Origin: Nocardia sp. NBC_01730
Lineage (GTDB): Bacteria > Actinomycetota > Actinomycetes > Mycobacteriales > Mycobacteriaceae
Assembly (NCBI RefSeq): GCF_035920445.1
Contig: NZ_CP109162.1
Location: 2,232,001 to 2,296,000, forward strand
Length of the DNA: 64,000 nt
Reading direction: 5' to 3'
Shown here one piece after another: positions 1 through 64,000 of this stretch. The notes under the pieces were generated by a model. It did no database searches. It saw only the letters and a program-made list of their open reading frames with translations, and had not been told where the DNA came from. The stretch's first letter is position 1. The number at the start of each line of letters is the position of its first letter. A program made the translations under genes and the position numbers.

Positions 1-1
1 C

Positions 2-229
2 CGGCGCGGCCCGACCGGCAGTACCGCGCTGATCGAGCACATAATGCTGGTGCAGCACTACCGGCGCTACCCGTTCCGCGATCCAGACCTGCCGGAGACG
101 CTGCTGCCTACCGGCTGGCGCGGCCGCGCCGCGCACGAGGTGTTCACCGAGTGCCACGACGTCCTGCGCGCCGAAGCCGAGTCGTTCGTCGCGTCGGTCG
201 CCGCAGCCCCGACAGCCGGCGTCACCTAG
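2..229 (+). CDS. PaaX-family transcriptional regulator, C-terminal end (partial)
   Basis: The window opens inside this gene. The frame starting at base 2 is open and ends at TAG 227-229. The visible 75 residues include the stretch HYRRYPFRDPDLPETLLP followed by a Trp-Arg-Gly, which resembles the C-terminal domain of PaaX-type repressors of aromatic catabolism. Family members are about 250-300 residues long, so only about the last quarter is present. PaaX repressors usually respond to an aryl-CoA ester. The operon just downstream appears to make salicylyl-CoA, so a local regulatory role is likely. That role is inferred from position. Confidence 0.7.
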   Translation, partial: RRGPTGSTALIEHIMLVQHYRRYPFRDPDLPETLLPTGWRGRAAHEVFTECHDVLRAEAESFVASVAAAPTAGVT

Positions 230-230
230 A

Positions 231-273
231 TATGTAACACATCAATTGACGAATGGGAGAAATCTGTTACATA
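231..273. promoter_or_regulatory. Inverted repeat upstream of the salicylate/gentisate operon
   Basis: TATGTAACA at 231-239 and TGTTACATA at 265-273 are perfect inverted 9-base arms separated by 25 bases. The element starts one base after the stop of the PaaX-like gene and ends 55 bases before the hydroxylase start. The arms are AT-rich against a GC-rich background and there is no T-tract, so an operator is more likely than a terminator. The upstream PaaX-like protein is the obvious candidate ligand, but this is inference. Confidence 0.55.
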
Positions 274-328
274 CTGCCAATAGCTTCGTACGTGCGATCC
301 GCGCCACAGTCAGATAGGGCCGACACCG

Positions 329-2035
329 ATGTCACTCCCAGATCAGCACCCCGCTCCCCCGCCGCCCCTGCGCGTCGCGTGTATAGGCGGTGGCCCTGGT
401 GGTCTATTCGCCGCCATTGCGCTCGCGCACGCCGTGCCGGGCTCCGTCATCGACGTGTTCGAGCGGAACAGCGAATCCGATGTGTTCGGTTTCGGGGTCG
501 TATTGTCCGACGCAACACTGGAGAATGTCGACACGGTCGACACGGTGCTGCGGGATGCGCTGGCCGCCCACGGGCGGCACTGGGACAGCATCGAGGTCCA
601 CCTCAAGAACGCCACGGTCGCGGCCGGCGGCAACGGGATGTCGGCCATTCACCGTCGCGAACTGCTCAGCGCCCTGCGGCAGCGGGCGACAGCGCTGGGC
701 GCGCGGCTGCACTTCTCGACCGAGGCGGATGTCGATGAGCTCGACGCCCGGGGTGAGTACCACCTGATCGTGGCGGCAGATGGCACCAATTCCGCTGTGC
801 GGCAAAGATTCCTCAACGAACTCGGACATTCGGTCGAGCAGGCGGCGGTCGAGTTCATCTGGTTCGGCACCACCTACCAGTTCCGGGGGCTGACCTTCCT
901 GCACGAACAGTCCGAGCACGGCAATTTCGCCGTGCATGGATACCCGATCGGCTCCGGTCTGAGCACTTTCATCGTCGAGACCGACGAAACCACCTGGCGC
1001 CGTGCGGGTCTCGACAGATTCGACATGTCCGCCCCGCCAGGTACGTCGGACGAGGTGACCCAGCGCTACCTCGAGCGGCTGTTCGCCGACCAGATCGACG
1101 GACAACCACTGGTGGCCAACAACTCTCGCTGGGCCAACTTCCGCACCCGCCGGACCGACCGCTGGCATACCCGCGGCACCTGCGGCACACCGGTGGTGCT
1201 GCTCGGTGACGCCGTACACACCGCGCACTTCTCGGTCGGTTCGGGCACCAAGATGGCCATGGAGGACGCCGCCGCGCTAGCCGCTACCGTTGCCGAGCAT
1301 CCCGCCGATCTGGAGGCCGCGCTCACTCGATTCCAAGAGATCCGCAGGCCGCAGGTGGCGAAGATCCAGGACTCGTCGATGCCGAGCCTGTCGTGGTGGG
1401 ACCACTTCGGCGAGTACTACCGCGCCTTCGAGCCGTGGCAATTCGGATTCCACTTCTTCAGCCGATCCATCTCGGCGGAGAAGATCCGCGTGCGCGACGG
1501 CGAGTTCATCGCGGCCACCGAGCGTGCGTGGCACGCCGAATTCGGTGCGGCCCCGCTCGACACGCCGCTGCGGCTGGGGTCGACCACGTTCGGCTCCCGG
1601 ATGCTTCAGCTGACCGAGTGCGGAGACGACCGGATACGCCTCGGGGACGGCGGCTCAGCACTGTCCGCGGTGCGTGGGGCAGCAGGCGGTGACGGCACGG
1701 TCCCCCTCGTCATCGCCCCCGACATCGATGCCAACTCGCTGCCTGCCGATGTTCGCGCCGAGTTGGACCGGCTGTGCGCGTCGCGGCCCGACGCGGTTGT
1801 CGTGCGCGGCGGCACCCCGCTGTCGCGAGTCCTGTGCTCGGAGCACGTGCGCTTGAACCGCCACATCCCGTCGATCCTCGTCGACGCGCCCACCGCCGTC
1901 CGTGCGCGCCGGGCCGTCGACGAGCACGATTGTGCGGCCACGCTGATCCTGTCCGGGCGCGCCGACGCGGTGGCGTTCGAACCGGATCCGCAGCCTGCCG
2001 CCCGGGTTCCGGCCGATGTCGAGGCGGCACGATGA
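329..2035 (+). CDS. FAD-dependent salicylyl-CoA 5-hydroxylase-like monooxygenase
   Basis: This 568-residue flavoprotein belongs to the PHBH-fold aromatic hydroxylases. It has the FAD-binding GGGPGGLFAA motif near residue 22, a DGTNSAVR motif near 150, and GDAVHTAHFSVGSGTKMAMEDA-like sequence near 295-315 (GD motif plus active-site loop). The sequence best resembles the hydroxylase half of salicylyl-CoA / 2-aminobenzoyl-CoA monooxygenases. The likely reaction is 5-hydroxylation of salicylyl-CoA to gentisyl-CoA. Residues from about 405 onward exceed the usual 400-residue hydroxylase and start PLRLGSTTFGSRMLQL, which resembles the opening of an Old Yellow Enzyme barrel. That region is far too short for a full barrel. 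ATG 329 follows a GATAGGG-like site. The stop overlaps the next start (ATGA). Confidence 0.72.
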   Translation: MSLPDQHPAPPPPLRVACIGGGPGGLFAAIALAHAVPGSVIDVFERNSESDVFGFGVVLSDATLENVDTVDTVLRDALAAHGRHWDSIEVHLKNATVAAGGNGMSAIHRRELLSALRQRATALGARLHFSTEADVDELDARGEYHLIVAADGTNSAVRQRFLNELGHSVEQAAVEFIWFGTTYQFRGLTFLHEQSEHGNFAVHGYPIGSGLSTFIVETDETTWRRAGLDRFDMSAPPGTSDEVTQRYLERLFADQIDGQPLVANNSRWANFRTRRTDRWHTRGTCGTPVVLLGDAVHTAHFSVGSGTKMAMEDAAALAATVAEHPADLEAALTRFQEIRRPQVAKIQDSSMPSLSWWDHFGEYYRAFEPWQFGFHFFSRSISAEKIRVRDGEFIAATERAWHAEFGAAPLDTPLRLGSTTFGSRMLQLTECGDDRIRLGDGGSALSAVRGAAGGDGTVPLVIAPDIDANSLPADVRAELDRLCASRPDAVVVRGGTPLSRVLCSEHVRLNRHIPSILVDAPTAVRARRAVDEHDCAATLILSGRADAVAFEPDPQPAARVPADVEAAR

Positions 2036-4239
2036 CCACGACACAGATCTCCCCCGCCGATACCTCGTCCATGGCGCGTGCGCGGCTCGACAAGCTCTTC
2101 CGTCCGGCCTCGGTCGCAGTCATCGGCGCATCGGCGGTGCCAGGCAAACTCGGGTCAGTGATGCTCGAAGCCGTCACATACGGCGGCACCGGCATCCGAG
2201 CGGTCTATGGGATCAACCCGAGGCTCGAGGGTGAGGGCATGCATCCCTCCTTGCGTGCGGCCACCGAATTCCATGCCGGTCCACTGGATTTGGCTGTGCT
2301 ATGTGTTCCTGCGGCTGCCACTCCCGACGCGTTGCGCGAGGCAGCGGACTGTGGTGTCGGCGCTGCCCTGATCTGCTCGGGCGGATTCGCCGAGGTCGGC
2401 GGCGAGGGTGTCGGCTTACAGGAGGAGCTGGCGAAGATCATCGCCGCCACGGGTATTCGGCTGCTGGGACCGAACACCTCGGGATTCTTCCGGCCCGGCG
2501 AGGCGACGGTGAGCTTCGTGCCGACTGTCCGGCACATCGTCCCAGGATCGGTCGCTGTCGTCGCGGCCAGCGGCGGAATGAATCATGCGCTGTCGTTCCT
2601 GCTGTCCGAGCACCGCGTCGGCGTGGGGCTCGGCGTGGGACTGGGTAACTGCGTCGACGTCACCCATGTCGACGTGCTCGAATATCTGCACACCGATCCG
2701 TCGATCACCGCTGTCGCACTGCATATCGAGTCGGTCGACGACGGCGCGGCACTGCTGTCCGCCCTTCACACGGTCAGCACGGACAAGCCGGTGGTGGCGA
2801 TGGCGGTCGGACGCAGCGACGTGTCGGCGTTCTCCGAATCCCACACCGGCGCCCTCGCGACCTCGTGGCGTACTACGCGTGCCCTGCTCGCGGAAGCCGG
2901 TGCCGTGGTGGTGGATTCGGAGCAGCAGCTGGTCGACGCGTTGGCGGTGCTGAGCCGCACGAGGCTGCCCGCCTCCGCCGCGCCGGGCATCGGTGTGGTC
3001 ACCGCGCAGGCAGGCCCCGGCTTGGTGCTACTGGATCAGCTTCTAGCAGACGCGGTTCGGGTACCTACGCTCGCTGCGCCGACCCAGCAGCACCTCGCGC
3101 AGTTACTGCCCCCGATGACCTACCAGTCGAATCCGGTGGACACCGGCCGACCGGGACCGACGTTCGATGCCGTGCTCTCGGCCACCGCTGCCGATCCCGG
3201 GATCGATGCCATGGCGGTCTATGCGCTCGCCGAGCCCGATGCTGTCGATCTCGCCGACGCGGTGCTCCGCTCCGGGGTGCACGAGCGCATGCCGGTGGTG
3301 CTCGGCATCGGTGGACCGGCTTTCGCTGTCGCCGGAACTGCCTGTGCAGCAGCCGAATTAGCCGTCCCTGTACTGTCGAGTCCTTCCGCGCTCGCGGTCG
3401 GGATCCGGGCACTCGTAGCAGATGCGAGGGCTCGGTATCTGCACTCAGGAAACGGTGAGACGCCGGTTTCGCAACGCGCTCCGGCCTCCCTTCTCTCCTC
3501 TGCCGAATCCACCGGTGTGGATCCGGCCGGGACTCCGGCTCGGCCGCCCGGCTCGGCGGACACAAACAAGCCGGCCCCGGCTATCGCTCTGCCGGCCGAC
3601 GAGGCGATCGCCAAGGATCTGCTCGACGCGCTGGAAATCGCCACCCCACCTCGGCGAGTGTGTACCGACCGTGCCGCGGCCCACCGCGCACTGACCGACC
3701 TGCCACTCCCGGTGGTGGTGAAGATTCTCGATCCCGCGGTGCTGCACAAGACCGAAATCGGCGGGGTACACCTGAACATTCGCACCACCACGGAACTCGA
3801 CGCGGCGCTCGACGCTCTTTACGCGATCGGCGCACCCGCCTATCTGGTGGAGAGTATGGCCGAACCCGGTGTCGACTTGTTCCTCGGCACCCGCCGCGAC
3901 CCGGTGTTCGGCCCGATCGTGGTTGCCGGTTCGGGCGGTACAGCGGCCGAGGCGATCGGGGATGTCGCCATCCGCAGCCACCGCGTCACCGTCGCGGGCG
4001 CGGCCGCCATGCTCGACGACCTGCAGTGCGCCGCCCTGCTGGACGGCTGGCGCGGCGGCCCGGTCCTCGATCGGGGTGAATTCGCGCGCATCGCGGTGAC
4101 TCTCGCGCACTACCTGACCGACCACCCGGAAATCAGCGATATCGAAATCAATCCCCTGCGGCTGACCGCGACCGGCCTGATCGCGCTCGACTCGGTCGTC
4201 GTGGCCACGCAGGACCGGCTCGAAGGAGAGCTGCCGTGA
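2032..4239 (+). CDS. NDP-forming acyl-CoA synthetase (fused alpha and beta domains)
   Basis: This 735-residue protein has the order CoA-binding domain (RPASVAVIGASAVPGKLG, about residues 24-41), succinyl-CoA-ligase-like domain and C-terminal ATP-grasp domain (about 515-735, with LPVVVKILDPAVLHKTEIGG). The phosphorylated-His loop of this superfamily is visible as ESHTGALATS near residue 270. Such enzymes make an acyl-CoA from acid, CoA and ATP with release of ADP and phosphate. Operon position suggests an aromatic acid such as salicylate as substrate, which is unusual for the family and is inferred. The start is ATG 2032, overlapping the hydroxylase stop; the reading frame is open further upstream, but that would lie wholly within the hydroxylase gene. 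The end overlaps the next gene by four bases (GTGA). Confidence 0.75.
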   Translation: MTTTQISPADTSSMARARLDKLFRPASVAVIGASAVPGKLGSVMLEAVTYGGTGIRAVYGINPRLEGEGMHPSLRAATEFHAGPLDLAVLCVPAAATPDALREAADCGVGAALICSGGFAEVGGEGVGLQEELAKIIAATGIRLLGPNTSGFFRPGEATVSFVPTVRHIVPGSVAVVAASGGMNHALSFLLSEHRVGVGLGVGLGNCVDVTHVDVLEYLHTDPSITAVALHIESVDDGAALLSALHTVSTDKPVVAMAVGRSDVSAFSESHTGALATSWRTTRALLAEAGAVVVDSEQQLVDALAVLSRTRLPASAAPGIGVVTAQAGPGLVLLDQLLADAVRVPTLAAPTQQHLAQLLPPMTYQSNPVDTGRPGPTFDAVLSATAADPGIDAMAVYALAEPDAVDLADAVLRSGVHERMPVVLGIGGPAFAVAGTACAAAELAVPVLSSPSALAVGIRALVADARARYLHSGNGETPVSQRAPASLLSSAESTGVDPAGTPARPPGSADTNKPAPAIALPADEAIAKDLLDALEIATPPRRVCTDRAAAHRALTDLPLPVVVKILDPAVLHKTEIGGVHLNIRTTTELDAALDALYAIGAPAYLVESMAEPGVDLFLGTRRDPVFGPIVVAGSGGTAAEAIGDVAIRSHRVTVAGAAAMLDDLQCAALLDGWRGGPVLDRGEFARIAVTLAHYLTDHPEISDIEINPLRLTATGLIALDSVVVATQDRLEGELP

Positions 4240-7040
4240 ACACCCGAATTCCCGTGTCGATCGACGGTGTCGTGCCCTGGCCCGACGACGTCGCAGCGGA
4301 ATACCGAAGGGCAGGGTACTGGCAGGGCAGATCGCTGGCCTCCCACATCGCGGAGCAGGTCGCCCGCCGCCCGGATGACGAGGCCGTCGCGGACGGCGCG
4401 ACCCGCCTGACCTACCGGCAGCTGTGGGATCGGGCCGCATCCTGCGCGCAGGCGCTGCTCGATCTGCACATCGCGCCGGGCGACCGCATCGTGTTGCAAC
4501 TGCCGAACTGCTGGGAGTTCGTCGCGCTGACACTCGGCTGCCTGCGCATCGGGGTGGTGCCGGTGATGGCACTGCCTGCGCACCGGCAACACGAGCTCAC
4601 GCATCTGGCCGCGGTCGCCGGAGCCGTCGCGATCGTGGTGGCCGACATCGACCGTGACACAGATCTGCGGCAGGTCGCCCAGCAGGTCGCGGTCCAGGTG
4701 CCCAGCCTCCGCTCCGTCCTGGTGCATGGTGAATTGTCCTCCGGCTCACCGGAATATGCTCCGGAGAACAGCCTTCGAGCTACTTTCGACACGACCGTGC
4801 GCTTCGCCGAAGCCGATTACGAGCCCACGGGCGCCGATGTCGCCTGCATGCTGCTCTCCGGCGGCACCACCGGATTGCCCAAGCTGATCGTCCGCACCAA
4901 CGACGACTACGCCTACAACATTCTGCGGTGCAATGAGGTTTCCGAATTCGATTCGAGCACGGTCTATCTCGGTACGCTGCCCTGCAGCCACAATTTTCCG
5001 CTGGCCTGTCCCGGCGTGCTGGGCACACTGTTCGTCGGTGGCCGCGCCGTAATGCTGCCTTCGCCGTCCCCCGAGCGCGCGTTGCGCACCATCGACGCCG
5101 AGAGCGTCACCATCGCGGCCGTCGTTCCCGCGATCGCGCAGAGCTGGATCGAGTATCAGCGTGAGCGAAAGATATTGTGCGGCGACAGCTTGCGCGTGCT
5201 ACAGGTGGGCGGCTCACGCATGCCCGACGAGCTTGCGGCCCGGGTCGAACCGGTGCTGGGCGCACGGCTGCAGCAGGTGTTCGGTATGGCCGAGGGACTG
5301 ATCAACATGACCCGGCTCGACGACGACCTGGAGATCATCCTGATCACCCAGGGCAGGCCGGTCAGCGACGCCGACGAGATCCTGGTCGTCGACGAGAGCG
5401 GCAATCCGGTGCCCGACGGCGTTCCGGGCGCGCTGCTCACCCGCGGCCCCTACACCCCGCGTGGCTATTTCCGCGCCCCCGAACACAATGCGCGCGCATT
5501 CACCACCGACGGCTGGTACCTCAGCGGAGATATCGTCCGACGCCGCCCGGACGGCAACCTGGTCGTCGCGGGCCGGGACAAGGACATGATCAACCGCGGC
5601 GGGGAGAAGATCTCCGCCGAAGAAGTCGAGAACTTCGCATACCAACTCGACGGCGTCGAGATGGCCGCCGCCGTCGCCATGCCCGACCCCGTACTCGGTG
5701 AGCGCTTGTGTCTGTATCTGACCGTAGCGCAAGGCTATTCGATAGCCCTGGCCGATGTCGCCGCCGTGATGAACACTGCCGGGGTAGCCAGGTTCAAGCT
5801 TCCGGAACGGCTCGAGCTCATCGCCACGATGCCCACCACGAAGGTCGGCAAGATCGACAAGAAAGCGCTGCGCGACGACATCCGCGAACGCCTCGCCCGG
5901 GACCACGCGGAGCCGTGGCCTCCCATCGCCACGACGACCGTACTCGACTCCGCCGCACAGGAAGTAGGCCCGATGACCGCCTCCGCACCGCTCGCTGAGC
6001 TGGATCAGCTCTACCGCGATTTCGAGACCGCTCACCTGAACCCGCTGTGGACCCAGCTCGGCGATCTGATGCCGATGACGCCCACCGCCAAAGCCGTTCC
6101 CTTCGTATGGCAATGGTCGACGCTGTATCCACTGGCGCAGCGCGCCGGTGGCCTCGTGCCGGTCGGCCGTGGCGGCGAGCGACGCGCCATCGCGCTGGCG
6201 AACCCAGGCCTGGGCGGCGTGCCATACGTCACGCCCACACTGTGGGCAGCCATCCAGTATCTCGGCCCGAAGGAGACCGCGCCCGAACATCGCCACAGCC
6301 AGAACGCGTTCCGGTTCGTCGTCGAAGGCGAGGGCGTGTGGACCGTCGTCAACGGCGACCCCGTGGCGATGCGCCGCGGCGACCTGTTGCTCACCCCCGG
6401 CTGGCACTTCCACGGCCACCACAACGACACCGACCAGCCGATGGCGTGGATCGATGGACTCGACATCCCGTTCGTCCACTACACCGACGCGGGATTTTTC
6501 GAGTTCGGATCCGACGGCGTCACGGACGATTCCACACCCGATGTATCGCGCGCGGAACGGCTGTGGGCACATCCCGGCTTGCGACCGCTCGTCGGCCTCG
6601 ACGCCGAAGTCAGCTCGCCGATCGCCGCGTACCGGTGGGAACACACCGATGCCGCGCTGCGCGAGCAACTCGCCCTCGAGGACGAGGGATATGGCGCCAC
6701 GACCGAGCCCGGGCACGCCGCCGTCCGCTATACCAATCCGACCACCGGTGGTGACGTCATGCCGACGCTCCGCGCCGAATTCCATCGCCTGCGCGCCGGC
6801 GCGCACACCCGTCCGTGTCGTGCGGTCGGGTCGGCCGTCTACCAGGTGTTCGAGGGTTCAGGACGATTCCGCCTCGGCGACGAGGTCAGTGCGGTCGGCA
6901 AGGGCGATCTGATCGTCGTGCCGTCCTGGACGCAGTGGTCCATCGAGGCCGACACCGAGTTCGACCTGTTCATGTTCTCCGACGCACCGATCGTCGAACG
7001 CCTCCACCTCGACCGCGTCCACATCGCCGAAGGAATCTGA
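4236..7040 (+). CDS. Natural fusion: salicylyl-AMP/CoA ligase and gentisate 1,2-dioxygenase
   Basis: This 934-residue protein joins two enzymes. Residues 1 to about 565 are an EntE/DhbE-type aryl-acid adenylating enzyme, with LLSGGTTGLPK near 206, GRDKDMINRGGEKIS near 446 and the C-terminal catalytic lysine region KVGKIDKK near 538. Residues 580-934 are a bicupin gentisate 1,2-dioxygenase with metal-binding EHRHSQNAFRFVVEGEG near 684 and TPGWHFHGHH near 722, plus a second cupin near 850-920. The parts would respectively activate salicylate and open the gentisate ring to maleylpyruvate. Met580 (ATG 5973) is preceded by AGGAAG at 5959-5964 with 8-base spacing, so the dioxygenase may also be made alone. 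GTG 4236 follows AAGGAGAG with 5-base spacing. Confidence 0.8.
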   Translation: MNTRIPVSIDGVVPWPDDVAAEYRRAGYWQGRSLASHIAEQVARRPDDEAVADGATRLTYRQLWDRAASCAQALLDLHIAPGDRIVLQLPNCWEFVALTLGCLRIGVVPVMALPAHRQHELTHLAAVAGAVAIVVADIDRDTDLRQVAQQVAVQVPSLRSVLVHGELSSGSPEYAPENSLRATFDTTVRFAEADYEPTGADVACMLLSGGTTGLPKLIVRTNDDYAYNILRCNEVSEFDSSTVYLGTLPCSHNFPLACPGVLGTLFVGGRAVMLPSPSPERALRTIDAESVTIAAVVPAIAQSWIEYQRERKILCGDSLRVLQVGGSRMPDELAARVEPVLGARLQQVFGMAEGLINMTRLDDDLEIILITQGRPVSDADEILVVDESGNPVPDGVPGALLTRGPYTPRGYFRAPEHNARAFTTDGWYLSGDIVRRRPDGNLVVAGRDKDMINRGGEKISAEEVENFAYQLDGVEMAAAVAMPDPVLGERLCLYLTVAQGYSIALADVAAVMNTAGVARFKLPERLELIATMPTTKVGKIDKKALRDDIRERLARDHAEPWPPIATTTVLDSAAQEVGPMTASAPLAELDQLYRDFETAHLNPLWTQLGDLMPMTPTAKAVPFVWQWSTLYPLAQRAGGLVPVGRGGERRAIALANPGLGGVPYVTPTLWAAIQYLGPKETAPEHRHSQNAFRFVVEGEGVWTVVNGDPVAMRRGDLLLTPGWHFHGHHNDTDQPMAWIDGLDIPFVHYTDAGFFEFGSDGVTDDSTPDVSRAERLWAHPGLRPLVGLDAEVSSPIAAYRWEHTDAALREQLALEDEGYGATTEPGHAAVRYTNPTTGGDVMPTLRAEFHRLRAGAHTRPCRAVGSAVYQVFEGSGRFRLGDEVSAVGKGDLIVVPSWTQWSIEADTEFDLFMFSDAPIVERLHLDRVHIAEGI

Positions 7041-7046
7041 GCACCG

Positions 7047-7865
7047 ATGAAACTCGCCACCCTTCGCCTCGACGGCGCCACCGCGCCGGTTCTCGTCGGT
7101 GACACCACGGCAACCGTCATCGACGGGTATGCGGACCTCTCCGAGCTGCTGACCGCACCCGACTGGAAAACGTTGGCGAAGCAGGCATCCGGCCGAACTG
7201 TCGACCTTTCCGACGCCGACTACGCACCGGTGGTACCGAATCCGGGCAAGATCATCTGTGTCGGGCTCAACTACGCCACCCACATCAAAGAGATGGGCCG
7301 GGAGCTACCCCGGTATCCGACCCTGTTCTCGAAATTCAAAGAGGCCCTGACCGGCCCGTACGACGACGTGATCGTGCCGGCCTACGCCGCCTCCGAGTTG
7401 GATTGGGAAGCGGAATTGGCCGTCGTCATCGGCAACGAGGCCTATCAGGTCTCGGCGGCCGACGCCGAGACCTACATCGCGGGCTACTCGGTGATCAACG
7501 ACTACACCATGCGCGACTACCAATACCGCACGCTGCAGTGGGACCAGGGCAAGACGTTCGAAAAGACCAGCGGCTTCGGACCAGTCCTGGTCACCGACTA
7601 CGCCCTCGGAAGCCGAATCGAAACACGCCTCGACGGCCGGGTGATGCAGAACGCCACCACCGACGATCTCGTCTTCACCCCCGCGAAGCTGGTCGACTAC
7701 ATCTCCCACATCGTCACTCTGCAGCCCGGCGACGTGATCATCACCGGAACCACCGGCGGCGTCGGCCATGCCCGCAAACCCCCGCGTTACATCCAGAACG
7801 GAGAGACGGTCGCCGTCAGCATCGAAGGCATCGGCACGATCCGCAACAGGACGATCGTCGAATAG
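7047..7865 (+). CDS. Fumarylacetoacetate hydrolase family protein, probable fumarylpyruvate hydrolase
   Basis: This 272-residue protein carries the FAH-fold signature: GLNYATHIKEMG near residue 72, the metal-binding ELDWEAELA near 117-125, NDYTMRDYQ near 151, and the terminal GDVIITGTTGGVG loop near 231. The family hydrolyses C-C bonds of 1,3-dicarbonyl compounds. Directly after a gentisate dioxygenase and before a maleylpyruvate isomerase, the expected substrate is fumarylpyruvate, giving fumarate and pyruvate. The start ATG lies six bases after the preceding stop, with GAAGGAA just upstream inside the previous gene. Substrate assignment rests on context. Confidence 0.85.
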   Translation: MKLATLRLDGATAPVLVGDTTATVIDGYADLSELLTAPDWKTLAKQASGRTVDLSDADYAPVVPNPGKIICVGLNYATHIKEMGRELPRYPTLFSKFKEALTGPYDDVIVPAYAASELDWEAELAVVIGNEAYQVSAADAETYIAGYSVINDYTMRDYQYRTLQWDQGKTFEKTSGFGPVLVTDYALGSRIETRLDGRVMQNATTDDLVFTPAKLVDYISHIVTLQPGDVIITGTTGGVGHARKPPRYIQNGETVAVSIEGIGTIRNRTIVE

Positions 7866-7876
7866 GTTCCTGGACA

Positions 7877-8596
7877 GTGGAATTCGATGAACTCGCACTC
7901 GACGAGCAACTACAGATCGCCCGCCGCGGCACCGCCTACTTCGCCCAGCGTCTGGCGAGATTCTCCGACGCCGACCTCGGCGGAAACACGCTGCTGCCCG
8001 GATGGACACGCAGGCATCTGCTCGCCCACATCGGCTACAACGCAGCCGCCCTGTGCCGCTTACTGGACTGGGCGGCCACCGGCATCGAAACACCGATGTA
8101 CGCCTCCGCCGAACAACGGGCCCGCGAAATCGACGAGGGATCCACCCTCAGTCCGGCTGCCCTGCGAAACTTGTTCACCCACACTGCCGCCCGCCTTGAT
8201 GAGAAGTGGCGCAACCTACCGCCGACGGCATGGGCGGCCGAGGTGCGCACGGCCCAAGGCCGCGTCGTCCCCGCCGCCGAGACGACATGGATGCGCACAC
8301 GTGAGGTATGGATACATGCCGTCGACCTCGCGAGCGACGGCCGCTTCGGCGACTTTCCCTCCCCGGTGCTCGGCTCCCTGCTCACGGACATTGTCGGTAT
8401 GTGGCGTAAGAAGGGCCTCGGTATCGGGCTCGTCCTGGCGGTCGAGGCAGCCACACCGATAGCGGTACACGAGGATTCGACTCACACGGCCAGGGTCGCC
8501 GGCCCACTCGCCGCCGTCGCCCGGTGGGCTGCCGGCCGCGGCGGGGCCGGCGTGCGCATCGAAGGCCACCTCGATGGGCCGCCAGGCTGGCTATGA
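7877..8596 (+). CDS. Mycothiol-dependent maleylpyruvate isomerase
   Basis: This 239-residue protein has the DinB-like four-helix metal-binding fold of actinobacterial maleylpyruvate isomerases. HLLAHIGYN lies near residue 47, and TREVWIHAVDL near 141-151 holds the glutamate and histidine expected as zinc ligands. It would convert maleylpyruvate to fumarylpyruvate with mycothiol as cofactor, bridging the dioxygenase and the FAH-family hydrolase. The start chosen is GTG 7877, 11 bases after the previous stop. The frame stays open further upstream inside the hydrolase gene, but the family N-terminus matches this GTG. It is the last gene of the gentisate operon. Confidence 0.82.
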   Translation: MEFDELALDEQLQIARRGTAYFAQRLARFSDADLGGNTLLPGWTRRHLLAHIGYNAAALCRLLDWAATGIETPMYASAEQRAREIDEGSTLSPAALRNLFTHTAARLDEKWRNLPPTAWAAEVRTAQGRVVPAAETTWMRTREVWIHAVDLASDGRFGDFPSPVLGSLLTDIVGMWRKKGLGIGLVLAVEAATPIAVHEDSTHTARVAGPLAAVARWAAGRGGAGVRIEGHLDGPPGWL

Positions 8597-8617
8597 GCCG
8601 AGCGCCGGGGCTGGCAG

Positions 8618-8719
8618 CCCACTTCGCTTGCGTCGCTCGCATCGATTCCGGGTGGAGATCAGCACCACCAGCCAGCGGCCGTCCCATGACTGTTCGTCGG
8701 ATCCGAAGGTGTAGCCCGC
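8618..8719 (-). pseudogene. Possible fragment of a PaaX-like regulator
   Basis: The minus strand reads AGYTFGSDEQSWDGRWLVVL followed by a few more residues, then loses resemblance to anything. The SWDGRWLVVL element resembles the start of the central domain of PaaX-family regulators. No helix-turn-helix or C-terminal domain is attached, so this is at most a remnant. The call rests on one short motif. Confidence 0.3.
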
Positions 8720-8721
8720 CG

Positions 8722-9033
8722 TTATACCGCGTCCAGGCCAACCGCCTCGTAGACCTCGATCGCGGCGTTGGCCAGGCCGGGGCACTGGGTGACCATCGCC
8801 GCGGCGGCGTCCAGATCGTCGGCGGCCAGGATGGTGTAGCCGGTGAGCTTCGTCCGGTTGCCGTCGATGACCGAGCCGTCCAGGGTGACGGTTCTAGCGG
8901 CGGTGAACACGCTGCCAGGGTCTATGACCGCCGCGCCGAGGTCGCGGAACCATTGCTCCCATGATGCGCGGACCGCATGCGGATCGGAGTCCTCAGCCGG
9001 GTAACCGGTGTAGATCGCCACGTACTTTCCCAT
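8722..9033 (-). CDS. YCII-related (DGPF-type) small protein
   Basis: From ATG 9033 the protein has 103 residues, beginning MGKYVAIYTGYPAED and including GSVFTAARTVTLDGSVIDGN and GYTILAADDLDAAAAM. This is the pattern of YCII/DGPF-domain proteins, small ferredoxin-like-fold proteins often found near ECF sigma factors, with poorly defined roles. A TTG four codons upstream (9045) is possible, but GAGAAGGG lies at suitable spacing for the ATG and directly abuts the TTG. Its neighbours are remnants of other genes, so context says little. Confidence 0.65.
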   Translation of the reverse strand: MGKYVAIYTGYPAEDSDPHAVRASWEQWFRDLGAAVIDPGSVFTAARTVTLDGSVIDGNRTKLTGYTILAADDLDAAAAMVTQCPGLANAAIEVYEAVGLDAV

Positions 9034-9051
9034 TCTGCATTCCAACCCTTC

Positions 9052-9282
9052 TCAATGTTGCGGTAGGTACCGGAACAGATGCCGCAGATGCTTGTGAGCA
9101 TGCCGCAGCCAGCGGGCCTCGGAGGTGTACCCGAGCAGCGCCTGGATCACCGCCAGGTTTACCAGTTCGGCGTCGGTCAACTGCGGGGCGAATCCGATCT
9201 CCGGGCGTCGTGGGGCCAGGTCGGGTCGGGTGCGGCGCAGCCGCGCACCACATCCCTGGGAACCAATCATCCAGGCCCGCAA
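9052..9282 (-). pseudogene. IS982-like transposase N-terminal fragment
   Basis: The frame encodes LTDAELVNLAVIQALLGYTS followed by EARWLRHAHKHLRHLF and then YLPQH and a stop. This is the N-terminal region of actinobacterial IS982-type transposases. Similarity starts around TRPDLAPRRPEIGFAP. A true family start is missing, and the catalytic part expected after YLPQ is absent. It is a dead insertion-sequence relic. The 140 bases upstream contain a further short open frame (33 codons from GTG on the minus strand) with no recognisable match. Confidence 0.7.
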
Positions 9283-9421
9283 TGCGTTCAGGATGACGGT
9301 GCCATCGATGTGCCGATCCAGCCTCGTCAGTGGCTGGTGACGCCGCTGAGTTCGTTCAAGGCAGCGGCCAGTGTGGTGGTCGCCGCGACCGCGCCGGTGA
9401 TGAGGTCGATTCGGATGCCGA

Positions 9422-10255
9422 TCACGTGTCTTGCCCGGTCCGCTCGTGCTTCTGGATGAAGTCGTCGATCAACATGTTCACCCTGTCCGGCACTTCCAGC
9501 GCGACGAGGTGTGCAGCGTCCTCGATGAGGACGAACTCCGAGTTCGGTATGACCGCCGCCATCCGCTGCACCTCCGCAGGGGGGAACGTTACGTCTTCCC
9601 GTCCCGCAATGATCAACGTCGGGGTACGGATCGTGGCCAGCAGGTCACGTTGATCCGGCCGGAGCGGCACCACGCTGCGCACCGCCTTCACAAGCGACGC
9701 CGCGTCCTGACGGCGGGCGACATCCACGATCAGGGGACCCGTCGCAGGGCGCGTCTTCCGCGAGGTCGGACCGAGAAACGCGCCGACCACGGATCTGGTC
9801 AGCGGCGGACGGATTCCTCCCATCATCCGTATAATCGTCACAAGCGCGGCGTACTCGACCTTCTGCCGAGTCGGCGCAGGCGAGGCGGTGCCGTTCATCA
9901 GGATGCTGCATCCCACCCGCTCGGGATGCCGCGCGGCGAAAGTCGCGCCGACCATCGCGCCCCAGGAGTTCCCCAGCACATGTGTTCGCTCGAAACCGAG
10001 CGCATCGAGAATCTGGACGATGCACGTAGCGCATTCGTCAAAGGTGAATGTGCTGGCGAGCCGACTGCTCTGCCCATGACCGGGCGGGTCGAGCGCGATC
10101 GTTGTGAACCGGGTCGAGAGATGGTCGACCTGAGCATCCCAGAGGGAGTGGTCCATCAACAGGCTCGGCCACATCAAGATGGGATCTCCTGACCCGCTCA
10201 GCCGAACCCTGACCGTGCCCAACTGCGTGGGAATGTATTGATCTTCGACTACCAC
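9422..10255 (-). CDS. Alpha/beta-fold hydrolase
   Basis: This 277-residue protein has the complete alpha/beta-hydrolase pattern: an oxyanion/lid region, the nucleophile elbow GNSWGAMVG near residue 95, an acid in AGREDVTFP near 222, and a catalytic histidine in EDAAHLVALEVP near 250. The substrate cannot be read from the sequence. The closest visual match is to enol-lactone hydrolase/haloperoxidase-like enzymes. GTG 10255 is preceded by AAGGCGG. It is divergent from an AraC regulator, which may control it. Confidence 0.7.
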   Translation of the reverse strand: MVVEDQYIPTQLGTVRVRLSGSGDPILMWPSLLMDHSLWDAQVDHLSTRFTTIALDPPGHGQSSRLASTFTFDECATCIVQILDALGFERTHVLGNSWGAMVGATFAARHPERVGCSILMNGTASPAPTRQKVEYAALVTIIRMMGGIRPPLTRSVVGAFLGPTSRKTRPATGPLIVDVARRQDAASLVKAVRSVVPLRPDQRDLLATIRTPTLIIAGREDVTFPPAEVQRMAAVIPNSEFVLIEDAAHLVALEVPDRVNMLIDDFIQKHERTGQDT

Positions 10256-10646
10256 GGACCACCGCCTTCCATCACTGCGCTATTGCTCTTTCTATACCAC
10301 GCCATTTTTTCCTGGTATCGCCGCAGCGGAGCGGTCCGTGTGCCGGCACATCACACACAATTGCCGATCGCCGATGTCGAATACGCGGTCATGGAATGGG
10401 TTGGCCGGCACAACAGCTCGCGTGGGTTTCGTTTCGGCTCCGCGGGCCATTGAACCGTCACGAGTTCGGGACTAAACGTTGCGCACGATCGCAAGAATGC
10501 TGCGTCCACCGACAAGATGACCGCAGCGTATTGCCCTGACATCAGGTGCTGGCGGCAGTGCCGGATTATGCTGTGGCTACACCGAATCGCGACATGCCTC
10601 GCGCGCTCCGGTGCGGATCGGATCAGGGAGCAGAAAGTGAGCGCCG
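10256..10646. promoter_or_regulatory. Divergent intergenic region between hydrolase and araC-type gene
   Basis: This 391-base gap has no convincing gene. It should hold both divergent promoters. An AT-rich patch contains the inverted repeat ATACCA (10294-10299) / TGGTAT (10313-10318) around a T-run, close to the hydrolase start. That is a possible regulator site. Short open frames here lack codon bias or family motifs. Confidence 0.4.
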
Positions 10647-11603
10647 GTGAGCGACAGAGCCGTTTTCGTCGAGACCGCCATGACGCGCACCGTCGCACCG
10701 AGGGAACGCACGGAGTACTGGTCCGAGCTGATCAACTCGTACCATCGACGTTTGGGTTATGCGTTCCCTCGTGGCGGCGACTTCGACGGCCGAACGACCT
10801 TGCGGCGCACCAGTGACTACCAGATCGTCGGCTGGCAATCCGACGCCGTCACCTATTACCGCACCCACGGACATATACGGGGCGATTCCGACGACAATTT
10901 CCGGTTGCTGCTGCCAATCGCCGGACCGGTCGATCTCTGGCAGGCCGACCAACATATGCGCCTGCCACCGGGTGTCGGTTGCTTGGTGAGCATCGACCAG
11001 CCGTTCGCGTTCGCGCTAGGTGATGACACCAAGGGATTGCTTATGACCATTCCCCGCCGCGAAGTCGACCACCGCCTCGGCCGCGCCCAGTTGTCGGCGG
11101 CCCATCCTACCGACCTCACCTCCGGACTGGGGCGCGTGGTCGCAGACCTGGTTGCCGGGCTGTTCGACGAGGGCAGTAGTCTCACCCGCCATCAGTTCGA
11201 CACCGTCTCCGCACGCGCGGTGGAGCTGCTCTGCATGCACATCGTCGGTGATCAGTCCACCGGACCCAGCCATCTCGCCGACCTGGAAGCCACGGTCCGG
11301 CACTATGTCCGCTCCCACATCACCGACCTCGACCTGACCGGCGCGACCATCGCCCGCGCGCTCGGCTGGTCGGTCCGGCAGGTACAGCTCGCGCTCCAGC
11401 AAGCCGGCACCACACCACGCGAACTGATCAAGGAAGAACGTCTACAGGTGGCATATTCGCGCTTGCGTAATCCCGCCTACCGTGACTGGAGCATCGCCTC
11501 CATAGCCATCGGACTGGGCTTCGGCTCAGCCAGTGCTTTCAGTACCGCGTTCCGTCAGCGCTTCGCCGCCAGCCCGCGCGATATCCGCCACGCGGGAAAA
11601 TGA
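10647..11603 (+). CDS. AraC-family transcriptional regulator
   Basis: This 318-residue regulator has an N-terminal AraC-like cupin ligand domain of the AraC_binding_2 kind (about 30-200), with the RLPPGVGCLVSIDQPF segment. It ends in the double helix-turn-helix domain (about 215-318), containing GATIARALGWSVRQVQLAL and IAIGLGFGSASAFSTAFRQR. The start is GTG 10647; GGGAGCAGAAAG lies upstream. Divergence from the hydrolase suggests control of that gene. This cassette sits between two transposase remnants, so it may have arrived separately from the catabolic operons. Confidence 0.8.
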   Translation: MSDRAVFVETAMTRTVAPRERTEYWSELINSYHRRLGYAFPRGGDFDGRTTLRRTSDYQIVGWQSDAVTYYRTHGHIRGDSDDNFRLLLPIAGPVDLWQADQHMRLPPGVGCLVSIDQPFAFALGDDTKGLLMTIPRREVDHRLGRAQLSAAHPTDLTSGLGRVVADLVAGLFDEGSSLTRHQFDTVSARAVELLCMHIVGDQSTGPSHLADLEATVRHYVRSHITDLDLTGATIARALGWSVRQVQLALQQAGTTPRELIKEERLQVAYSRLRNPAYRDWSIASIAIGLGFGSASAFSTAFRQRFAASPRDIRHAGK

Positions 11604-11677
11604 TGGTGCCGCGGCTACGGTGTCCGTTACGTGGTGTCTTGCCGAGTGGTGGTCTCGGGCTGTAATGGTGGCAATGT

Positions 11678-11848
11678 TCAGGCGGCTGGGGTGAGGGTGA
11701 CCGTATAGCCGAGAGCTTCGAGCTGGCGAATATGGTTGCGTTTCTTGCTGTTCGGGTTGACATGGCGGCCGAAATGATCGGCGCCGAGATCGTGGAATCG
11801 GGTGTCGGGGTTGGGTAGCAGATGCCAGACGGCCTGCCGGCGCCACCG
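11678..11848 (-). pseudogene. Transposase C-terminal fragment (IS110-like, tentative)
   Basis: Reading on directly past the stop of the CoA-transferase gene in the same frame gives RQAVWHLLPNPDTRFHDLGA, then HFGRHVNPNSKKRNHIRQLE and ALGYTVTLTPAA before a stop at 11678-11680. This resembles the C-terminal tail of actinobacterial transposases often labelled IS110-like; the family label is from memory. Only about 55 residues remain, so it is a relic that abuts the 3' end of pcaJ. Confidence 0.55.
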
Positions 11849-12505
11849 TCAGCCGACGCGCTCGAGCGGTGCGGAGTCGATGGCAAAGTCGGCGGCGGTG
11901 GCCGTGCGCACCTCGTCGACGGTGACTCCCGGTACCGTGTCCACCAGCAGCAGACCATGTTCGGTGACGTCGAGCACCGCCATATCGGTGATGATGCGAT
12001 GCACGCAGCCCAGGCCGGTGAGCGGCAGAGTGCACTGCTCGAGGATCTTGGGTTCGCCCCTGCGGGAGACGTGTTCCATCATCACGATCACGCGGCGGGC
12101 GCCGTGCACCAGATCCATCGCGCCGCCCATGCCCTTGACCATTGCGCCGGGAATCATCCAGTTGGCCAGGTCACCGCGGGCGCTGACCTGCATGGCGCCG
12201 AGCACGGCGACGTCGACCTGCCCGCCGCGGATCATGCCGAACGACTGTGCGGAGTCGAAATAGGAGGCGCCGGGCAGCACGGTGATGGTCTCCTTGCCCG
12301 CGTTGATCAGTTCAGGATCGAGTTCGTCCTCGGTCGGATACGGGCCGACACCGAGCACGCCGTTCTCCGAGTGCAGCACTACGGTGATGTCGTCGGACAG
12401 ATAATTCGGCACCAACGTGGGCATGCCGATCCCGAGGTTGACATATTGGCCGTCCGCGAGTTCCGCGGCAACCCGGGCCGCCATCTGTTCACGAGTCAGC
12501 TTCAT
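11849..12505 (-). CDS. pcaJ: 3-oxoadipate CoA-transferase subunit B
   Basis: This 218-residue subunit carries the family signature: [13 protein letters not shown] near residue 24, the catalytic-Glu SENGVLGVG near 47, and [20 protein letters not shown] near 95. With subunit A it transfers CoA from succinyl-CoA to 3-oxoadipate, the step before the PcaF thiolase. ATG 12505 overlaps the subunit A stop by four bases. The last residues (SAPLERVG) end at the usual length, so the adjacent transposase relic has probably not truncated it. Confidence 0.88.
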
Positions 12506-13248
12506 GGGCGCACCGTCCTGTTCTCGATTCCGACCTCGACCTTGCCCACGGGCACGACGCGCTGCACATGGATACCCGGGGTGTGCACCTCGTCCGGGTC
12601 GAGCTCGCCCGGCTCCACCAGATATTCGACCTGGGCGATGGTGATACGGCCCGCGGTGGCGGCGGGTGGATTGAAGTTGCGGGCGCTGGCCCGGTACACC
12701 AGATTGCCGTGCCGGTCGCCCTTCCAAGCATGTACCAAGGCGTAGTCGGTGACGATGCCGCGCTCCATCACATAGGTGACCCCGTCGAAGACGCGGGTCT
12801 CCTTCGGCGGGCTCGCGATCGCTATGCCACCGTTGCCGTCGTAGCGCAGTGGAAGTCCACCCTCGGCGACCTGGGTACCAACACCCGCGGGGGTGAAGAA
12901 GGCCGGGATGCCCGCACCACCGGCTCGCATGCGTTCGGCGAGGGTGCCCTGCGGTGTCAGTTCCACCTCGAGCTCACCCGCCAGATACTGGCGCGCGAAC
13001 TCCTCGTTGGAGCCGACGTAGGAGCTGATGGTGCGCAGGATCCGATGCGCGGCGAGAAGCACACCGAGCCCGAAACCCGAAGTGCCGCAATTATTGCTGA
13101 CCACTTCCAAACCGGTGGCACCCTGCACGAGCAGCGCGTTGATGAGCACTTCGGGAACTCCGACGAGGCCGAATCCACCTACGGCGAGCGAGGCGCCATC
13201 CGGTATGTCCGCGACCGCGTCGGCGGCCGCGGCAATGACTTTGTCCAT
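12502..13248 (-). CDS. pcaI: 3-oxoadipate CoA-transferase subunit A
   Basis: From ATG 13248 this is a 248-residue subunit with [19 protein letters not shown] near residue 18, the CoA-binding [12 protein letters not shown] region near 51, and [18 protein letters not shown] near 106. It pairs with PcaJ. In-frame starts further upstream (13263 and 13290) would add residues without family support. It is transcribed away from pcaH, so one intergenic region controls both arms of the pathway. Confidence 0.87.
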
Positions 13249-13402
13249 CACGAGCACCACCATAACCGAAACTGTGCGTATTGTGAACATTGATCCGCAT
13301 AGCGAACATTTCTGCCGTCGTACGTTGCCCAGGGCACACGGCGAGCCCTATGATGTTCGTATACCGCAAAGATGTCCACATTCCGAACGTGAGGTCTCTA
13401 GC
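13249..13402. promoter_or_regulatory. Divergent pcaI/pcaH promoter region with repeated GAACATT motifs
   Basis: The 154-base region between the divergent arms contains GAACATT at 13285-13291 and again at 13304-13310 (19 bases apart), and an inverted copy, ATGTTCG, at 13353-13359. The nine-base form CGAACATTT at 13303-13311 also occurs in front of the transporter gene at 23226. An IclR-type regulator is encoded within the pcaH operon and such proteins bind short palindromic or repeated boxes, so these are candidate sites. Binding is inferred. Confidence 0.45.
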
Positions 13403-14122
13403 ATGCTCCACCTGCCATCGCGGTACCGCCGGATCGAGAAGGACGAGGAGGCGCCCCTCGACTTTCCGGACTACCGGACGACCGCTCTACGCCACCCGAA
13501 GCAGCCGCTGAACCCGCTGCCGCAGGGGCTCGGCGAGTTGACCGGTCCGGTGCTCGGCGAAGGCCGGGTCACCGCCGCGGACGCCAATCTCACCCTCGTC
13601 AACGGCGGCGAGGCCATCGGGCAGCGCATCGTCGTCCACGGCCGCGTGCTGGACAGCGACCGCAAACCGGTACCGAACACCTTGGTCGAGATCTGGCAGG
13701 CCAATGCCGCGGGACGCTATCGGCACCAGGACGACCAGTGGCCGGCACCGCTGGATCCGCACTTCGACGGTGTGGGCCGGGCCTTGACCGACACCGACGG
13801 CCACTACTCGTTCACAACGATCAAGCCCGGCGCCTACCCGTGGAGCAATCACTACAACGCATGGCGACCGGCACACATCCATTTCTCCCTGTTCGGCCGG
13901 GCATTCACCCAGCGCCTGGTCACCCAGATGTACTTCCCGGACGATCCGCTGTTCTTCCAGGACCCGATCTACAACTCGGTGCCCGACGGCGCCCGCCAGC
14001 GCATGATCAGCGTGTTCGACTACGCCGCTACCACCGACAACTGGGTGATCGGCTTCCGCTTCGATATCGTCCTGCGTGGCCGCGACGAGACCCCGTTCGA
14101 GAGCGACGACCACGATGAGTGA
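13403..14122 (+). CDS. pcaH: Protocatechuate 3,4-dioxygenase beta subunit
   Basis: This 239-residue subunit holds the Fe(III) site of the enzyme. The ligand tyrosines and histidines are visible in GRYRHQDD near residue 101 and NHYNAWRPAHIHFSLFG near 150-166. It cleaves protocatechuate to 3-carboxy-cis,cis-muconate. ATG 13403 was chosen over longer in-frame starts because the protein then begins like known PcaH proteins and GAGG lies at 13391-13394. Its end overlaps pcaG by eight bases. Confidence 0.92.
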   Translation: MLHLPSRYRRIEKDEEAPLDFPDYRTTALRHPKQPLNPLPQGLGELTGPVLGEGRVTAADANLTLVNGGEAIGQRIVVHGRVLDSDRKPVPNTLVEIWQANAAGRYRHQDDQWPAPLDPHFDGVGRALTDTDGHYSFTTIKPGAYPWSNHYNAWRPAHIHFSLFGRAFTQRLVTQMYFPDDPLFFQDPIYNSVPDGARQRMISVFDYAATTDNWVIGFRFDIVLRGRDETPFESDDHDE

Positions 14123-14741
14123 CACCGGCTTCGCACCCCGATACCCCGTCGTTCCCGGCGACTTCAGTACCGTCGAATTCGGACCCACCCCTTCCCAGAC
14201 CGTGGGCCCCTACCTGCACATCGGCCTGCCATGGCCGGACGGACCCGAAGTGGTCACGCCCGGCTCCGAGAGCACGATCACGATCTCGGTCACGGTGATC
14301 GACGGCCGACGCGAACCGGTCGCCGACGCGCTCGTCGAACTCTGGCAAGCCAATGCCGACGGTGTCTTCGCGCACCCGGACGATCCACGGCCGCAAACGA
14401 ATCCGGCCTTTCGCGGATTCGGGCGCTGTCCCGCCGACACCGCAGGCACCGCCCGGTTCACCACCGTCAAACCAGGCGCCAACCCGGCAGGCGACGGCAC
14501 GACCGAGGCGCCGCACCTGAACGTGTCGATCTTCGCGCGCGGCATACTGAACCGGCTCATCACCCGGCTGTATTTCCCGGACGAGGCCGCCGCCAACGCC
14601 GCCGACCCGGTGCTCGGATCACTGCCGGAATTTCAGCGGCCCAAGCTGATCGCCACCGCGACCGACGACGGCTACCACCTCGACATCGTCGTGCAGGACC
14701 CGAACCCGGACGGCGATGAGACGCCGTTCTTCTACGCCTAG
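14115..14741 (+). CDS. pcaG: Protocatechuate 3,4-dioxygenase alpha subunit
   Basis: This 208-residue subunit has the TPSQTVGPYLHIGLPWPDG segment near residue 24, the intradiol fold element ALVELWQANADG near 76, and the terminal DGDETPFFYA that closes PcaG proteins. It forms the heteromeric dioxygenase with PcaH and lacks the full iron ligand set, as expected for the alpha subunit. The start overlaps the pcaH end and the stop is ten bases before pcaB. Confidence 0.92.
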   Translation: MSDTGFAPRYPVVPGDFSTVEFGPTPSQTVGPYLHIGLPWPDGPEVVTPGSESTITISVTVIDGRREPVADALVELWQANADGVFAHPDDPRPQTNPAFRGFGRCPADTAGTARFTTVKPGANPAGDGTTEAPHLNVSIFARGILNRLITRLYFPDEAAANAADPVLGSLPEFQRPKLIATATDDGYHLDIVVQDPNPDGDETPFFYA

Positions 14742-14750
14742 GAGCCCTGC

Positions 14751-16136
14751 GTGTCGCGTGGAGAGCTGTTCGATCCCCTGTTCGGGGCCGCCGCAGTCGG
14801 AGCCGCATTATCCGACCGCGCTTGGATCACGGCACTGCTGGATGTGGAGGCGGCACTGGCGCGGGCCGAGGCCGAACTCGGTGTCATCGAGTCCGGGCAC
14901 GCGGCCGCCATCGACGCGGCCGCGAAAGAGCTGGCCGACAGCACCGACCCTGCCGAATTGGGGCGGGCGGCAGTGGCAGGCGGCAACCCGGTGATTCCGC
15001 TGGTCGGACAGCTGCGTGCGGCATGCGCGGCGGCGGGGGTGCCCGCGTCCGCCGTGCACAAGGGCGCCACCAGCCAGGACATCTCCGATACCGCGCTGAT
15101 GCTGCTCGCCCGGCGCGCCGGTGTCCTCGTGGTCACGGATCTGCAGGCCGCCGCCGACGCCGCGGCGACACTGGCGCGCGTGCACCGCGACACCTCGATG
15201 GCCGCCCGCACGCTCGGGCAGCAGGCCCTGCCCACCACCTTCGGCGCACTGGCAGCGACCTGGTGCGCGGGCCTCGACCGCGCCGCGGGCGGACTCACCG
15301 CGGTGCTGGCCGAGCTGCCGGTGCAATTCGGTGGCGCCGCGGGCACGCTCGCGGCACTGCACCCCAGCGGCCTGGCTGTCGCCGCCGAACTGGCCGCCGA
15401 ACTCGGACTGGCCGATCAGGGCATCCCGTGGCATGCCGAGCGGACACGGATCGGTGAACTGGCCGCCGCGCTCGGTGTTGCCGCGGGGGCGATCGCCAAG
15501 ACCACTACCGACATCATCGCGCTGGCCGCCACCGAGGTCGGCGAGGTCAGTGAGGACTCCCCCGGCGGCTCCTCGGCCATGCCGCACAAGCGCAACGCGA
15601 TCGCCGCGATCGCCGCTCGGGCGGCGGCCCGCCGGGTGCCAGGACTGGTTGCCGACGCCCTCGGGTCGATGGATCACGAACTGCAGCGCGCCGCCGGTGC
15701 CTGGCACGCCGAATGGGAGACGATCACCGACCTGCTGCGGGTCACCGGCGGTGCCGCGCATCGCTTGGCGCAGAGCCTGACCGGCCTGCACGTGCACCCG
15801 GAGGCGATGGCCCGCAATCTTGCCGCCAGCAAGGGACTACTGCTCGCGGAGCGGGTCACTGGGGCGCTCTCGGCGCATACCGACGCGGCACGCGAGATCG
15901 TCACCGCCGCCGCCACCAAGGAAAACCCCGAAATTGCTACCGATCCCGCCATCACCGAGTACCTGGGAGCGGACAGGTTGCGCGAATTGCTCGACGCCAC
16001 CGAATATCTCGGTCACGCTCGCGAACTCGTCGATCGGATGCTGACCGACCGCGGCGGCGTGGACCGACTCGAAGCCCGCACTGTCCCCCCGGCAGCCGGA
16101 GATCCGGGACCGACCGCGACGGAGGCATCATCGTGA
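14751..16136 (+). CDS. pcaB: 3-carboxy-cis,cis-muconate cycloisomerase
   Basis: This 461-residue member of the fumarase/aspartase superfamily shows the signature GGSSAMPHKRN near residue 272 and HKGATSQDISDTA near 103. It converts 3-carboxymuconate to 4-carboxymuconolactone. GTG 14751 follows AGGAG at 14740-14744 with 6-base spacing. The stop overlaps the pcaL GTG start (GTGA), indicating coupled translation. Confidence 0.9.
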   Translation: MSRGELFDPLFGAAAVGAALSDRAWITALLDVEAALARAEAELGVIESGHAAAIDAAAKELADSTDPAELGRAAVAGGNPVIPLVGQLRAACAAAGVPASAVHKGATSQDISDTALMLLARRAGVLVVTDLQAAADAAATLARVHRDTSMAARTLGQQALPTTFGALAATWCAGLDRAAGGLTAVLAELPVQFGGAAGTLAALHPSGLAVAAELAAELGLADQGIPWHAERTRIGELAAALGVAAGAIAKTTTDIIALAATEVGEVSEDSPGGSSAMPHKRNAIAAIAARAAARRVPGLVADALGSMDHELQRAAGAWHAEWETITDLLRVTGGAAHRLAQSLTGLHVHPEAMARNLAASKGLLLAERVTGALSAHTDAAREIVTAAATKENPEIATDPAITEYLGADRLRELLDATEYLGHARELVDRMLTDRGGVDRLEARTVPPAAGDPGPTATEASS

Positions 16137-17320
16137 GCGTTGCACTCGCACATCACCGAACCGGACCGGACGGCGGCGGCCCGACCGTGGTGCTGCTCGG
16201 GTCGCTCGGATCCGATCGCACCATGTGGGACCCACAGGTTGCCGCGCTGTCGGCCGCGCACGAGGTGATCGCCGTGGATCTGCGCGGTCACGGCGAATCC
16301 CCTACGCCCGCAGGGCCATACACGATCGATGAACTGGCCGCTGACGTCCTCGCACTACTCGATCGACTCGACCGCGGCGCGGTGCACCTGGTCGGGCTGT
16401 CGCTCGGCGGCGCGGTCGCGCAGTGGATCGCCACGCACGCACCGACTCGGGTGCGGACGCTGACACTGCTATGCACGGCCGCGAAATTCGGTGCGGCGCC
16501 AGGGTGGCTGGACCGCGCGGCGACGGTCCGGGCGAACGGCACCGCGGCGATCGCCGAAACGGTGGTGGCCCGCTGGTTCTCCGACGGACTGGCCGAACGG
16601 GATCCAGCGCTCATCGCCCACAGCCGGACCATGGTCGCGGACACCGATGCCGAAGGCTATGCCGCCTGCTGCGAGGCGATCGCGAGCTGGGACGGCCGCG
16701 CGGATCTGGCCCGCATCACAGCTCCCACCCTGGTGATCGCGGGTGCGCAGGATCCAGCCACCACCCCGGCGGATCTGCGCCTCATCGCCGAGGGCATCGC
16801 GAATTCCGCACTGCACGTGCTGGATCCGGCCGCGCACCTGGCCAGCGTCGAGCAGGCTGGACCGGTGTCGGCCCTGATCGCCGCGCACATCGCCGGTCCG
16901 GCGCAGCGCGCAGCCGCATTCGATGCGGGGATGTGGGTGCGCCGGTCGGTGCTCGGCGACGCGCACGTGGATCGCGCGAACGCCGCCACTACCGAATTCA
17001 CTGCTCCGTTTCAGGATTTCATCACCCGCACCGCATGGGGCGATGTATGGCACAGACCCGGGCTCGGCCAGCACACCCGGCGCCTGTTGACGCTGGCCAT
17101 TCTCACTGCGGTCGGCAACACGCACGAACTGGATATGCACATCCGCGCGGCGCTGCGGGCCGGTGTGGCGCCCGCCGAACTCGGGGAGGTGTTCCTGCAC
17201 ACCGCGATCTATGCGGGCGTGCCGAACAGTAACCTCGCCTTCGGACTCGGCAAAGCGGCGCTCGCGGAGGGTGTCGGACCGGCCGGGTCCACCGCAGAGG
17301 AGGAACCGCACCGACCATGA
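16133..17320 (+). CDS. pcaL: Fused 3-oxoadipate enol-lactonase / 4-carboxymuconolactone decarboxylase
   Basis: This 395-residue fusion has an alpha/beta-hydrolase half (about 1-255; nucleophile elbow GLSLGGAVAQ near 90, acid in AGAQDPATTP near 203, His in PAAHLASVE near 230). It is joined to a carboxymuconolactone decarboxylase half (about 262-395, with RRSVLGDAHVDRA and ILTAVGNTHELDMHIRAAL). The two reactions are consecutive but the domain order is reversed relative to the pathway. This PcaD-PcaC fusion is known as PcaL in Rhodococcus and Streptomyces. GTG 16133 overlaps the pcaB stop and the end overlaps pcaR by four bases. Confidence 0.92.
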   Translation: MSVALAHHRTGPDGGGPTVVLLGSLGSDRTMWDPQVAALSAAHEVIAVDLRGHGESPTPAGPYTIDELAADVLALLDRLDRGAVHLVGLSLGGAVAQWIATHAPTRVRTLTLLCTAAKFGAAPGWLDRAATVRANGTAAIAETVVARWFSDGLAERDPALIAHSRTMVADTDAEGYAACCEAIASWDGRADLARITAPTLVIAGAQDPATTPADLRLIAEGIANSALHVLDPAAHLASVEQAGPVSALIAAHIAGPAQRAAAFDAGMWVRRSVLGDAHVDRANAATTEFTAPFQDFITRTAWGDVWHRPGLGQHTRRLLTLAILTAVGNTHELDMHIRAALRAGVAPAELGEVFLHTAIYAGVPNSNLAFGLGKAALAEGVGPAGSTAEEEPHRP

Positions 17321-18096
17321 CCGAACCATCACCGGAGTATGTGCAATCGTTGGGCCGCGGGCTGGCTGTCATTCGGTCCTTCGACGCCGAACACCCGCGC
17401 CGCACCCTCAGCGACGTCGCCAAAGCCACCGACCTGACTCGGGCCACCGCCCGGCGCTTCCTGCTCACCCTGGTCGAACTCGGCTATGTTCGCACCGACG
17501 GTTCCCTGTTCTGGTTGACGCCTCGCGTGCTGGAGCTCGGCTACAGCTACCTTTCCAGTCTCACGCTGCCGGACGTAGCAGGGCCCCATCTGGAATCGCT
17601 GGCCAAGCAGGTGCACGAGTCGACCTCGGTGTCCGTCCTGGATGGTGCGGACGTGGTGTATGTCGCGCGGGTCCCGGTCAGCCGGATCATGACGGTGTCG
17701 ATCAATATCGGCACCCGCTTCCCCGCGTACGTCGCCTCGATGGGCCGGGTGCTGTTGGCCGGACTCTCCGACGCCGCGCTCGAGGACTACCTCACGCGCG
17801 TCATGCTCGCCCCGCTCACCGGACGGACCATCATCACCGTCGACGGATTGCGCAAGGAAGTGGCCAAGGTACGCGCCGACGGCTATTGCGTCGTCGACCA
17901 GGAACTCGAGGAGGGGCTGCGGTCACTGGCCGCACCGATCCGCGACCACGCCGGCACGGTGATCGCCGCGGTCAACATCTCCACCCAGGCCGCCCGATAC
18001 TCGGCCGCGGCCGTGCGCAAGGATCTGGTTCCGCCGCTGCTGGCGGCCGCCGAGGCCATCGCTCTCGATCTCACCCGCGTCCAAACGCAAGCGTGA
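17317..18096 (+). CDS. pcaR: IclR-family regulator of the pca genes
   Basis: This 259-residue IclR protein has a winged helix-turn-helix (LSDVAKATDLTRATARRFLL, about residues 29-48) and the IclR effector domain, including NIGTRFPAYVASMGRVLLAG near 128 and EEGLRSLAAPIRDHAG near 195. Members of this family control the beta-ketoadipate genes. It lies inside the operon between pcaL and pcaF, with a four-base overlap upstream, so it would be made together with the enzymes it likely controls. Confidence 0.88.
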   Translation: MTEPSPEYVQSLGRGLAVIRSFDAEHPRRTLSDVAKATDLTRATARRFLLTLVELGYVRTDGSLFWLTPRVLELGYSYLSSLTLPDVAGPHLESLAKQVHESTSVSVLDGADVVYVARVPVSRIMTVSINIGTRFPAYVASMGRVLLAGLSDAALEDYLTRVMLAPLTGRTIITVDGLRKEVAKVRADGYCVVDQELEEGLRSLAAPIRDHAGTVIAAVNISTQAARYSAAAVRKDLVPPLLAAAEAIALDLTRVQTQA

Positions 18097-18123
18097 ATCC
18101 CCTTCCACCGCAAAGGAACTGTC

Positions 18124-19335
18124 ATGCCCGAAGCCGTCATCTGCGAGCCGCTGCGGACCCCGGTCGGCCGTTTCGGCGGAGTCTTCAAGGACATTCCGCC
18201 GGAGACCCTCGCCGCAACAGTCATCTCCGAGCTGCTGTCGCGCACCGGAATCGACGGCAGCCAGGTCGATGACGTCATCCTCGGCCAGGCCTCACCCAAC
18301 GGCGAAGCCCCCGCGATCGGCCGCGTAGCCGCGCTCGACGCCGGACTCGGCGTCGAGGTGCCCGGCCTTCAGGTGGATCGGCGCTGCGGATCCGGGCTAC
18401 AGGCCATCCTCCATGCCTGCATGCAGGTCACCACCGGTGGCAGCGACCTGGTGCTGGCGGGCGGTGTCGAATCGATGAGCCAGGCCGAGTTCTATGCGAC
18501 CGGCATGCGCTGGGGGATCAAGGGCGATGGCGTAGCGCTCAGCGACCGACTGGCCCGGGCCCGAGTCACCGCGGGCGGCAAGAACTTCCCGGTCCCCGGC
18601 GGCATGATCCACACCGCCGAGCACCTACGCGCCGAATTCGCTATCAGCCGAACTGATCAGGATGCCTTCGCCGTCCAATCGCATCAGCGCGCCGTCGCCG
18701 CCCAAACCTCCGGACGGTTTGCCGAGGAAATCGTGGGAGTGGCGGTACCGCAACGTAAATCCGATCCGCTCCTGGTCGACACCGACGAACACCCGCGCGC
18801 CGACACCACCCTGGAAACTCTGGCCGCACTGCGTCCGATTCGCGCGAGCATCGACCCGGACTCGACCGTCACCGCGGGCAACGCCAGCGGCCAGAACGAC
18901 GGCGCCGCGGTGTGCATCGTGACGACGATGGAGAAGGCCCGAGAACTCGGATTGCGCCCGCTGGCCCGGCTCGCCTCATGGGCGGTGGCCGGAGTCCCCC
19001 CGCGCACCATGGGCATCGGACCGGTACCCGCCACCGAAAAGGCCCTGGCCCGGCTGAACCTCACCCTCGACGACATGGATGTCCTCGAGCTGAACGAGGC
19101 CTTCGCCGCCCAGACCCTCGCGGTACTGCGCGCGTGGAAGCTCGAGCCCGATGACAATCGATTGAATCCCAACGGTTCCGGCATCTCCCTCGGCCACCCG
19201 GTCGGCGCTACCGGCGCCCGCATCCTGGCCACCCTGCTGCGCGAACTCGACCGACGCGAGGGTCGATACGGCCTGGAAACCATGTGCATCGGCGGCGGAC
19301 AAGGATTGGCGGCGGTCTTCGAACGACTGGTCTAG
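18124..19335 (+). CDS. pcaF: 3-oxoadipyl-CoA thiolase
   Basis: This 403-residue thiolase has the acyl-accepting cysteine in VDRRCGSGLQAI near residue 86, NEAFAAQ near 324, the GHPVGATG histidine motif near 359 and the second cysteine in ETMCIGGGQG near 382. It cleaves 3-oxoadipyl-CoA to succinyl-CoA and acetyl-CoA, completing the pathway. AAGGA lies seven bases before ATG 18124. It is the last gene of pcaHGBLRF and converges on the quinate genes. Confidence 0.93.
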   Translation: MPEAVICEPLRTPVGRFGGVFKDIPPETLAATVISELLSRTGIDGSQVDDVILGQASPNGEAPAIGRVAALDAGLGVEVPGLQVDRRCGSGLQAILHACMQVTTGGSDLVLAGGVESMSQAEFYATGMRWGIKGDGVALSDRLARARVTAGGKNFPVPGGMIHTAEHLRAEFAISRTDQDAFAVQSHQRAVAAQTSGRFAEEIVGVAVPQRKSDPLLVDTDEHPRADTTLETLAALRPIRASIDPDSTVTAGNASGQNDGAAVCIVTTMEKARELGLRPLARLASWAVAGVPPRTMGIGPVPATEKALARLNLTLDDMDVLELNEAFAAQTLAVLRAWKLEPDDNRLNPNGSGISLGHPVGATGARILATLLRELDRREGRYGLETMCIGGGQGLAAVFERLV

Positions 19336-19396
19336 TCATGCGTGCGGAGGTCGAAGGCCGCCGCGGTGGCGGGTGTCCAGGCCGAACCGATCCAGA

Positions 19397-21376
19397 TCAC
19401 ATACGCATCTGGGCGGAGAGCCGGACAGCGGCGTTGGCCTCGCCGTAGCCCGAATAGTCGCCGACTCGCTGCGCGACCTCGAAGAACAGATCGGCGCCCA
19501 CGGTCCGGGTGAAGAGGTGGAAGAACTCGCCTTTGTCGGTGGCGTCGTAGAGGATGCCATCGGTCCGCATGCGGGTGAGCAGGTCGGGAGCCAGATCGAA
19601 TCGAGCTCGCAGGTCTTCGTAGTAGTTGCCCGAGATCGGTAGCGGTACATAGCCGTTGGCGCGCATGCCGGCCGCGGTGGCGAAGATGTCGGTACACGAG
19701 AACGCGATGTGGCCGATGCCGCCGCGCCGTGGCGCGGGCAGGTCCGCTGTGCCGGAGACGCTGCCAGGCACCATGTTCAGCAGGATGCGCACGGTGCTCT
19801 CCGCCGCGCCCGTCCCACTGGTCAGGGTCAACGCCTGCGAGTGGATCAGGCCCATGGCATCGGCGACGGCGAGGCCCTCGTGCGGCTGCATGCCGAATAC
19901 CGAGCGCAACAGCAGCATGATGCCGTCCCAACTGTCGGCGGGTACCGCCAGTGCGATGTGGTCGACACCGGTGAGCAACGGTCCCTGTCCGAGCCACCGC
20001 GCCTCGTGGCGCGGGTAGATTTCGAATGCCGACAGCCATGCCACCGCGCTGGCCGGTCCGCGCAGGTCCAGCGAGGTCGCGTCGGTCACCTTGAGCCGCA
20101 CCACATCCGAGCCCGGGCCGTGGTCGGCACCGGGCAGCTCAACCTCGTGTGCGGGCACCTCGAGCGCCCGCGCCCGGCGCGCCCACGCCTCCGGATCGTC
20201 GGAGCGGATGCCGATCTGGGTGAGTGCGGGCAGATCGGCGGGGATGCCGGGCGCGGTCCAGACAGTGCCGGGGGTGGCGTCGACCGCGATGGTGAGCGCG
20301 CCGTGCCGCCACAGTTGTAAATCGTGGTCGCGGTGCCGGCCGACCAAATGGAAGCCGATATGCGCCAAGGCCGCGGACAGCTCGGTCTCCATGCCGGGTC
20401 CGGCCGCGAATCGCAGCGACACCACCCCATCGATCGGTGCCCGCGGCGGAGGGTCGAACAGTTCGAGTCCGAGAGCGTCCGATTCGGCGGCCTGCACATG
20501 GGCCACCCGCTCTTGCAGGTGCAGTAGCGAGCGGTGCGCGTCGACGGCGGTGCGCCCGGTCGCCGCCTGCCGGAACACATCGTTGAACACCTCCAACGAC
20601 CACGGGCCGGTGTAACCGGAGGCCTGCACGTGCGCGCCGAAGGTGGCGAGGTCGAAGTTGCCCTGTCCGGGAAAGTTGCGGTGATGCCTGCTCCACGAAA
20701 GCACGTCCATCGACAGCCGGGGCGCGTCGGCAAGTTGCAGGAAGAAGATCTTCTCGCCGGGGATGTCGCGGATCCCGCTGGGATCGTCGCCGCGGGAGAG
20801 GATGTGGAAGCTGTCCAGGCAGGTGCCCAGCGCCGGGTGGTCGGCATCATCGACGATCCGCCAGGCATGCCGATAGGTGTCGACGTGGGCGCCCCACGCC
20901 AGCGCCTCGTAGGCGATGCGCAGTCCGCGCCGGTGTGCACGCTTCGCGAGCTCACAGAGTTGCTCGGCCAGCCGCGCGTCGTCGCGCACCGCGGTGGGCA
21001 GCGGCGAGGAGCAGACGAGCATTGTCTCGCAGCCCAGCACCTGCATCAGATCGAATTTGCTTTCCGCGCGCACCAGATTGCGCAGGAACTGCTCGCGGTC
21101 CACCGAATCCAGGTCGCGGAACGGCTGGTAGAGGTCGATGCTCAGGCCCAGAGCGGCTGCCATGGCCCGTAACTCGGCAGGAGTCAGCGCCGAGCTCACG
21201 AAATCCGGCTCGAACACCTCGAATCCGTCGAAGCCTGCCTCGGCGATGGCGGTGAGTTTGTCCTCGAGTGAGCCGCTCAACGACACCGTCGCCACCGAGG
21301 TGCGTACCCGCGCCGCGGGCCGACCCGGCGCCCGACCACCATCTCTCATCGAATCGGTACGCGATACCGGATTCAT
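19397..21376 (-). CDS. qsuB: 3-dehydroshikimate dehydratase, QsuB type (two-domain)
   Basis: This 659-residue protein has an N-terminal sugar-phosphate-isomerase-like TIM barrel (about 25-290; ESKFDLMQVLG, LGTCLDSFHILSRGDDP, EKIFFLQLADAPR) and a C-terminal 4-hydroxyphenylpyruvate-dioxygenase-like half (about 330-650). The C-terminal half keeps the possible metal triad in GVDHIALAVP, GIGHIAFSCTD and DLFFEVAQR. The barrel turns 3-dehydroshikimate into protocatechuate, feeding pcaHG. ATG 21376 overlaps the stop of the dehydrogenase gene upstream by four bases, so the two are translated together. The open frame extends further upstream, but only through the dehydrogenase gene. Confidence 0.87.
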   Translation of the reverse strand: MNPVSRTDSMRDGGRAPGRPAARVRTSVATVSLSGSLEDKLTAIAEAGFDGFEVFEPDFVSSALTPAELRAMAAALGLSIDLYQPFRDLDSVDREQFLRNLVRAESKFDLMQVLGCETMLVCSSPLPTAVRDDARLAEQLCELAKRAHRRGLRIAYEALAWGAHVDTYRHAWRIVDDADHPALGTCLDSFHILSRGDDPSGIRDIPGEKIFFLQLADAPRLSMDVLSWSRHHRNFPGQGNFDLATFGAHVQASGYTGPWSLEVFNDVFRQAATGRTAVDAHRSLLHLQERVAHVQAAESDALGLELFDPPPRAPIDGVVSLRFAAGPGMETELSAALAHIGFHLVGRHRDHDLQLWRHGALTIAVDATPGTVWTAPGIPADLPALTQIGIRSDDPEAWARRARALEVPAHEVELPGADHGPGSDVVRLKVTDATSLDLRGPASAVAWLSAFEIYPRHEARWLGQGPLLTGVDHIALAVPADSWDGIMLLLRSVFGMQPHEGLAVADAMGLIHSQALTLTSGTGAAESTVRILLNMVPGSVSGTADLPAPRRGGIGHIAFSCTDIFATAAGMRANGYVPLPISGNYYEDLRARFDLAPDLLTRMRTDGILYDATDKGEFFHLFTRTVGADLFFEVAQRVGDYSGYGEANAAVRLSAQMRM

Positions 21377-22251
21377 CGGACCGCCTCCAATTCCTCGCGT
21401 CCCACCAGGTCGGTCAGGTGCGCGTACATCCGGCCGGCGTCGGGTTCGATGCCGGTGAAGATGCGGAACGCGTCCGCCGCCTGATAGACGGCCATCCCGC
21501 CGCCACCGAGCGTGCGGGCGCCGGCGCCGCGGGCCGCCCGCAGCAGTTCGGTGTCCAGCGGCCGGTAGACCACCTCGGCCACCCACAGGTCCGGTCGAAG
21601 CAGCGCGGCGGGCACAGCGGATCCTGGGTGCCCGGCCATGCCCATCGGCGTCGCGTGCACCAGGCCATCGGCGTCCGCGAGCCACGCGGGCAGGTCGGCG
21701 GGGTCGACGATCTCGAGGCGAGCCGCCGGGAACAACGCCGCCAGCGAGTCGGCCAACCGCCGCGCGCGATCGTGCTCATGGTCGATGAGCACCAGATTCC
21801 GAGTCTCGCGGGTCAGCAGGGCGTAGGCGACCGCCGCACCGGCACCGCCCGCGCCGAGCTGAACGACGCGCTCCCGGCGGGCGCCGGACAGCCCGCGGTC
21901 GAAGTTGCGGCCGAAGCCGGTCCAGTCGGTGTTGTAGCCGATGGCTCGCCCCTCGTCGAAGAGCACCGTGTTCACCGCACCCAGCCGCGCCGCGTCGGGT
22001 ACGAGTTCATCGAGGCATTCGATGACCGCCTGCTTGCACGGGTGGGTGATGTTCAGGCCGCGGAAACCGAGGTCACGCGCGCCGCGCACCAGCCGGGGCA
22101 GGTCGGCCACGGTCAACCCGAGCAGATCGAGGTCGACGATCCGGTACACGTAGGCCAGCCCTTGCCTGCTGCCCTCGGCCTCGTGCATCGGCGGGGTCAG
22201 CGAGGGCCCGATACCGGTCCCGATGAGGCCACAAACCACGGAATCGGTCAC
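21373..22251 (-). CDS. aroE: Quinate/shikimate dehydrogenase (AroE/QsuD family)
   Basis: This 292-residue protein has the shikimate-binding GPSLTPPMHEA near residue 15, the catalytic Lys in NITHPCKQAV near 68-77, Asp in NTDWTGFG near 107, and the nucleotide loop LGAGGAGAAVAYAL near 132. The loop is followed by LIDHEHDRA, where the acidic residue suggests NAD rather than NADP. That fits a catabolic quinate/shikimate oxidiser coupled to QsuB. It is the first gene of the minus-strand pair and diverges from the TetR gene. Confidence 0.85.
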   Translation of the reverse strand: MTDSVVCGLIGTGIGPSLTPPMHEAEGSRQGLAYVYRIVDLDLLGLTVADLPRLVRGARDLGFRGLNITHPCKQAVIECLDELVPDAARLGAVNTVLFDEGRAIGYNTDWTGFGRNFDRGLSGARRERVVQLGAGGAGAAVAYALLTRETRNLVLIDHEHDRARRLADSLAALFPAARLEIVDPADLPAWLADADGLVHATPMGMAGHPGSAVPAALLRPDLWVAEVVYRPLDTELLRAARGAGARTLGGGGMAVYQAADAFRIFTGIEPDAGRMYAHLTDLVGREELEAVR

Positions 22252-22288
22252 GGGAATCTCCTGGTTGTCGACGACGGGCTAATGTACG

Positions 22289-22300
22289 AACTAGTGAGTT
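22289..22300. promoter_or_regulatory. Candidate TetR operator, site 1
   Basis: AACTAGTGAGTT is an imperfect copy (one mismatched pair) of the palindrome AACTA-NN-TAGTT found again at 23108-23119. It lies between the divergent dehydrogenase and TetR genes, with TAATTAAT just beyond. The flanks also match site 2 (G before, AA after). Binding by the adjacent TetR protein is inferred. Confidence 0.5.
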
Positions 22301-22374
22301 AATTAATGCTCAGCGTACCGCCCCGGTCAAGTCACCAGAAGTCGGGTGGACCCTCGGATCGCTAGAGTTGACCC

Positions 22375-23037
22375 ATGCCCGCGAACAACATCAGCCTCGA
22401 CAAACCCGTCAAACGCAGGCGAAACAGTGATCGCACCAAGGAGAACATCCTGGAGGTGGCGACCAAGGAATTCGCGGACAACGGGTACGCCGGCGCACGG
22501 GTGGATCTGATCGCCGAGCGCACGCACACTACGAAGCGGATGATCTACTACTACTTCACCGACAAAGAGGGGCTCTACCAGGCGGTTCTAGAACGGTCCT
22601 ACGGTGCGATCCGGGCGCTGGAACGTGAACTCGACACCTCCGGACTCGGCCCGACCGAGGCGATCCGGGCCGTCGCCGAGCTCACCTTCGACCACCATGA
22701 GCAGCACCCCGACTTCATCCGCTTGGTAGCCACCGAGAACATGCTGCACGGTGAGCACATCCGCCGGTCCGAGGTCCTCAAGCGACTCGGCGCCCCCGCC
22801 GCCGACCTGCTGTCCACCATTCTCACCGAGGGTCAGCACGCCGGGTTGTTCCGCACCGATGTCGACGCCCTCGATGTGCACATGATCATCAGCAGCTTCT
22901 GCGTATTCCGGGTCGCCAACCGCCACACCTGGCAGGCACTGTTCGGTCGCGACATGATCGCCCCCGAGTCGCGCGAGCATCAACGCCGCATCCTCGCCGA
23001 TATGGTTGCCGCATTCCTGCGGCCATCTACCGACTGA
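22375..23037 (+). CDS. TetR-family regulator of the quinate/shikimate genes
   Basis: This 220-residue protein begins with a basic tail and then a TetR helix-turn-helix (TKENILEVATKEFADNGYAG through TTKRMIYYYFTDKEGLYQAV, about residues 21-70). The C-terminal part is an all-helical ligand domain. It lies between the divergent dehydrogenase-qsuB pair and the transporter genes, and matching palindromes lie on both sides, so it probably represses both units. The effector is unknown; a quinate-pathway intermediate is plausible. Confidence 0.82.
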   Translation: MPANNISLDKPVKRRRNSDRTKENILEVATKEFADNGYAGARVDLIAERTHTTKRMIYYYFTDKEGLYQAVLERSYGAIRALERELDTSGLGPTEAIRAVAELTFDHHEQHPDFIRLVATENMLHGEHIRRSEVLKRLGAPAADLLSTILTEGQHAGLFRTDVDALDVHMIISSFCVFRVANRHTWQALFGRDMIAPESREHQRRILADMVAAFLRPSTD

Positions 23038-23061
23038 ACGGCACTTCGCCCAAGCCTCACA

Positions 23062-23097
23062 CACAACCGGCTACTCCCCTACGAGCAGCCGGTTGTG
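23062..23097 (+). terminator. Hairpin terminator after the TetR gene
   Basis: CACAACCGGCT at 23062-23072 and AGCCGGTTGTG at 23087-23097 form a perfect 11-base stem with a 14-base loop, 24 bases after the TetR stop. There is no long T-tract, as is common for actinomycete terminators. It would insulate the transporter promoter downstream. Confidence 0.65.
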
Positions 23098-23107
23098 GCA
23101 TCTAATG

Positions 23108-23119
23108 AACTATTTAGTT
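23108..23119. promoter_or_regulatory. Candidate TetR operator, site 2
   Basis: AACTATTTAGTT is a perfect palindrome of five-base arms around TT, ten bases past the hairpin and about 107 bases before the transporter start. It matches the site at 22289-22300 in ten of twelve positions, with the same flanking G and AA. It likely controls the transporter operon. Confidence 0.52.
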
Positions 23120-23190
23120 AATACTGTTGCTCCGGCCCCGTGACGTGGGTTACATTCGGTTCGCCGCAATACGCACAGCCGTTCACTATC

Positions 23191-23199
23191 CGAACATTT
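23191..23199. promoter_or_regulatory. CGAACATTT motif shared with the pca promoter region
   Basis: CGAACATTT here, 26 bases before the transporter start, is identical to bases 13303-13311 in the pcaI/pcaH intergenic region. A nine-base match can occur by chance, but both copies lie in promoters of one pathway. It could be a site for the IclR-type PcaR. Confidence 0.3.
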
Positions 23200-23225
23200 G
23201 CGGTGGCAGGACATCAGGAGACGAC

Positions 23226-24560
23226 ATGACCGCCAGCACGCTGGACGCGGCCGCCCCCGGCGCCGGGCGCCCGGCCGACACGACCAAGGTCAAGCGGGCC
23301 GCCATCGCCAGCTTCCTCGGAAGCATGCTCGAGTACTACGACTTCTACATCTATGCTTCGGCCGCGGCACTCGTGTTCGGCAAGGTGTTCTTCGCCAAGT
23401 CCGATCCCGCGATGGGCACGCTGCTCGCGCTGGCCACCTTCGGAGTCGCCTACATCGCCCGACCGATCGGCGCGGTACTGCTCGGCCACTTCGGCGACCG
23501 GGTGGGCCGCAAGCGCGTCATGCTATTGACACTGGTGTTGATGGGGCTGTCCACCTTCCTGATCGGCTGTCTGCCCACCTACGCCTCGGTCGGCGTCGCC
23601 GCCCCGATCCTGCTGGTGCTGTTGCGCGTGCTGCAGGGCATCTCGGCGGCGGGCGAACAGAGCGGCGCGAACGCACTGACGCTCGAGCACGCGCCCTTCG
23701 GCCGCCGCGCGTTCTTCACCAGCTGGACCCTGACCGGCACCCAGGCCGGGTTCATCCTCGCGACCATCGTGTTCCTCGCCGTGGCGAGCCTTTCCGAGCA
23801 GACACTGCTCTCGTGGGGCTGGCGGGTGCCGTTCTGGTTCAGCCTGCTGGTGGTCGTGCTCGCCTACGTCGTGCGACGCCGGCTCGACGAGCCGGAGGTG
23901 TTCCAGGAAGAACAACAGACCCATCAGGTCGCCAAGTTCCCCGTGGTCGAACTGTTCCGCACCCATTCCGCCGATGTCCTGCGCGTGCTGCTCTGCGCGT
24001 TCATCGCGGTCTGCACCACGACGTTCTCGGTCTTCGGCCTGGCCTTCGCCACCAGCAGCGAGGTCGGTCTCGGCAAGACCACCATGCTGCTGGTCGCGGT
24101 CTCGGCGAACGTGCTGGCCCTGATCATGCAGCCATCGCTGGCGCTGCTGGCCGATCGCGTCGGGCGCAAGCCGGTGTTCATTTCCGGTGTATTCGGTTGC
24201 GCCGTCATGATTTTCGTGTACTTCAAGGCCATCATGTCCGGTAACGTGCCGCTGATCTTCGTGGCCGCGTTGGTGCTCATCGGGGTCTGCTACAGCGCAC
24301 CCAATGCCATCTGGCCGTCGTTCTACGCCGAGATGTTCACCACCAAGGTGCGTTTCTCCGGCATCGCCATCGGCACCCAAATAGGTTTCGCCGCATCGGG
24401 TTTCGCGCCCACAATCGCCTGGACGCTGGTCGGCGAGAGCCGCACCAACTGGCTTCCGGTGGCGGTGCTGGTCGCGGTGTGCTGTGTCGTCTCCGCGCTC
24501 TCCGCGGCGACCGCCCGCGAAACCTACCGGGTTCCGCTGACCGAACTCGGCAAGGCCTGA
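23226..24560 (+). CDS. MHS-family MFS transporter, probable quinate/shikimate importer
   Basis: This 444-residue membrane protein has about twelve hydrophobic segments. It carries the MHS-family features SMLEYYDFYIYA near residue 32 and the loop motif GHFGDRVGRKRVM near 88, repeated as LADRVGRKPVF in the second half. MHS carriers such as ShiA are proton symporters for shikimate and related acids. ATG 23226 follows AGGAG at 23216-23220. It lies beside the quinate genes and behind a candidate TetR operator, which supports quinate or shikimate as substrate. Confidence 0.8.
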   Translation: MTASTLDAAAPGAGRPADTTKVKRAAIASFLGSMLEYYDFYIYASAAALVFGKVFFAKSDPAMGTLLALATFGVAYIARPIGAVLLGHFGDRVGRKRVMLLTLVLMGLSTFLIGCLPTYASVGVAAPILLVLLRVLQGISAAGEQSGANALTLEHAPFGRRAFFTSWTLTGTQAGFILATIVFLAVASLSEQTLLSWGWRVPFWFSLLVVVLAYVVRRRLDEPEVFQEEQQTHQVAKFPVVELFRTHSADVLRVLLCAFIAVCTTTFSVFGLAFATSSEVGLGKTTMLLVAVSANVLALIMQPSLALLADRVGRKPVFISGVFGCAVMIFVYFKAIMSGNVPLIFVAALVLIGVCYSAPNAIWPSFYAEMFTTKVRFSGIAIGTQIGFAASGFAPTIAWTLVGESRTNWLPVAVLVAVCCVVSALSAATARETYRVPLTELGKA

Positions 24561-24595
24561 GACGAATCCCCCGACCGGACACAACGAGGTCTGAC

Positions 24596-25939
24596 ATACA
24601 CACGAATATCCCCGCAGCGGACGGGACCAGGGCCCGTCGCGCCGCCATCGGCAGCTTCGTCGGAGCGGTGGTCGAGTGGTACGACTTCCTGCTCTACGGC
24701 ATCGTCGCCGCACTGGTTTTCAAGTCCCAGTTCTTTCCGAGTGTGGCGCCGAATATCGGCATCCTGGCCGCATTCGCCACCTTCGGCGTCGGTTTTCTGT
24801 TCCGTCCGCTCGGCGGAATCGTCTTCGGGCATTTCGGAGATCGTCTGGGCCGCAAGCGAATGCTGATCTGGACCATGGTCCTCATGGGCGTCGCCACCGC
24901 CCTCATCGGCCTGGTGCCGAACTTCGCGACGATCGGCTGGTTTGCGCCGCTGGCGCTGGTGATTCTGCGCGCCATCCAGGGCTTCGCGGTCGGCGGCGAA
25001 TGGGGCGGCGCCGCACTGATGGCGGTGGAAAGCGCACCGTCGAAGTGGAAGGCGTTCTACTCGAGCGGCGTCCAGGTCGGCTATTCCATCGGACTCATCC
25101 TCGCCACCGGCGCCGTATCCGCCGTCAGTGCCCTACTCGGCGATGCGGCGTTCACCACTTGGGGCTGGCGTATCCCCTTCCTGCTCAGCGCTGCACTGGT
25201 GCTGGTCGGACTGTGGATCCGCACAGGCGTCGAGGAATCACCGGTGTTCGAGCAGGCGGTCGCCGAATCGCTGACGCAGCGGAAAGCGCCGGTCATCGAG
25301 GCGATCCGCAGGCACCCCGGCGCGTTCCTGAAGATCATCGCGTTGCGGCTGGCCGAGCTGTTCACCATGTACATCGTCACGACCTTCGCGCTCAGCTACA
25401 CCACCAACGAACTCGGTTACGAACGCCAGTTCATGCTGAATGTCGCACTGCTGGTCGGATTCCTCGGTATCTTCAGCATTCCCGCCTACGCCTACGCATC
25501 GGACCGCTTCGGCCGCCGCCCGATCTTCGTCACCGGCGCCGCGACCGGCGCACTCGCGGCCGTACCGTTCTTCCTCTCGCTGCAGGCCGCCGCGGTCGTG
25601 GCCATCGTGGTACTCGCGGTGATCCTGGTCAACGTGTCGCACGACATGGTGGTCAGCGTGCAGCAGCCGCTGTTCACCGAAATGTTCGGACCCGAATTGC
25701 GCTATAGCGGAGCCGGAGTCGGTTACCAGGTGGCCGCCGCCGTCGCCGGTGGTTTCACGCCGTTCATCGCTTCCGCGCTGGTCGGCTGGAACGACGGCTC
25801 CTGGTACTTCGTCGCCGCCTATCTCACCCTGGGCTGCCTGGTCTCCGCCGTCGTCGCCGCGCTGATCAAGATGGGCGGGCCGGAGGCGGAGCCCACCAGC
25901 GAAATCCCCAGTCATATCCCGCTGACGGAGGCGGCCTGA
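24596..25939 (+). CDS. Second MHS-family MFS transporter (start codon uncertain)
   Basis: About 447 residues with GAVVEWYDFLLYG near residue 22, GHFGDRLGRKRMLIW near 79 and about twelve membrane segments. It is similar to the preceding carrier and probably imports a related aromatic or alicyclic acid. The frame has no ATG, GTG or TTG where the family N-terminus should begin. The best-placed codon is ATA at 24596, six bases after GAGG at 24586-24589. The only conventional start further up (GTG 24479) lies inside the previous gene and would add 39 unlikely residues. Either a rare AUA start is used, an upstream start is used, or one base is altered. Confidence 0.78.
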   Translation: MHTNIPAADGTRARRAAIGSFVGAVVEWYDFLLYGIVAALVFKSQFFPSVAPNIGILAAFATFGVGFLFRPLGGIVFGHFGDRLGRKRMLIWTMVLMGVATALIGLVPNFATIGWFAPLALVILRAIQGFAVGGEWGGAALMAVESAPSKWKAFYSSGVQVGYSIGLILATGAVSAVSALLGDAAFTTWGWRIPFLLSAALVLVGLWIRTGVEESPVFEQAVAESLTQRKAPVIEAIRRHPGAFLKIIALRLAELFTMYIVTTFALSYTTNELGYERQFMLNVALLVGFLGIFSIPAYAYASDRFGRRPIFVTGAATGALAAVPFFLSLQAAAVVAIVVLAVILVNVSHDMVVSVQQPLFTEMFGPELRYSGAGVGYQVAAAVAGGFTPFIASALVGWNDGSWYFVAAYLTLGCLVSAVVAALIKMGGPEAEPTSEIPSHIPLTEAA

Positions 25940-26040
25940 GAGACAAGCCAGGCCGGGCACCGAAACAGAATGAAAAATCAGGTGGCAGCGCGGATTTCGC
26001 CGACAGGTGCGCGCACACCCGCAGCACACAGGAGACGCCA

Positions 26041-26922
26041 ATGGGCACCCAACAGCTCTACCTCGTCGGCTCCCACGCGTCGCAGGCTATGTCGCCCACA
26101 TTGTGGACCCGGGTATTCCAGCGGTCGGGGCTCGACATCCGCTACGACGCCTGGGATGTGCCGGAGGCCACGGGTTTGGCCGAAGTGGAGCGGCGGCTGC
26201 GCGCCGGGGAGGTCTCGGCGGTGAATATCACGATGCCGCACAAGGCGTGGGCCTTCGACATCGCGGATCAGGCCGATGACGATGCTACCGCCGCGGGGGT
26301 CGCGAATCTGCTGATCGCGACCAATGGCCGTCTGCGGGCGATGAATACGGATATGACCGCGGTCCGGATGGCCACCGAGGACCGGACTTTCCGCCGGGTG
26401 CTGCTGCTCGGCGCGGGCGGCGCGGGACACGCCTTCGCTTTCGCCTTGCGCGGCCGGATCGCGGTGCTCGATATCGCCGATGCCGACGCCGACGCGGCGG
26501 TCACATTGGCGCGGGAGCTGGATGAGCGGGTCGGAGTGACGGGTGCCGTCGAGTGGGCCGCCCGCGTCGACCAGCTCGCCGATTACGACCTCGTCGTCAA
26601 CGCCACACCTCTCGGCCGAAGCGGGAAATTCGATGTACTCCCCTGGGGCACAGCCGAATTGAGCCAAACGACACGCGTGTACGATTTCGTGTACTCGGAC
26701 ACCCCGAACTCCGTCGCCCGCTACGCCGCCGCTCACGGCACCCGTCTCATCAACGGGTGGGCACATCTGTACCTCCAAGCCGTGGGCATGCTCGCGCCGC
26801 TGAGCCTGCCGCAGCCCCTCGCGGGATTGCTGCGCGAATCGGTGACCGAACTCGGCGGTGCGATTTCCACCTGGGACCCTGACGACTGCCTCCTGGCCCC
26901 GACGCACCCCGCAGTTATGTGA
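26041..26922 (+). CDS. aroE: Second shikimate/quinate dehydrogenase-like protein
   Basis: This 293-residue AroE-family protein has SQAMSPTLW near residue 14, the catalytic Lys in NITMPHKAWAF near 62-72, Asp in MNTDMTAV near 101, and LLGAGGAGHAFAFAL near 121. VLDIADADADAA follows, with an acidic residue that favours NAD. It is clearly divergent from the enzyme at 21373. It forms an operon with the transporters (AGGAG is six bases from ATG), so it may oxidise a different substrate, such as shikimate versus quinate. Confidence 0.8.
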   Translation: MGTQQLYLVGSHASQAMSPTLWTRVFQRSGLDIRYDAWDVPEATGLAEVERRLRAGEVSAVNITMPHKAWAFDIADQADDDATAAGVANLLIATNGRLRAMNTDMTAVRMATEDRTFRRVLLLGAGGAGHAFAFALRGRIAVLDIADADADAAVTLARELDERVGVTGAVEWAARVDQLADYDLVVNATPLGRSGKFDVLPWGTAELSQTTRVYDFVYSDTPNSVARYAAAHGTRLINGWAHLYLQAVGMLAPLSLPQPLAGLLRESVTELGGAISTWDPDDCLLAPTHPAVM

Positions 26923-27134
26923 TGCTATGCGCGGTGGCCGAGGCTGTAGGCTTCAGGAACGGATCACTTGTCCCGCGTTGGCTAGTTGATCGAATTCCCG
27001 TACCTGGCACGGTCAGCAGCCCCGAGCGTGTGCTGTTGCCGGTCATCTCGTGCAGCGGAGCTCTCGAGGTGCACAGGAATCGGTCCGGGTGGATGATGAC
27101 TGACGTTGATATCCCGACCACCCGAAGAGACGAT

Positions 27135-27281
27135 ATGAAGACCAGGCTCAGCTGCCCCTGCGGTGAACTCATCACCGGCGTCGACGAAGACGACCTCGTC
27201 CAGAAGACGCAGGCGCACCTCGCCGCCAACCACCCCGGCCACGACTACACGCGGGACGAAATCCTCTTCATCGCCTACTGA
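27135..27281 (+). CDS. DUF1059 small protein
   Basis: The 48-residue protein MKTRLSCPCGELITGVDEDD continues with QAHLAANHPGHDYTRDEIL. This is the pattern of DUF1059 proteins, with paired cysteines (CPCG) and a His-rich turn. Family function is unknown. The start is ATG 27135; the longer in-frame opening from 26919 has no coding resemblance. The 26923-27134 gap holds nothing recognisable. Confidence 0.7.
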   Translation: MKTRLSCPCGELITGVDEDDLVQKTQAHLAANHPGHDYTRDEILFIAY

Positions 27282-27357
27282 CACCGGGGCGAGCAAGGGC
27301 GCGGCGGCGTGGACCGCCATGACATAGCAGGGGTAGGGATGCCGACGAAATCCTCGG

Positions 27358-28371
27358 TCATCTCATGGTGGCGAGGTTGTGCCAGAGGTTTTCGAGGCTG
27401 TCGGTGCCGCCGAACAGTGTGGTGAAGTTGGTGGAGTCGATGAGCACGATGTCGCCGGCACGCCGGTCGGCAGGTGGCATCCAGATCAGCGCGTTGAACT
27501 CCGTGTTACCCGCCGCGGTAAAGGGATGGGGCCGCTGGGGGTCGACGCGCTGGCGGCCCAGGACACGTAACGAGTCGCTTTCCGGCGCGGTGAGCTCGTA
27601 GTGCGGCAGATGGGGGTGGAAGTTGAATGTGGTGACGTTGTCCAGCAACTGGGGTGCGTCCAGATCGCGGAACCCGGTGAGGGGGGCGATCTCACCGGTG
27701 CCGTCGACGACCGCGGGACGCAGGCCCCATTTGTTGTGCACCGGCACGTCGAGCGCAGTCATCAGCGAGCGTGTGTACCGGCCGAATCGCTGCTGACGGG
27801 GCACCAGTCGGTCGCCGTGATGCTCGTATTCGATTTGTCGCTGTGTGTAGTCGTCGGTGAAGCCGACGTCGTGGTGCGGCGCCAGAAGCAGGCAGGTGCC
27901 TTCGCGTTGCAGCCACTCCCGGATCGCGATGTCTTCTTCGGGTGTGGCTTCCTGCTCGGAGAGGATGTGATCGAGCCCGAACACCATCAGCGTGTCGGTG
28001 TCGGCCAGGATCCGCTCGTCGATCGGCAATGTGTAGCCGGCCTGGTCGATGCGCTGGAACACCGCGACGGGATGCCCGGTGGCCGCACCGGCCAACTGCT
28101 GAAACGCCAGCGTTGAGCGATGGAACAGCTCCAGTGTGCCCGCGATGCCCTGCAGGAAGTGCGCCGCGTCGTACTCAGGTGTCTCATAGCTCGGCCACAG
28201 TACGTTGCGGACTTCGGTCATCGTGGAGAAGCGGTTATACATTTCGGCGGGATCTCGTTGGGCTTCCCACGGGTAGTTCCACGTCCAATAAATGCTTATG
28301 CGCCGTCGCCCGTCGCGCTTGCGCGGGATGTGATTCTGGTTGTAGATGCGTGCCGGCGGCCGGGTGCTCAT
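27358..28371 (-). CDS. Conserved protein of unknown function, third gene of the DyP operon
   Basis: This 337-residue protein from ATG 28371 has no signal peptide and no family I can name with certainty. Visible elements are YWTWNYPWEAQRDP near residue 28, DTLMVFGLDHILSEQE near 133, CLLLAPHHDVGFTDDY near 160 and GDIVLIDSTNFTTLFGG near 309. It looks like a ThuA/amidotransferase-like Rossmann protein, but this is weak. It overlaps the peroxidase stop by four bases, so it is translated with it and may help with substrate handling. Confidence 0.65.
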   Translation of the reverse strand: MSTRPPARIYNQNHIPRKRDGRRRISIYWTWNYPWEAQRDPAEMYNRFSTMTEVRNVLWPSYETPEYDAAHFLQGIAGTLELFHRSTLAFQQLAGAATGHPVAVFQRIDQAGYTLPIDERILADTDTLMVFGLDHILSEQEATPEEDIAIREWLQREGTCLLLAPHHDVGFTDDYTQRQIEYEHHGDRLVPRQQRFGRYTRSLMTALDVPVHNKWGLRPAVVDGTGEIAPLTGFRDLDAPQLLDNVTTFNFHPHLPHYELTAPESDSLRVLGRQRVDPQRPHPFTAAGNTEFNALIWMPPADRRAGDIVLIDSTNFTTLFGGTDSLENLWHNLATMR

Positions 28372-29717
28372 GATGTCACCTCTCGACTGTCGAGCGTGGC
28401 CAGGTATCGCAGGGCGCTGATGCCCGGCAGGAAGAAGTACGCGCCTCCCCTGAGCGTGGTGAAGGCCGGCAGGCCCTTGAACACCTTTCGGATGGGTCGC
28501 TTGGGGATCGTGAACTCCAGGGTGCCGTCCTGGGTGCCGCAAATGGGGTCGCGTTCATTGCCGAGTTCGTGGAATGTCTTGTCGTTGATCCAGACGTTTT
28601 GGGCGAACTCGAACTGCCGGACCAGGCTGGCGCAGATGATGAACGCGGCAATGCCCCGGTCCTTCCCGTCATCGGGGGCACCCTCGGGGAGGGCAGGCCC
28701 GTAGGTGGCGCCGCGGCGAATCATCCTGCGGCGGTTCATATTTACTGCCGTGTCGCGTGGGTTGAGTCGCCGCACGTGCGAGCCCAGCGGTACCGCGTAG
28801 CCGTGTGGGTCCATCTCTTTGTAGTTGAAGTCATTGTTCCGCATGGGATCCGCGCCCAGCTGCGGATCATCACGGTCAGGGGCCAGCACCAGGGGGGCGC
28901 CGCTCGGCCAGCGGCCCATGAGCTTCGCGGCAAGTAACTCCTGCTCCTGCGGGGTGTCAGCGTGCGCTCGCAGATAGTTCCGAAACTCCCCGACGTGTTC
29001 TTGCAGCCGGCGGTAGGCCATGTAGCTGCCGTTGCGGGACAACACTTCCGGCAGCGGCAACCCGCGAGGCGCCCCCTCCTCGTCGGGGTAGCCCAGGATG
29101 AATTCACCGGGTTTCAGCGGTATACCCGAGCCTGGCGTCGGTTCTTCGCCGGATCCTTCGATCACCGGCTGGGACAACCGGTCTCGGAACCCGAAGTGGT
29201 CATGGGCGTAGTCGAATGGCGGCGTCGCGTTCAAATCCAGGAACGACAACACGCGCACACCGGAGCAGCGGGCCACCAGTCTCTTGTGCTCGGCGGTGCA
29301 CCGCTGGTGTTCGGCATCGGTGCGGGCGAACAAGATCACGATGGCGTGCAGTCCGTCATCGGCCAGCCCGCCCATCCAGTTTTCGGGATGATCAGCGCCG
29401 GTGTCGCCCAGAATGTCAGCGCGGGCGGCCATGCCTTCACGGAACTCGTCGGGGAAGGTGGCAAGCGCCTTCGCCGACACGCCGAGCGCCCGCAGCCCGC
29501 GCCAGGTAAAGGCCAGTGTGATCCAGCGCTCGGAACTGTCGATCGTGGCGCGCGCGTCTGCGGCCGACTGAACCCGGTCCAGCAGCGCGGTCAACCAGGC
29601 CCGGCCCCCGGCGGGGTCGTCGAAGGACAGGAACTCGTAGCGGCCGGTCATCGCCGGGGTACGAGTCAGCAGGATGTGCTGAATATCCTCGAGTTCGAGC
29701 ATTGCCACAGTGCTCAT
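28368..29717 (-). CDS. DyP-type haem peroxidase
   Basis: This 449-residue protein shows the DyP family landmarks. HFGFRDRLSQPVIEG near residue 173 holds the catalytic Asp. GSHVRRLNPRD near 313 holds the proximal haem His, and RRRMIRRGATYGP near 332 holds the distal Arg. The usual GxxDG motif reads GFRDR here. DyP enzymes oxidise dyes and phenolic compounds with hydrogen peroxide. There is no Tat signal and no obvious encapsulin-targeting tail. ATG 29717 overlaps the upstream gene and the stop overlaps the downstream gene, each by four bases. Confidence 0.82.
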   Translation of the reverse strand: MSTVAMLELEDIQHILLTRTPAMTGRYEFLSFDDPAGGRAWLTALLDRVQSAADARATIDSSERWITLAFTWRGLRALGVSAKALATFPDEFREGMAARADILGDTGADHPENWMGGLADDGLHAIVILFARTDAEHQRCTAEHKRLVARCSGVRVLSFLDLNATPPFDYAHDHFGFRDRLSQPVIEGSGEEPTPGSGIPLKPGEFILGYPDEEGAPRGLPLPEVLSRNGSYMAYRRLQEHVGEFRNYLRAHADTPQEQELLAAKLMGRWPSGAPLVLAPDRDDPQLGADPMRNNDFNYKEMDPHGYAVPLGSHVRRLNPRDTAVNMNRRRMIRRGATYGPALPEGAPDDGKDRGIAAFIICASLVRQFEFAQNVWINDKTFHELGNERDPICGTQDGTLEFTIPKRPIRKVFKGLPAFTTLRGGAYFFLPGISALRYLATLDSREVTS

Positions 29718-30274
29718 TGCATCTGATCGAGCATTTCGGAGAACGCCGCCTTGACCCGCAGCGCTTTTTTGATCTCGTCGGCGGTGACGTAGGGGTACTC
29801 GCCGTATTCCAGGAAGCTCGGAAGTTGGTGTTCTCGGACGAATTCGACGAACGCCTCCGTGTTTTCCTTCCAGTCCTCGGGAAATCCTTCGAGATTGGTG
29901 AAAACGGTGGTGATACCGGTCTGGCTGAAGAGCGCAACGGCGTCTTCGGTGTACTTGTCGAAATCGGTGTCGAAGATGCCTTGATATTGGAAATGCAATC
30001 CCGACCCGACATCGAACAGCACCCATCGCAGGTAATGCAGCCGCAGCGGCGCAAGCACATCCGGACTGCCCGCTACCGCATCTTCGATCTGCTTGCCGTA
30101 CGCGCGTATGGCCTCTTCTCGACCTGGCTTCACCTTTGCGATGATCGAGAACCCATAGCAGGCCGGGGTCCGTGGATAAATCGGCCCATACCTTCCCCGC
30201 TCCAGCTCGAAATAGCCTTCCTTGGGGAGGGCCATCGCCGCTGGCCTGCTCCAGTCGCGATCGGTCGCGGGCAT
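29714..30274 (-). CDS. Conserved protein of unknown function, first gene of the DyP operon
   Basis: From ATG 30274 the protein has 186 residues, with no signal or membrane segment. Sequence such as CYGFSIIAKVKPGREEAIRA and GSGLHFQYQGIFDTDFDKY suggests a ferredoxin-like (dimeric alpha-beta barrel) fold, like other small partners of DyP peroxidases, but I cannot name the family. A longer start at 30319 is less likely because AGGTGACGAC lies directly before ATG 30274. The four-base overlap with the peroxidase gene indicates a shared role. Confidence 0.65.
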   Translation of the reverse strand: MPATDRDWSRPAAMALPKEGYFELERGRYGPIYPRTPACYGFSIIAKVKPGREEAIRAYGKQIEDAVAGSPDVLAPLRLHYLRWVLFDVGSGLHFQYQGIFDTDFDKYTEDAVALFSQTGITTVFTNLEGFPEDWKENTEAFVEFVREHQLPSFLEYGEYPYVTADEIKKALRVKAAFSEMLDQMQ

Positions 30275-30490
30275 GTCGTCACCTACCTTCGCTACCGCAG
30301 TACACCGGACACCGGACACCGAGATCCATCTTACGGACCCGCACGTATAACCGAAATCCCAAACTTGCCGGAAATCGGGGCGGAAGTCGCAAACGACGTG
30401 GACCCGCCGACGTGCGTCTGGATAATTAGTGGCTCAACAATGTTTCGGTCGGTTGCGCGAGCCCAACTGCTCTTCCACACCTCCTGGCAT

Positions 30491-30514
30491 ATGTGGTCGA
30501 TAATTCAACCACAT
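30491..30514. promoter_or_regulatory. Perfect inverted repeat in the divergent DyP/membrane-protein gap
   Basis: ATGTGGT at 30491-30497 and ACCACAT at 30508-30514 are perfect arms around a 10-base AT-rich centre. They lie in the 335-base gap (30275-30609) between two divergent genes. The size and symmetry fit a dimeric repressor site. No regulator gene is adjacent, so the ligand is unknown. The rest of the gap holds nothing else recognisable. Confidence 0.45.
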
Positions 30515-30609
30515 CACCGATCTACCTACCGCAATTCCGCCGCACAATCCAATCGTCCGTAGGCTGCGAAATCCCGGCCACAGGCGCCCAGGTTTGACAG
30601 GATGACGCC

Positions 30610-31293
30610 ATGTCGATACCACCGCAGCACACCGAGCGGGCGCCGCGCCAGCTCTCGACGCCCCGAGCCGCCGCACTGGCCGGAGTGATATTCGCGGCGT
30701 TGTTCGGCACAACTTTGATCTTGATCCGCACCGAAATGCCTGAAGGAATTGAAGATTCGACTCAGTGGCTGGACGGTCGACACAACGCGATTACTACAGC
30801 GACCGTACTGATGCCCTTCGCCGGCATCAGCTTCCTATGGTTCATCGGCGTCGTACGCGACGGGTTCGGGCGCTACGAGGACCGGTTCTTCGTGTCCGTC
30901 TTCCTCGGCAGCGGGCTGTTGTTCGTGGCGATGATGTTCGTCGCTACCGCCGTCGCCGCCGGCCTGGCGGCAAGCAACGCCGACGGCACCGACACAGCCG
31001 CCCACGCCGAGGTGGTCCACTTCGGCAAGATGGTCGTGCTGTCGGCGACCAAGACCTACGCACTGCGGATGGCCGCCGTGTTCATGATCTCGCTCGCGAC
31101 GATTTGGCTGAAGACCAGGCTGATGCCACGCTGGCTCGCCGCCCTCAGCTACATACTTGCCCTGGCGCTGCTCATCGCCGGCGAGACAAGCATGTGGCTG
31201 ACGCTGGCGTTCCCCGCCTGGGTGTTCGTAGTCAGTGGCCTCATACTGGGGCGCTCCGGATTAATCGAACAACTGCGTAACCACGGCGATTGA
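30610..31293 (+). CDS. Integral membrane protein of unknown function
   Basis: This 227-residue protein has about six hydrophobic segments: near residues 22-40, 63-82, 92-118, 145-165, 175-190 and 195-215. A short charged loop (RDGFGRYEDRF) lies between the second and third. It has no catalytic motif I recognise. Similar proteins are common in actinobacteria and uncharacterised. It starts about 96 bases after the inverted repeat at 30491 and diverges from the DyP operon. Confidence 0.65.
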   Translation: MSIPPQHTERAPRQLSTPRAAALAGVIFAALFGTTLILIRTEMPEGIEDSTQWLDGRHNAITTATVLMPFAGISFLWFIGVVRDGFGRYEDRFFVSVFLGSGLLFVAMMFVATAVAAGLAASNADGTDTAAHAEVVHFGKMVVLSATKTYALRMAAVFMISLATIWLKTRLMPRWLAALSYILALALLIAGETSMWLTLAFPAWVFVVSGLILGRSGLIEQLRNHGD

Positions 31294-31921
31294 CCACGGC
31301 AATGCTGCGATTACGGTGCCGATCAGCCGATTCGACGCGATTCGGTCGCGCACGGCCGAACTGGCGGGTGCGCCGGTTCGGAACCGCACCTCCGCGACCG
31401 AGCGCGACCGGTCGATCACTTCCTTCGCCGCCGCCTCGCGGAACACGGGCGATTGCCTCGAGTTCCGCTGTGCCACAACAATTCCTGCGATCGCCCCGCT
31501 GCGATTTCGAGCACTTCCGGCCGACCCGCGGCCTGCGGAAGAACCTGCCCTGCGACTGCCTGACCTTCCCGGGGCTGGAGTAGCGCTCGAGTGCCTCCAC
31601 AACGCGGATGCCGTGCACGCATGCCACCGCCGAGGTCGACAACCCACAACACGATCGATCTCTTCGCGTTGCACAGTGCCTCCAGGCATCCGGTGGATGG
31701 ACAAGCCCTGCTCCTGGACTCGGCCGGAGCTCCGCCGAAGACACTGCCATCCCCACGCCCTGGCGCGTCGAATACCAGAGGTCCGCAACACATTCGACCG
31801 ACAACCTCAGACCGCCACGACAGCGGTAGGTGACCGCGGGTATCACCCGACGACGCCACCGCCGAAGCCGCCGACTCCGACACGGTCATACCGCTCGAGC
31901 TGCCCCTAGGGAGGAATCTTC
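31294..31921. other. Gap without a convincing gene
   Basis: About 630 bases contain long overlapping open frames on both strands, but none has a family motif or a consistent pattern. A minus-strand segment near 31270-31440 has somewhat protein-like composition and could be decayed coding sequence. The last 15 bases hold AGGGAGG, the ribosome site for the hydrolase at 31922. Confidence 0.4.
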
Positions 31922-32749
31922 ATGGCATTCGATCTGGTTCATGAAACTGCTCAGGTCAATGGAACGACGCTGGCCTACAGCATGGCGGGACCGGCGGAGG
32001 GCAAGCCGGTCGTGTGCAGCCACAGCCTGTTCCTCGACCGACGAATGTGGTACCCGCTCATGGAGCTGCTCGTAGAACGCGGCTATCTGGTGATCGCCTA
32101 CGATCATCGAGGGCAAGCCGACAGCGCTCGCGCCGAGCGGCGGGAAGATCTGGATGTCGAAATCCTCACCGCCGATGCCGCAGCGTTCATCGAGGCCCGA
32201 GGATGGAGACCGTGCCACGTCATCGGCAACAGCCTCGGTGGCTTCATCTGGTTGCGGCTTGCGGCACGGCGCCCCGAACTCATTCGCACCTGCACAGTTA
32301 TCGGGTCTTCAGCTGAGGAAGAGTACCGGCGCGCCGATTACGAGCCGTTGGTCGCTCATCTCACCGAGCACGGCGCGGCGCAGGTGACCGACTCCATCCT
32401 CGAAATCATGTTCGGCCGTTGGACCCTCCAGAACAACAACTCGCTCATCTCCACCTGGCGGGAAAGAATCAGCGAACTCGGCCCCTCCATCGGAGACGCC
32501 TCCTACGGTGTCGTCACCCGGAAGCGAGTGGTCGAGGAACTCCACCAGTGCGCGGTGCCGGTACTCGCCATCGCCGGTGCGGAAGACAACGCCTACCCGA
32601 CGCCGATCTCCTCGGACAACATCGCCGACGCGTGCCCACGCGGCCGCACCGTGACGATTCCCAAGGCAGGCCACTCCGCGGCGATCGAACAAACCGAATT
32701 GGTCTTGCCACACCTCGTCGAGCAATTCGCTCTGGCGGACGGGTCCTGA
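31922..32749 (+). CDS. Alpha/beta-fold hydrolase
   Basis: This 275-residue hydrolase has the nucleophile elbow VIGNSLGGFIW near residue 100, an acid in AGAEDNAYPTP near 219 and a catalytic His in PKAGHSAAIEQ near 244. HSLFLDRRMWYPL near 34 is the oxyanion region. The pattern is close to 3-oxoadipate enol-lactonase-like esterases, but the pca enol-lactonase is already supplied by pcaL, so the substrate is open. ATG 31922 follows AGGGAGG. Neighbours do not form an operon with it. Confidence 0.72.
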   Translation: MAFDLVHETAQVNGTTLAYSMAGPAEGKPVVCSHSLFLDRRMWYPLMELLVERGYLVIAYDHRGQADSARAERREDLDVEILTADAAAFIEARGWRPCHVIGNSLGGFIWLRLAARRPELIRTCTVIGSSAEEEYRRADYEPLVAHLTEHGAAQVTDSILEIMFGRWTLQNNNSLISTWRERISELGPSIGDASYGVVTRKRVVEELHQCAVPVLAIAGAEDNAYPTPISSDNIADACPRGRTVTIPKAGHSAAIEQTELVLPHLVEQFALADGS

Positions 32750-32990
32750 GATCGGTTCTCACGTAGGCACATTCGGTGGTAGTGCATTCTTGTCGCCGAC
32801 CCATCGGTACCTGTCGGTTCGTCGGCGTGTGAGCGCATCTCTGGGCATTTCCGGATCAGGTTCGAGTGCTCGCTCTCGGGATTCCCAGGGGACCGGGGTA
32901 TGCGCGGCGTAGCGACCTGCCTCGGCGCGGCCGTAGTGCATACACGCGGATCTTCCAACGATTCGGAGAGTATCCAGTTACCCTGAGTCG

Positions 32991-34340
32991 ATGCGATCCC
33001 GGTTCCGTCGGTACGTCCTGGCCGCGCTCGCCGCCGCCGCGTCGACCCTGCTGCTCTGCACGCATTCCCCGGCCACCCCTCTGATTCGGCCGGCCGCCGC
33101 TATACCGCCACTCGACGCGGGATTCCTCTGGGGTGTCGCGGCATCCGGATTCCAGTCCGAAGGCCATGCGCCCGACAGCAATTGGACGCGTTACATCTCC
33201 GCGAACCACGATTACGACGAACTTCACGATTCGGTCGACTTCTACGACCGCTATGCGTCGGATATCGGCATGGCGGCCGCGCTGGGCGTGCGGGTGTTCC
33301 GGATCGGAATCGAGTGGGCCCGGCTACAGCCCGCGCCAGGGGTCTGGGACGTGGCCGCGTTCCGTTTCTACGATGCGGTCATCGCGAGTATCGAGCAGGC
33401 CGGGATGCGGCCGATGATCACCTTGGACCACTGGGTGTACCCCGGATGGGCGGTCGACCGCGGCGGCTGGCGCAGTCCGGGCATGGTCGACGACTGGCTG
33501 GGCAACATGCGCAAGGTCGTCGACCGCTACGCATCCCACAATCCGCTGTGGGTCACCGTGAACGAGCCGGTCGCCTACATCGTGCACGAGGCCCGCAGCG
33601 GCGCCACCGACGCGGCCGAGATGCTGGAGCGGGTTGCGCAGGCGCACAACGTCATCTACGACTACATCCACCAGGTCCAGCCCGGCGCCCAGGTGACCAG
33701 CAACGTCGGCTATGTCGCCGGCTCGGAGGCCCAGGTCAACGGTGCGCTCGTCGATCGCATCGGGGACCGGCTCGACTATGTGGGCGTCGACTACTACTTC
33801 GCCTACGATCCGGCGCAGTCGCTGCTTACGTCGATCGCGAGGGCCAGCGGATCGGCGATGCCGACCCTGCCTGGGCAGCACATCTGGGAGCTGCCCTTGC
33901 GCACAGAAGGTATCTACTATGCGCTGCAATACTATTCGCGCCGCTTCCCGAACAAACCGCTCTACATCGTCGAGAACGGCATGCCCACCGAGAACGGCCA
34001 TCCCCGCGCCGACGGCTACACCCGCAGCGATCATCTCCGCGACACCGTCTACTGGATCCAGCGCGCAAAGGCAGACGGCATCAACGTCATCGGCTACAAC
34101 TACTGGAGTATTACCGACAACTACGAATGGGGAAGCTACACACCACGATTCGGCCTCTACACCGTCGACGTGCGCACCGACCCGACCCTCACTCGCCGTC
34201 CCACCGACGCCGTCGGCACCTACACGCAGATCGTCGCCGAGGGCGGTGTCCCCGTCGGCTACCTCCCCACCCGCGGCCCCGCCATCTGCTTCCTTGTCGA
34301 TCCACCGGCCAGCTGCCTGACACCGGTCGCGGGCCCGTAG
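32991..34340 (+). CDS. Exported family 1 glycoside hydrolase
   Basis: This 449-residue protein starts with a positively charged, hydrophobic signal peptide (residues 1 to about 37, ending near PAAA). The remainder is a GH1 barrel with GFLWGVAASGFQSEG near 44, the acid/base Glu in WVTVNEPVAY near 192 and the nucleophile Glu in YIVENGMP near 328. GYNYWSITDNYEWGSYTPRF near 365 completes the site. Family members are beta-glucosidases and relatives, usually cytoplasmic in bacteria, so export is notable. The substrate is unknown. It converges on the amidotransferase gene after 39 bases. Confidence 0.82.
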   Translation: MRSRFRRYVLAALAAAASTLLLCTHSPATPLIRPAAAIPPLDAGFLWGVAASGFQSEGHAPDSNWTRYISANHDYDELHDSVDFYDRYASDIGMAAALGVRVFRIGIEWARLQPAPGVWDVAAFRFYDAVIASIEQAGMRPMITLDHWVYPGWAVDRGGWRSPGMVDDWLGNMRKVVDRYASHNPLWVTVNEPVAYIVHEARSGATDAAEMLERVAQAHNVIYDYIHQVQPGAQVTSNVGYVAGSEAQVNGALVDRIGDRLDYVGVDYYFAYDPAQSLLTSIARASGSAMPTLPGQHIWELPLRTEGIYYALQYYSRRFPNKPLYIVENGMPTENGHPRADGYTRSDHLRDTVYWIQRAKADGINVIGYNYWSITDNYEWGSYTPRFGLYTVDVRTDPTLTRRPTDAVGTYTQIVAEGGVPVGYLPTRGPAICFLVDPPASCLTPVAGP

Positions 34341-34379
34341 CGTGCAGGCCGCGGCGCCGCCGCTGATCCGGACACGGCA

Positions 34380-35132
34380 CTAGGCGTTGATGCTTCGACT
34401 GCCGCAGTATCGGGTGGTGAATCGACGCAGAATCTCACTCGGCACGGTGATCGATTCTCGGTGGCCGAGCGCGGTGAGATAGTCAGCCTCGTCCGGGTCG
34501 AAATAGCCGGCGTGCCGGTAGGTTTCGATACGCAGTTCGAGTCCGTTGCCGTCCAGCTCGGGATGGAATTGGGTGGCATACGCGTGGTTCCCGACTCGGA
34601 TCATCTGTACGGGGCAACCGACCGACCCGGCGAGCAGCACCGCGCCGGGTGGAACTTCCTGGCAGGCCTCCTTGTGGCCCACGAACGCCCGAAACGACTG
34701 CGGTATGGTCCGCAGGAGCGGATCGTCGCGGGCGGCGGCGGTCAATTCGATCGTCTGTGCGCCGGCCGTCTCCCCGTACCGTTCGTCGCTCACCTTTCCG
34801 CCCAGCACGTCAGCCAGGGTGCTCAATCCATAGCAAGCGCCCAGGTACGGAAAATCGCGCTGAACGATCTCGCTGGTCAGGTTCTTCAGCTTGGGCTCGA
34901 ATCTCTTCTGGTAGTCGTACTTCTTGTCGTCAGGACTGCTCACATTGCTCGGGCCGCCGCCCACGATAATCGCCGAAAAGTCGTCGAGGTCGATGTCGGG
35001 AAGTTCCTGATCCATCTGCACCCGGACAAAGTCGCCGACGTCGAGCTCGGCCGCGCGCAGGATGGCGTGGTATTCGTCGTCCGCGGCCACTCGCTCGGGC
35101 CGCAACTGCAACAGCAGACAGGGCTTGGGCAT
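34380..35132 (-). CDS. Class I glutamine amidotransferase-like protein
   Basis: This 250-residue protein has the class I amidotransferase core: IIVGGGPSNVSS near residue 55, the nucleophile Cys in YLGACYGLSTLADVLGG near 100, and His plus Glu in YATQFHPELD near 190. No synthetase domain is attached. Stand-alone proteins like this resemble GMP-synthase glutaminase subunits and gamma-glutamyl hydrolases of polyamine or peptide metabolism. The role is not clear from context. Confidence 0.75.
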   Translation of the reverse strand: MPKPCLLLQLRPERVAADDEYHAILRAAELDVGDFVRVQMDQELPDIDLDDFSAIIVGGGPSNVSSPDDKKYDYQKRFEPKLKNLTSEIVQRDFPYLGACYGLSTLADVLGGKVSDERYGETAGAQTIELTAAARDDPLLRTIPQSFRAFVGHKEACQEVPPGAVLLAGSVGCPVQMIRVGNHAYATQFHPELDGNGLELRIETYRHAGYFDPDEADYLTALGHRESITVPSEILRRFTTRYCGSRSINA

Positions 35133-35229
35133 GTATCAGATTGTGGAAGATCGACGGCCATGAGGTGGTGTGTTGACCGAAACCCCTCCGATCGTATGCC
35201 GGAACGGAACGTGCCCGCGACCTGAAGGA

Positions 35230-35690
35230 CCAGCTATTCGTCTCGGACCAGCACGGACGTGGCCGGGACGGTTACGGTCAGGGGGTAGACATCGTCCGCG
35301 CTGGGACGGACGCCGAGCCCTGCGGCCGACATGGTCCTTCATGGCGATCTGGGCCAGCCGGTCCGCGCCGTGCCGAATCGCGGCGTTCGCTCGGCGCTCC
35401 GCTGCCGCCTCGGGCCCGATGCAGGCACCGCGGTCGAGGGCGTAGATCTCGGCGACCGTGCCGGTTAGCCAGTCGAGCTCGTCGGCGAGGCGGAACGCGG
35501 CGAGGACCCGGCGTCCTGACACACCTGCACGTCGAAGGCGGGATGCGTGCGGTCACCTGCCTCGAATCCGGCGAACCGCAGACCGAAGTCATGGTTGGTC
35601 GGAGTATCACCGGGCAACGCGGGCGACACCGGCAGAGCCGACGCGGATGTCGCTGCGCACGAGATGCGCACTTGGACAAGCGATCATCTC
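35230..35690 (-). pseudogene. Frameshifted remnant of an unrecognised gene
   Basis: Three minus-strand frames give protein-like text in succession. The first reads DFGLRFAGFEAGDRTHPAFD (around 35600-35535), the second RVLAAFRLADELDWLTGTVA continuing to IAMKDHVG (around 35510-35325), and the third VYPLTVTVPATSVLVRDE ending in a stop near 35236. Each piece stays coherent only until the next frame takes over. That suggests one gene broken by at least two frameshifts. I do not recognise the family. The rest of the 680-base gap (35133-35811) holds nothing else. Confidence 0.4.
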
Positions 35691-35811
35691 GAACGGAAAG
35701 AATTTCTGAAGTCTTCTCATTTGGCTGCCCAGGGTGGAATGATGTGAGCCGCTGGAATTTTCCGATTCAACGGCGGTGTCGATCGAACGGCACCGAGAGT
35801 GGGGTCATCAC

Positions 35812-36393
35812 ATGAGAATCAAGAAATTCGTCGTCACATCGCTGCTCGCCATCGCGGCTACCGGGGTCGCGGCTGGTACCGCCTACGCCGGTCCTGGCAC
35901 CATCACCTCCACCGCGACCAGCGGAACCGACCGAGGAGTCACCTACACCACCGGATTGTCCGAGGACCGCGCAGGGGTGACGACCACCTTGGAGTCCGGC
36001 CGGTTCGCGTTGACGCCCGACGCGACCGCGGTTACCGTGACAGCTCCCGACGGTGTCGTGGTCGCGAGTCTGCCCTTGTCGTTCCAGGCTACGGGACAAC
36101 AGGTTCGGTTGAACCCTGACATCAATGCCGAAGGCACAGCCCTGACGCTCAAGCCGGCAGACAGGTCCACTCCCGTCGGCGACATCGCGGAGTACAACCA
36201 GAATGTCGCTCAGCTGAAGGACATCGGCGCCGTCGGCGTCGTGGGCGGCGTCGTCGTCGGTGCCGCGATCGGCGCAGTCATCGGCACGCTGGTCGGTGCC
36301 CTGTTCTTGGTGGTCGGCGCTATTCCCGGCCTGTTCATCGGCCTCGTCGCCGGTGCCATCGTCGGCGCCTTCGTCGGTGGTGTCGTGATCTGA
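35812..36393 (+). CDS. Secreted or membrane-anchored glycine-rich protein
   Basis: This 193-residue protein has a clear signal peptide (MRIKKFVVTSLLAIAATGVA, cleavage likely after AYA near residue 25). A beta-rich domain of about 100 residues follows, then two glycine/alanine-rich hydrophobic stretches (about 138-160 and 165-193) that could form a membrane hairpin. Proteins of this layout are common and uncharacterised in Nocardia and relatives. The start chosen is ATG 35812 at the signal peptide, not the longer opening at 35776. Confidence 0.75.
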   Translation: MRIKKFVVTSLLAIAATGVAAGTAYAGPGTITSTATSGTDRGVTYTTGLSEDRAGVTTTLESGRFALTPDATAVTVTAPDGVVVASLPLSFQATGQQVRLNPDINAEGTALTLKPADRSTPVGDIAEYNQNVAQLKDIGAVGVVGGVVVGAAIGAVIGTLVGALFLVVGAIPGLFIGLVAGAIVGAFVGGVVI

Positions 36394-36593
36394 GTCAGAT
36401 CACGGTAGGTAGCTCTGCTTCCAACTGATAGTGGATGTGCCCGAGGTCGCTCCGAAATGCGCTGATCTACCCGGCCTGGAGCGGTCTCGGGAACTCCTCT
36501 CGGATGAGGTGTCATCACCGGTCAGGGGCTCTGTCGTTGGGGCGACGAGCACCGGTCGCTACACGACGGTCGGAACGGCAGCGGGCTGGAAAG

Positions 36594-36686
36594 AGAGTTC
36601 GGGTCGAGCACGTCTTGGGACTCGTCTTCGGCTCGGCCAGCGTTATCAGCACCGGCTTCTGCCACCGCTTCGACGCCGGCTCGCAA
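36594..36686 (+). pseudogene. Possible remnant of an AraC-type DNA-binding domain
   Basis: One frame reads RVEHVLGLVFGSASVISTGF followed by CHRFDAGSQ, which resembles the last helix-turn-helix of AraC regulators. The AraC protein at 10647 has GLGFGSASAFSTAFRQRFAA at the equivalent place. No further AraC sequence is visible on either side. The remainder of the 470-base gap (36394-36864) holds nothing recognisable. Confidence 0.35.
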
Positions 36687-36864
36687 CTCCCGCCAGAATC
36701 GAGCAGCGCGAAGCCGCCAGTGTTTCGAGCACAGTGCCGGATGAGCGTCTTCGGACCTGTGTTTCCTGGCAGTACCCGCGCTACCGAACCTTCTGGCTGC
36801 CAGCATCATTCGATACGCGCACCAGCCTGGTCACCCGCGCTGCGCTTCGCAGCGGACCTCACGC

Positions 36865-37383
36865 TCAGGGCGTCAAGATCATACAACTCGAGGTGGCGTG
36901 GGCGATCAGACGCCCGGCTTCGTCGGTGACCTGGGCCTGAGCGAGGGCGGTGCTGCGGCCGCGGTTGATCACGGTTCCCTCGCACCGGAGCAGGCCGGAC
37001 GCCTCGGTCGCCGGACGCAGATATTTCACGCTGAGGTCCAGCGAGGTGTAGAACTGGCCCGGCTTCAGCGTGGTGTGTACCGCGCAGGCCGCGGCGGTGT
37101 CCAACAGGGTGGAAAGCACGCCGCCGTGTACGGTGCCGAGCGGGTTGTAGTGGAATTTCTGTGCCCGCATGGTGACTTCGATCCATCCCTCGCGGGCCTT
37201 CATCTCCTGTATGTCGATCATGCTCACCGCGGGCGGCGGCGCGATCCGGCCGTCCACGATCGCTTGGATCTGCTCGAGGCCACTGCTCTGGGCCAACGCG
37301 GCCAACGCGGCGAAGCCTGCGGTCGGATCGGTCCAGCTGTAAGTCCTGGTCTGCACTGCGGAGTCGGCCTCAGTTCGAGTCAT
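36865..37383 (-). CDS. PaaI-type hotdog-fold thioesterase
   Basis: This 172-residue protein has the hotdog thioesterase core NPLGTVHGGVLSTLLDTA near residues 80-97, followed by SLDLSVKYLRPA near 115 and the paired strand VINRGRSTALAQAQVTD. Such enzymes hydrolyse aromatic or fatty acyl-CoA thioesters in the cytoplasm. It is divergent from an HxlR regulator 62 bases away, which may control it. Proximity to the PKS cluster could be coincidental. Confidence 0.78.
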   Translation of the reverse strand: MTRTEADSAVQTRTYSWTDPTAGFAALAALAQSSGLEQIQAIVDGRIAPPPAVSMIDIQEMKAREGWIEVTMRAQKFHYNPLGTVHGGVLSTLLDTAAACAVHTTLKPGQFYTSLDLSVKYLRPATEASGLLRCEGTVINRGRSTALAQAQVTDEAGRLIAHATSSCMILTP

Positions 37384-37445
37384 CGACTGAGACTCGCACC
37401 GCCAGCTGAGTCTGTCAACAAGACCCAGAGGTCTACGCTGGAGTC
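37384..37445. promoter_or_regulatory. Divergent thioesterase/HxlR promoter region
   Basis: The 62-base gap must carry both promoters. It contains inverted arms GACTC (37391-37395) and GAGTC (37408-37412). HxlR proteins commonly bind next to their own gene, so this is the expected operator location. Confidence 0.4.
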
Positions 37446-37949
37446 ATGTCGCAGCCCGACCCGGCCGCAATGAACTGGTCCACCGAGAACTGCACGATCG
37501 GCCGTGCGATGGCGATCCTCGGCGAACGCTGGACAGTGGTGGTGCTGCGCGAGATCTTCAACGGTATCCGCCGTTTCGACCAGATCCATGACCATGCAGG
37601 CACACCGAAACAGGTGCTGACCAACCGGCTGGCCATGCTTTGCGACATGGGCGTACTGGTTCGGCACCCGTACCGGGAGCCGGGTGAGCGCGAACGCCAC
37701 GAGTATCGGCTCACTGCCATGGGATTCGACGTGTACCCGGTACTGGTGGCAGTCCGGGAATGGGGCGATCGCTACCTGGCGGACTTGGAAGGGGCCCCGG
37801 CGGCAATGCTGCACCGGGACTGCGGCGCCTCGGTCGGCGTCCACCTCGTCTGCGCCGCAGGCCATCACATCGACTCCCCTCATGACGTGGTCACCACGCC
37901 GGGCCCTGGTGCGCGGGCGGCTGCGCTCCCACGCACCAGGGACGCCTGA
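37446..37949 (+). CDS. HxlR-family transcriptional regulator
   Basis: This 167-residue protein has the HxlR winged-helix signature: CTIGRAMAILGERWTVVVLR near residues 16-35, IRRFDQIHDHAGTPKQVLTN near 41 and VLVRHPYREPGERERHEYRL near 70. The C-terminal 50 residues are an extension beyond the winged helix. HxlR proteins often sense reactive electrophiles or small aromatics. It is divergent from the thioesterase and converges on the last PKS gene. Confidence 0.8.
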   Translation: MSQPDPAAMNWSTENCTIGRAMAILGERWTVVVLREIFNGIRRFDQIHDHAGTPKQVLTNRLAMLCDMGVLVRHPYREPGERERHEYRLTAMGFDVYPVLVAVREWGDRYLADLEGAPAAMLHRDCGASVGVHLVCAAGHHIDSPHDVVTTPGPGARAAALPRTRDA

Positions 37950-37993
37950 ACCTGGTCAGATCGTCGCCAGATCGTCGTGTGTCATTTCATTCC

Positions 37994-40900
37994 CTACTGT
38001 GAAGTTATCTGCTGGTCGATAAGAGCAAAGAGCTCGTCAGCACTCGCCGCCTCGACGGCGACGCGGTCGCTGTGGGGCGTGGATTCACGATCCTCCAGAG
38101 CTTCGGCCAGCGCCGAGCGGATCCGCTCGGCCAAGCGCGCCTTGTCCCCGGCGGACGGTAGGGTCGCGAGCAGCGATCGGAGCGAGGCGATCTGGTCGTC
38201 GACCGCCGAGGTAGTCGACGTAGCATCCCACCGCGAGCGCAACAGTTTCGCCACAGCGGTAGCGGTCGGGTAATCGAACACCAGCGTCGACGGCAGTTTC
38301 ATGCCCGCCGCCTCGGCGAGCCGATTCCGCAGCTCGACACCGCCCAGCGAATCGAAACCCAGTTCGTTGAACGGGGTCTCGGGCTCGATGGCCGCGGCCG
38401 ACGGGTGCCCCAGAACTGCCGCGGCATGTTCCCGCACGAATTCGAGCACCAGCGCATCCCGTTGGTCCTCCGGTTCGGCGGCGAGCCGTTGAGCAAACAG
38501 GCCGCCGACTGCGACACCGCTCGTCGCGCGCCGCGCCCGCGCAGGTACGAGGCCACTGAGCACATCGGGCAGCAGTCCAGCTCGAGCCTGCACCGCCAGT
38601 CTCGGCTTGTCGAACTCGACACAGGCGACCATAGCTTCGTCCATGGCGATCGCGGCATCGAGCAGCGCAGTCCCGTCTTCGCCACCGAGCACTTCGATAC
38701 CCAGCCGTTTCAACCGCGCCACGGCGGCGCGGTCGATATTGCCCGTCATACCCGCGTCCTGGTTCCAGGGTCCCCAGGCCACCGACAATGCGGGCAGACC
38801 ATGGGCGCGGCGAGCACGCGCGAGTCCGTCTAGGAACGAGTTCGCCGCCGCGTAGTTGCCTTGACCTGGCGCGCCGAGCGACGCCGCAACCGAGGAGAAC
38901 ACGATGAACGCCGCCAGATCGTGCTCCCGGGTGAGTTCGTCCAGGTTCAGCGCACCGTCGACCTTCGGCGCGAGTACTCGGTCGATCTGCTCCGTGGTCA
39001 GCGTTTCGATCGTGGCGTCGTCGACCACGCCTGCGGAGTGGATCACCGCCGTCAACGGGTGCTCGGACCCGATCGAATCGAGCACGGCCGCCAAACCCGC
39101 CCGATCACCGACGTCACATGCGGCGACACGCGTTTCGGCGCCCAATCGAGCCAGCTCGGCGACCAGCTCCGCGACTCCTTCCGCCTCCTCCCCCCGCCGT
39201 GATACCAGCAGCAGGTGTTCGACACCGTGAGCAGCGACCACATGCCGAGCCGTCACGGCGCCCAATCCAGTGGTACCGCCGGTGATCAGCACCGTGCCGT
39301 TTCCGAACGCGCCGCCGGTGTCGGATGACGAACGTTCCTCGGCCGGAACGCCGCCTTGGGACAGACGCGGCACGAACATCCGGGAATCGCGTACCGCTAC
39401 CTGGGCCTGATCCGACTCGAGGACGCACCCCACGAGATCCGCGCGGAGGTCGCCATCGTGATCCAGCAGCACGATGCGGCCCGGGTGCTCCGATTGGGCG
39501 CTGCGGACCAACCCCGCCACCGCGGCCGCGGCCAAATCCACGGACTCACCCGGGAGGCCCGCCGCGCGGCGGGTCGTTACCACGAGTCGGGTGTCCGCCA
39601 GCCGCTCGATCGACAGCCAGGACCGCAGCATCTCCCATGCCGTGTGGATCGACGTCCGAATCGCTCCGGCACGCCCAGCGGACGGGGTCCGACCGTCCCC
39701 GGCTACCGCGTCGGACAGGGCGAGGTCGTCGGCGAGTGACCAGACGATCACGTCCGGAATCTCCTCGGCCGCGGCCAGTTCCGCTAGGTCGGCATAGTGG
39801 TGATCGATCCCGGACGTCCTCGTCGCACCCGAGGTCGCCATCACCCCGGCGGAGGCCAGGGACGAGAGCGCAGGCAGCTCCGACTGGATCCACTGCAAGG
39901 TCAGTGGCGACGAGCGCCGGGCCGTACTTGCCGCGTTCAGAGCGCCGACGTCGACCGGACGCGCGGCGACCGCATCGATGGTCAAGACGATCGAACCAGT
40001 GTCGTCGACAACGTCGATCCCGACCTGCCCGCTGTCGTCCCGAACCACTCGCGCGCGCACTGCCCCGACGCCGGGGCGCCACAGCCGCACTCCGGCGAAC
40101 GAGAAGGGCAACGGCAACTGCCCCGGCGGCAGGTCGGAGGTCAGGCCGTCGATAGCCGCGTGCAGGCATGCGTCCAGAAGCGCCGGGTGAATGCCGAACG
40201 TGGATACCGAGCCGCTCGCGGATTCGTCGAGAGAGACTTCGGCGAAGGCCTGCTCGCCACGGGTCCACATCGCGGTCACACCCTGGAATGCCGGGCCGTA
40301 GTCGAAACCGCGCTGCGCCAGGCGGTCATAGATGGACGCGCCGTCCGACGGCTCCGCACCGGCGGGAGGCCAGGTCTGCTCACTCCATGCCGGGTCGTCG
40401 TCGGCGGCGGCGGTCAGGACACCGCCTGCGTGGAGCACCCACGGGTCCTCGTCGGCCGCGTCCCCATCCGCCGTTTCGGAGCGGGCGTAGATCGCGAATG
40501 TCCGCCGACCCTCTCCGTCGGGTGACGCGACACTCAGCTGCAGGTCGACCTCTGCATCGCCGGCGAGCACGAGCGGGGCTTCCAGCAGCAGTTCCTCGAT
40601 GACGCCGACGTCCAGTCGCCCACCCGCGGTCAACGCCAATTCCGCAAAGGCCGTCCCGGGCAGCAACACCGAGCCGAGGACCGTGTGGTCGGCGATCCAG
40701 GGATGAGTCCGCACCGAGAATCGTCCGGTGAACAGCCACTCGTCCTTGCCCGCGACCGGCACCACGTTCGTCAACAGGGGATGCCCGAACGAGCCTGCCA
40801 CGACTTCGGGTATCGGCTGCGGCCAGTAGCGTTGGTGCTGGAAGGCGTAGGTGGGCAACGCCGCTCGGCCCGCGGAGCGCCCAGCGACCAAGCGCCGCAA

Positions 40901-43900
40901 GTCCACCGGCATACCCACTGCGTGCGCGTGCGCGAGGAGCGTGACGAGCTGGAACACCTCGTCGATCGACCGCCGCGACGACGCCACCACCATCGACTTG
41001 GCCTCCGGATGTTCCGCTAAGCACTCCCGGGTCATCGCGGTGAGCACCGCGTCCGAACCGACCTCCACGAACCTCCGCACACCGGACTCGACCAACGTGT
41101 CCACCCCGGAAGCGAACCGCACACAACCACGCACCTGCGCCACCCAATACTCCGGATCACACACCGCATCGCGCGCAGGCGCACCCGACACATTCGACAC
41201 AATCGGCAACGATGGCGTCCTATACGTCAAACCTTCGGCCACCGCACGGAACTCGTCCAACATCGGTTCCATCAACACCGAATGGAACGCGTGTGAGACC
41301 CGCAGCCGCGTGCTCTTGCGGCCCGCACCGGTAAGCCGTTGCCGGATCTCGTCGACGGCACCCTCATCCCCTGAGAACACCACCGCCTCGGGACCGTTCA
41401 CCGCCGCGATCGACACCCGATCCCCATAGCCGACCAGCGCCTCCCCTGCCTCGGCCTCCGACACGGCGACCGCCAGCATCGCCCCGCCCTCCGGCAACGC
41501 CCCCATCAACCGGCCGCGCGCCGCCACCAGCGCGCACGCGTCCGAGAGTGACCAGACACCGGCGACATATGCCGCTACCAGCTCACCGATAGAGTGCCCG
41601 ACCAGCAGATCCGGCGTCACATCGAATGATTCGATCAACCGGAACATGGCCACCTCGAACGCGAACAACGCAGGCTGCGTCCACTCCGTCCGATCCAGCA
41701 CACCTTCGGAATCGGTGAACATCACATCCCGCAACGACCCGCCGAGATAACGATCGAACTCGCCACACACCTCGTCCAAGGCGGCCGCGAACACCGGAAA
41801 CGCCTGGTACAGCCCCGCGCCCATACCCACACGCTGCGCACCCTGCCCGGTAAACAGGAATACCGTCTTCCCCGGAGTCGTGACGCCGTCGACCACGCCC
41901 GGCTGCGCCGAACCCGACGCAAGCGCCGCCAGGCCGGCGAGCAACTCGTCGCGATCACGCCCGACCACGACGCCGCGCCGATCCAGCGACGCCCGCGATT
42001 CCAGCAAGGACCACGCGACGGCCCAGCTATCCACATCCGGACGGTCGGCCAACCAATCCCGCAACCGGCCGGCCTGCCCGCGCAATCCCTCTTCCGACTT
42101 CGCCGACACCACCAGTGGCACCGCGGCGACGTCGATATCCGACTCCGTTGACGCGAGTTCGCCGCCGTCGCCAGGCTCCGATACGGCGCGGGGCGCCGAC
42201 GGCGCCGACGGTTCCTCGAGGATCACGTGCGCATTCGTGCCGCTGATCCCGAACGAGGACACTCCCGCGCGCCGCACCCGATCGCCGGCGGGCCACGACT
42301 CCGCCTCGGTCAACACCCGGACATCGCCCGCGGACCAATCCACGTGCGGGCTCGGCGCGTCGACATGCAAGGTCTTCGGCAGGGTCTCGTGCCGCATCGC
42401 CTGCACCATCTTGATCACACCACCGACACCCGAAGCCGCCTGCGAGTGCCCGATATTCGACTTCAACGAACCAATCCGCAACGGCCCACTCAGCCGATCC
42501 TGTCCATAGGCGGCGATCAAGGCCTGCGCCTCGATCGGATCACCCAACGCCGTCCCGGTACCGTGCGCCTCCACAACATCCACATCCACCGGACCCAAAC
42601 CGGCATTCGCCAACGCCGCCGCAATCACCCGCTCCTGCGATGGACCATTCGGCGCAGTCAAGCCATTGCTCGCACCATCCTGATTGATCGCGCTGCCACG
42701 CACCACCGCCAACACGTTGTGGCCCAAGCGCTGCGCATCCGACAGCCGCTCCACCACCAGCACAGCCGCACCCTCCGCCCAAGCCACACCATCGGCCGAC
42801 GCCGAAAATGCCTTGCACCGACCGTCGGGCGACAGACCGCGCTGCCGGGAGAACTCCACGAACACCATCGGCGTCGCCATCACCGTGGCTCCACCCACCA
42901 ACGCCAGCGAACTCTCCCCCTGACGCAGCGCCCGGCACGCCACATGCAACGCCACGAGCGACGACGAGCAGGCGGTATCCACCGTCATCGCCGGCCCTTC
43001 CAGACCCAACGCATAGGCCACTCGCCCGGACACCACACTCCCCGCGGCGCCGGTCGCGACATACCCTTCGACCTCCGGCCCCGCCTTACGCGTCAGGGCG
43101 TCGTAGTCCTGGTACATCACGCCCGTATAGACACCGGTGTCGCTGCCCCGCAACGACACCGGATCGATGCCGGCATGCTCCAACGCCTCCCACGACACCT
43201 CCAACAACAAACGCTGCTGCGGATCCATCGCAATCGCCTCACGGGGACCGATCCCGAAAAAGCCCGCGTCGAAATCGGCCGCGTTCGTCAGGAAGCCACC
43301 CTCCCGGACATACGACGTGCCCGAGTGGTCGGGGTCCGGATGAATCAGCCGACCCAGATCCCAACCACGATCCGACGGAAACTCGCTGATGGCATCCGCA
43401 CCCGACGACACCAGATTCCACAGATCATCCGCCGACTCGACACCACCTGGATACCGACAAGCCATACCTACGATCGCGATCGGCTCATCGACCTGCACCC
43501 GACGCGCGGTTCTCGTCCTCCGCCGTTCCGCGTCGGGCGAGTCCCCGACCTTGGACAAGATGAACGTCGCCACCGCCCGAGTGGTGGGGTGGTCGAAGAC
43601 GAGGGTGGTGGGCAGCCGCAAACCTGTCGTCTTTCCGAGCCGGTTGCGGAACTCCACCGCACCCAGTGAATCGAAACCCATTTCACTGAACGGTTTCTCG
43701 ACATCGATCAGCTCCCCTGAGGCATGACCCAGCACCGCGGCAACCTGAGCCCGCACGAAATCGAGCACGATCGCGTCGTGTTTGTCCCGCGACGCCGGCG
43801 CCAACAGCCGCGCCAGGTCCCCACCACCACTGTCCGCGCGGCGTGGCGACGGCGTCAGCGACTGCAGCAGCCCCGGCAACAGGCCCGCGCGCGCGTTGAT

Positions 43901-46900
43901 GGACAGTGTCGCCATGTCGAAGTCGACCGCGGCGACAAACGGTCCGCCCGCAGCACCGGCGAGATCGAAGAGCCTGAGCCCGTCAGCTTCGGCCAGCGGG
44001 CGAAAGCCTATGCGCGACAGCCGTTCCACTCCCGCCGCGCCCAGTTCGGCAGTCATCCCGCTGACCTGACTCCACGGACCCCAGGCCACGGAAACCGCGG
44101 GTAGATCCGCGTTGGCGCGGCGCCGCGCCAACGCGTCCAGAACCGAGTTCGCCGCCGCGTAGTTACCCTGCCCTGGTGATCCGAGAACCGCCGCGACCGA
44201 GGAGAACATGACGAACGCCGACAGATCGCGATCCAGGGTGAGCTCGTGCAGGTTCAGCGCTGCGTCCACCTTCGGCGCGAGCACCCGGTCGACCTGATCG
44301 GGCGTGAGCAATTCGACGGTGCCGTCGGCCAGTACACCGGCCGCGTGAATGACGGCTGTCAGCGCGGGGCCGTCGGAGATGTCGTCAAGCATCGTCCGTA
44401 CGGCCGCGCGGTCACTGACATCACACGCCAGCACCCGCGATCGAGCTCCGAGCTCGGTCAGCTCGGCCACGAGTTCGGCGACACCGTCGGCCCGCTCACC
44501 ACGCCGGGACACCAACACCAGATCACGCACCCCATGCGTCGCGGCCAGATGCCGCGCCACGAGAGCGCCCAACCCGCTGGTGCCACCGGTGATCAACACC
44601 GCACCCGAACCGACCGCGATACTCGACCCGACCGCGGGCGCGTCGCGACGGGTCAGCCGCGGCGCCAGCAGAGCACCCGCACGCACCGCCAGCTGCGCCT
44701 CTTCGGCATCCAGGGCGGCGGATATCAGCTCCGGCGTCACTGCGCCGTCGACATCACTGTCCACCAACACAATCCGGCCGGGATTCTCCGATTGCGCGCT
44801 CCGCAGCAAACCCCACGTCGCCGCCGCCGCCAAATCGGGATCCTCGCCGGACAGACCCGCTCCATTGTGCGTCACCACAATCAGTCGAGCGTCAGCCGCC
44901 GTGGGAAGGCGCAACCACGATCGAACTGTCGCCAATGTCGCGTGTACGCGTCGGTGCACAGTGTGCGCCGACCATGGCCCGCCCTCGGCGAGCGACGAAT
45001 CGGCGTCATCGGCGAACCACACCACCACATCCGGACCGTGCTCCCCGGCGACCTCGCCCAGCGCGGCCATATCCGGGTAGCTCTCCTCGAACCCGGCCGC
45101 CGGCGTCGAGCCGATGACGGCGATCCGCCCGGTGCCCGCACCTACCTGCGAACGGGATTCGACCGCGATCCACCGCACGTCATAGAGCCCATGGCGACCG
45201 ACGGATCGGCCCTGGTTCAGAACCTGACTGTCGACCGGACGCGACTGCAGTGATTCGACGGTCAACACCGGCGCGCCCGCCTCGTCGACGATCGTGAGCC
45301 GCACACTGTCAGCCCCGGTGCGCCGGATTCGAACCTCCACGGCCGTCGCTCCGGGTTGGAACAACCGCACGCCGTTGAACGAGAACGGCAGCGGCAGGTG
45401 GTCCTGTGGCAGGTCCGTGGCCAATTCGTGCACCGCGGCATGCAGCGCGGCGTCCAGCAGCGCGGGATGCATGCCGAACCGAGAGGCTTCCGCACCGACT
45501 TCGGCGCTCAACCTCACATCGGCCGACACGTCGTCGCCGTCCCGCCACACCCTGCGCACCCCTTGAAACGCAGGTCCGTAACCGAATCCGCGCGCGGCCA
45601 ACTGGTCGTACAACACTTCACCGGGCGTCGCCTCGTCCTTCGACGACAGCCCGTTGTCGCCGCGCGACGCCAGCACGTCGATCACCACGCCCGGCGCAAG
45701 AATGCCACGCGCGTGCGTGGTTCCGAATCCGTCGTCCGGCTGCTCGCCGATGGCCTTGGACGCCACGACGAACCGCCGCCGCCCATCGTCATCCGGCGCC
45801 TCGACACCGATCTGGATGTCGATCTCGACCCTGTCGTCCAACCGCAGCGGAGCTTCCAGAACCAGCTCATCGACGATTTCGACGCCCAATCGAGCACCGA
45901 CCGCCAACGCCAGCTCCACGAAACCAGTTCCTGGTAACAGCACCCCGCCGAATACCGCGTGATCTGCGATCCACGGATGCGATGCCACCGAAAGTCGGCC
46001 GGTGAACAACCACTCGTCCTTACCGGCCACTGAGATCGCCGCGCCGAGCATGGGGTGGTCGATCGGCAGCAGACCGGCGCGACTCACGTCGCCGACGTCA
46101 CCACTCGGCGGCAGCCAGTACCGAGCGCGTTGGAATACATAGGTCGGCAAGGGAATCCGACGCAGCGATCGTCCTTCGTACAGGGAGCGCCAATCCACCT
46201 CGAGACCCGCGGCGTGCGCGGCGGCCAGGAACATGGTGAACTGCTCGACCTCTTCCGCGCTGCGCCGAGCGGCGGCGGCCACCACCGACCGCGACTCGAC
46301 CTCGGGTTCCTCGGCCAGACACTGGCGTGTCATCGCCGCCAGGACGGCGTCCGGGCCGACCTCCAGGAAGCGCCGGGTCCCGGTCGCGGTCAGCGCCCGC
46401 ACCCCCGGAGCGAACCGCACGGCCGACCGTACCTGGCGTACCCAGTACTCCGGATCGGTCAGTTCACTATCCACCACCTCGCCGGTCACATTCGACATAA
46501 TCGAAATGTTTGGCACCTGATAGGTCAAACCCGCTGCCACCGTGCGGAATTCGTCGAGCATCGGTTCCATGCGCGCCGAGTGGAAAGCGTGGCTGACCCG
46601 CAACCGGCTCGTCTTGCGGCCTCGGTCGGCAAGCCGTCGTTCGACCTCGTCAACGGCGTCCACGTCGCCGGACAACACCACCGCAGCTGGGCCGTTCACC
46701 GCAGCCACCGCCAGCCTGCCGGAGTATCCGGCCACGAGGGCGACCGCCTCATCTTCGGATACGGCCGCCGCCAGCATTGCCCCGCCCTCCGGCAACGCCC
46801 CCATCAGCCGCCCGCGTGCCTCCACCAGCGCACACGCGTCCGTCAGCGACCAAACCCCGGCGACATATGCCGCCACCAGCTCACCGATGGAATGACCGAG

Positions 46901-48903
46901 CAGCACATCCGGTGTCACACCGAACGATTCGAGCAGCCGGTACAGCGCCACCTCGAACGCGAACAGCGCGACCTGAGTGAACTCCGTCCGATCCAGTAGC
47001 GCCGCGCCGTCCTCGGCGAACATCAGATCTTTCAACGATCGTCCGAGCAGTGGATCGAACGCGGCGCACACCTCGTCCATCGCGGCCGCGAACACTGGAA
47101 ACGCCGCGTACAGTTCCCGCCCCATTCCGGGCCGCTGCGCGCCTTGACCGGTGAACAGAAACGCCGTGCGTCCCGTGCCCACGACGCCGCCGACCACGCC
47201 GACGCTGTGGGAGGACGCACTGTCGGCGAGTGCTGCCAAACCTGCCAGCAACTCCGCACGGTCACGTCCCACAACCACTCCGCGCCAGTCCAACAGTGCC
47301 CGCGACGTCGCCAAGGAATGCGCCACATCCCACACGTCTGCGTCCGGATCGCCGATCAACCACTGCCGCAGTCGATCCGCCTGTGCCCGCAGGCCCGGCT
47401 CGGACTTCGCCGACACGATCCACGGGACGACATCCGACACGACGCTCGGCCGCGGCGACGACATCTCTTCGGAGTCGACCTGCTCCGAATTGCCCTTGGA
47501 CTCCGCGGCGACCGGATCAGTGGGCGCTTCCTCGAGAATCACGTGCGCGTTGGTGCCGCTGACCCCGAACGACGACACACCCGCCCGGCGCACCCGCTCC
47601 CCTGCAGGCCACGGCTCGGCCTCGGTCAACAATCGCACCGTATCCGCAGACCAATCCACATGGGGGGTAGGCGCATCCACGTGCAACGTCTTCGGCAACA
47701 CACCGTGCCGCATAGCCTGCACCATCTTGATCACACCCCCGACACCCGCCGCCGCCGAAGTGTGACCGATATTCGACTTGAGCGAGCCCAAACGGAACGG
47801 ACCGCTCTCCCGCTGTTGCCCATAGACTCTGATCAACGCCCGCGCCTCGATCGGATCCCCCAGCATCGTGCCCGTACCGTGCGCCTCCACCGCATCGACA
47901 TCCGACGGATCCAATCCGGCATTCGCCAACGCCGCCGTGATCACCCGCTCCTGCGAAGGACCATTCGGCGCAGTCATACCCTTGCTCGCGCCGTCCTGAT
48001 TCACCGCGCTGCCCCGAATCACCGCCAATACGGTGTGCCCCAACCGACGGGCATCAGACAACCGCTCCAGCACCAGCATCCCGAGACCTTCGGAGAAGCC
48101 TGTCCCGTCGGCGGCCGCCGCGAACGCCTTGCACCGGGCATCGGACGACAGCGCGTGCTGACGCGCGAACGCGATCAGCAGGGACGGATCCGACATCACG
48201 GTCACCCCACCCGCCAACGCGAGTGACGTATCGCCCTGCCGCAATGCCTGACACGCCAGATGCAACGCCACCAGCGACGACGAGCACGCGGTATCGACCG
48301 ACATCGTGGGCCCCTTGAAACCGAATGTGTAGGCGATCCGGCCGGACAGAACGCAGCTCGCCGCACCCAGGTAGGCATGGCCTTCCGCCTCGGCCGTCAA
48401 TGTCGGGGAGCCGACCCGCGGACCGTAGTACTGATGGAAGACTCCGGCGAAGAGGCCGGTGTCGCTGCCGCGCAGCGACACCGGGTCGATACCCGCGTCC
48501 TCCAACGCCTCCCAGGATGCCTCGAGCATCAGGCGCTGCTGCGGATCCAGCACCGCGGCTTCCCGAGGGCCGATTCCGAAGAAACCCGCATCGAAATCGG
48601 CTGCCGAATAAAGAAACCCGCCCTCACGGGTGTAGATCGTGCCCGGCACATCCGGATCCGGGTTGAACAGCCGCTCCAGGTCCCACCCTCGATCGGTCGG
48701 AAGACCGCCGACCGCGTCGGTACCGGAGGCGACCAGATCCCACAGTTGTGCGGGGGAGTCGACGCCCCCCGGATAGCGGCAGCTCATCCCGACAATCGCA
48801 ATCGGTTCCCGCGCACGCTCCTCCAACTCGTGGATGTGCTTGTTGGCGGTGCGTAGGTCTCCGGTGAGTTTCCGCAGGTAACGGGTGAGTTTTTCCTCGT
48901 TGC

Positions 48904-48907
<4 letters not shown>
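37994..48907 (-). CDS. Modular type I polyketide synthase, two modules, last gene of the cluster end in view
   Basis: This 3637-residue protein has an N-terminal docking helix (1-33) and then two KS-AT-DH-KR-ACP modules. Module 1: KS about 34-462 ([20 protein letters not shown]), AT about 580-880 (GHSIGE at 671, HAFH at 773: malonyl type), DH about 950-1230 (His 983 in DHAVFG), KR about 1434-1610 (AGVLADG, B-type pattern), ACP serine near 1746. Module 2: KS about 1809-2230, AT about 2346-2690 (GHSIGE, HAFH), DH about 2706-2985, KR about 3203-3380 (AGVVDDA), ACP serine near 3519. The tail from about 3570 is docking-like. No thioesterase follows. ATG 48907 overlaps the upstream PKS stop and GAGGAG precedes it. 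Confidence 0.93.
47682..47785. repeat. 104-base exact repeat within KS domain (copy in third PKS)
   Basis: These 104 bases are identical to 58565-58668 in the preceding PKS gene. Both lie at the same place in the first KS of their protein. Sequence around them is near-identical too, for example the docking-to-AT linker at about 47305-47395 versus 58196-58290. This points to gene duplication or recent conversion between module 1 of each protein. Confidence 0.85.
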
Positions 48908-59790
<10,883 letters not shown>

Positions 59791-59815
59791 CGGTGGAACT
59801 CCTGATCGTATTGGT

Positions 59816-62800
59816 TCAGCTGAGGTGGTCGATGAAGTCGAAAAGCTCGCGGTCGTCCGCGGTTTCGAGACTGTCGGCGTTGCCGCCGAGGTCGATCTCG
59901 CCGGCGTCCTTGCCTTCGATCTTCCGCAACAGTGCGGTCAACCTGGATGCGATGTCCGATCGGTCCGCGGGTGACAGATCGGCCGCGGCGAAACTGCTTG
60001 CCAGCGAGTCGATCTCGGCCGCCATCCGCTCCGCGGGGTCATCGACCGGCACGATCTCCTGGCGGATGAAGCCGGCCAGTGCTTCCGGGGTGGGATAGTC
60101 GAACATCGCGGTCGTCGACAACTGCACACCGACAGCCGATTTCAAACGGTTACGGAATTCCATCACGCCGAGCGAGTCGAACCCGATATCGCTGAACGGC
60201 TTGTCCGGGGCAGTGGACTCCGCACTGGTGTGTCCGAGAACGGCCGCGGCCTGAACACGGATCACGTCGAGGACGATGCGTTCCTGCTCGGCCGTGGAGC
60301 GGCCGAGCAGTTGCGCCGCCAGATTCGGCGGCTCGCTCGTCCGGTCGCTCACCCGGCGGCGCGATGGCCGCGACAAGCCGCGCATGACCGGGCGCACATC
60401 GTCGGGATCTGCCTCGGCGAGAGCAGGCCGGTCGATCCGGACCGCCACGAACATGGACCTGCCGCCCTCCAATGCCGCGTCGAACAGCTCCATGCCGTCC
60501 TCGTCGCCCAGCGGAAGAAAACCTTCCCGCCGCAACCTGGCGAGATCGGCGTCGCCGAGGGCGCTGGTCATACCGCTACTCTGCTGCCACGGCCCCCAGG
60601 CAACCGACGTCGCGGGCAGACCGGACACGTGCCGGTGTTGCGCCAACGCATCCAGGAAGACATTGGCGGCGGAATAGTTCGCCTGCCCCGGGTTGCCGAT
60701 CACGCCCGCGACCGAGGAGTAGAGCACGAACGCCGACAGATCCAGGTCTTCGGTGGCCTCGTGCAGATTCCAGGCCGCGTCCACTTTCGGCCGCAGCACG
60801 TCCGCGATCTGCTCCGGCGTCATGGTGGCGAGCAGGCCATCGGCCAGCACACCCGCGGCATGGACGACGGCGGTCAACGGATGTTCCGACGGTATCGCCG
60901 CCAGCACCGCGTCCAGTGCGACTCGGTCGGACGCATCGCAGGCGACCACCTCCACATGTGCGCCGAGCTCGGTGAGCTCGGCGGCGAGTTCGGCCGCGCC
61001 GGGTGCGTCCGGACCGCGCCTGCCTGCCAACACCAGCCTGCGCACGCCGTGCGCGGTGATCAGGTGGCGCGCAGCCACCGCGCCCAGTCCCCCGGTTCCG
61101 CCGGTGATCAGGACGGTGCCGTCCGTCCGCAACGGGGTCGGCACGGTGAGCACGTTCTTGCCGATGCCCCGGGCCTGACTGAGGTACCGGTAGGCTTCCG
61201 GTGCCCGCCGCAGGTCCCACGCGGTGGTCGGGTACGGCGCCAACGTCCCGGCGTCGAAGAGTTCGACAAGAGCGGCCAGGATCTCGTGGAGCCGATCCGG
61301 ACCCACGTCCATCAGCATGAAGCTGTGGTAACGCACGCCAGGATGAACGGCGGCCACGTCGGCCGGATCACGTCGGTCGATCATGCCCATTTCGACGAAG
61401 CGGCCACCTCTCGGCAACAGTCGCAACGACGCGTCCACGAATTCGCCTGCCAGCGAATCCAGCACGATGTCCACGCCGCGACCGTCGGTTGCCTCGAGGA
61501 ACTTCTGCTCGAAATCCAGGGTGCGCGAGTCGCCGATGTCCGAGTCCCCGAAACCCATGTCGCGCAGGACGTCCCATTTGGGCTCACTGGCAGTGACCAG
61601 CAGCCGCAGGCCCAGGTGTCGTGCGAGCTGCACGGCCGCCATGCCGACGCCACCGGTGGCTGCGTGCAGCAACAGTGTCTCGCCGGGTTGTGCTCCGGCC
61701 AGGTCGACGAGGCCGTGGTAGGCGGTCGCGTAGACGATCGGCATCGCAGCGGCCTGGGCGAACGACCACCCGCGCGGCATGGGCGCGAGCAGTCGGCGAT
61801 CGGTCACCGAGACCGATCCGACACCCGAGATGAAGCCGAAAACCCGGTCTCCGGGCGCGAATTCGGTCACGTCGGACGCGACTTCGAGCACGATTCCGGC
61901 CCCTTCGCCGCCAATTCGGCCCTTCGCGTCGGGATAGGTGCCGAGCGCGATGAGCACGTCTCGGAAGTTGAGGCCGACCGCCCGCATACTCACCCGCACC
62001 TGCCCTGGTCCGAGCGCTTCCGCTGCACTCGGATGCTCGTTCAGGCTGTAGTTGTCTGCGGTCAACGTGCCCTTGCCGAGCAAGGTCAGCGCCCACGGCG
62101 AGTTGTTTCGCGACGCGACCCCGAGCGGATCCGAGCCGCCGCGGTTCAACCGCGGCGCATGCGCCACCCCGCGCCGCACAGCCAGCTGGGGTTCGCCGGC
62201 TGTCGCCAGAGCCAGTGCCACGCAGGGCCGATAATCCCGCCAGGCATCGACGTCGACGAGGAGAATCCGGTCCGGGTTCTCGCTCTGCGCCGTGCGCAGC
62301 AGACCCGACGCCGCCGCGGCGGCCAAGTCCACCGGCTCGCCGGGATGCACTGCCACCGCATGCCTGGTCACCACGACGATGAGCCGGTCCTGTGTCAGCA
62401 GCCGCTGCACCCGGTCTCTCAGGTCGGTCACCAGATCCCGCACCGTCGCAGGAAGATCGCCGTCGCCGACCGCATCGTCGAGCCGCAACACCGTCGCGCT
62501 CCGTCCTGCGATCGTGACGGTTTCACCGTCATCGGCGACGCTCCAGGCGTCCGCGACGGTGAGTTCGCCCGCGGGCTCGGGCAACGCGACCCAGTCCAAC
62601 TCGTAGCCGGCGCCGTCCGCCCGACGGTGCGTCGTGCCGAGCGCATCGGTCGACAGGGGTCGCAGGGTCAGCACCCCTACCTCGGCCACGACTATGCCCG
62701 CCGGGTCGGCGAGGGTTACCGCGATCCGCTCACCCCCAGGCCCGGAGCCGGTGGTCGCCGCACGAACCCGCAGGGCGGTCGCGCCCGTCGCGTGCAGGGC

Positions 62801-64000
62801 GACGTTCTCCCACGAGAACGGGACGACGACCGCACCGGCTCGCGTGTCGGGAACCAGCCCACCGAGCAGGATCGCGTGCAGCGCGGCATCCAGCAACGCC
62901 GGATGCACGCCGAATTCCGCGACCTCTGATCGAGCGGACTCCGGCAACGCGACCTCCGCGAACACCTCACTGTCGCGCTTCCATACGGCAGTCAGTCCCT
63001 GGAACGCCGGTCCGTACTCATAGCCGCGCTCGGCCAGATCCGCGTAGGCATTGTCGATCGCCATCGCCATCGCACCCGCAGGCGGCCAGTTCACCAGACC
63101 GGTGCCGTCCGTCGTCGCGTCCGAGCCGACGGTGACCGTCCCGACCGCGTGGCGGACCCACTGTTCCGAATGGTCACCGCGCGGGTCCGGATCGTCGCCA
63201 TTCGAACGCGAGTACATCGACACCGTCCGGGCGCCGGTTTCGTCCGGTCCGCCCGCCACCACCCGCAGTTCGACGGTTCCGGCGGACGGCATCGGGAGAG
63301 GCGTTTCGATCACCAGCTCCGCCAGTCGTGGGCACTCCACCACCGTTCCCACGTGCAGGGCCAGCTCCACGAGGGCGGCGGCGGGCAGCAATGCCACCCC
63401 CATGACCGCATGATCGGCCAGCCAGGGATGGCCGGCTTGCGACAGCCTGCCCGTGAAAACCACGTCCTGGGAATTCGGCAGCCGCACCATCGCGCCCAAC
63501 AGGGGATGTCCCGCATCGTCCAGTCCCGACTGCCAGATGTCCGGCGTTTCGACCGGCTGCGCCCAGTAGCGTTGATGTTGGAACGCATAGGTGGGCAACA
63601 TCACCCGGCCTGTGGCACGCCCGGCGAACACCCGTGTCCAATCCACCGGCATACCCACTGTGTGCGTCTGCGCCAACGCAGTGACGAGCCCGACCGCCTC
63701 CTCGATCGATCGCCGGGACGGCGCCACCACTACCGACTTCGCCTCGATCTCGGGGCGCTGTGCCAAGCACTCCCGGGTCATCGCGGTCAGCACCGCATCC
63801 GGGCCCACCTCCACAAACCTTCGGACACCGGACTCGACCAACGTGTCCACACCAGGAGCGAACCGCACACAGCCACGCACCTGCTCCACCCAATACCCCG
63901 GATCGCACACCGCACTCCCGGCGAGATCACCGGATACGTTCGACACAATCGGCAACAACGGCTCCCGATAGGTCAACCCCTCGGCCACCGTACGGAACTC
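59816..64000 (-). CDS. Modular type I polyketide synthase, fully reducing module (5' end outside window)
   Basis: The frame is open to the window edge, so 1394 C-terminal residues are seen. Order from the edge: end of AT (64000 to about 63570, ending in YAFQHQRYW), DH about 63520-62660 (active-site [10 protein letters not shown] and LLDAALHA), ER about 62100-61130 ([12 protein letters not shown] and the nucleotide loop [15 protein letters not shown]), KR about 61120-60590 (AGVLADG, catalytic Tyr in NYSAANVF), ACP about 60280-60060 ([10 protein letters not shown]). A docking tail (60050-59816) ends in FDFIDHLS. The module would add a fully saturated unit. The AT specificity motifs lie outside the window. 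Only 25 bases separate it from the next PKS gene, so they form one operon. Confidence 0.92.

Follow-up and report, generated by a model that had tools for sequence, protein, structure and literature searches.

Salicylate can be converted to gentisate through coenzyme A (CoA) thioesters, a route that the cluster description in PMC4591350 assigns to the gen genes of Rhodococcus opacus R7 (genC-genB-genA-genH-genI-genL). For Streptomyces sp. WA46, the pathway outline in a review (PMC4600096) lists a salicylyl-AMP ligase, a salicylyl-CoA synthetase, a salicylyl-CoA 5-hydroxylase, and a gentisate dioxygenase, and that outline mentions no fusion. Possession of such genes need not imply growth on salicylate, since R. 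opacus M213, as characterized in the relevant section of PMC4988695, has a contig with genes for salicylyl-CoA 5-hydroxylase and gentisate dioxygenase yet does not grow on salicylate; the CoA-dependent route was undetected in extracts of Rhodococcus sp. TFB, according to the passage on that strain in PMC3937715. Here, we report a single open reading frame of Nocardia sp. NBC_01730 that encodes both the ligase and the dioxygenase of an operon of this kind, a rare, local, and probably recent fusion of two neighboring genes of a known salicylate degradation operon and not a novel type of system. A search of open-license papers returned no recognized description of such a ligase-dioxygenase fusion.

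Results

The window is the whole stretch of DNA analyzed, 64,000 nucleotides of contig NZ_CP109162.1 (positions 2,232,001 to 2,296,000); the host genome is 8.68 Mb long, assembled as one contig, and 99.94% complete. The window opens inside a PaaX-type regulator gene, of which it holds the 3' end (1..229, +; 270 amino acids, start upstream of the window; L181:5418-6230; Pfam PaaX, PaaX_M, and PaaX_C). Downstream on the same strand lie an FAD monooxygenase gene of genC type (329..2035; Pfam FAD_binding_3), a gene of genB type for an ADP-forming acyl-CoA synthetase-like protein (2032..4239; Pfam CoA_binding_2, Succ_CoA_lig, and ATP-grasp_5), the fused frame (4236..7040), a gene for an enzyme of the fumarylacetoacetate hydrolase family, likely fumarylpyruvate hydrolase (7047..7865; Pfam FAA_hydrolase), and a gene for a mycothiol-dependent maleylpyruvate isomerase-like protein (7877..8596; Pfam MDMPI_N; NCBIfam TIGR03083, above its cutoff). 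The monooxygenase is likely a salicylyl-CoA 5-hydroxylase; its best NCBIfam match is NF006101 (salicylyl-CoA 5-hydroxylase/oxidoreductase), at 388 bits, below the cutoff of 1078. Both junctions upstream of the fusion are overlaps (ATGA at 2032 and GTGA at 4236), as is common among coupled genes.

The hydroxylase, CoA synthetase, AMP ligase, and dioxygenase genes are consecutive on one strand, as in a gen/sdg-type operon. Gene roles and order match those of the R. opacus R7 gen cluster as described in PMC4591350, a comparison by role and not by sequence, with the difference that genA and genH are two genes in R7 and a single frame in the window. We therefore predict, from gene roles and order, a gen/sdg-type salicylate operon; its putative steps are those of the Streptomyces sp. 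WA46 pathway and would fit the salicylyl-CoA route as far as PMC4600096 outlines it. Elsewhere in the window, the translation of the frame at 13028-14122 resembles, by eye, an intradiol ring-cleaving dioxygenase and adjoins CoA-transferase-like frames (11849-13290, −; also by eye), which together probably belong to a second aromatic pathway. The host genome also has extremely long open frames, the longest of 14506 codons, in which adenylation-type matches recur; nonribosomal peptide synthetases are probably abundant in it.

The fused frame (4236-7040, +) begins with GTG and comprises 934 codons (934 amino acids in the open reading frame list); a frame scan found no stop codon in it between 5703 and 6100. 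Its Pfam domains are AMP-binding (residues 39-412), AMP-binding_C (463-539), and Cupin_2 (674-740), and a sequence search of the PDB matched residues 9-551 to the salicylate-AMP ligase 5wm2 and residues 586-930 to the dioxygenase entries 2phd and 3nst. By these domain and PDB matches, a salicylate-AMP ligase-like half of genA type (residues 1-560, 4236..5915) precedes a gentisate 1,2-dioxygenase-type half of genH type (residues 580-934, 5973..7040), which has a possible start of its own at ATG 5973 (Met580). Between them lie linker codons 561-579 (5916..5972, 57 nt). The first-pass annotation, which had read one unbroken frame for an aryl-AMP ligase and a gentisate 1,2-dioxygenase, is borne out on both counts: the junction is stop-free, and both names fit the Pfam and PDB matches.

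The ligase half, with its adenylation and C-terminal domains, is an aryl acid-AMP ligase of the salicylate type by its best solved match, 5wm2 (529 bits), followed by the dihydroxybenzoate ligase 6e8o (514 bits). It scores 565.8 bits against NCBIfam TIGR02275 [(2,3-dihydroxybenzoyl)adenylate synthase], below the cutoff of 723.55. At one motif, the ligase half and 5wm2 read LACPG and two dihydroxybenzoate ligases read SSPG (3 of the 12 matched chains compared); its Cys/Ser position may be the site that sets substrate choice.

Among solved structures, the cupin half is closest to the salicylate 1,2-dioxygenase (SDO) of Pseudaminobacter salicylatoxidans (2phd and 3nst), which itself has no ligase tether and aligns ungapped over 344 residues. 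All three iron-binding histidines (SDO 119, 121, and 160) are present in the fusion, and the pocket residues Leu38, Arg83, Gln108, Ala125, Arg127, His162, Trp172, Asp174, and Leu176 are all kept (residues checked span fusion positions 604-742; conserved metal ligands and pocket residues as listed for gentisate dioxygenases in PMC11264262). Against NCBIfam TIGR02272, the half scores 272.4 bits, below the cutoff of 442.1; 2phd and 3nst reach 565 to 567 bits. At SDO position 106, the residue used here to recognize direct salicylate cleavage, SDO has Gly and the fusion has Ala672; the SDO variant G106A converts gentisate only and not salicylate, as stated in the account of that variant in PMC11109138. 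Four other residues point the other way: SDO Met46, Ala85, Trp104, and Phe189, which differ in the two other gentisate dioxygenases compared in PMC11264262, are shared by the fusion (M612, A651, W670, and F755), which would speak for an SDO-like pocket and against a gentisate-only substrate. Given the Ala at position 106, the cupin half is unlikely to cleave salicylate directly, and gentisate is its expected substrate, as predicted from these residues. No second dioxygenase of this type was found in the host genome at E values up to 1e-40.

The origin of the fusion is readable against its closest relative (G120), in which ligase and dioxygenase are separate and 84% and 90 to 91% identical, respectively, to the fusion halves. 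In the alignment, the ligase stop TGA of G120 falls on TGG of the window (5916..5918, Trp561). From the first base of this codon to the dioxygenase ATG there are 38 nt in G120 versus 57 nt in the window, a net change of +19 nt that puts the dioxygenase, which lies in another frame in G120, into the ligase frame. A 17-nt block carrying the ribosome site, CTCCGCCGCACAGGAAG, is identical in both. Since stop codon and frame both differ from G120, at least two changes separate the fused and unfused states. The suggestion in the first-pass annotation that a stop codon between two neighboring genes was lost is supported, the TGG aligning to the TGA of G120, but stop loss alone would be insufficient without the net +19-nt change.

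Among 22 distinct adjacent ligase-dioxygenase pairs, some from metagenome bins, the window's is the only fused one, and the 21 separate pairs include its two closest relatives; 14 loci where both genes lie close together but are ordered differently or encoded on opposite strands were left out of this count. The dioxygenase is in frame +2 relative to the ligase in nine of the 21, in +1 in six, and in the ligase frame in six (in one of these, L178, with an intervening gene). Ligase and dioxygenase are also separate at L183, a locus outside the 21. That relatives keep two genes had been named in advance as evidence against the fusion; this pattern, found in every other pair and at L183, shows that the fusion is not conserved across relatives, not that it is false. 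The in-frame arrangement was also considered as a sign of programmed readthrough and rejected, six in-frame pairs among 21 unfused ones being close to one third. In six of the seven nearest pairs (ligase identity of at least 74%), a possible dioxygenase start overlaps the ligase stop at −1, so the ancestor was likely an overlapping, coupled pair. We read the fusion, from this comparison, as a putatively recent, lineage-specific stop loss.

A sequencing artifact is an unlikely alternative. On this reading, the true base at 5918 would be A, TGA would close the ligase, and the dioxygenase would be a gene of its own in the same frame, with ATG 5973 as its start. A single base, known from one assembly of one strain, separates the fused from the unfused state, the ribosome site is preserved, and the frame shared by ligase and dioxygenase is ordinary, given the six unfused in-frame pairs; of four comparable joins in other proteins (see below), two also read frameshifted by eye. 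Against this, the genome is a single, nearly complete contig, the lengths of ligase, monooxygenase, and hydrolase are similar to those in G120 and another relative (G142), and reaching the fused state from that of G120 takes a frame change as well as a stop loss. An artifact would also need a substitution error, and substitution errors are rarer than indels in long-read assemblies.

Operons of this type are not confined to the window. The first four operon genes occur in the window order at 10 of 13 loci compared; at the other three (L176, L042, and L043), the dioxygenase is present and the ligase absent. The operon, with its first four genes in this order, is also carried by three plasmids whose sources were oil- or creosote-polluted soil and factory sludge; ligase and dioxygenase are annotated there as separate genes. 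For one of these, pDF01 of Rhodococcus sp. p52, the legend to a figure in PMC11357670 places the dioxygenase, isomerase, and hydrolase (matched by locus number) among dibenzofuran pathway genes; it labels two other genes salicylate 5-hydroxylases, so that source does not demonstrate the CoA route for this plasmid. An extra gene annotated as "hypothetical protein" lies between ligase and dioxygenase on pDF01 (L178:7674-8285).

The first-pass annotation had proposed a search for the same fusion in related genomes. Matches to the dioxygenase (E values up to 1e-40 for the genus and up to 1e-90 for the family, order, and class) were found in 40 of 150 genomes of the genus, 71 of 401 of the family, 43 of 397 of the order, and 31 of 394 of the class, in overlapping samples that each contain the window genome. 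In these samples, in which part of each genome's candidates was scored and matches at contig ends were uninformative, no second ligase-dioxygenase fusion was found. The three other matches in open frames of more than 900 codons (G187, 1079 codons; G1066, 959; G1115, 1084) were rejected as fusions, their extra length being out-of-frame or antisense readings of other genes, as was a frame of 853 codons (G763), which holds the dioxygenase only, with no ligase adjoining. Inspection covered these four frames; the others, of 400 to 860 codons, are too short for both enzymes.

In a collection of 5.77 billion proteins, of which the 7990 candidates sharing most words were scored, so that counts are lower bounds, at least 25 fusion-length proteins contain this dioxygenase, and four of them (P0001, P0002, P0070, and P0245) join it to a ligase. 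P0001 and P0002 (from ENA and JGI; probably metagenomic) have the same two enzymes in the same order as the window fusion, with junctions that look clean; they are 57% identical to the window protein and 69% identical to each other, and their linkers are different. P0070 and P0245 were rejected as clean parallels, the ligase end of the former and part of the dioxygenase of the latter reading out of frame by eye. Two further proteins join other enzyme pairs. In P0233 (1077 amino acids), an FAD monooxygenase and a ligase, both of this operon type, are combined, which shows that a second adjacent operon pair has been fused somewhere. P0240 (780 amino acids, 21 member sequences) combines an FAD monooxygenase and a gentisate dioxygenase; this fusion perhaps links consecutive steps and is better supported than the ligase fusion.

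These joins bear on whether the fusion is a selected bifunctional enzyme, its tether coupling pathway entry to ring cleavage through co-localization or fixed stoichiometry and its internal start tuning the ratio. The recurrence of the same join in P0001 and P0002 with different linkers, the joining of another operon pair in P0233, a linker modeled as disordered, and intact catalytic residues all speak for selection. We nevertheless judge this explanation very unlikely: the two steps are non-consecutive, the fusion is absent from all relatives examined, and only the four proteins named above, among the 25 or more of fusion length found in the 7990 candidates scored, join both enzymes. We infer that the fusion brings no special advantage.

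Constraint on the fused halves was measured against G120. The ligase half has a dN of 0.10 and a dS of 0.63, the dioxygenase half a dN of 0.05 and a dS of 0.64, and each of the four genes measured has a dN far lower than its dS. Lineage-specific changes in the dioxygenase number 19 in the window versus 7 in G120, compared with 68 versus 75 in the other three genes pooled (Fisher P value, 0.019, for one of four genes looked at, one of which was bound to look most extreme). The dioxygenase half has six unique residues at sites at least 95% conserved in 38 orthologues, the highest number among the 39 compared (others, at most four); over all sites its unique residues number 11, a total exceeded by three orthologues (14, 12, and 12). 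The excess of unusual changes hints, weakly, at altered constraint after fusion, which could be decay or adaptation. It would suit an early decay in which the pathway is dispensable in the species and the joined gene works poorly, an explanation to which we give little credence because all metal ligands and conserved pocket residues are kept, dN stays well below dS, and the remaining operon genes are intact.

The junction retains the features of a start site. The ribosome-binding-like sequence AGGAAG (5959..5964) lies inside the fused gene, 8 nt upstream of ATG 5973, and its pairing energy of −8.9 is close to but weaker than the −9.6 at the ligase start (both against a generic 16S tail). Pairing as good or better precedes 12 of 290 internal in-frame ATGs, drawn from all stop-to-stop frames of at least 350 codons in the window, real genes or not, and perhaps including ATG 5973 itself, so that the site is stronger than about 96% of them; 1.15% of 2000 random positions pair as well. 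The site pointed out in the first-pass annotation is therefore above chance level yet not unique. In a structure model of the fusion (mean pLDDT, 73.2; pTM, 0.58; built from 31 sequences), residues 558-584 around the junction have pLDDT values below 50 and are modeled as a flexible or disordered tether of about 27 residues.

Discussion

The explanation we favor, and consider probable, is that genes of a conserved operon were fused in this Nocardia lineage by stop loss and frame change, yielding a bifunctional product and some free dioxygenase. The net +19-nt spacer change would have aligned the dioxygenase with the reading frame of the ligase, and the stop TGA would have become TGG. The resulting two-enzyme protein would carry its halves on a flexible linker of about 27 residues, the ligase half activating salicylate to salicylyl-AMP for CoA thioester formation and the cupin half cleaving gentisate after three intervening steps. 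The first-pass annotation had called the two steps non-consecutive, which holds provided that both enzymes work as PMC4600096 outlines for the pathway. The substrates assigned to both halves are predictions from their sequence matches.

The old ribosome site before ATG 5973 has been preserved, and some free dioxygenase is probably made besides the fusion, as the first-pass annotation had proposed and with which that preservation is compatible. We infer two products, fusion and free dioxygenase, which would both be made and active. A broader version, in which one gene supplies the tethered ligase-dioxygenase and the free dioxygenase and, in addition, the arrangement is a recurrent actinobacterial solution that holds the first and the ring-opening enzymes in one complex based on the dioxygenase oligomer, seems to us highly doubtful.

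The locus is a clear case of gene fusion, with frame change and stop loss both readable against a close relative and the downstream start still present. It also carries a warning for annotation pipelines, which might label the gene a ligase and so overlook the sole gentisate dioxygenase detected in this genome. If active, the fusion would test the effect of tethering non-consecutive enzymes on flux.
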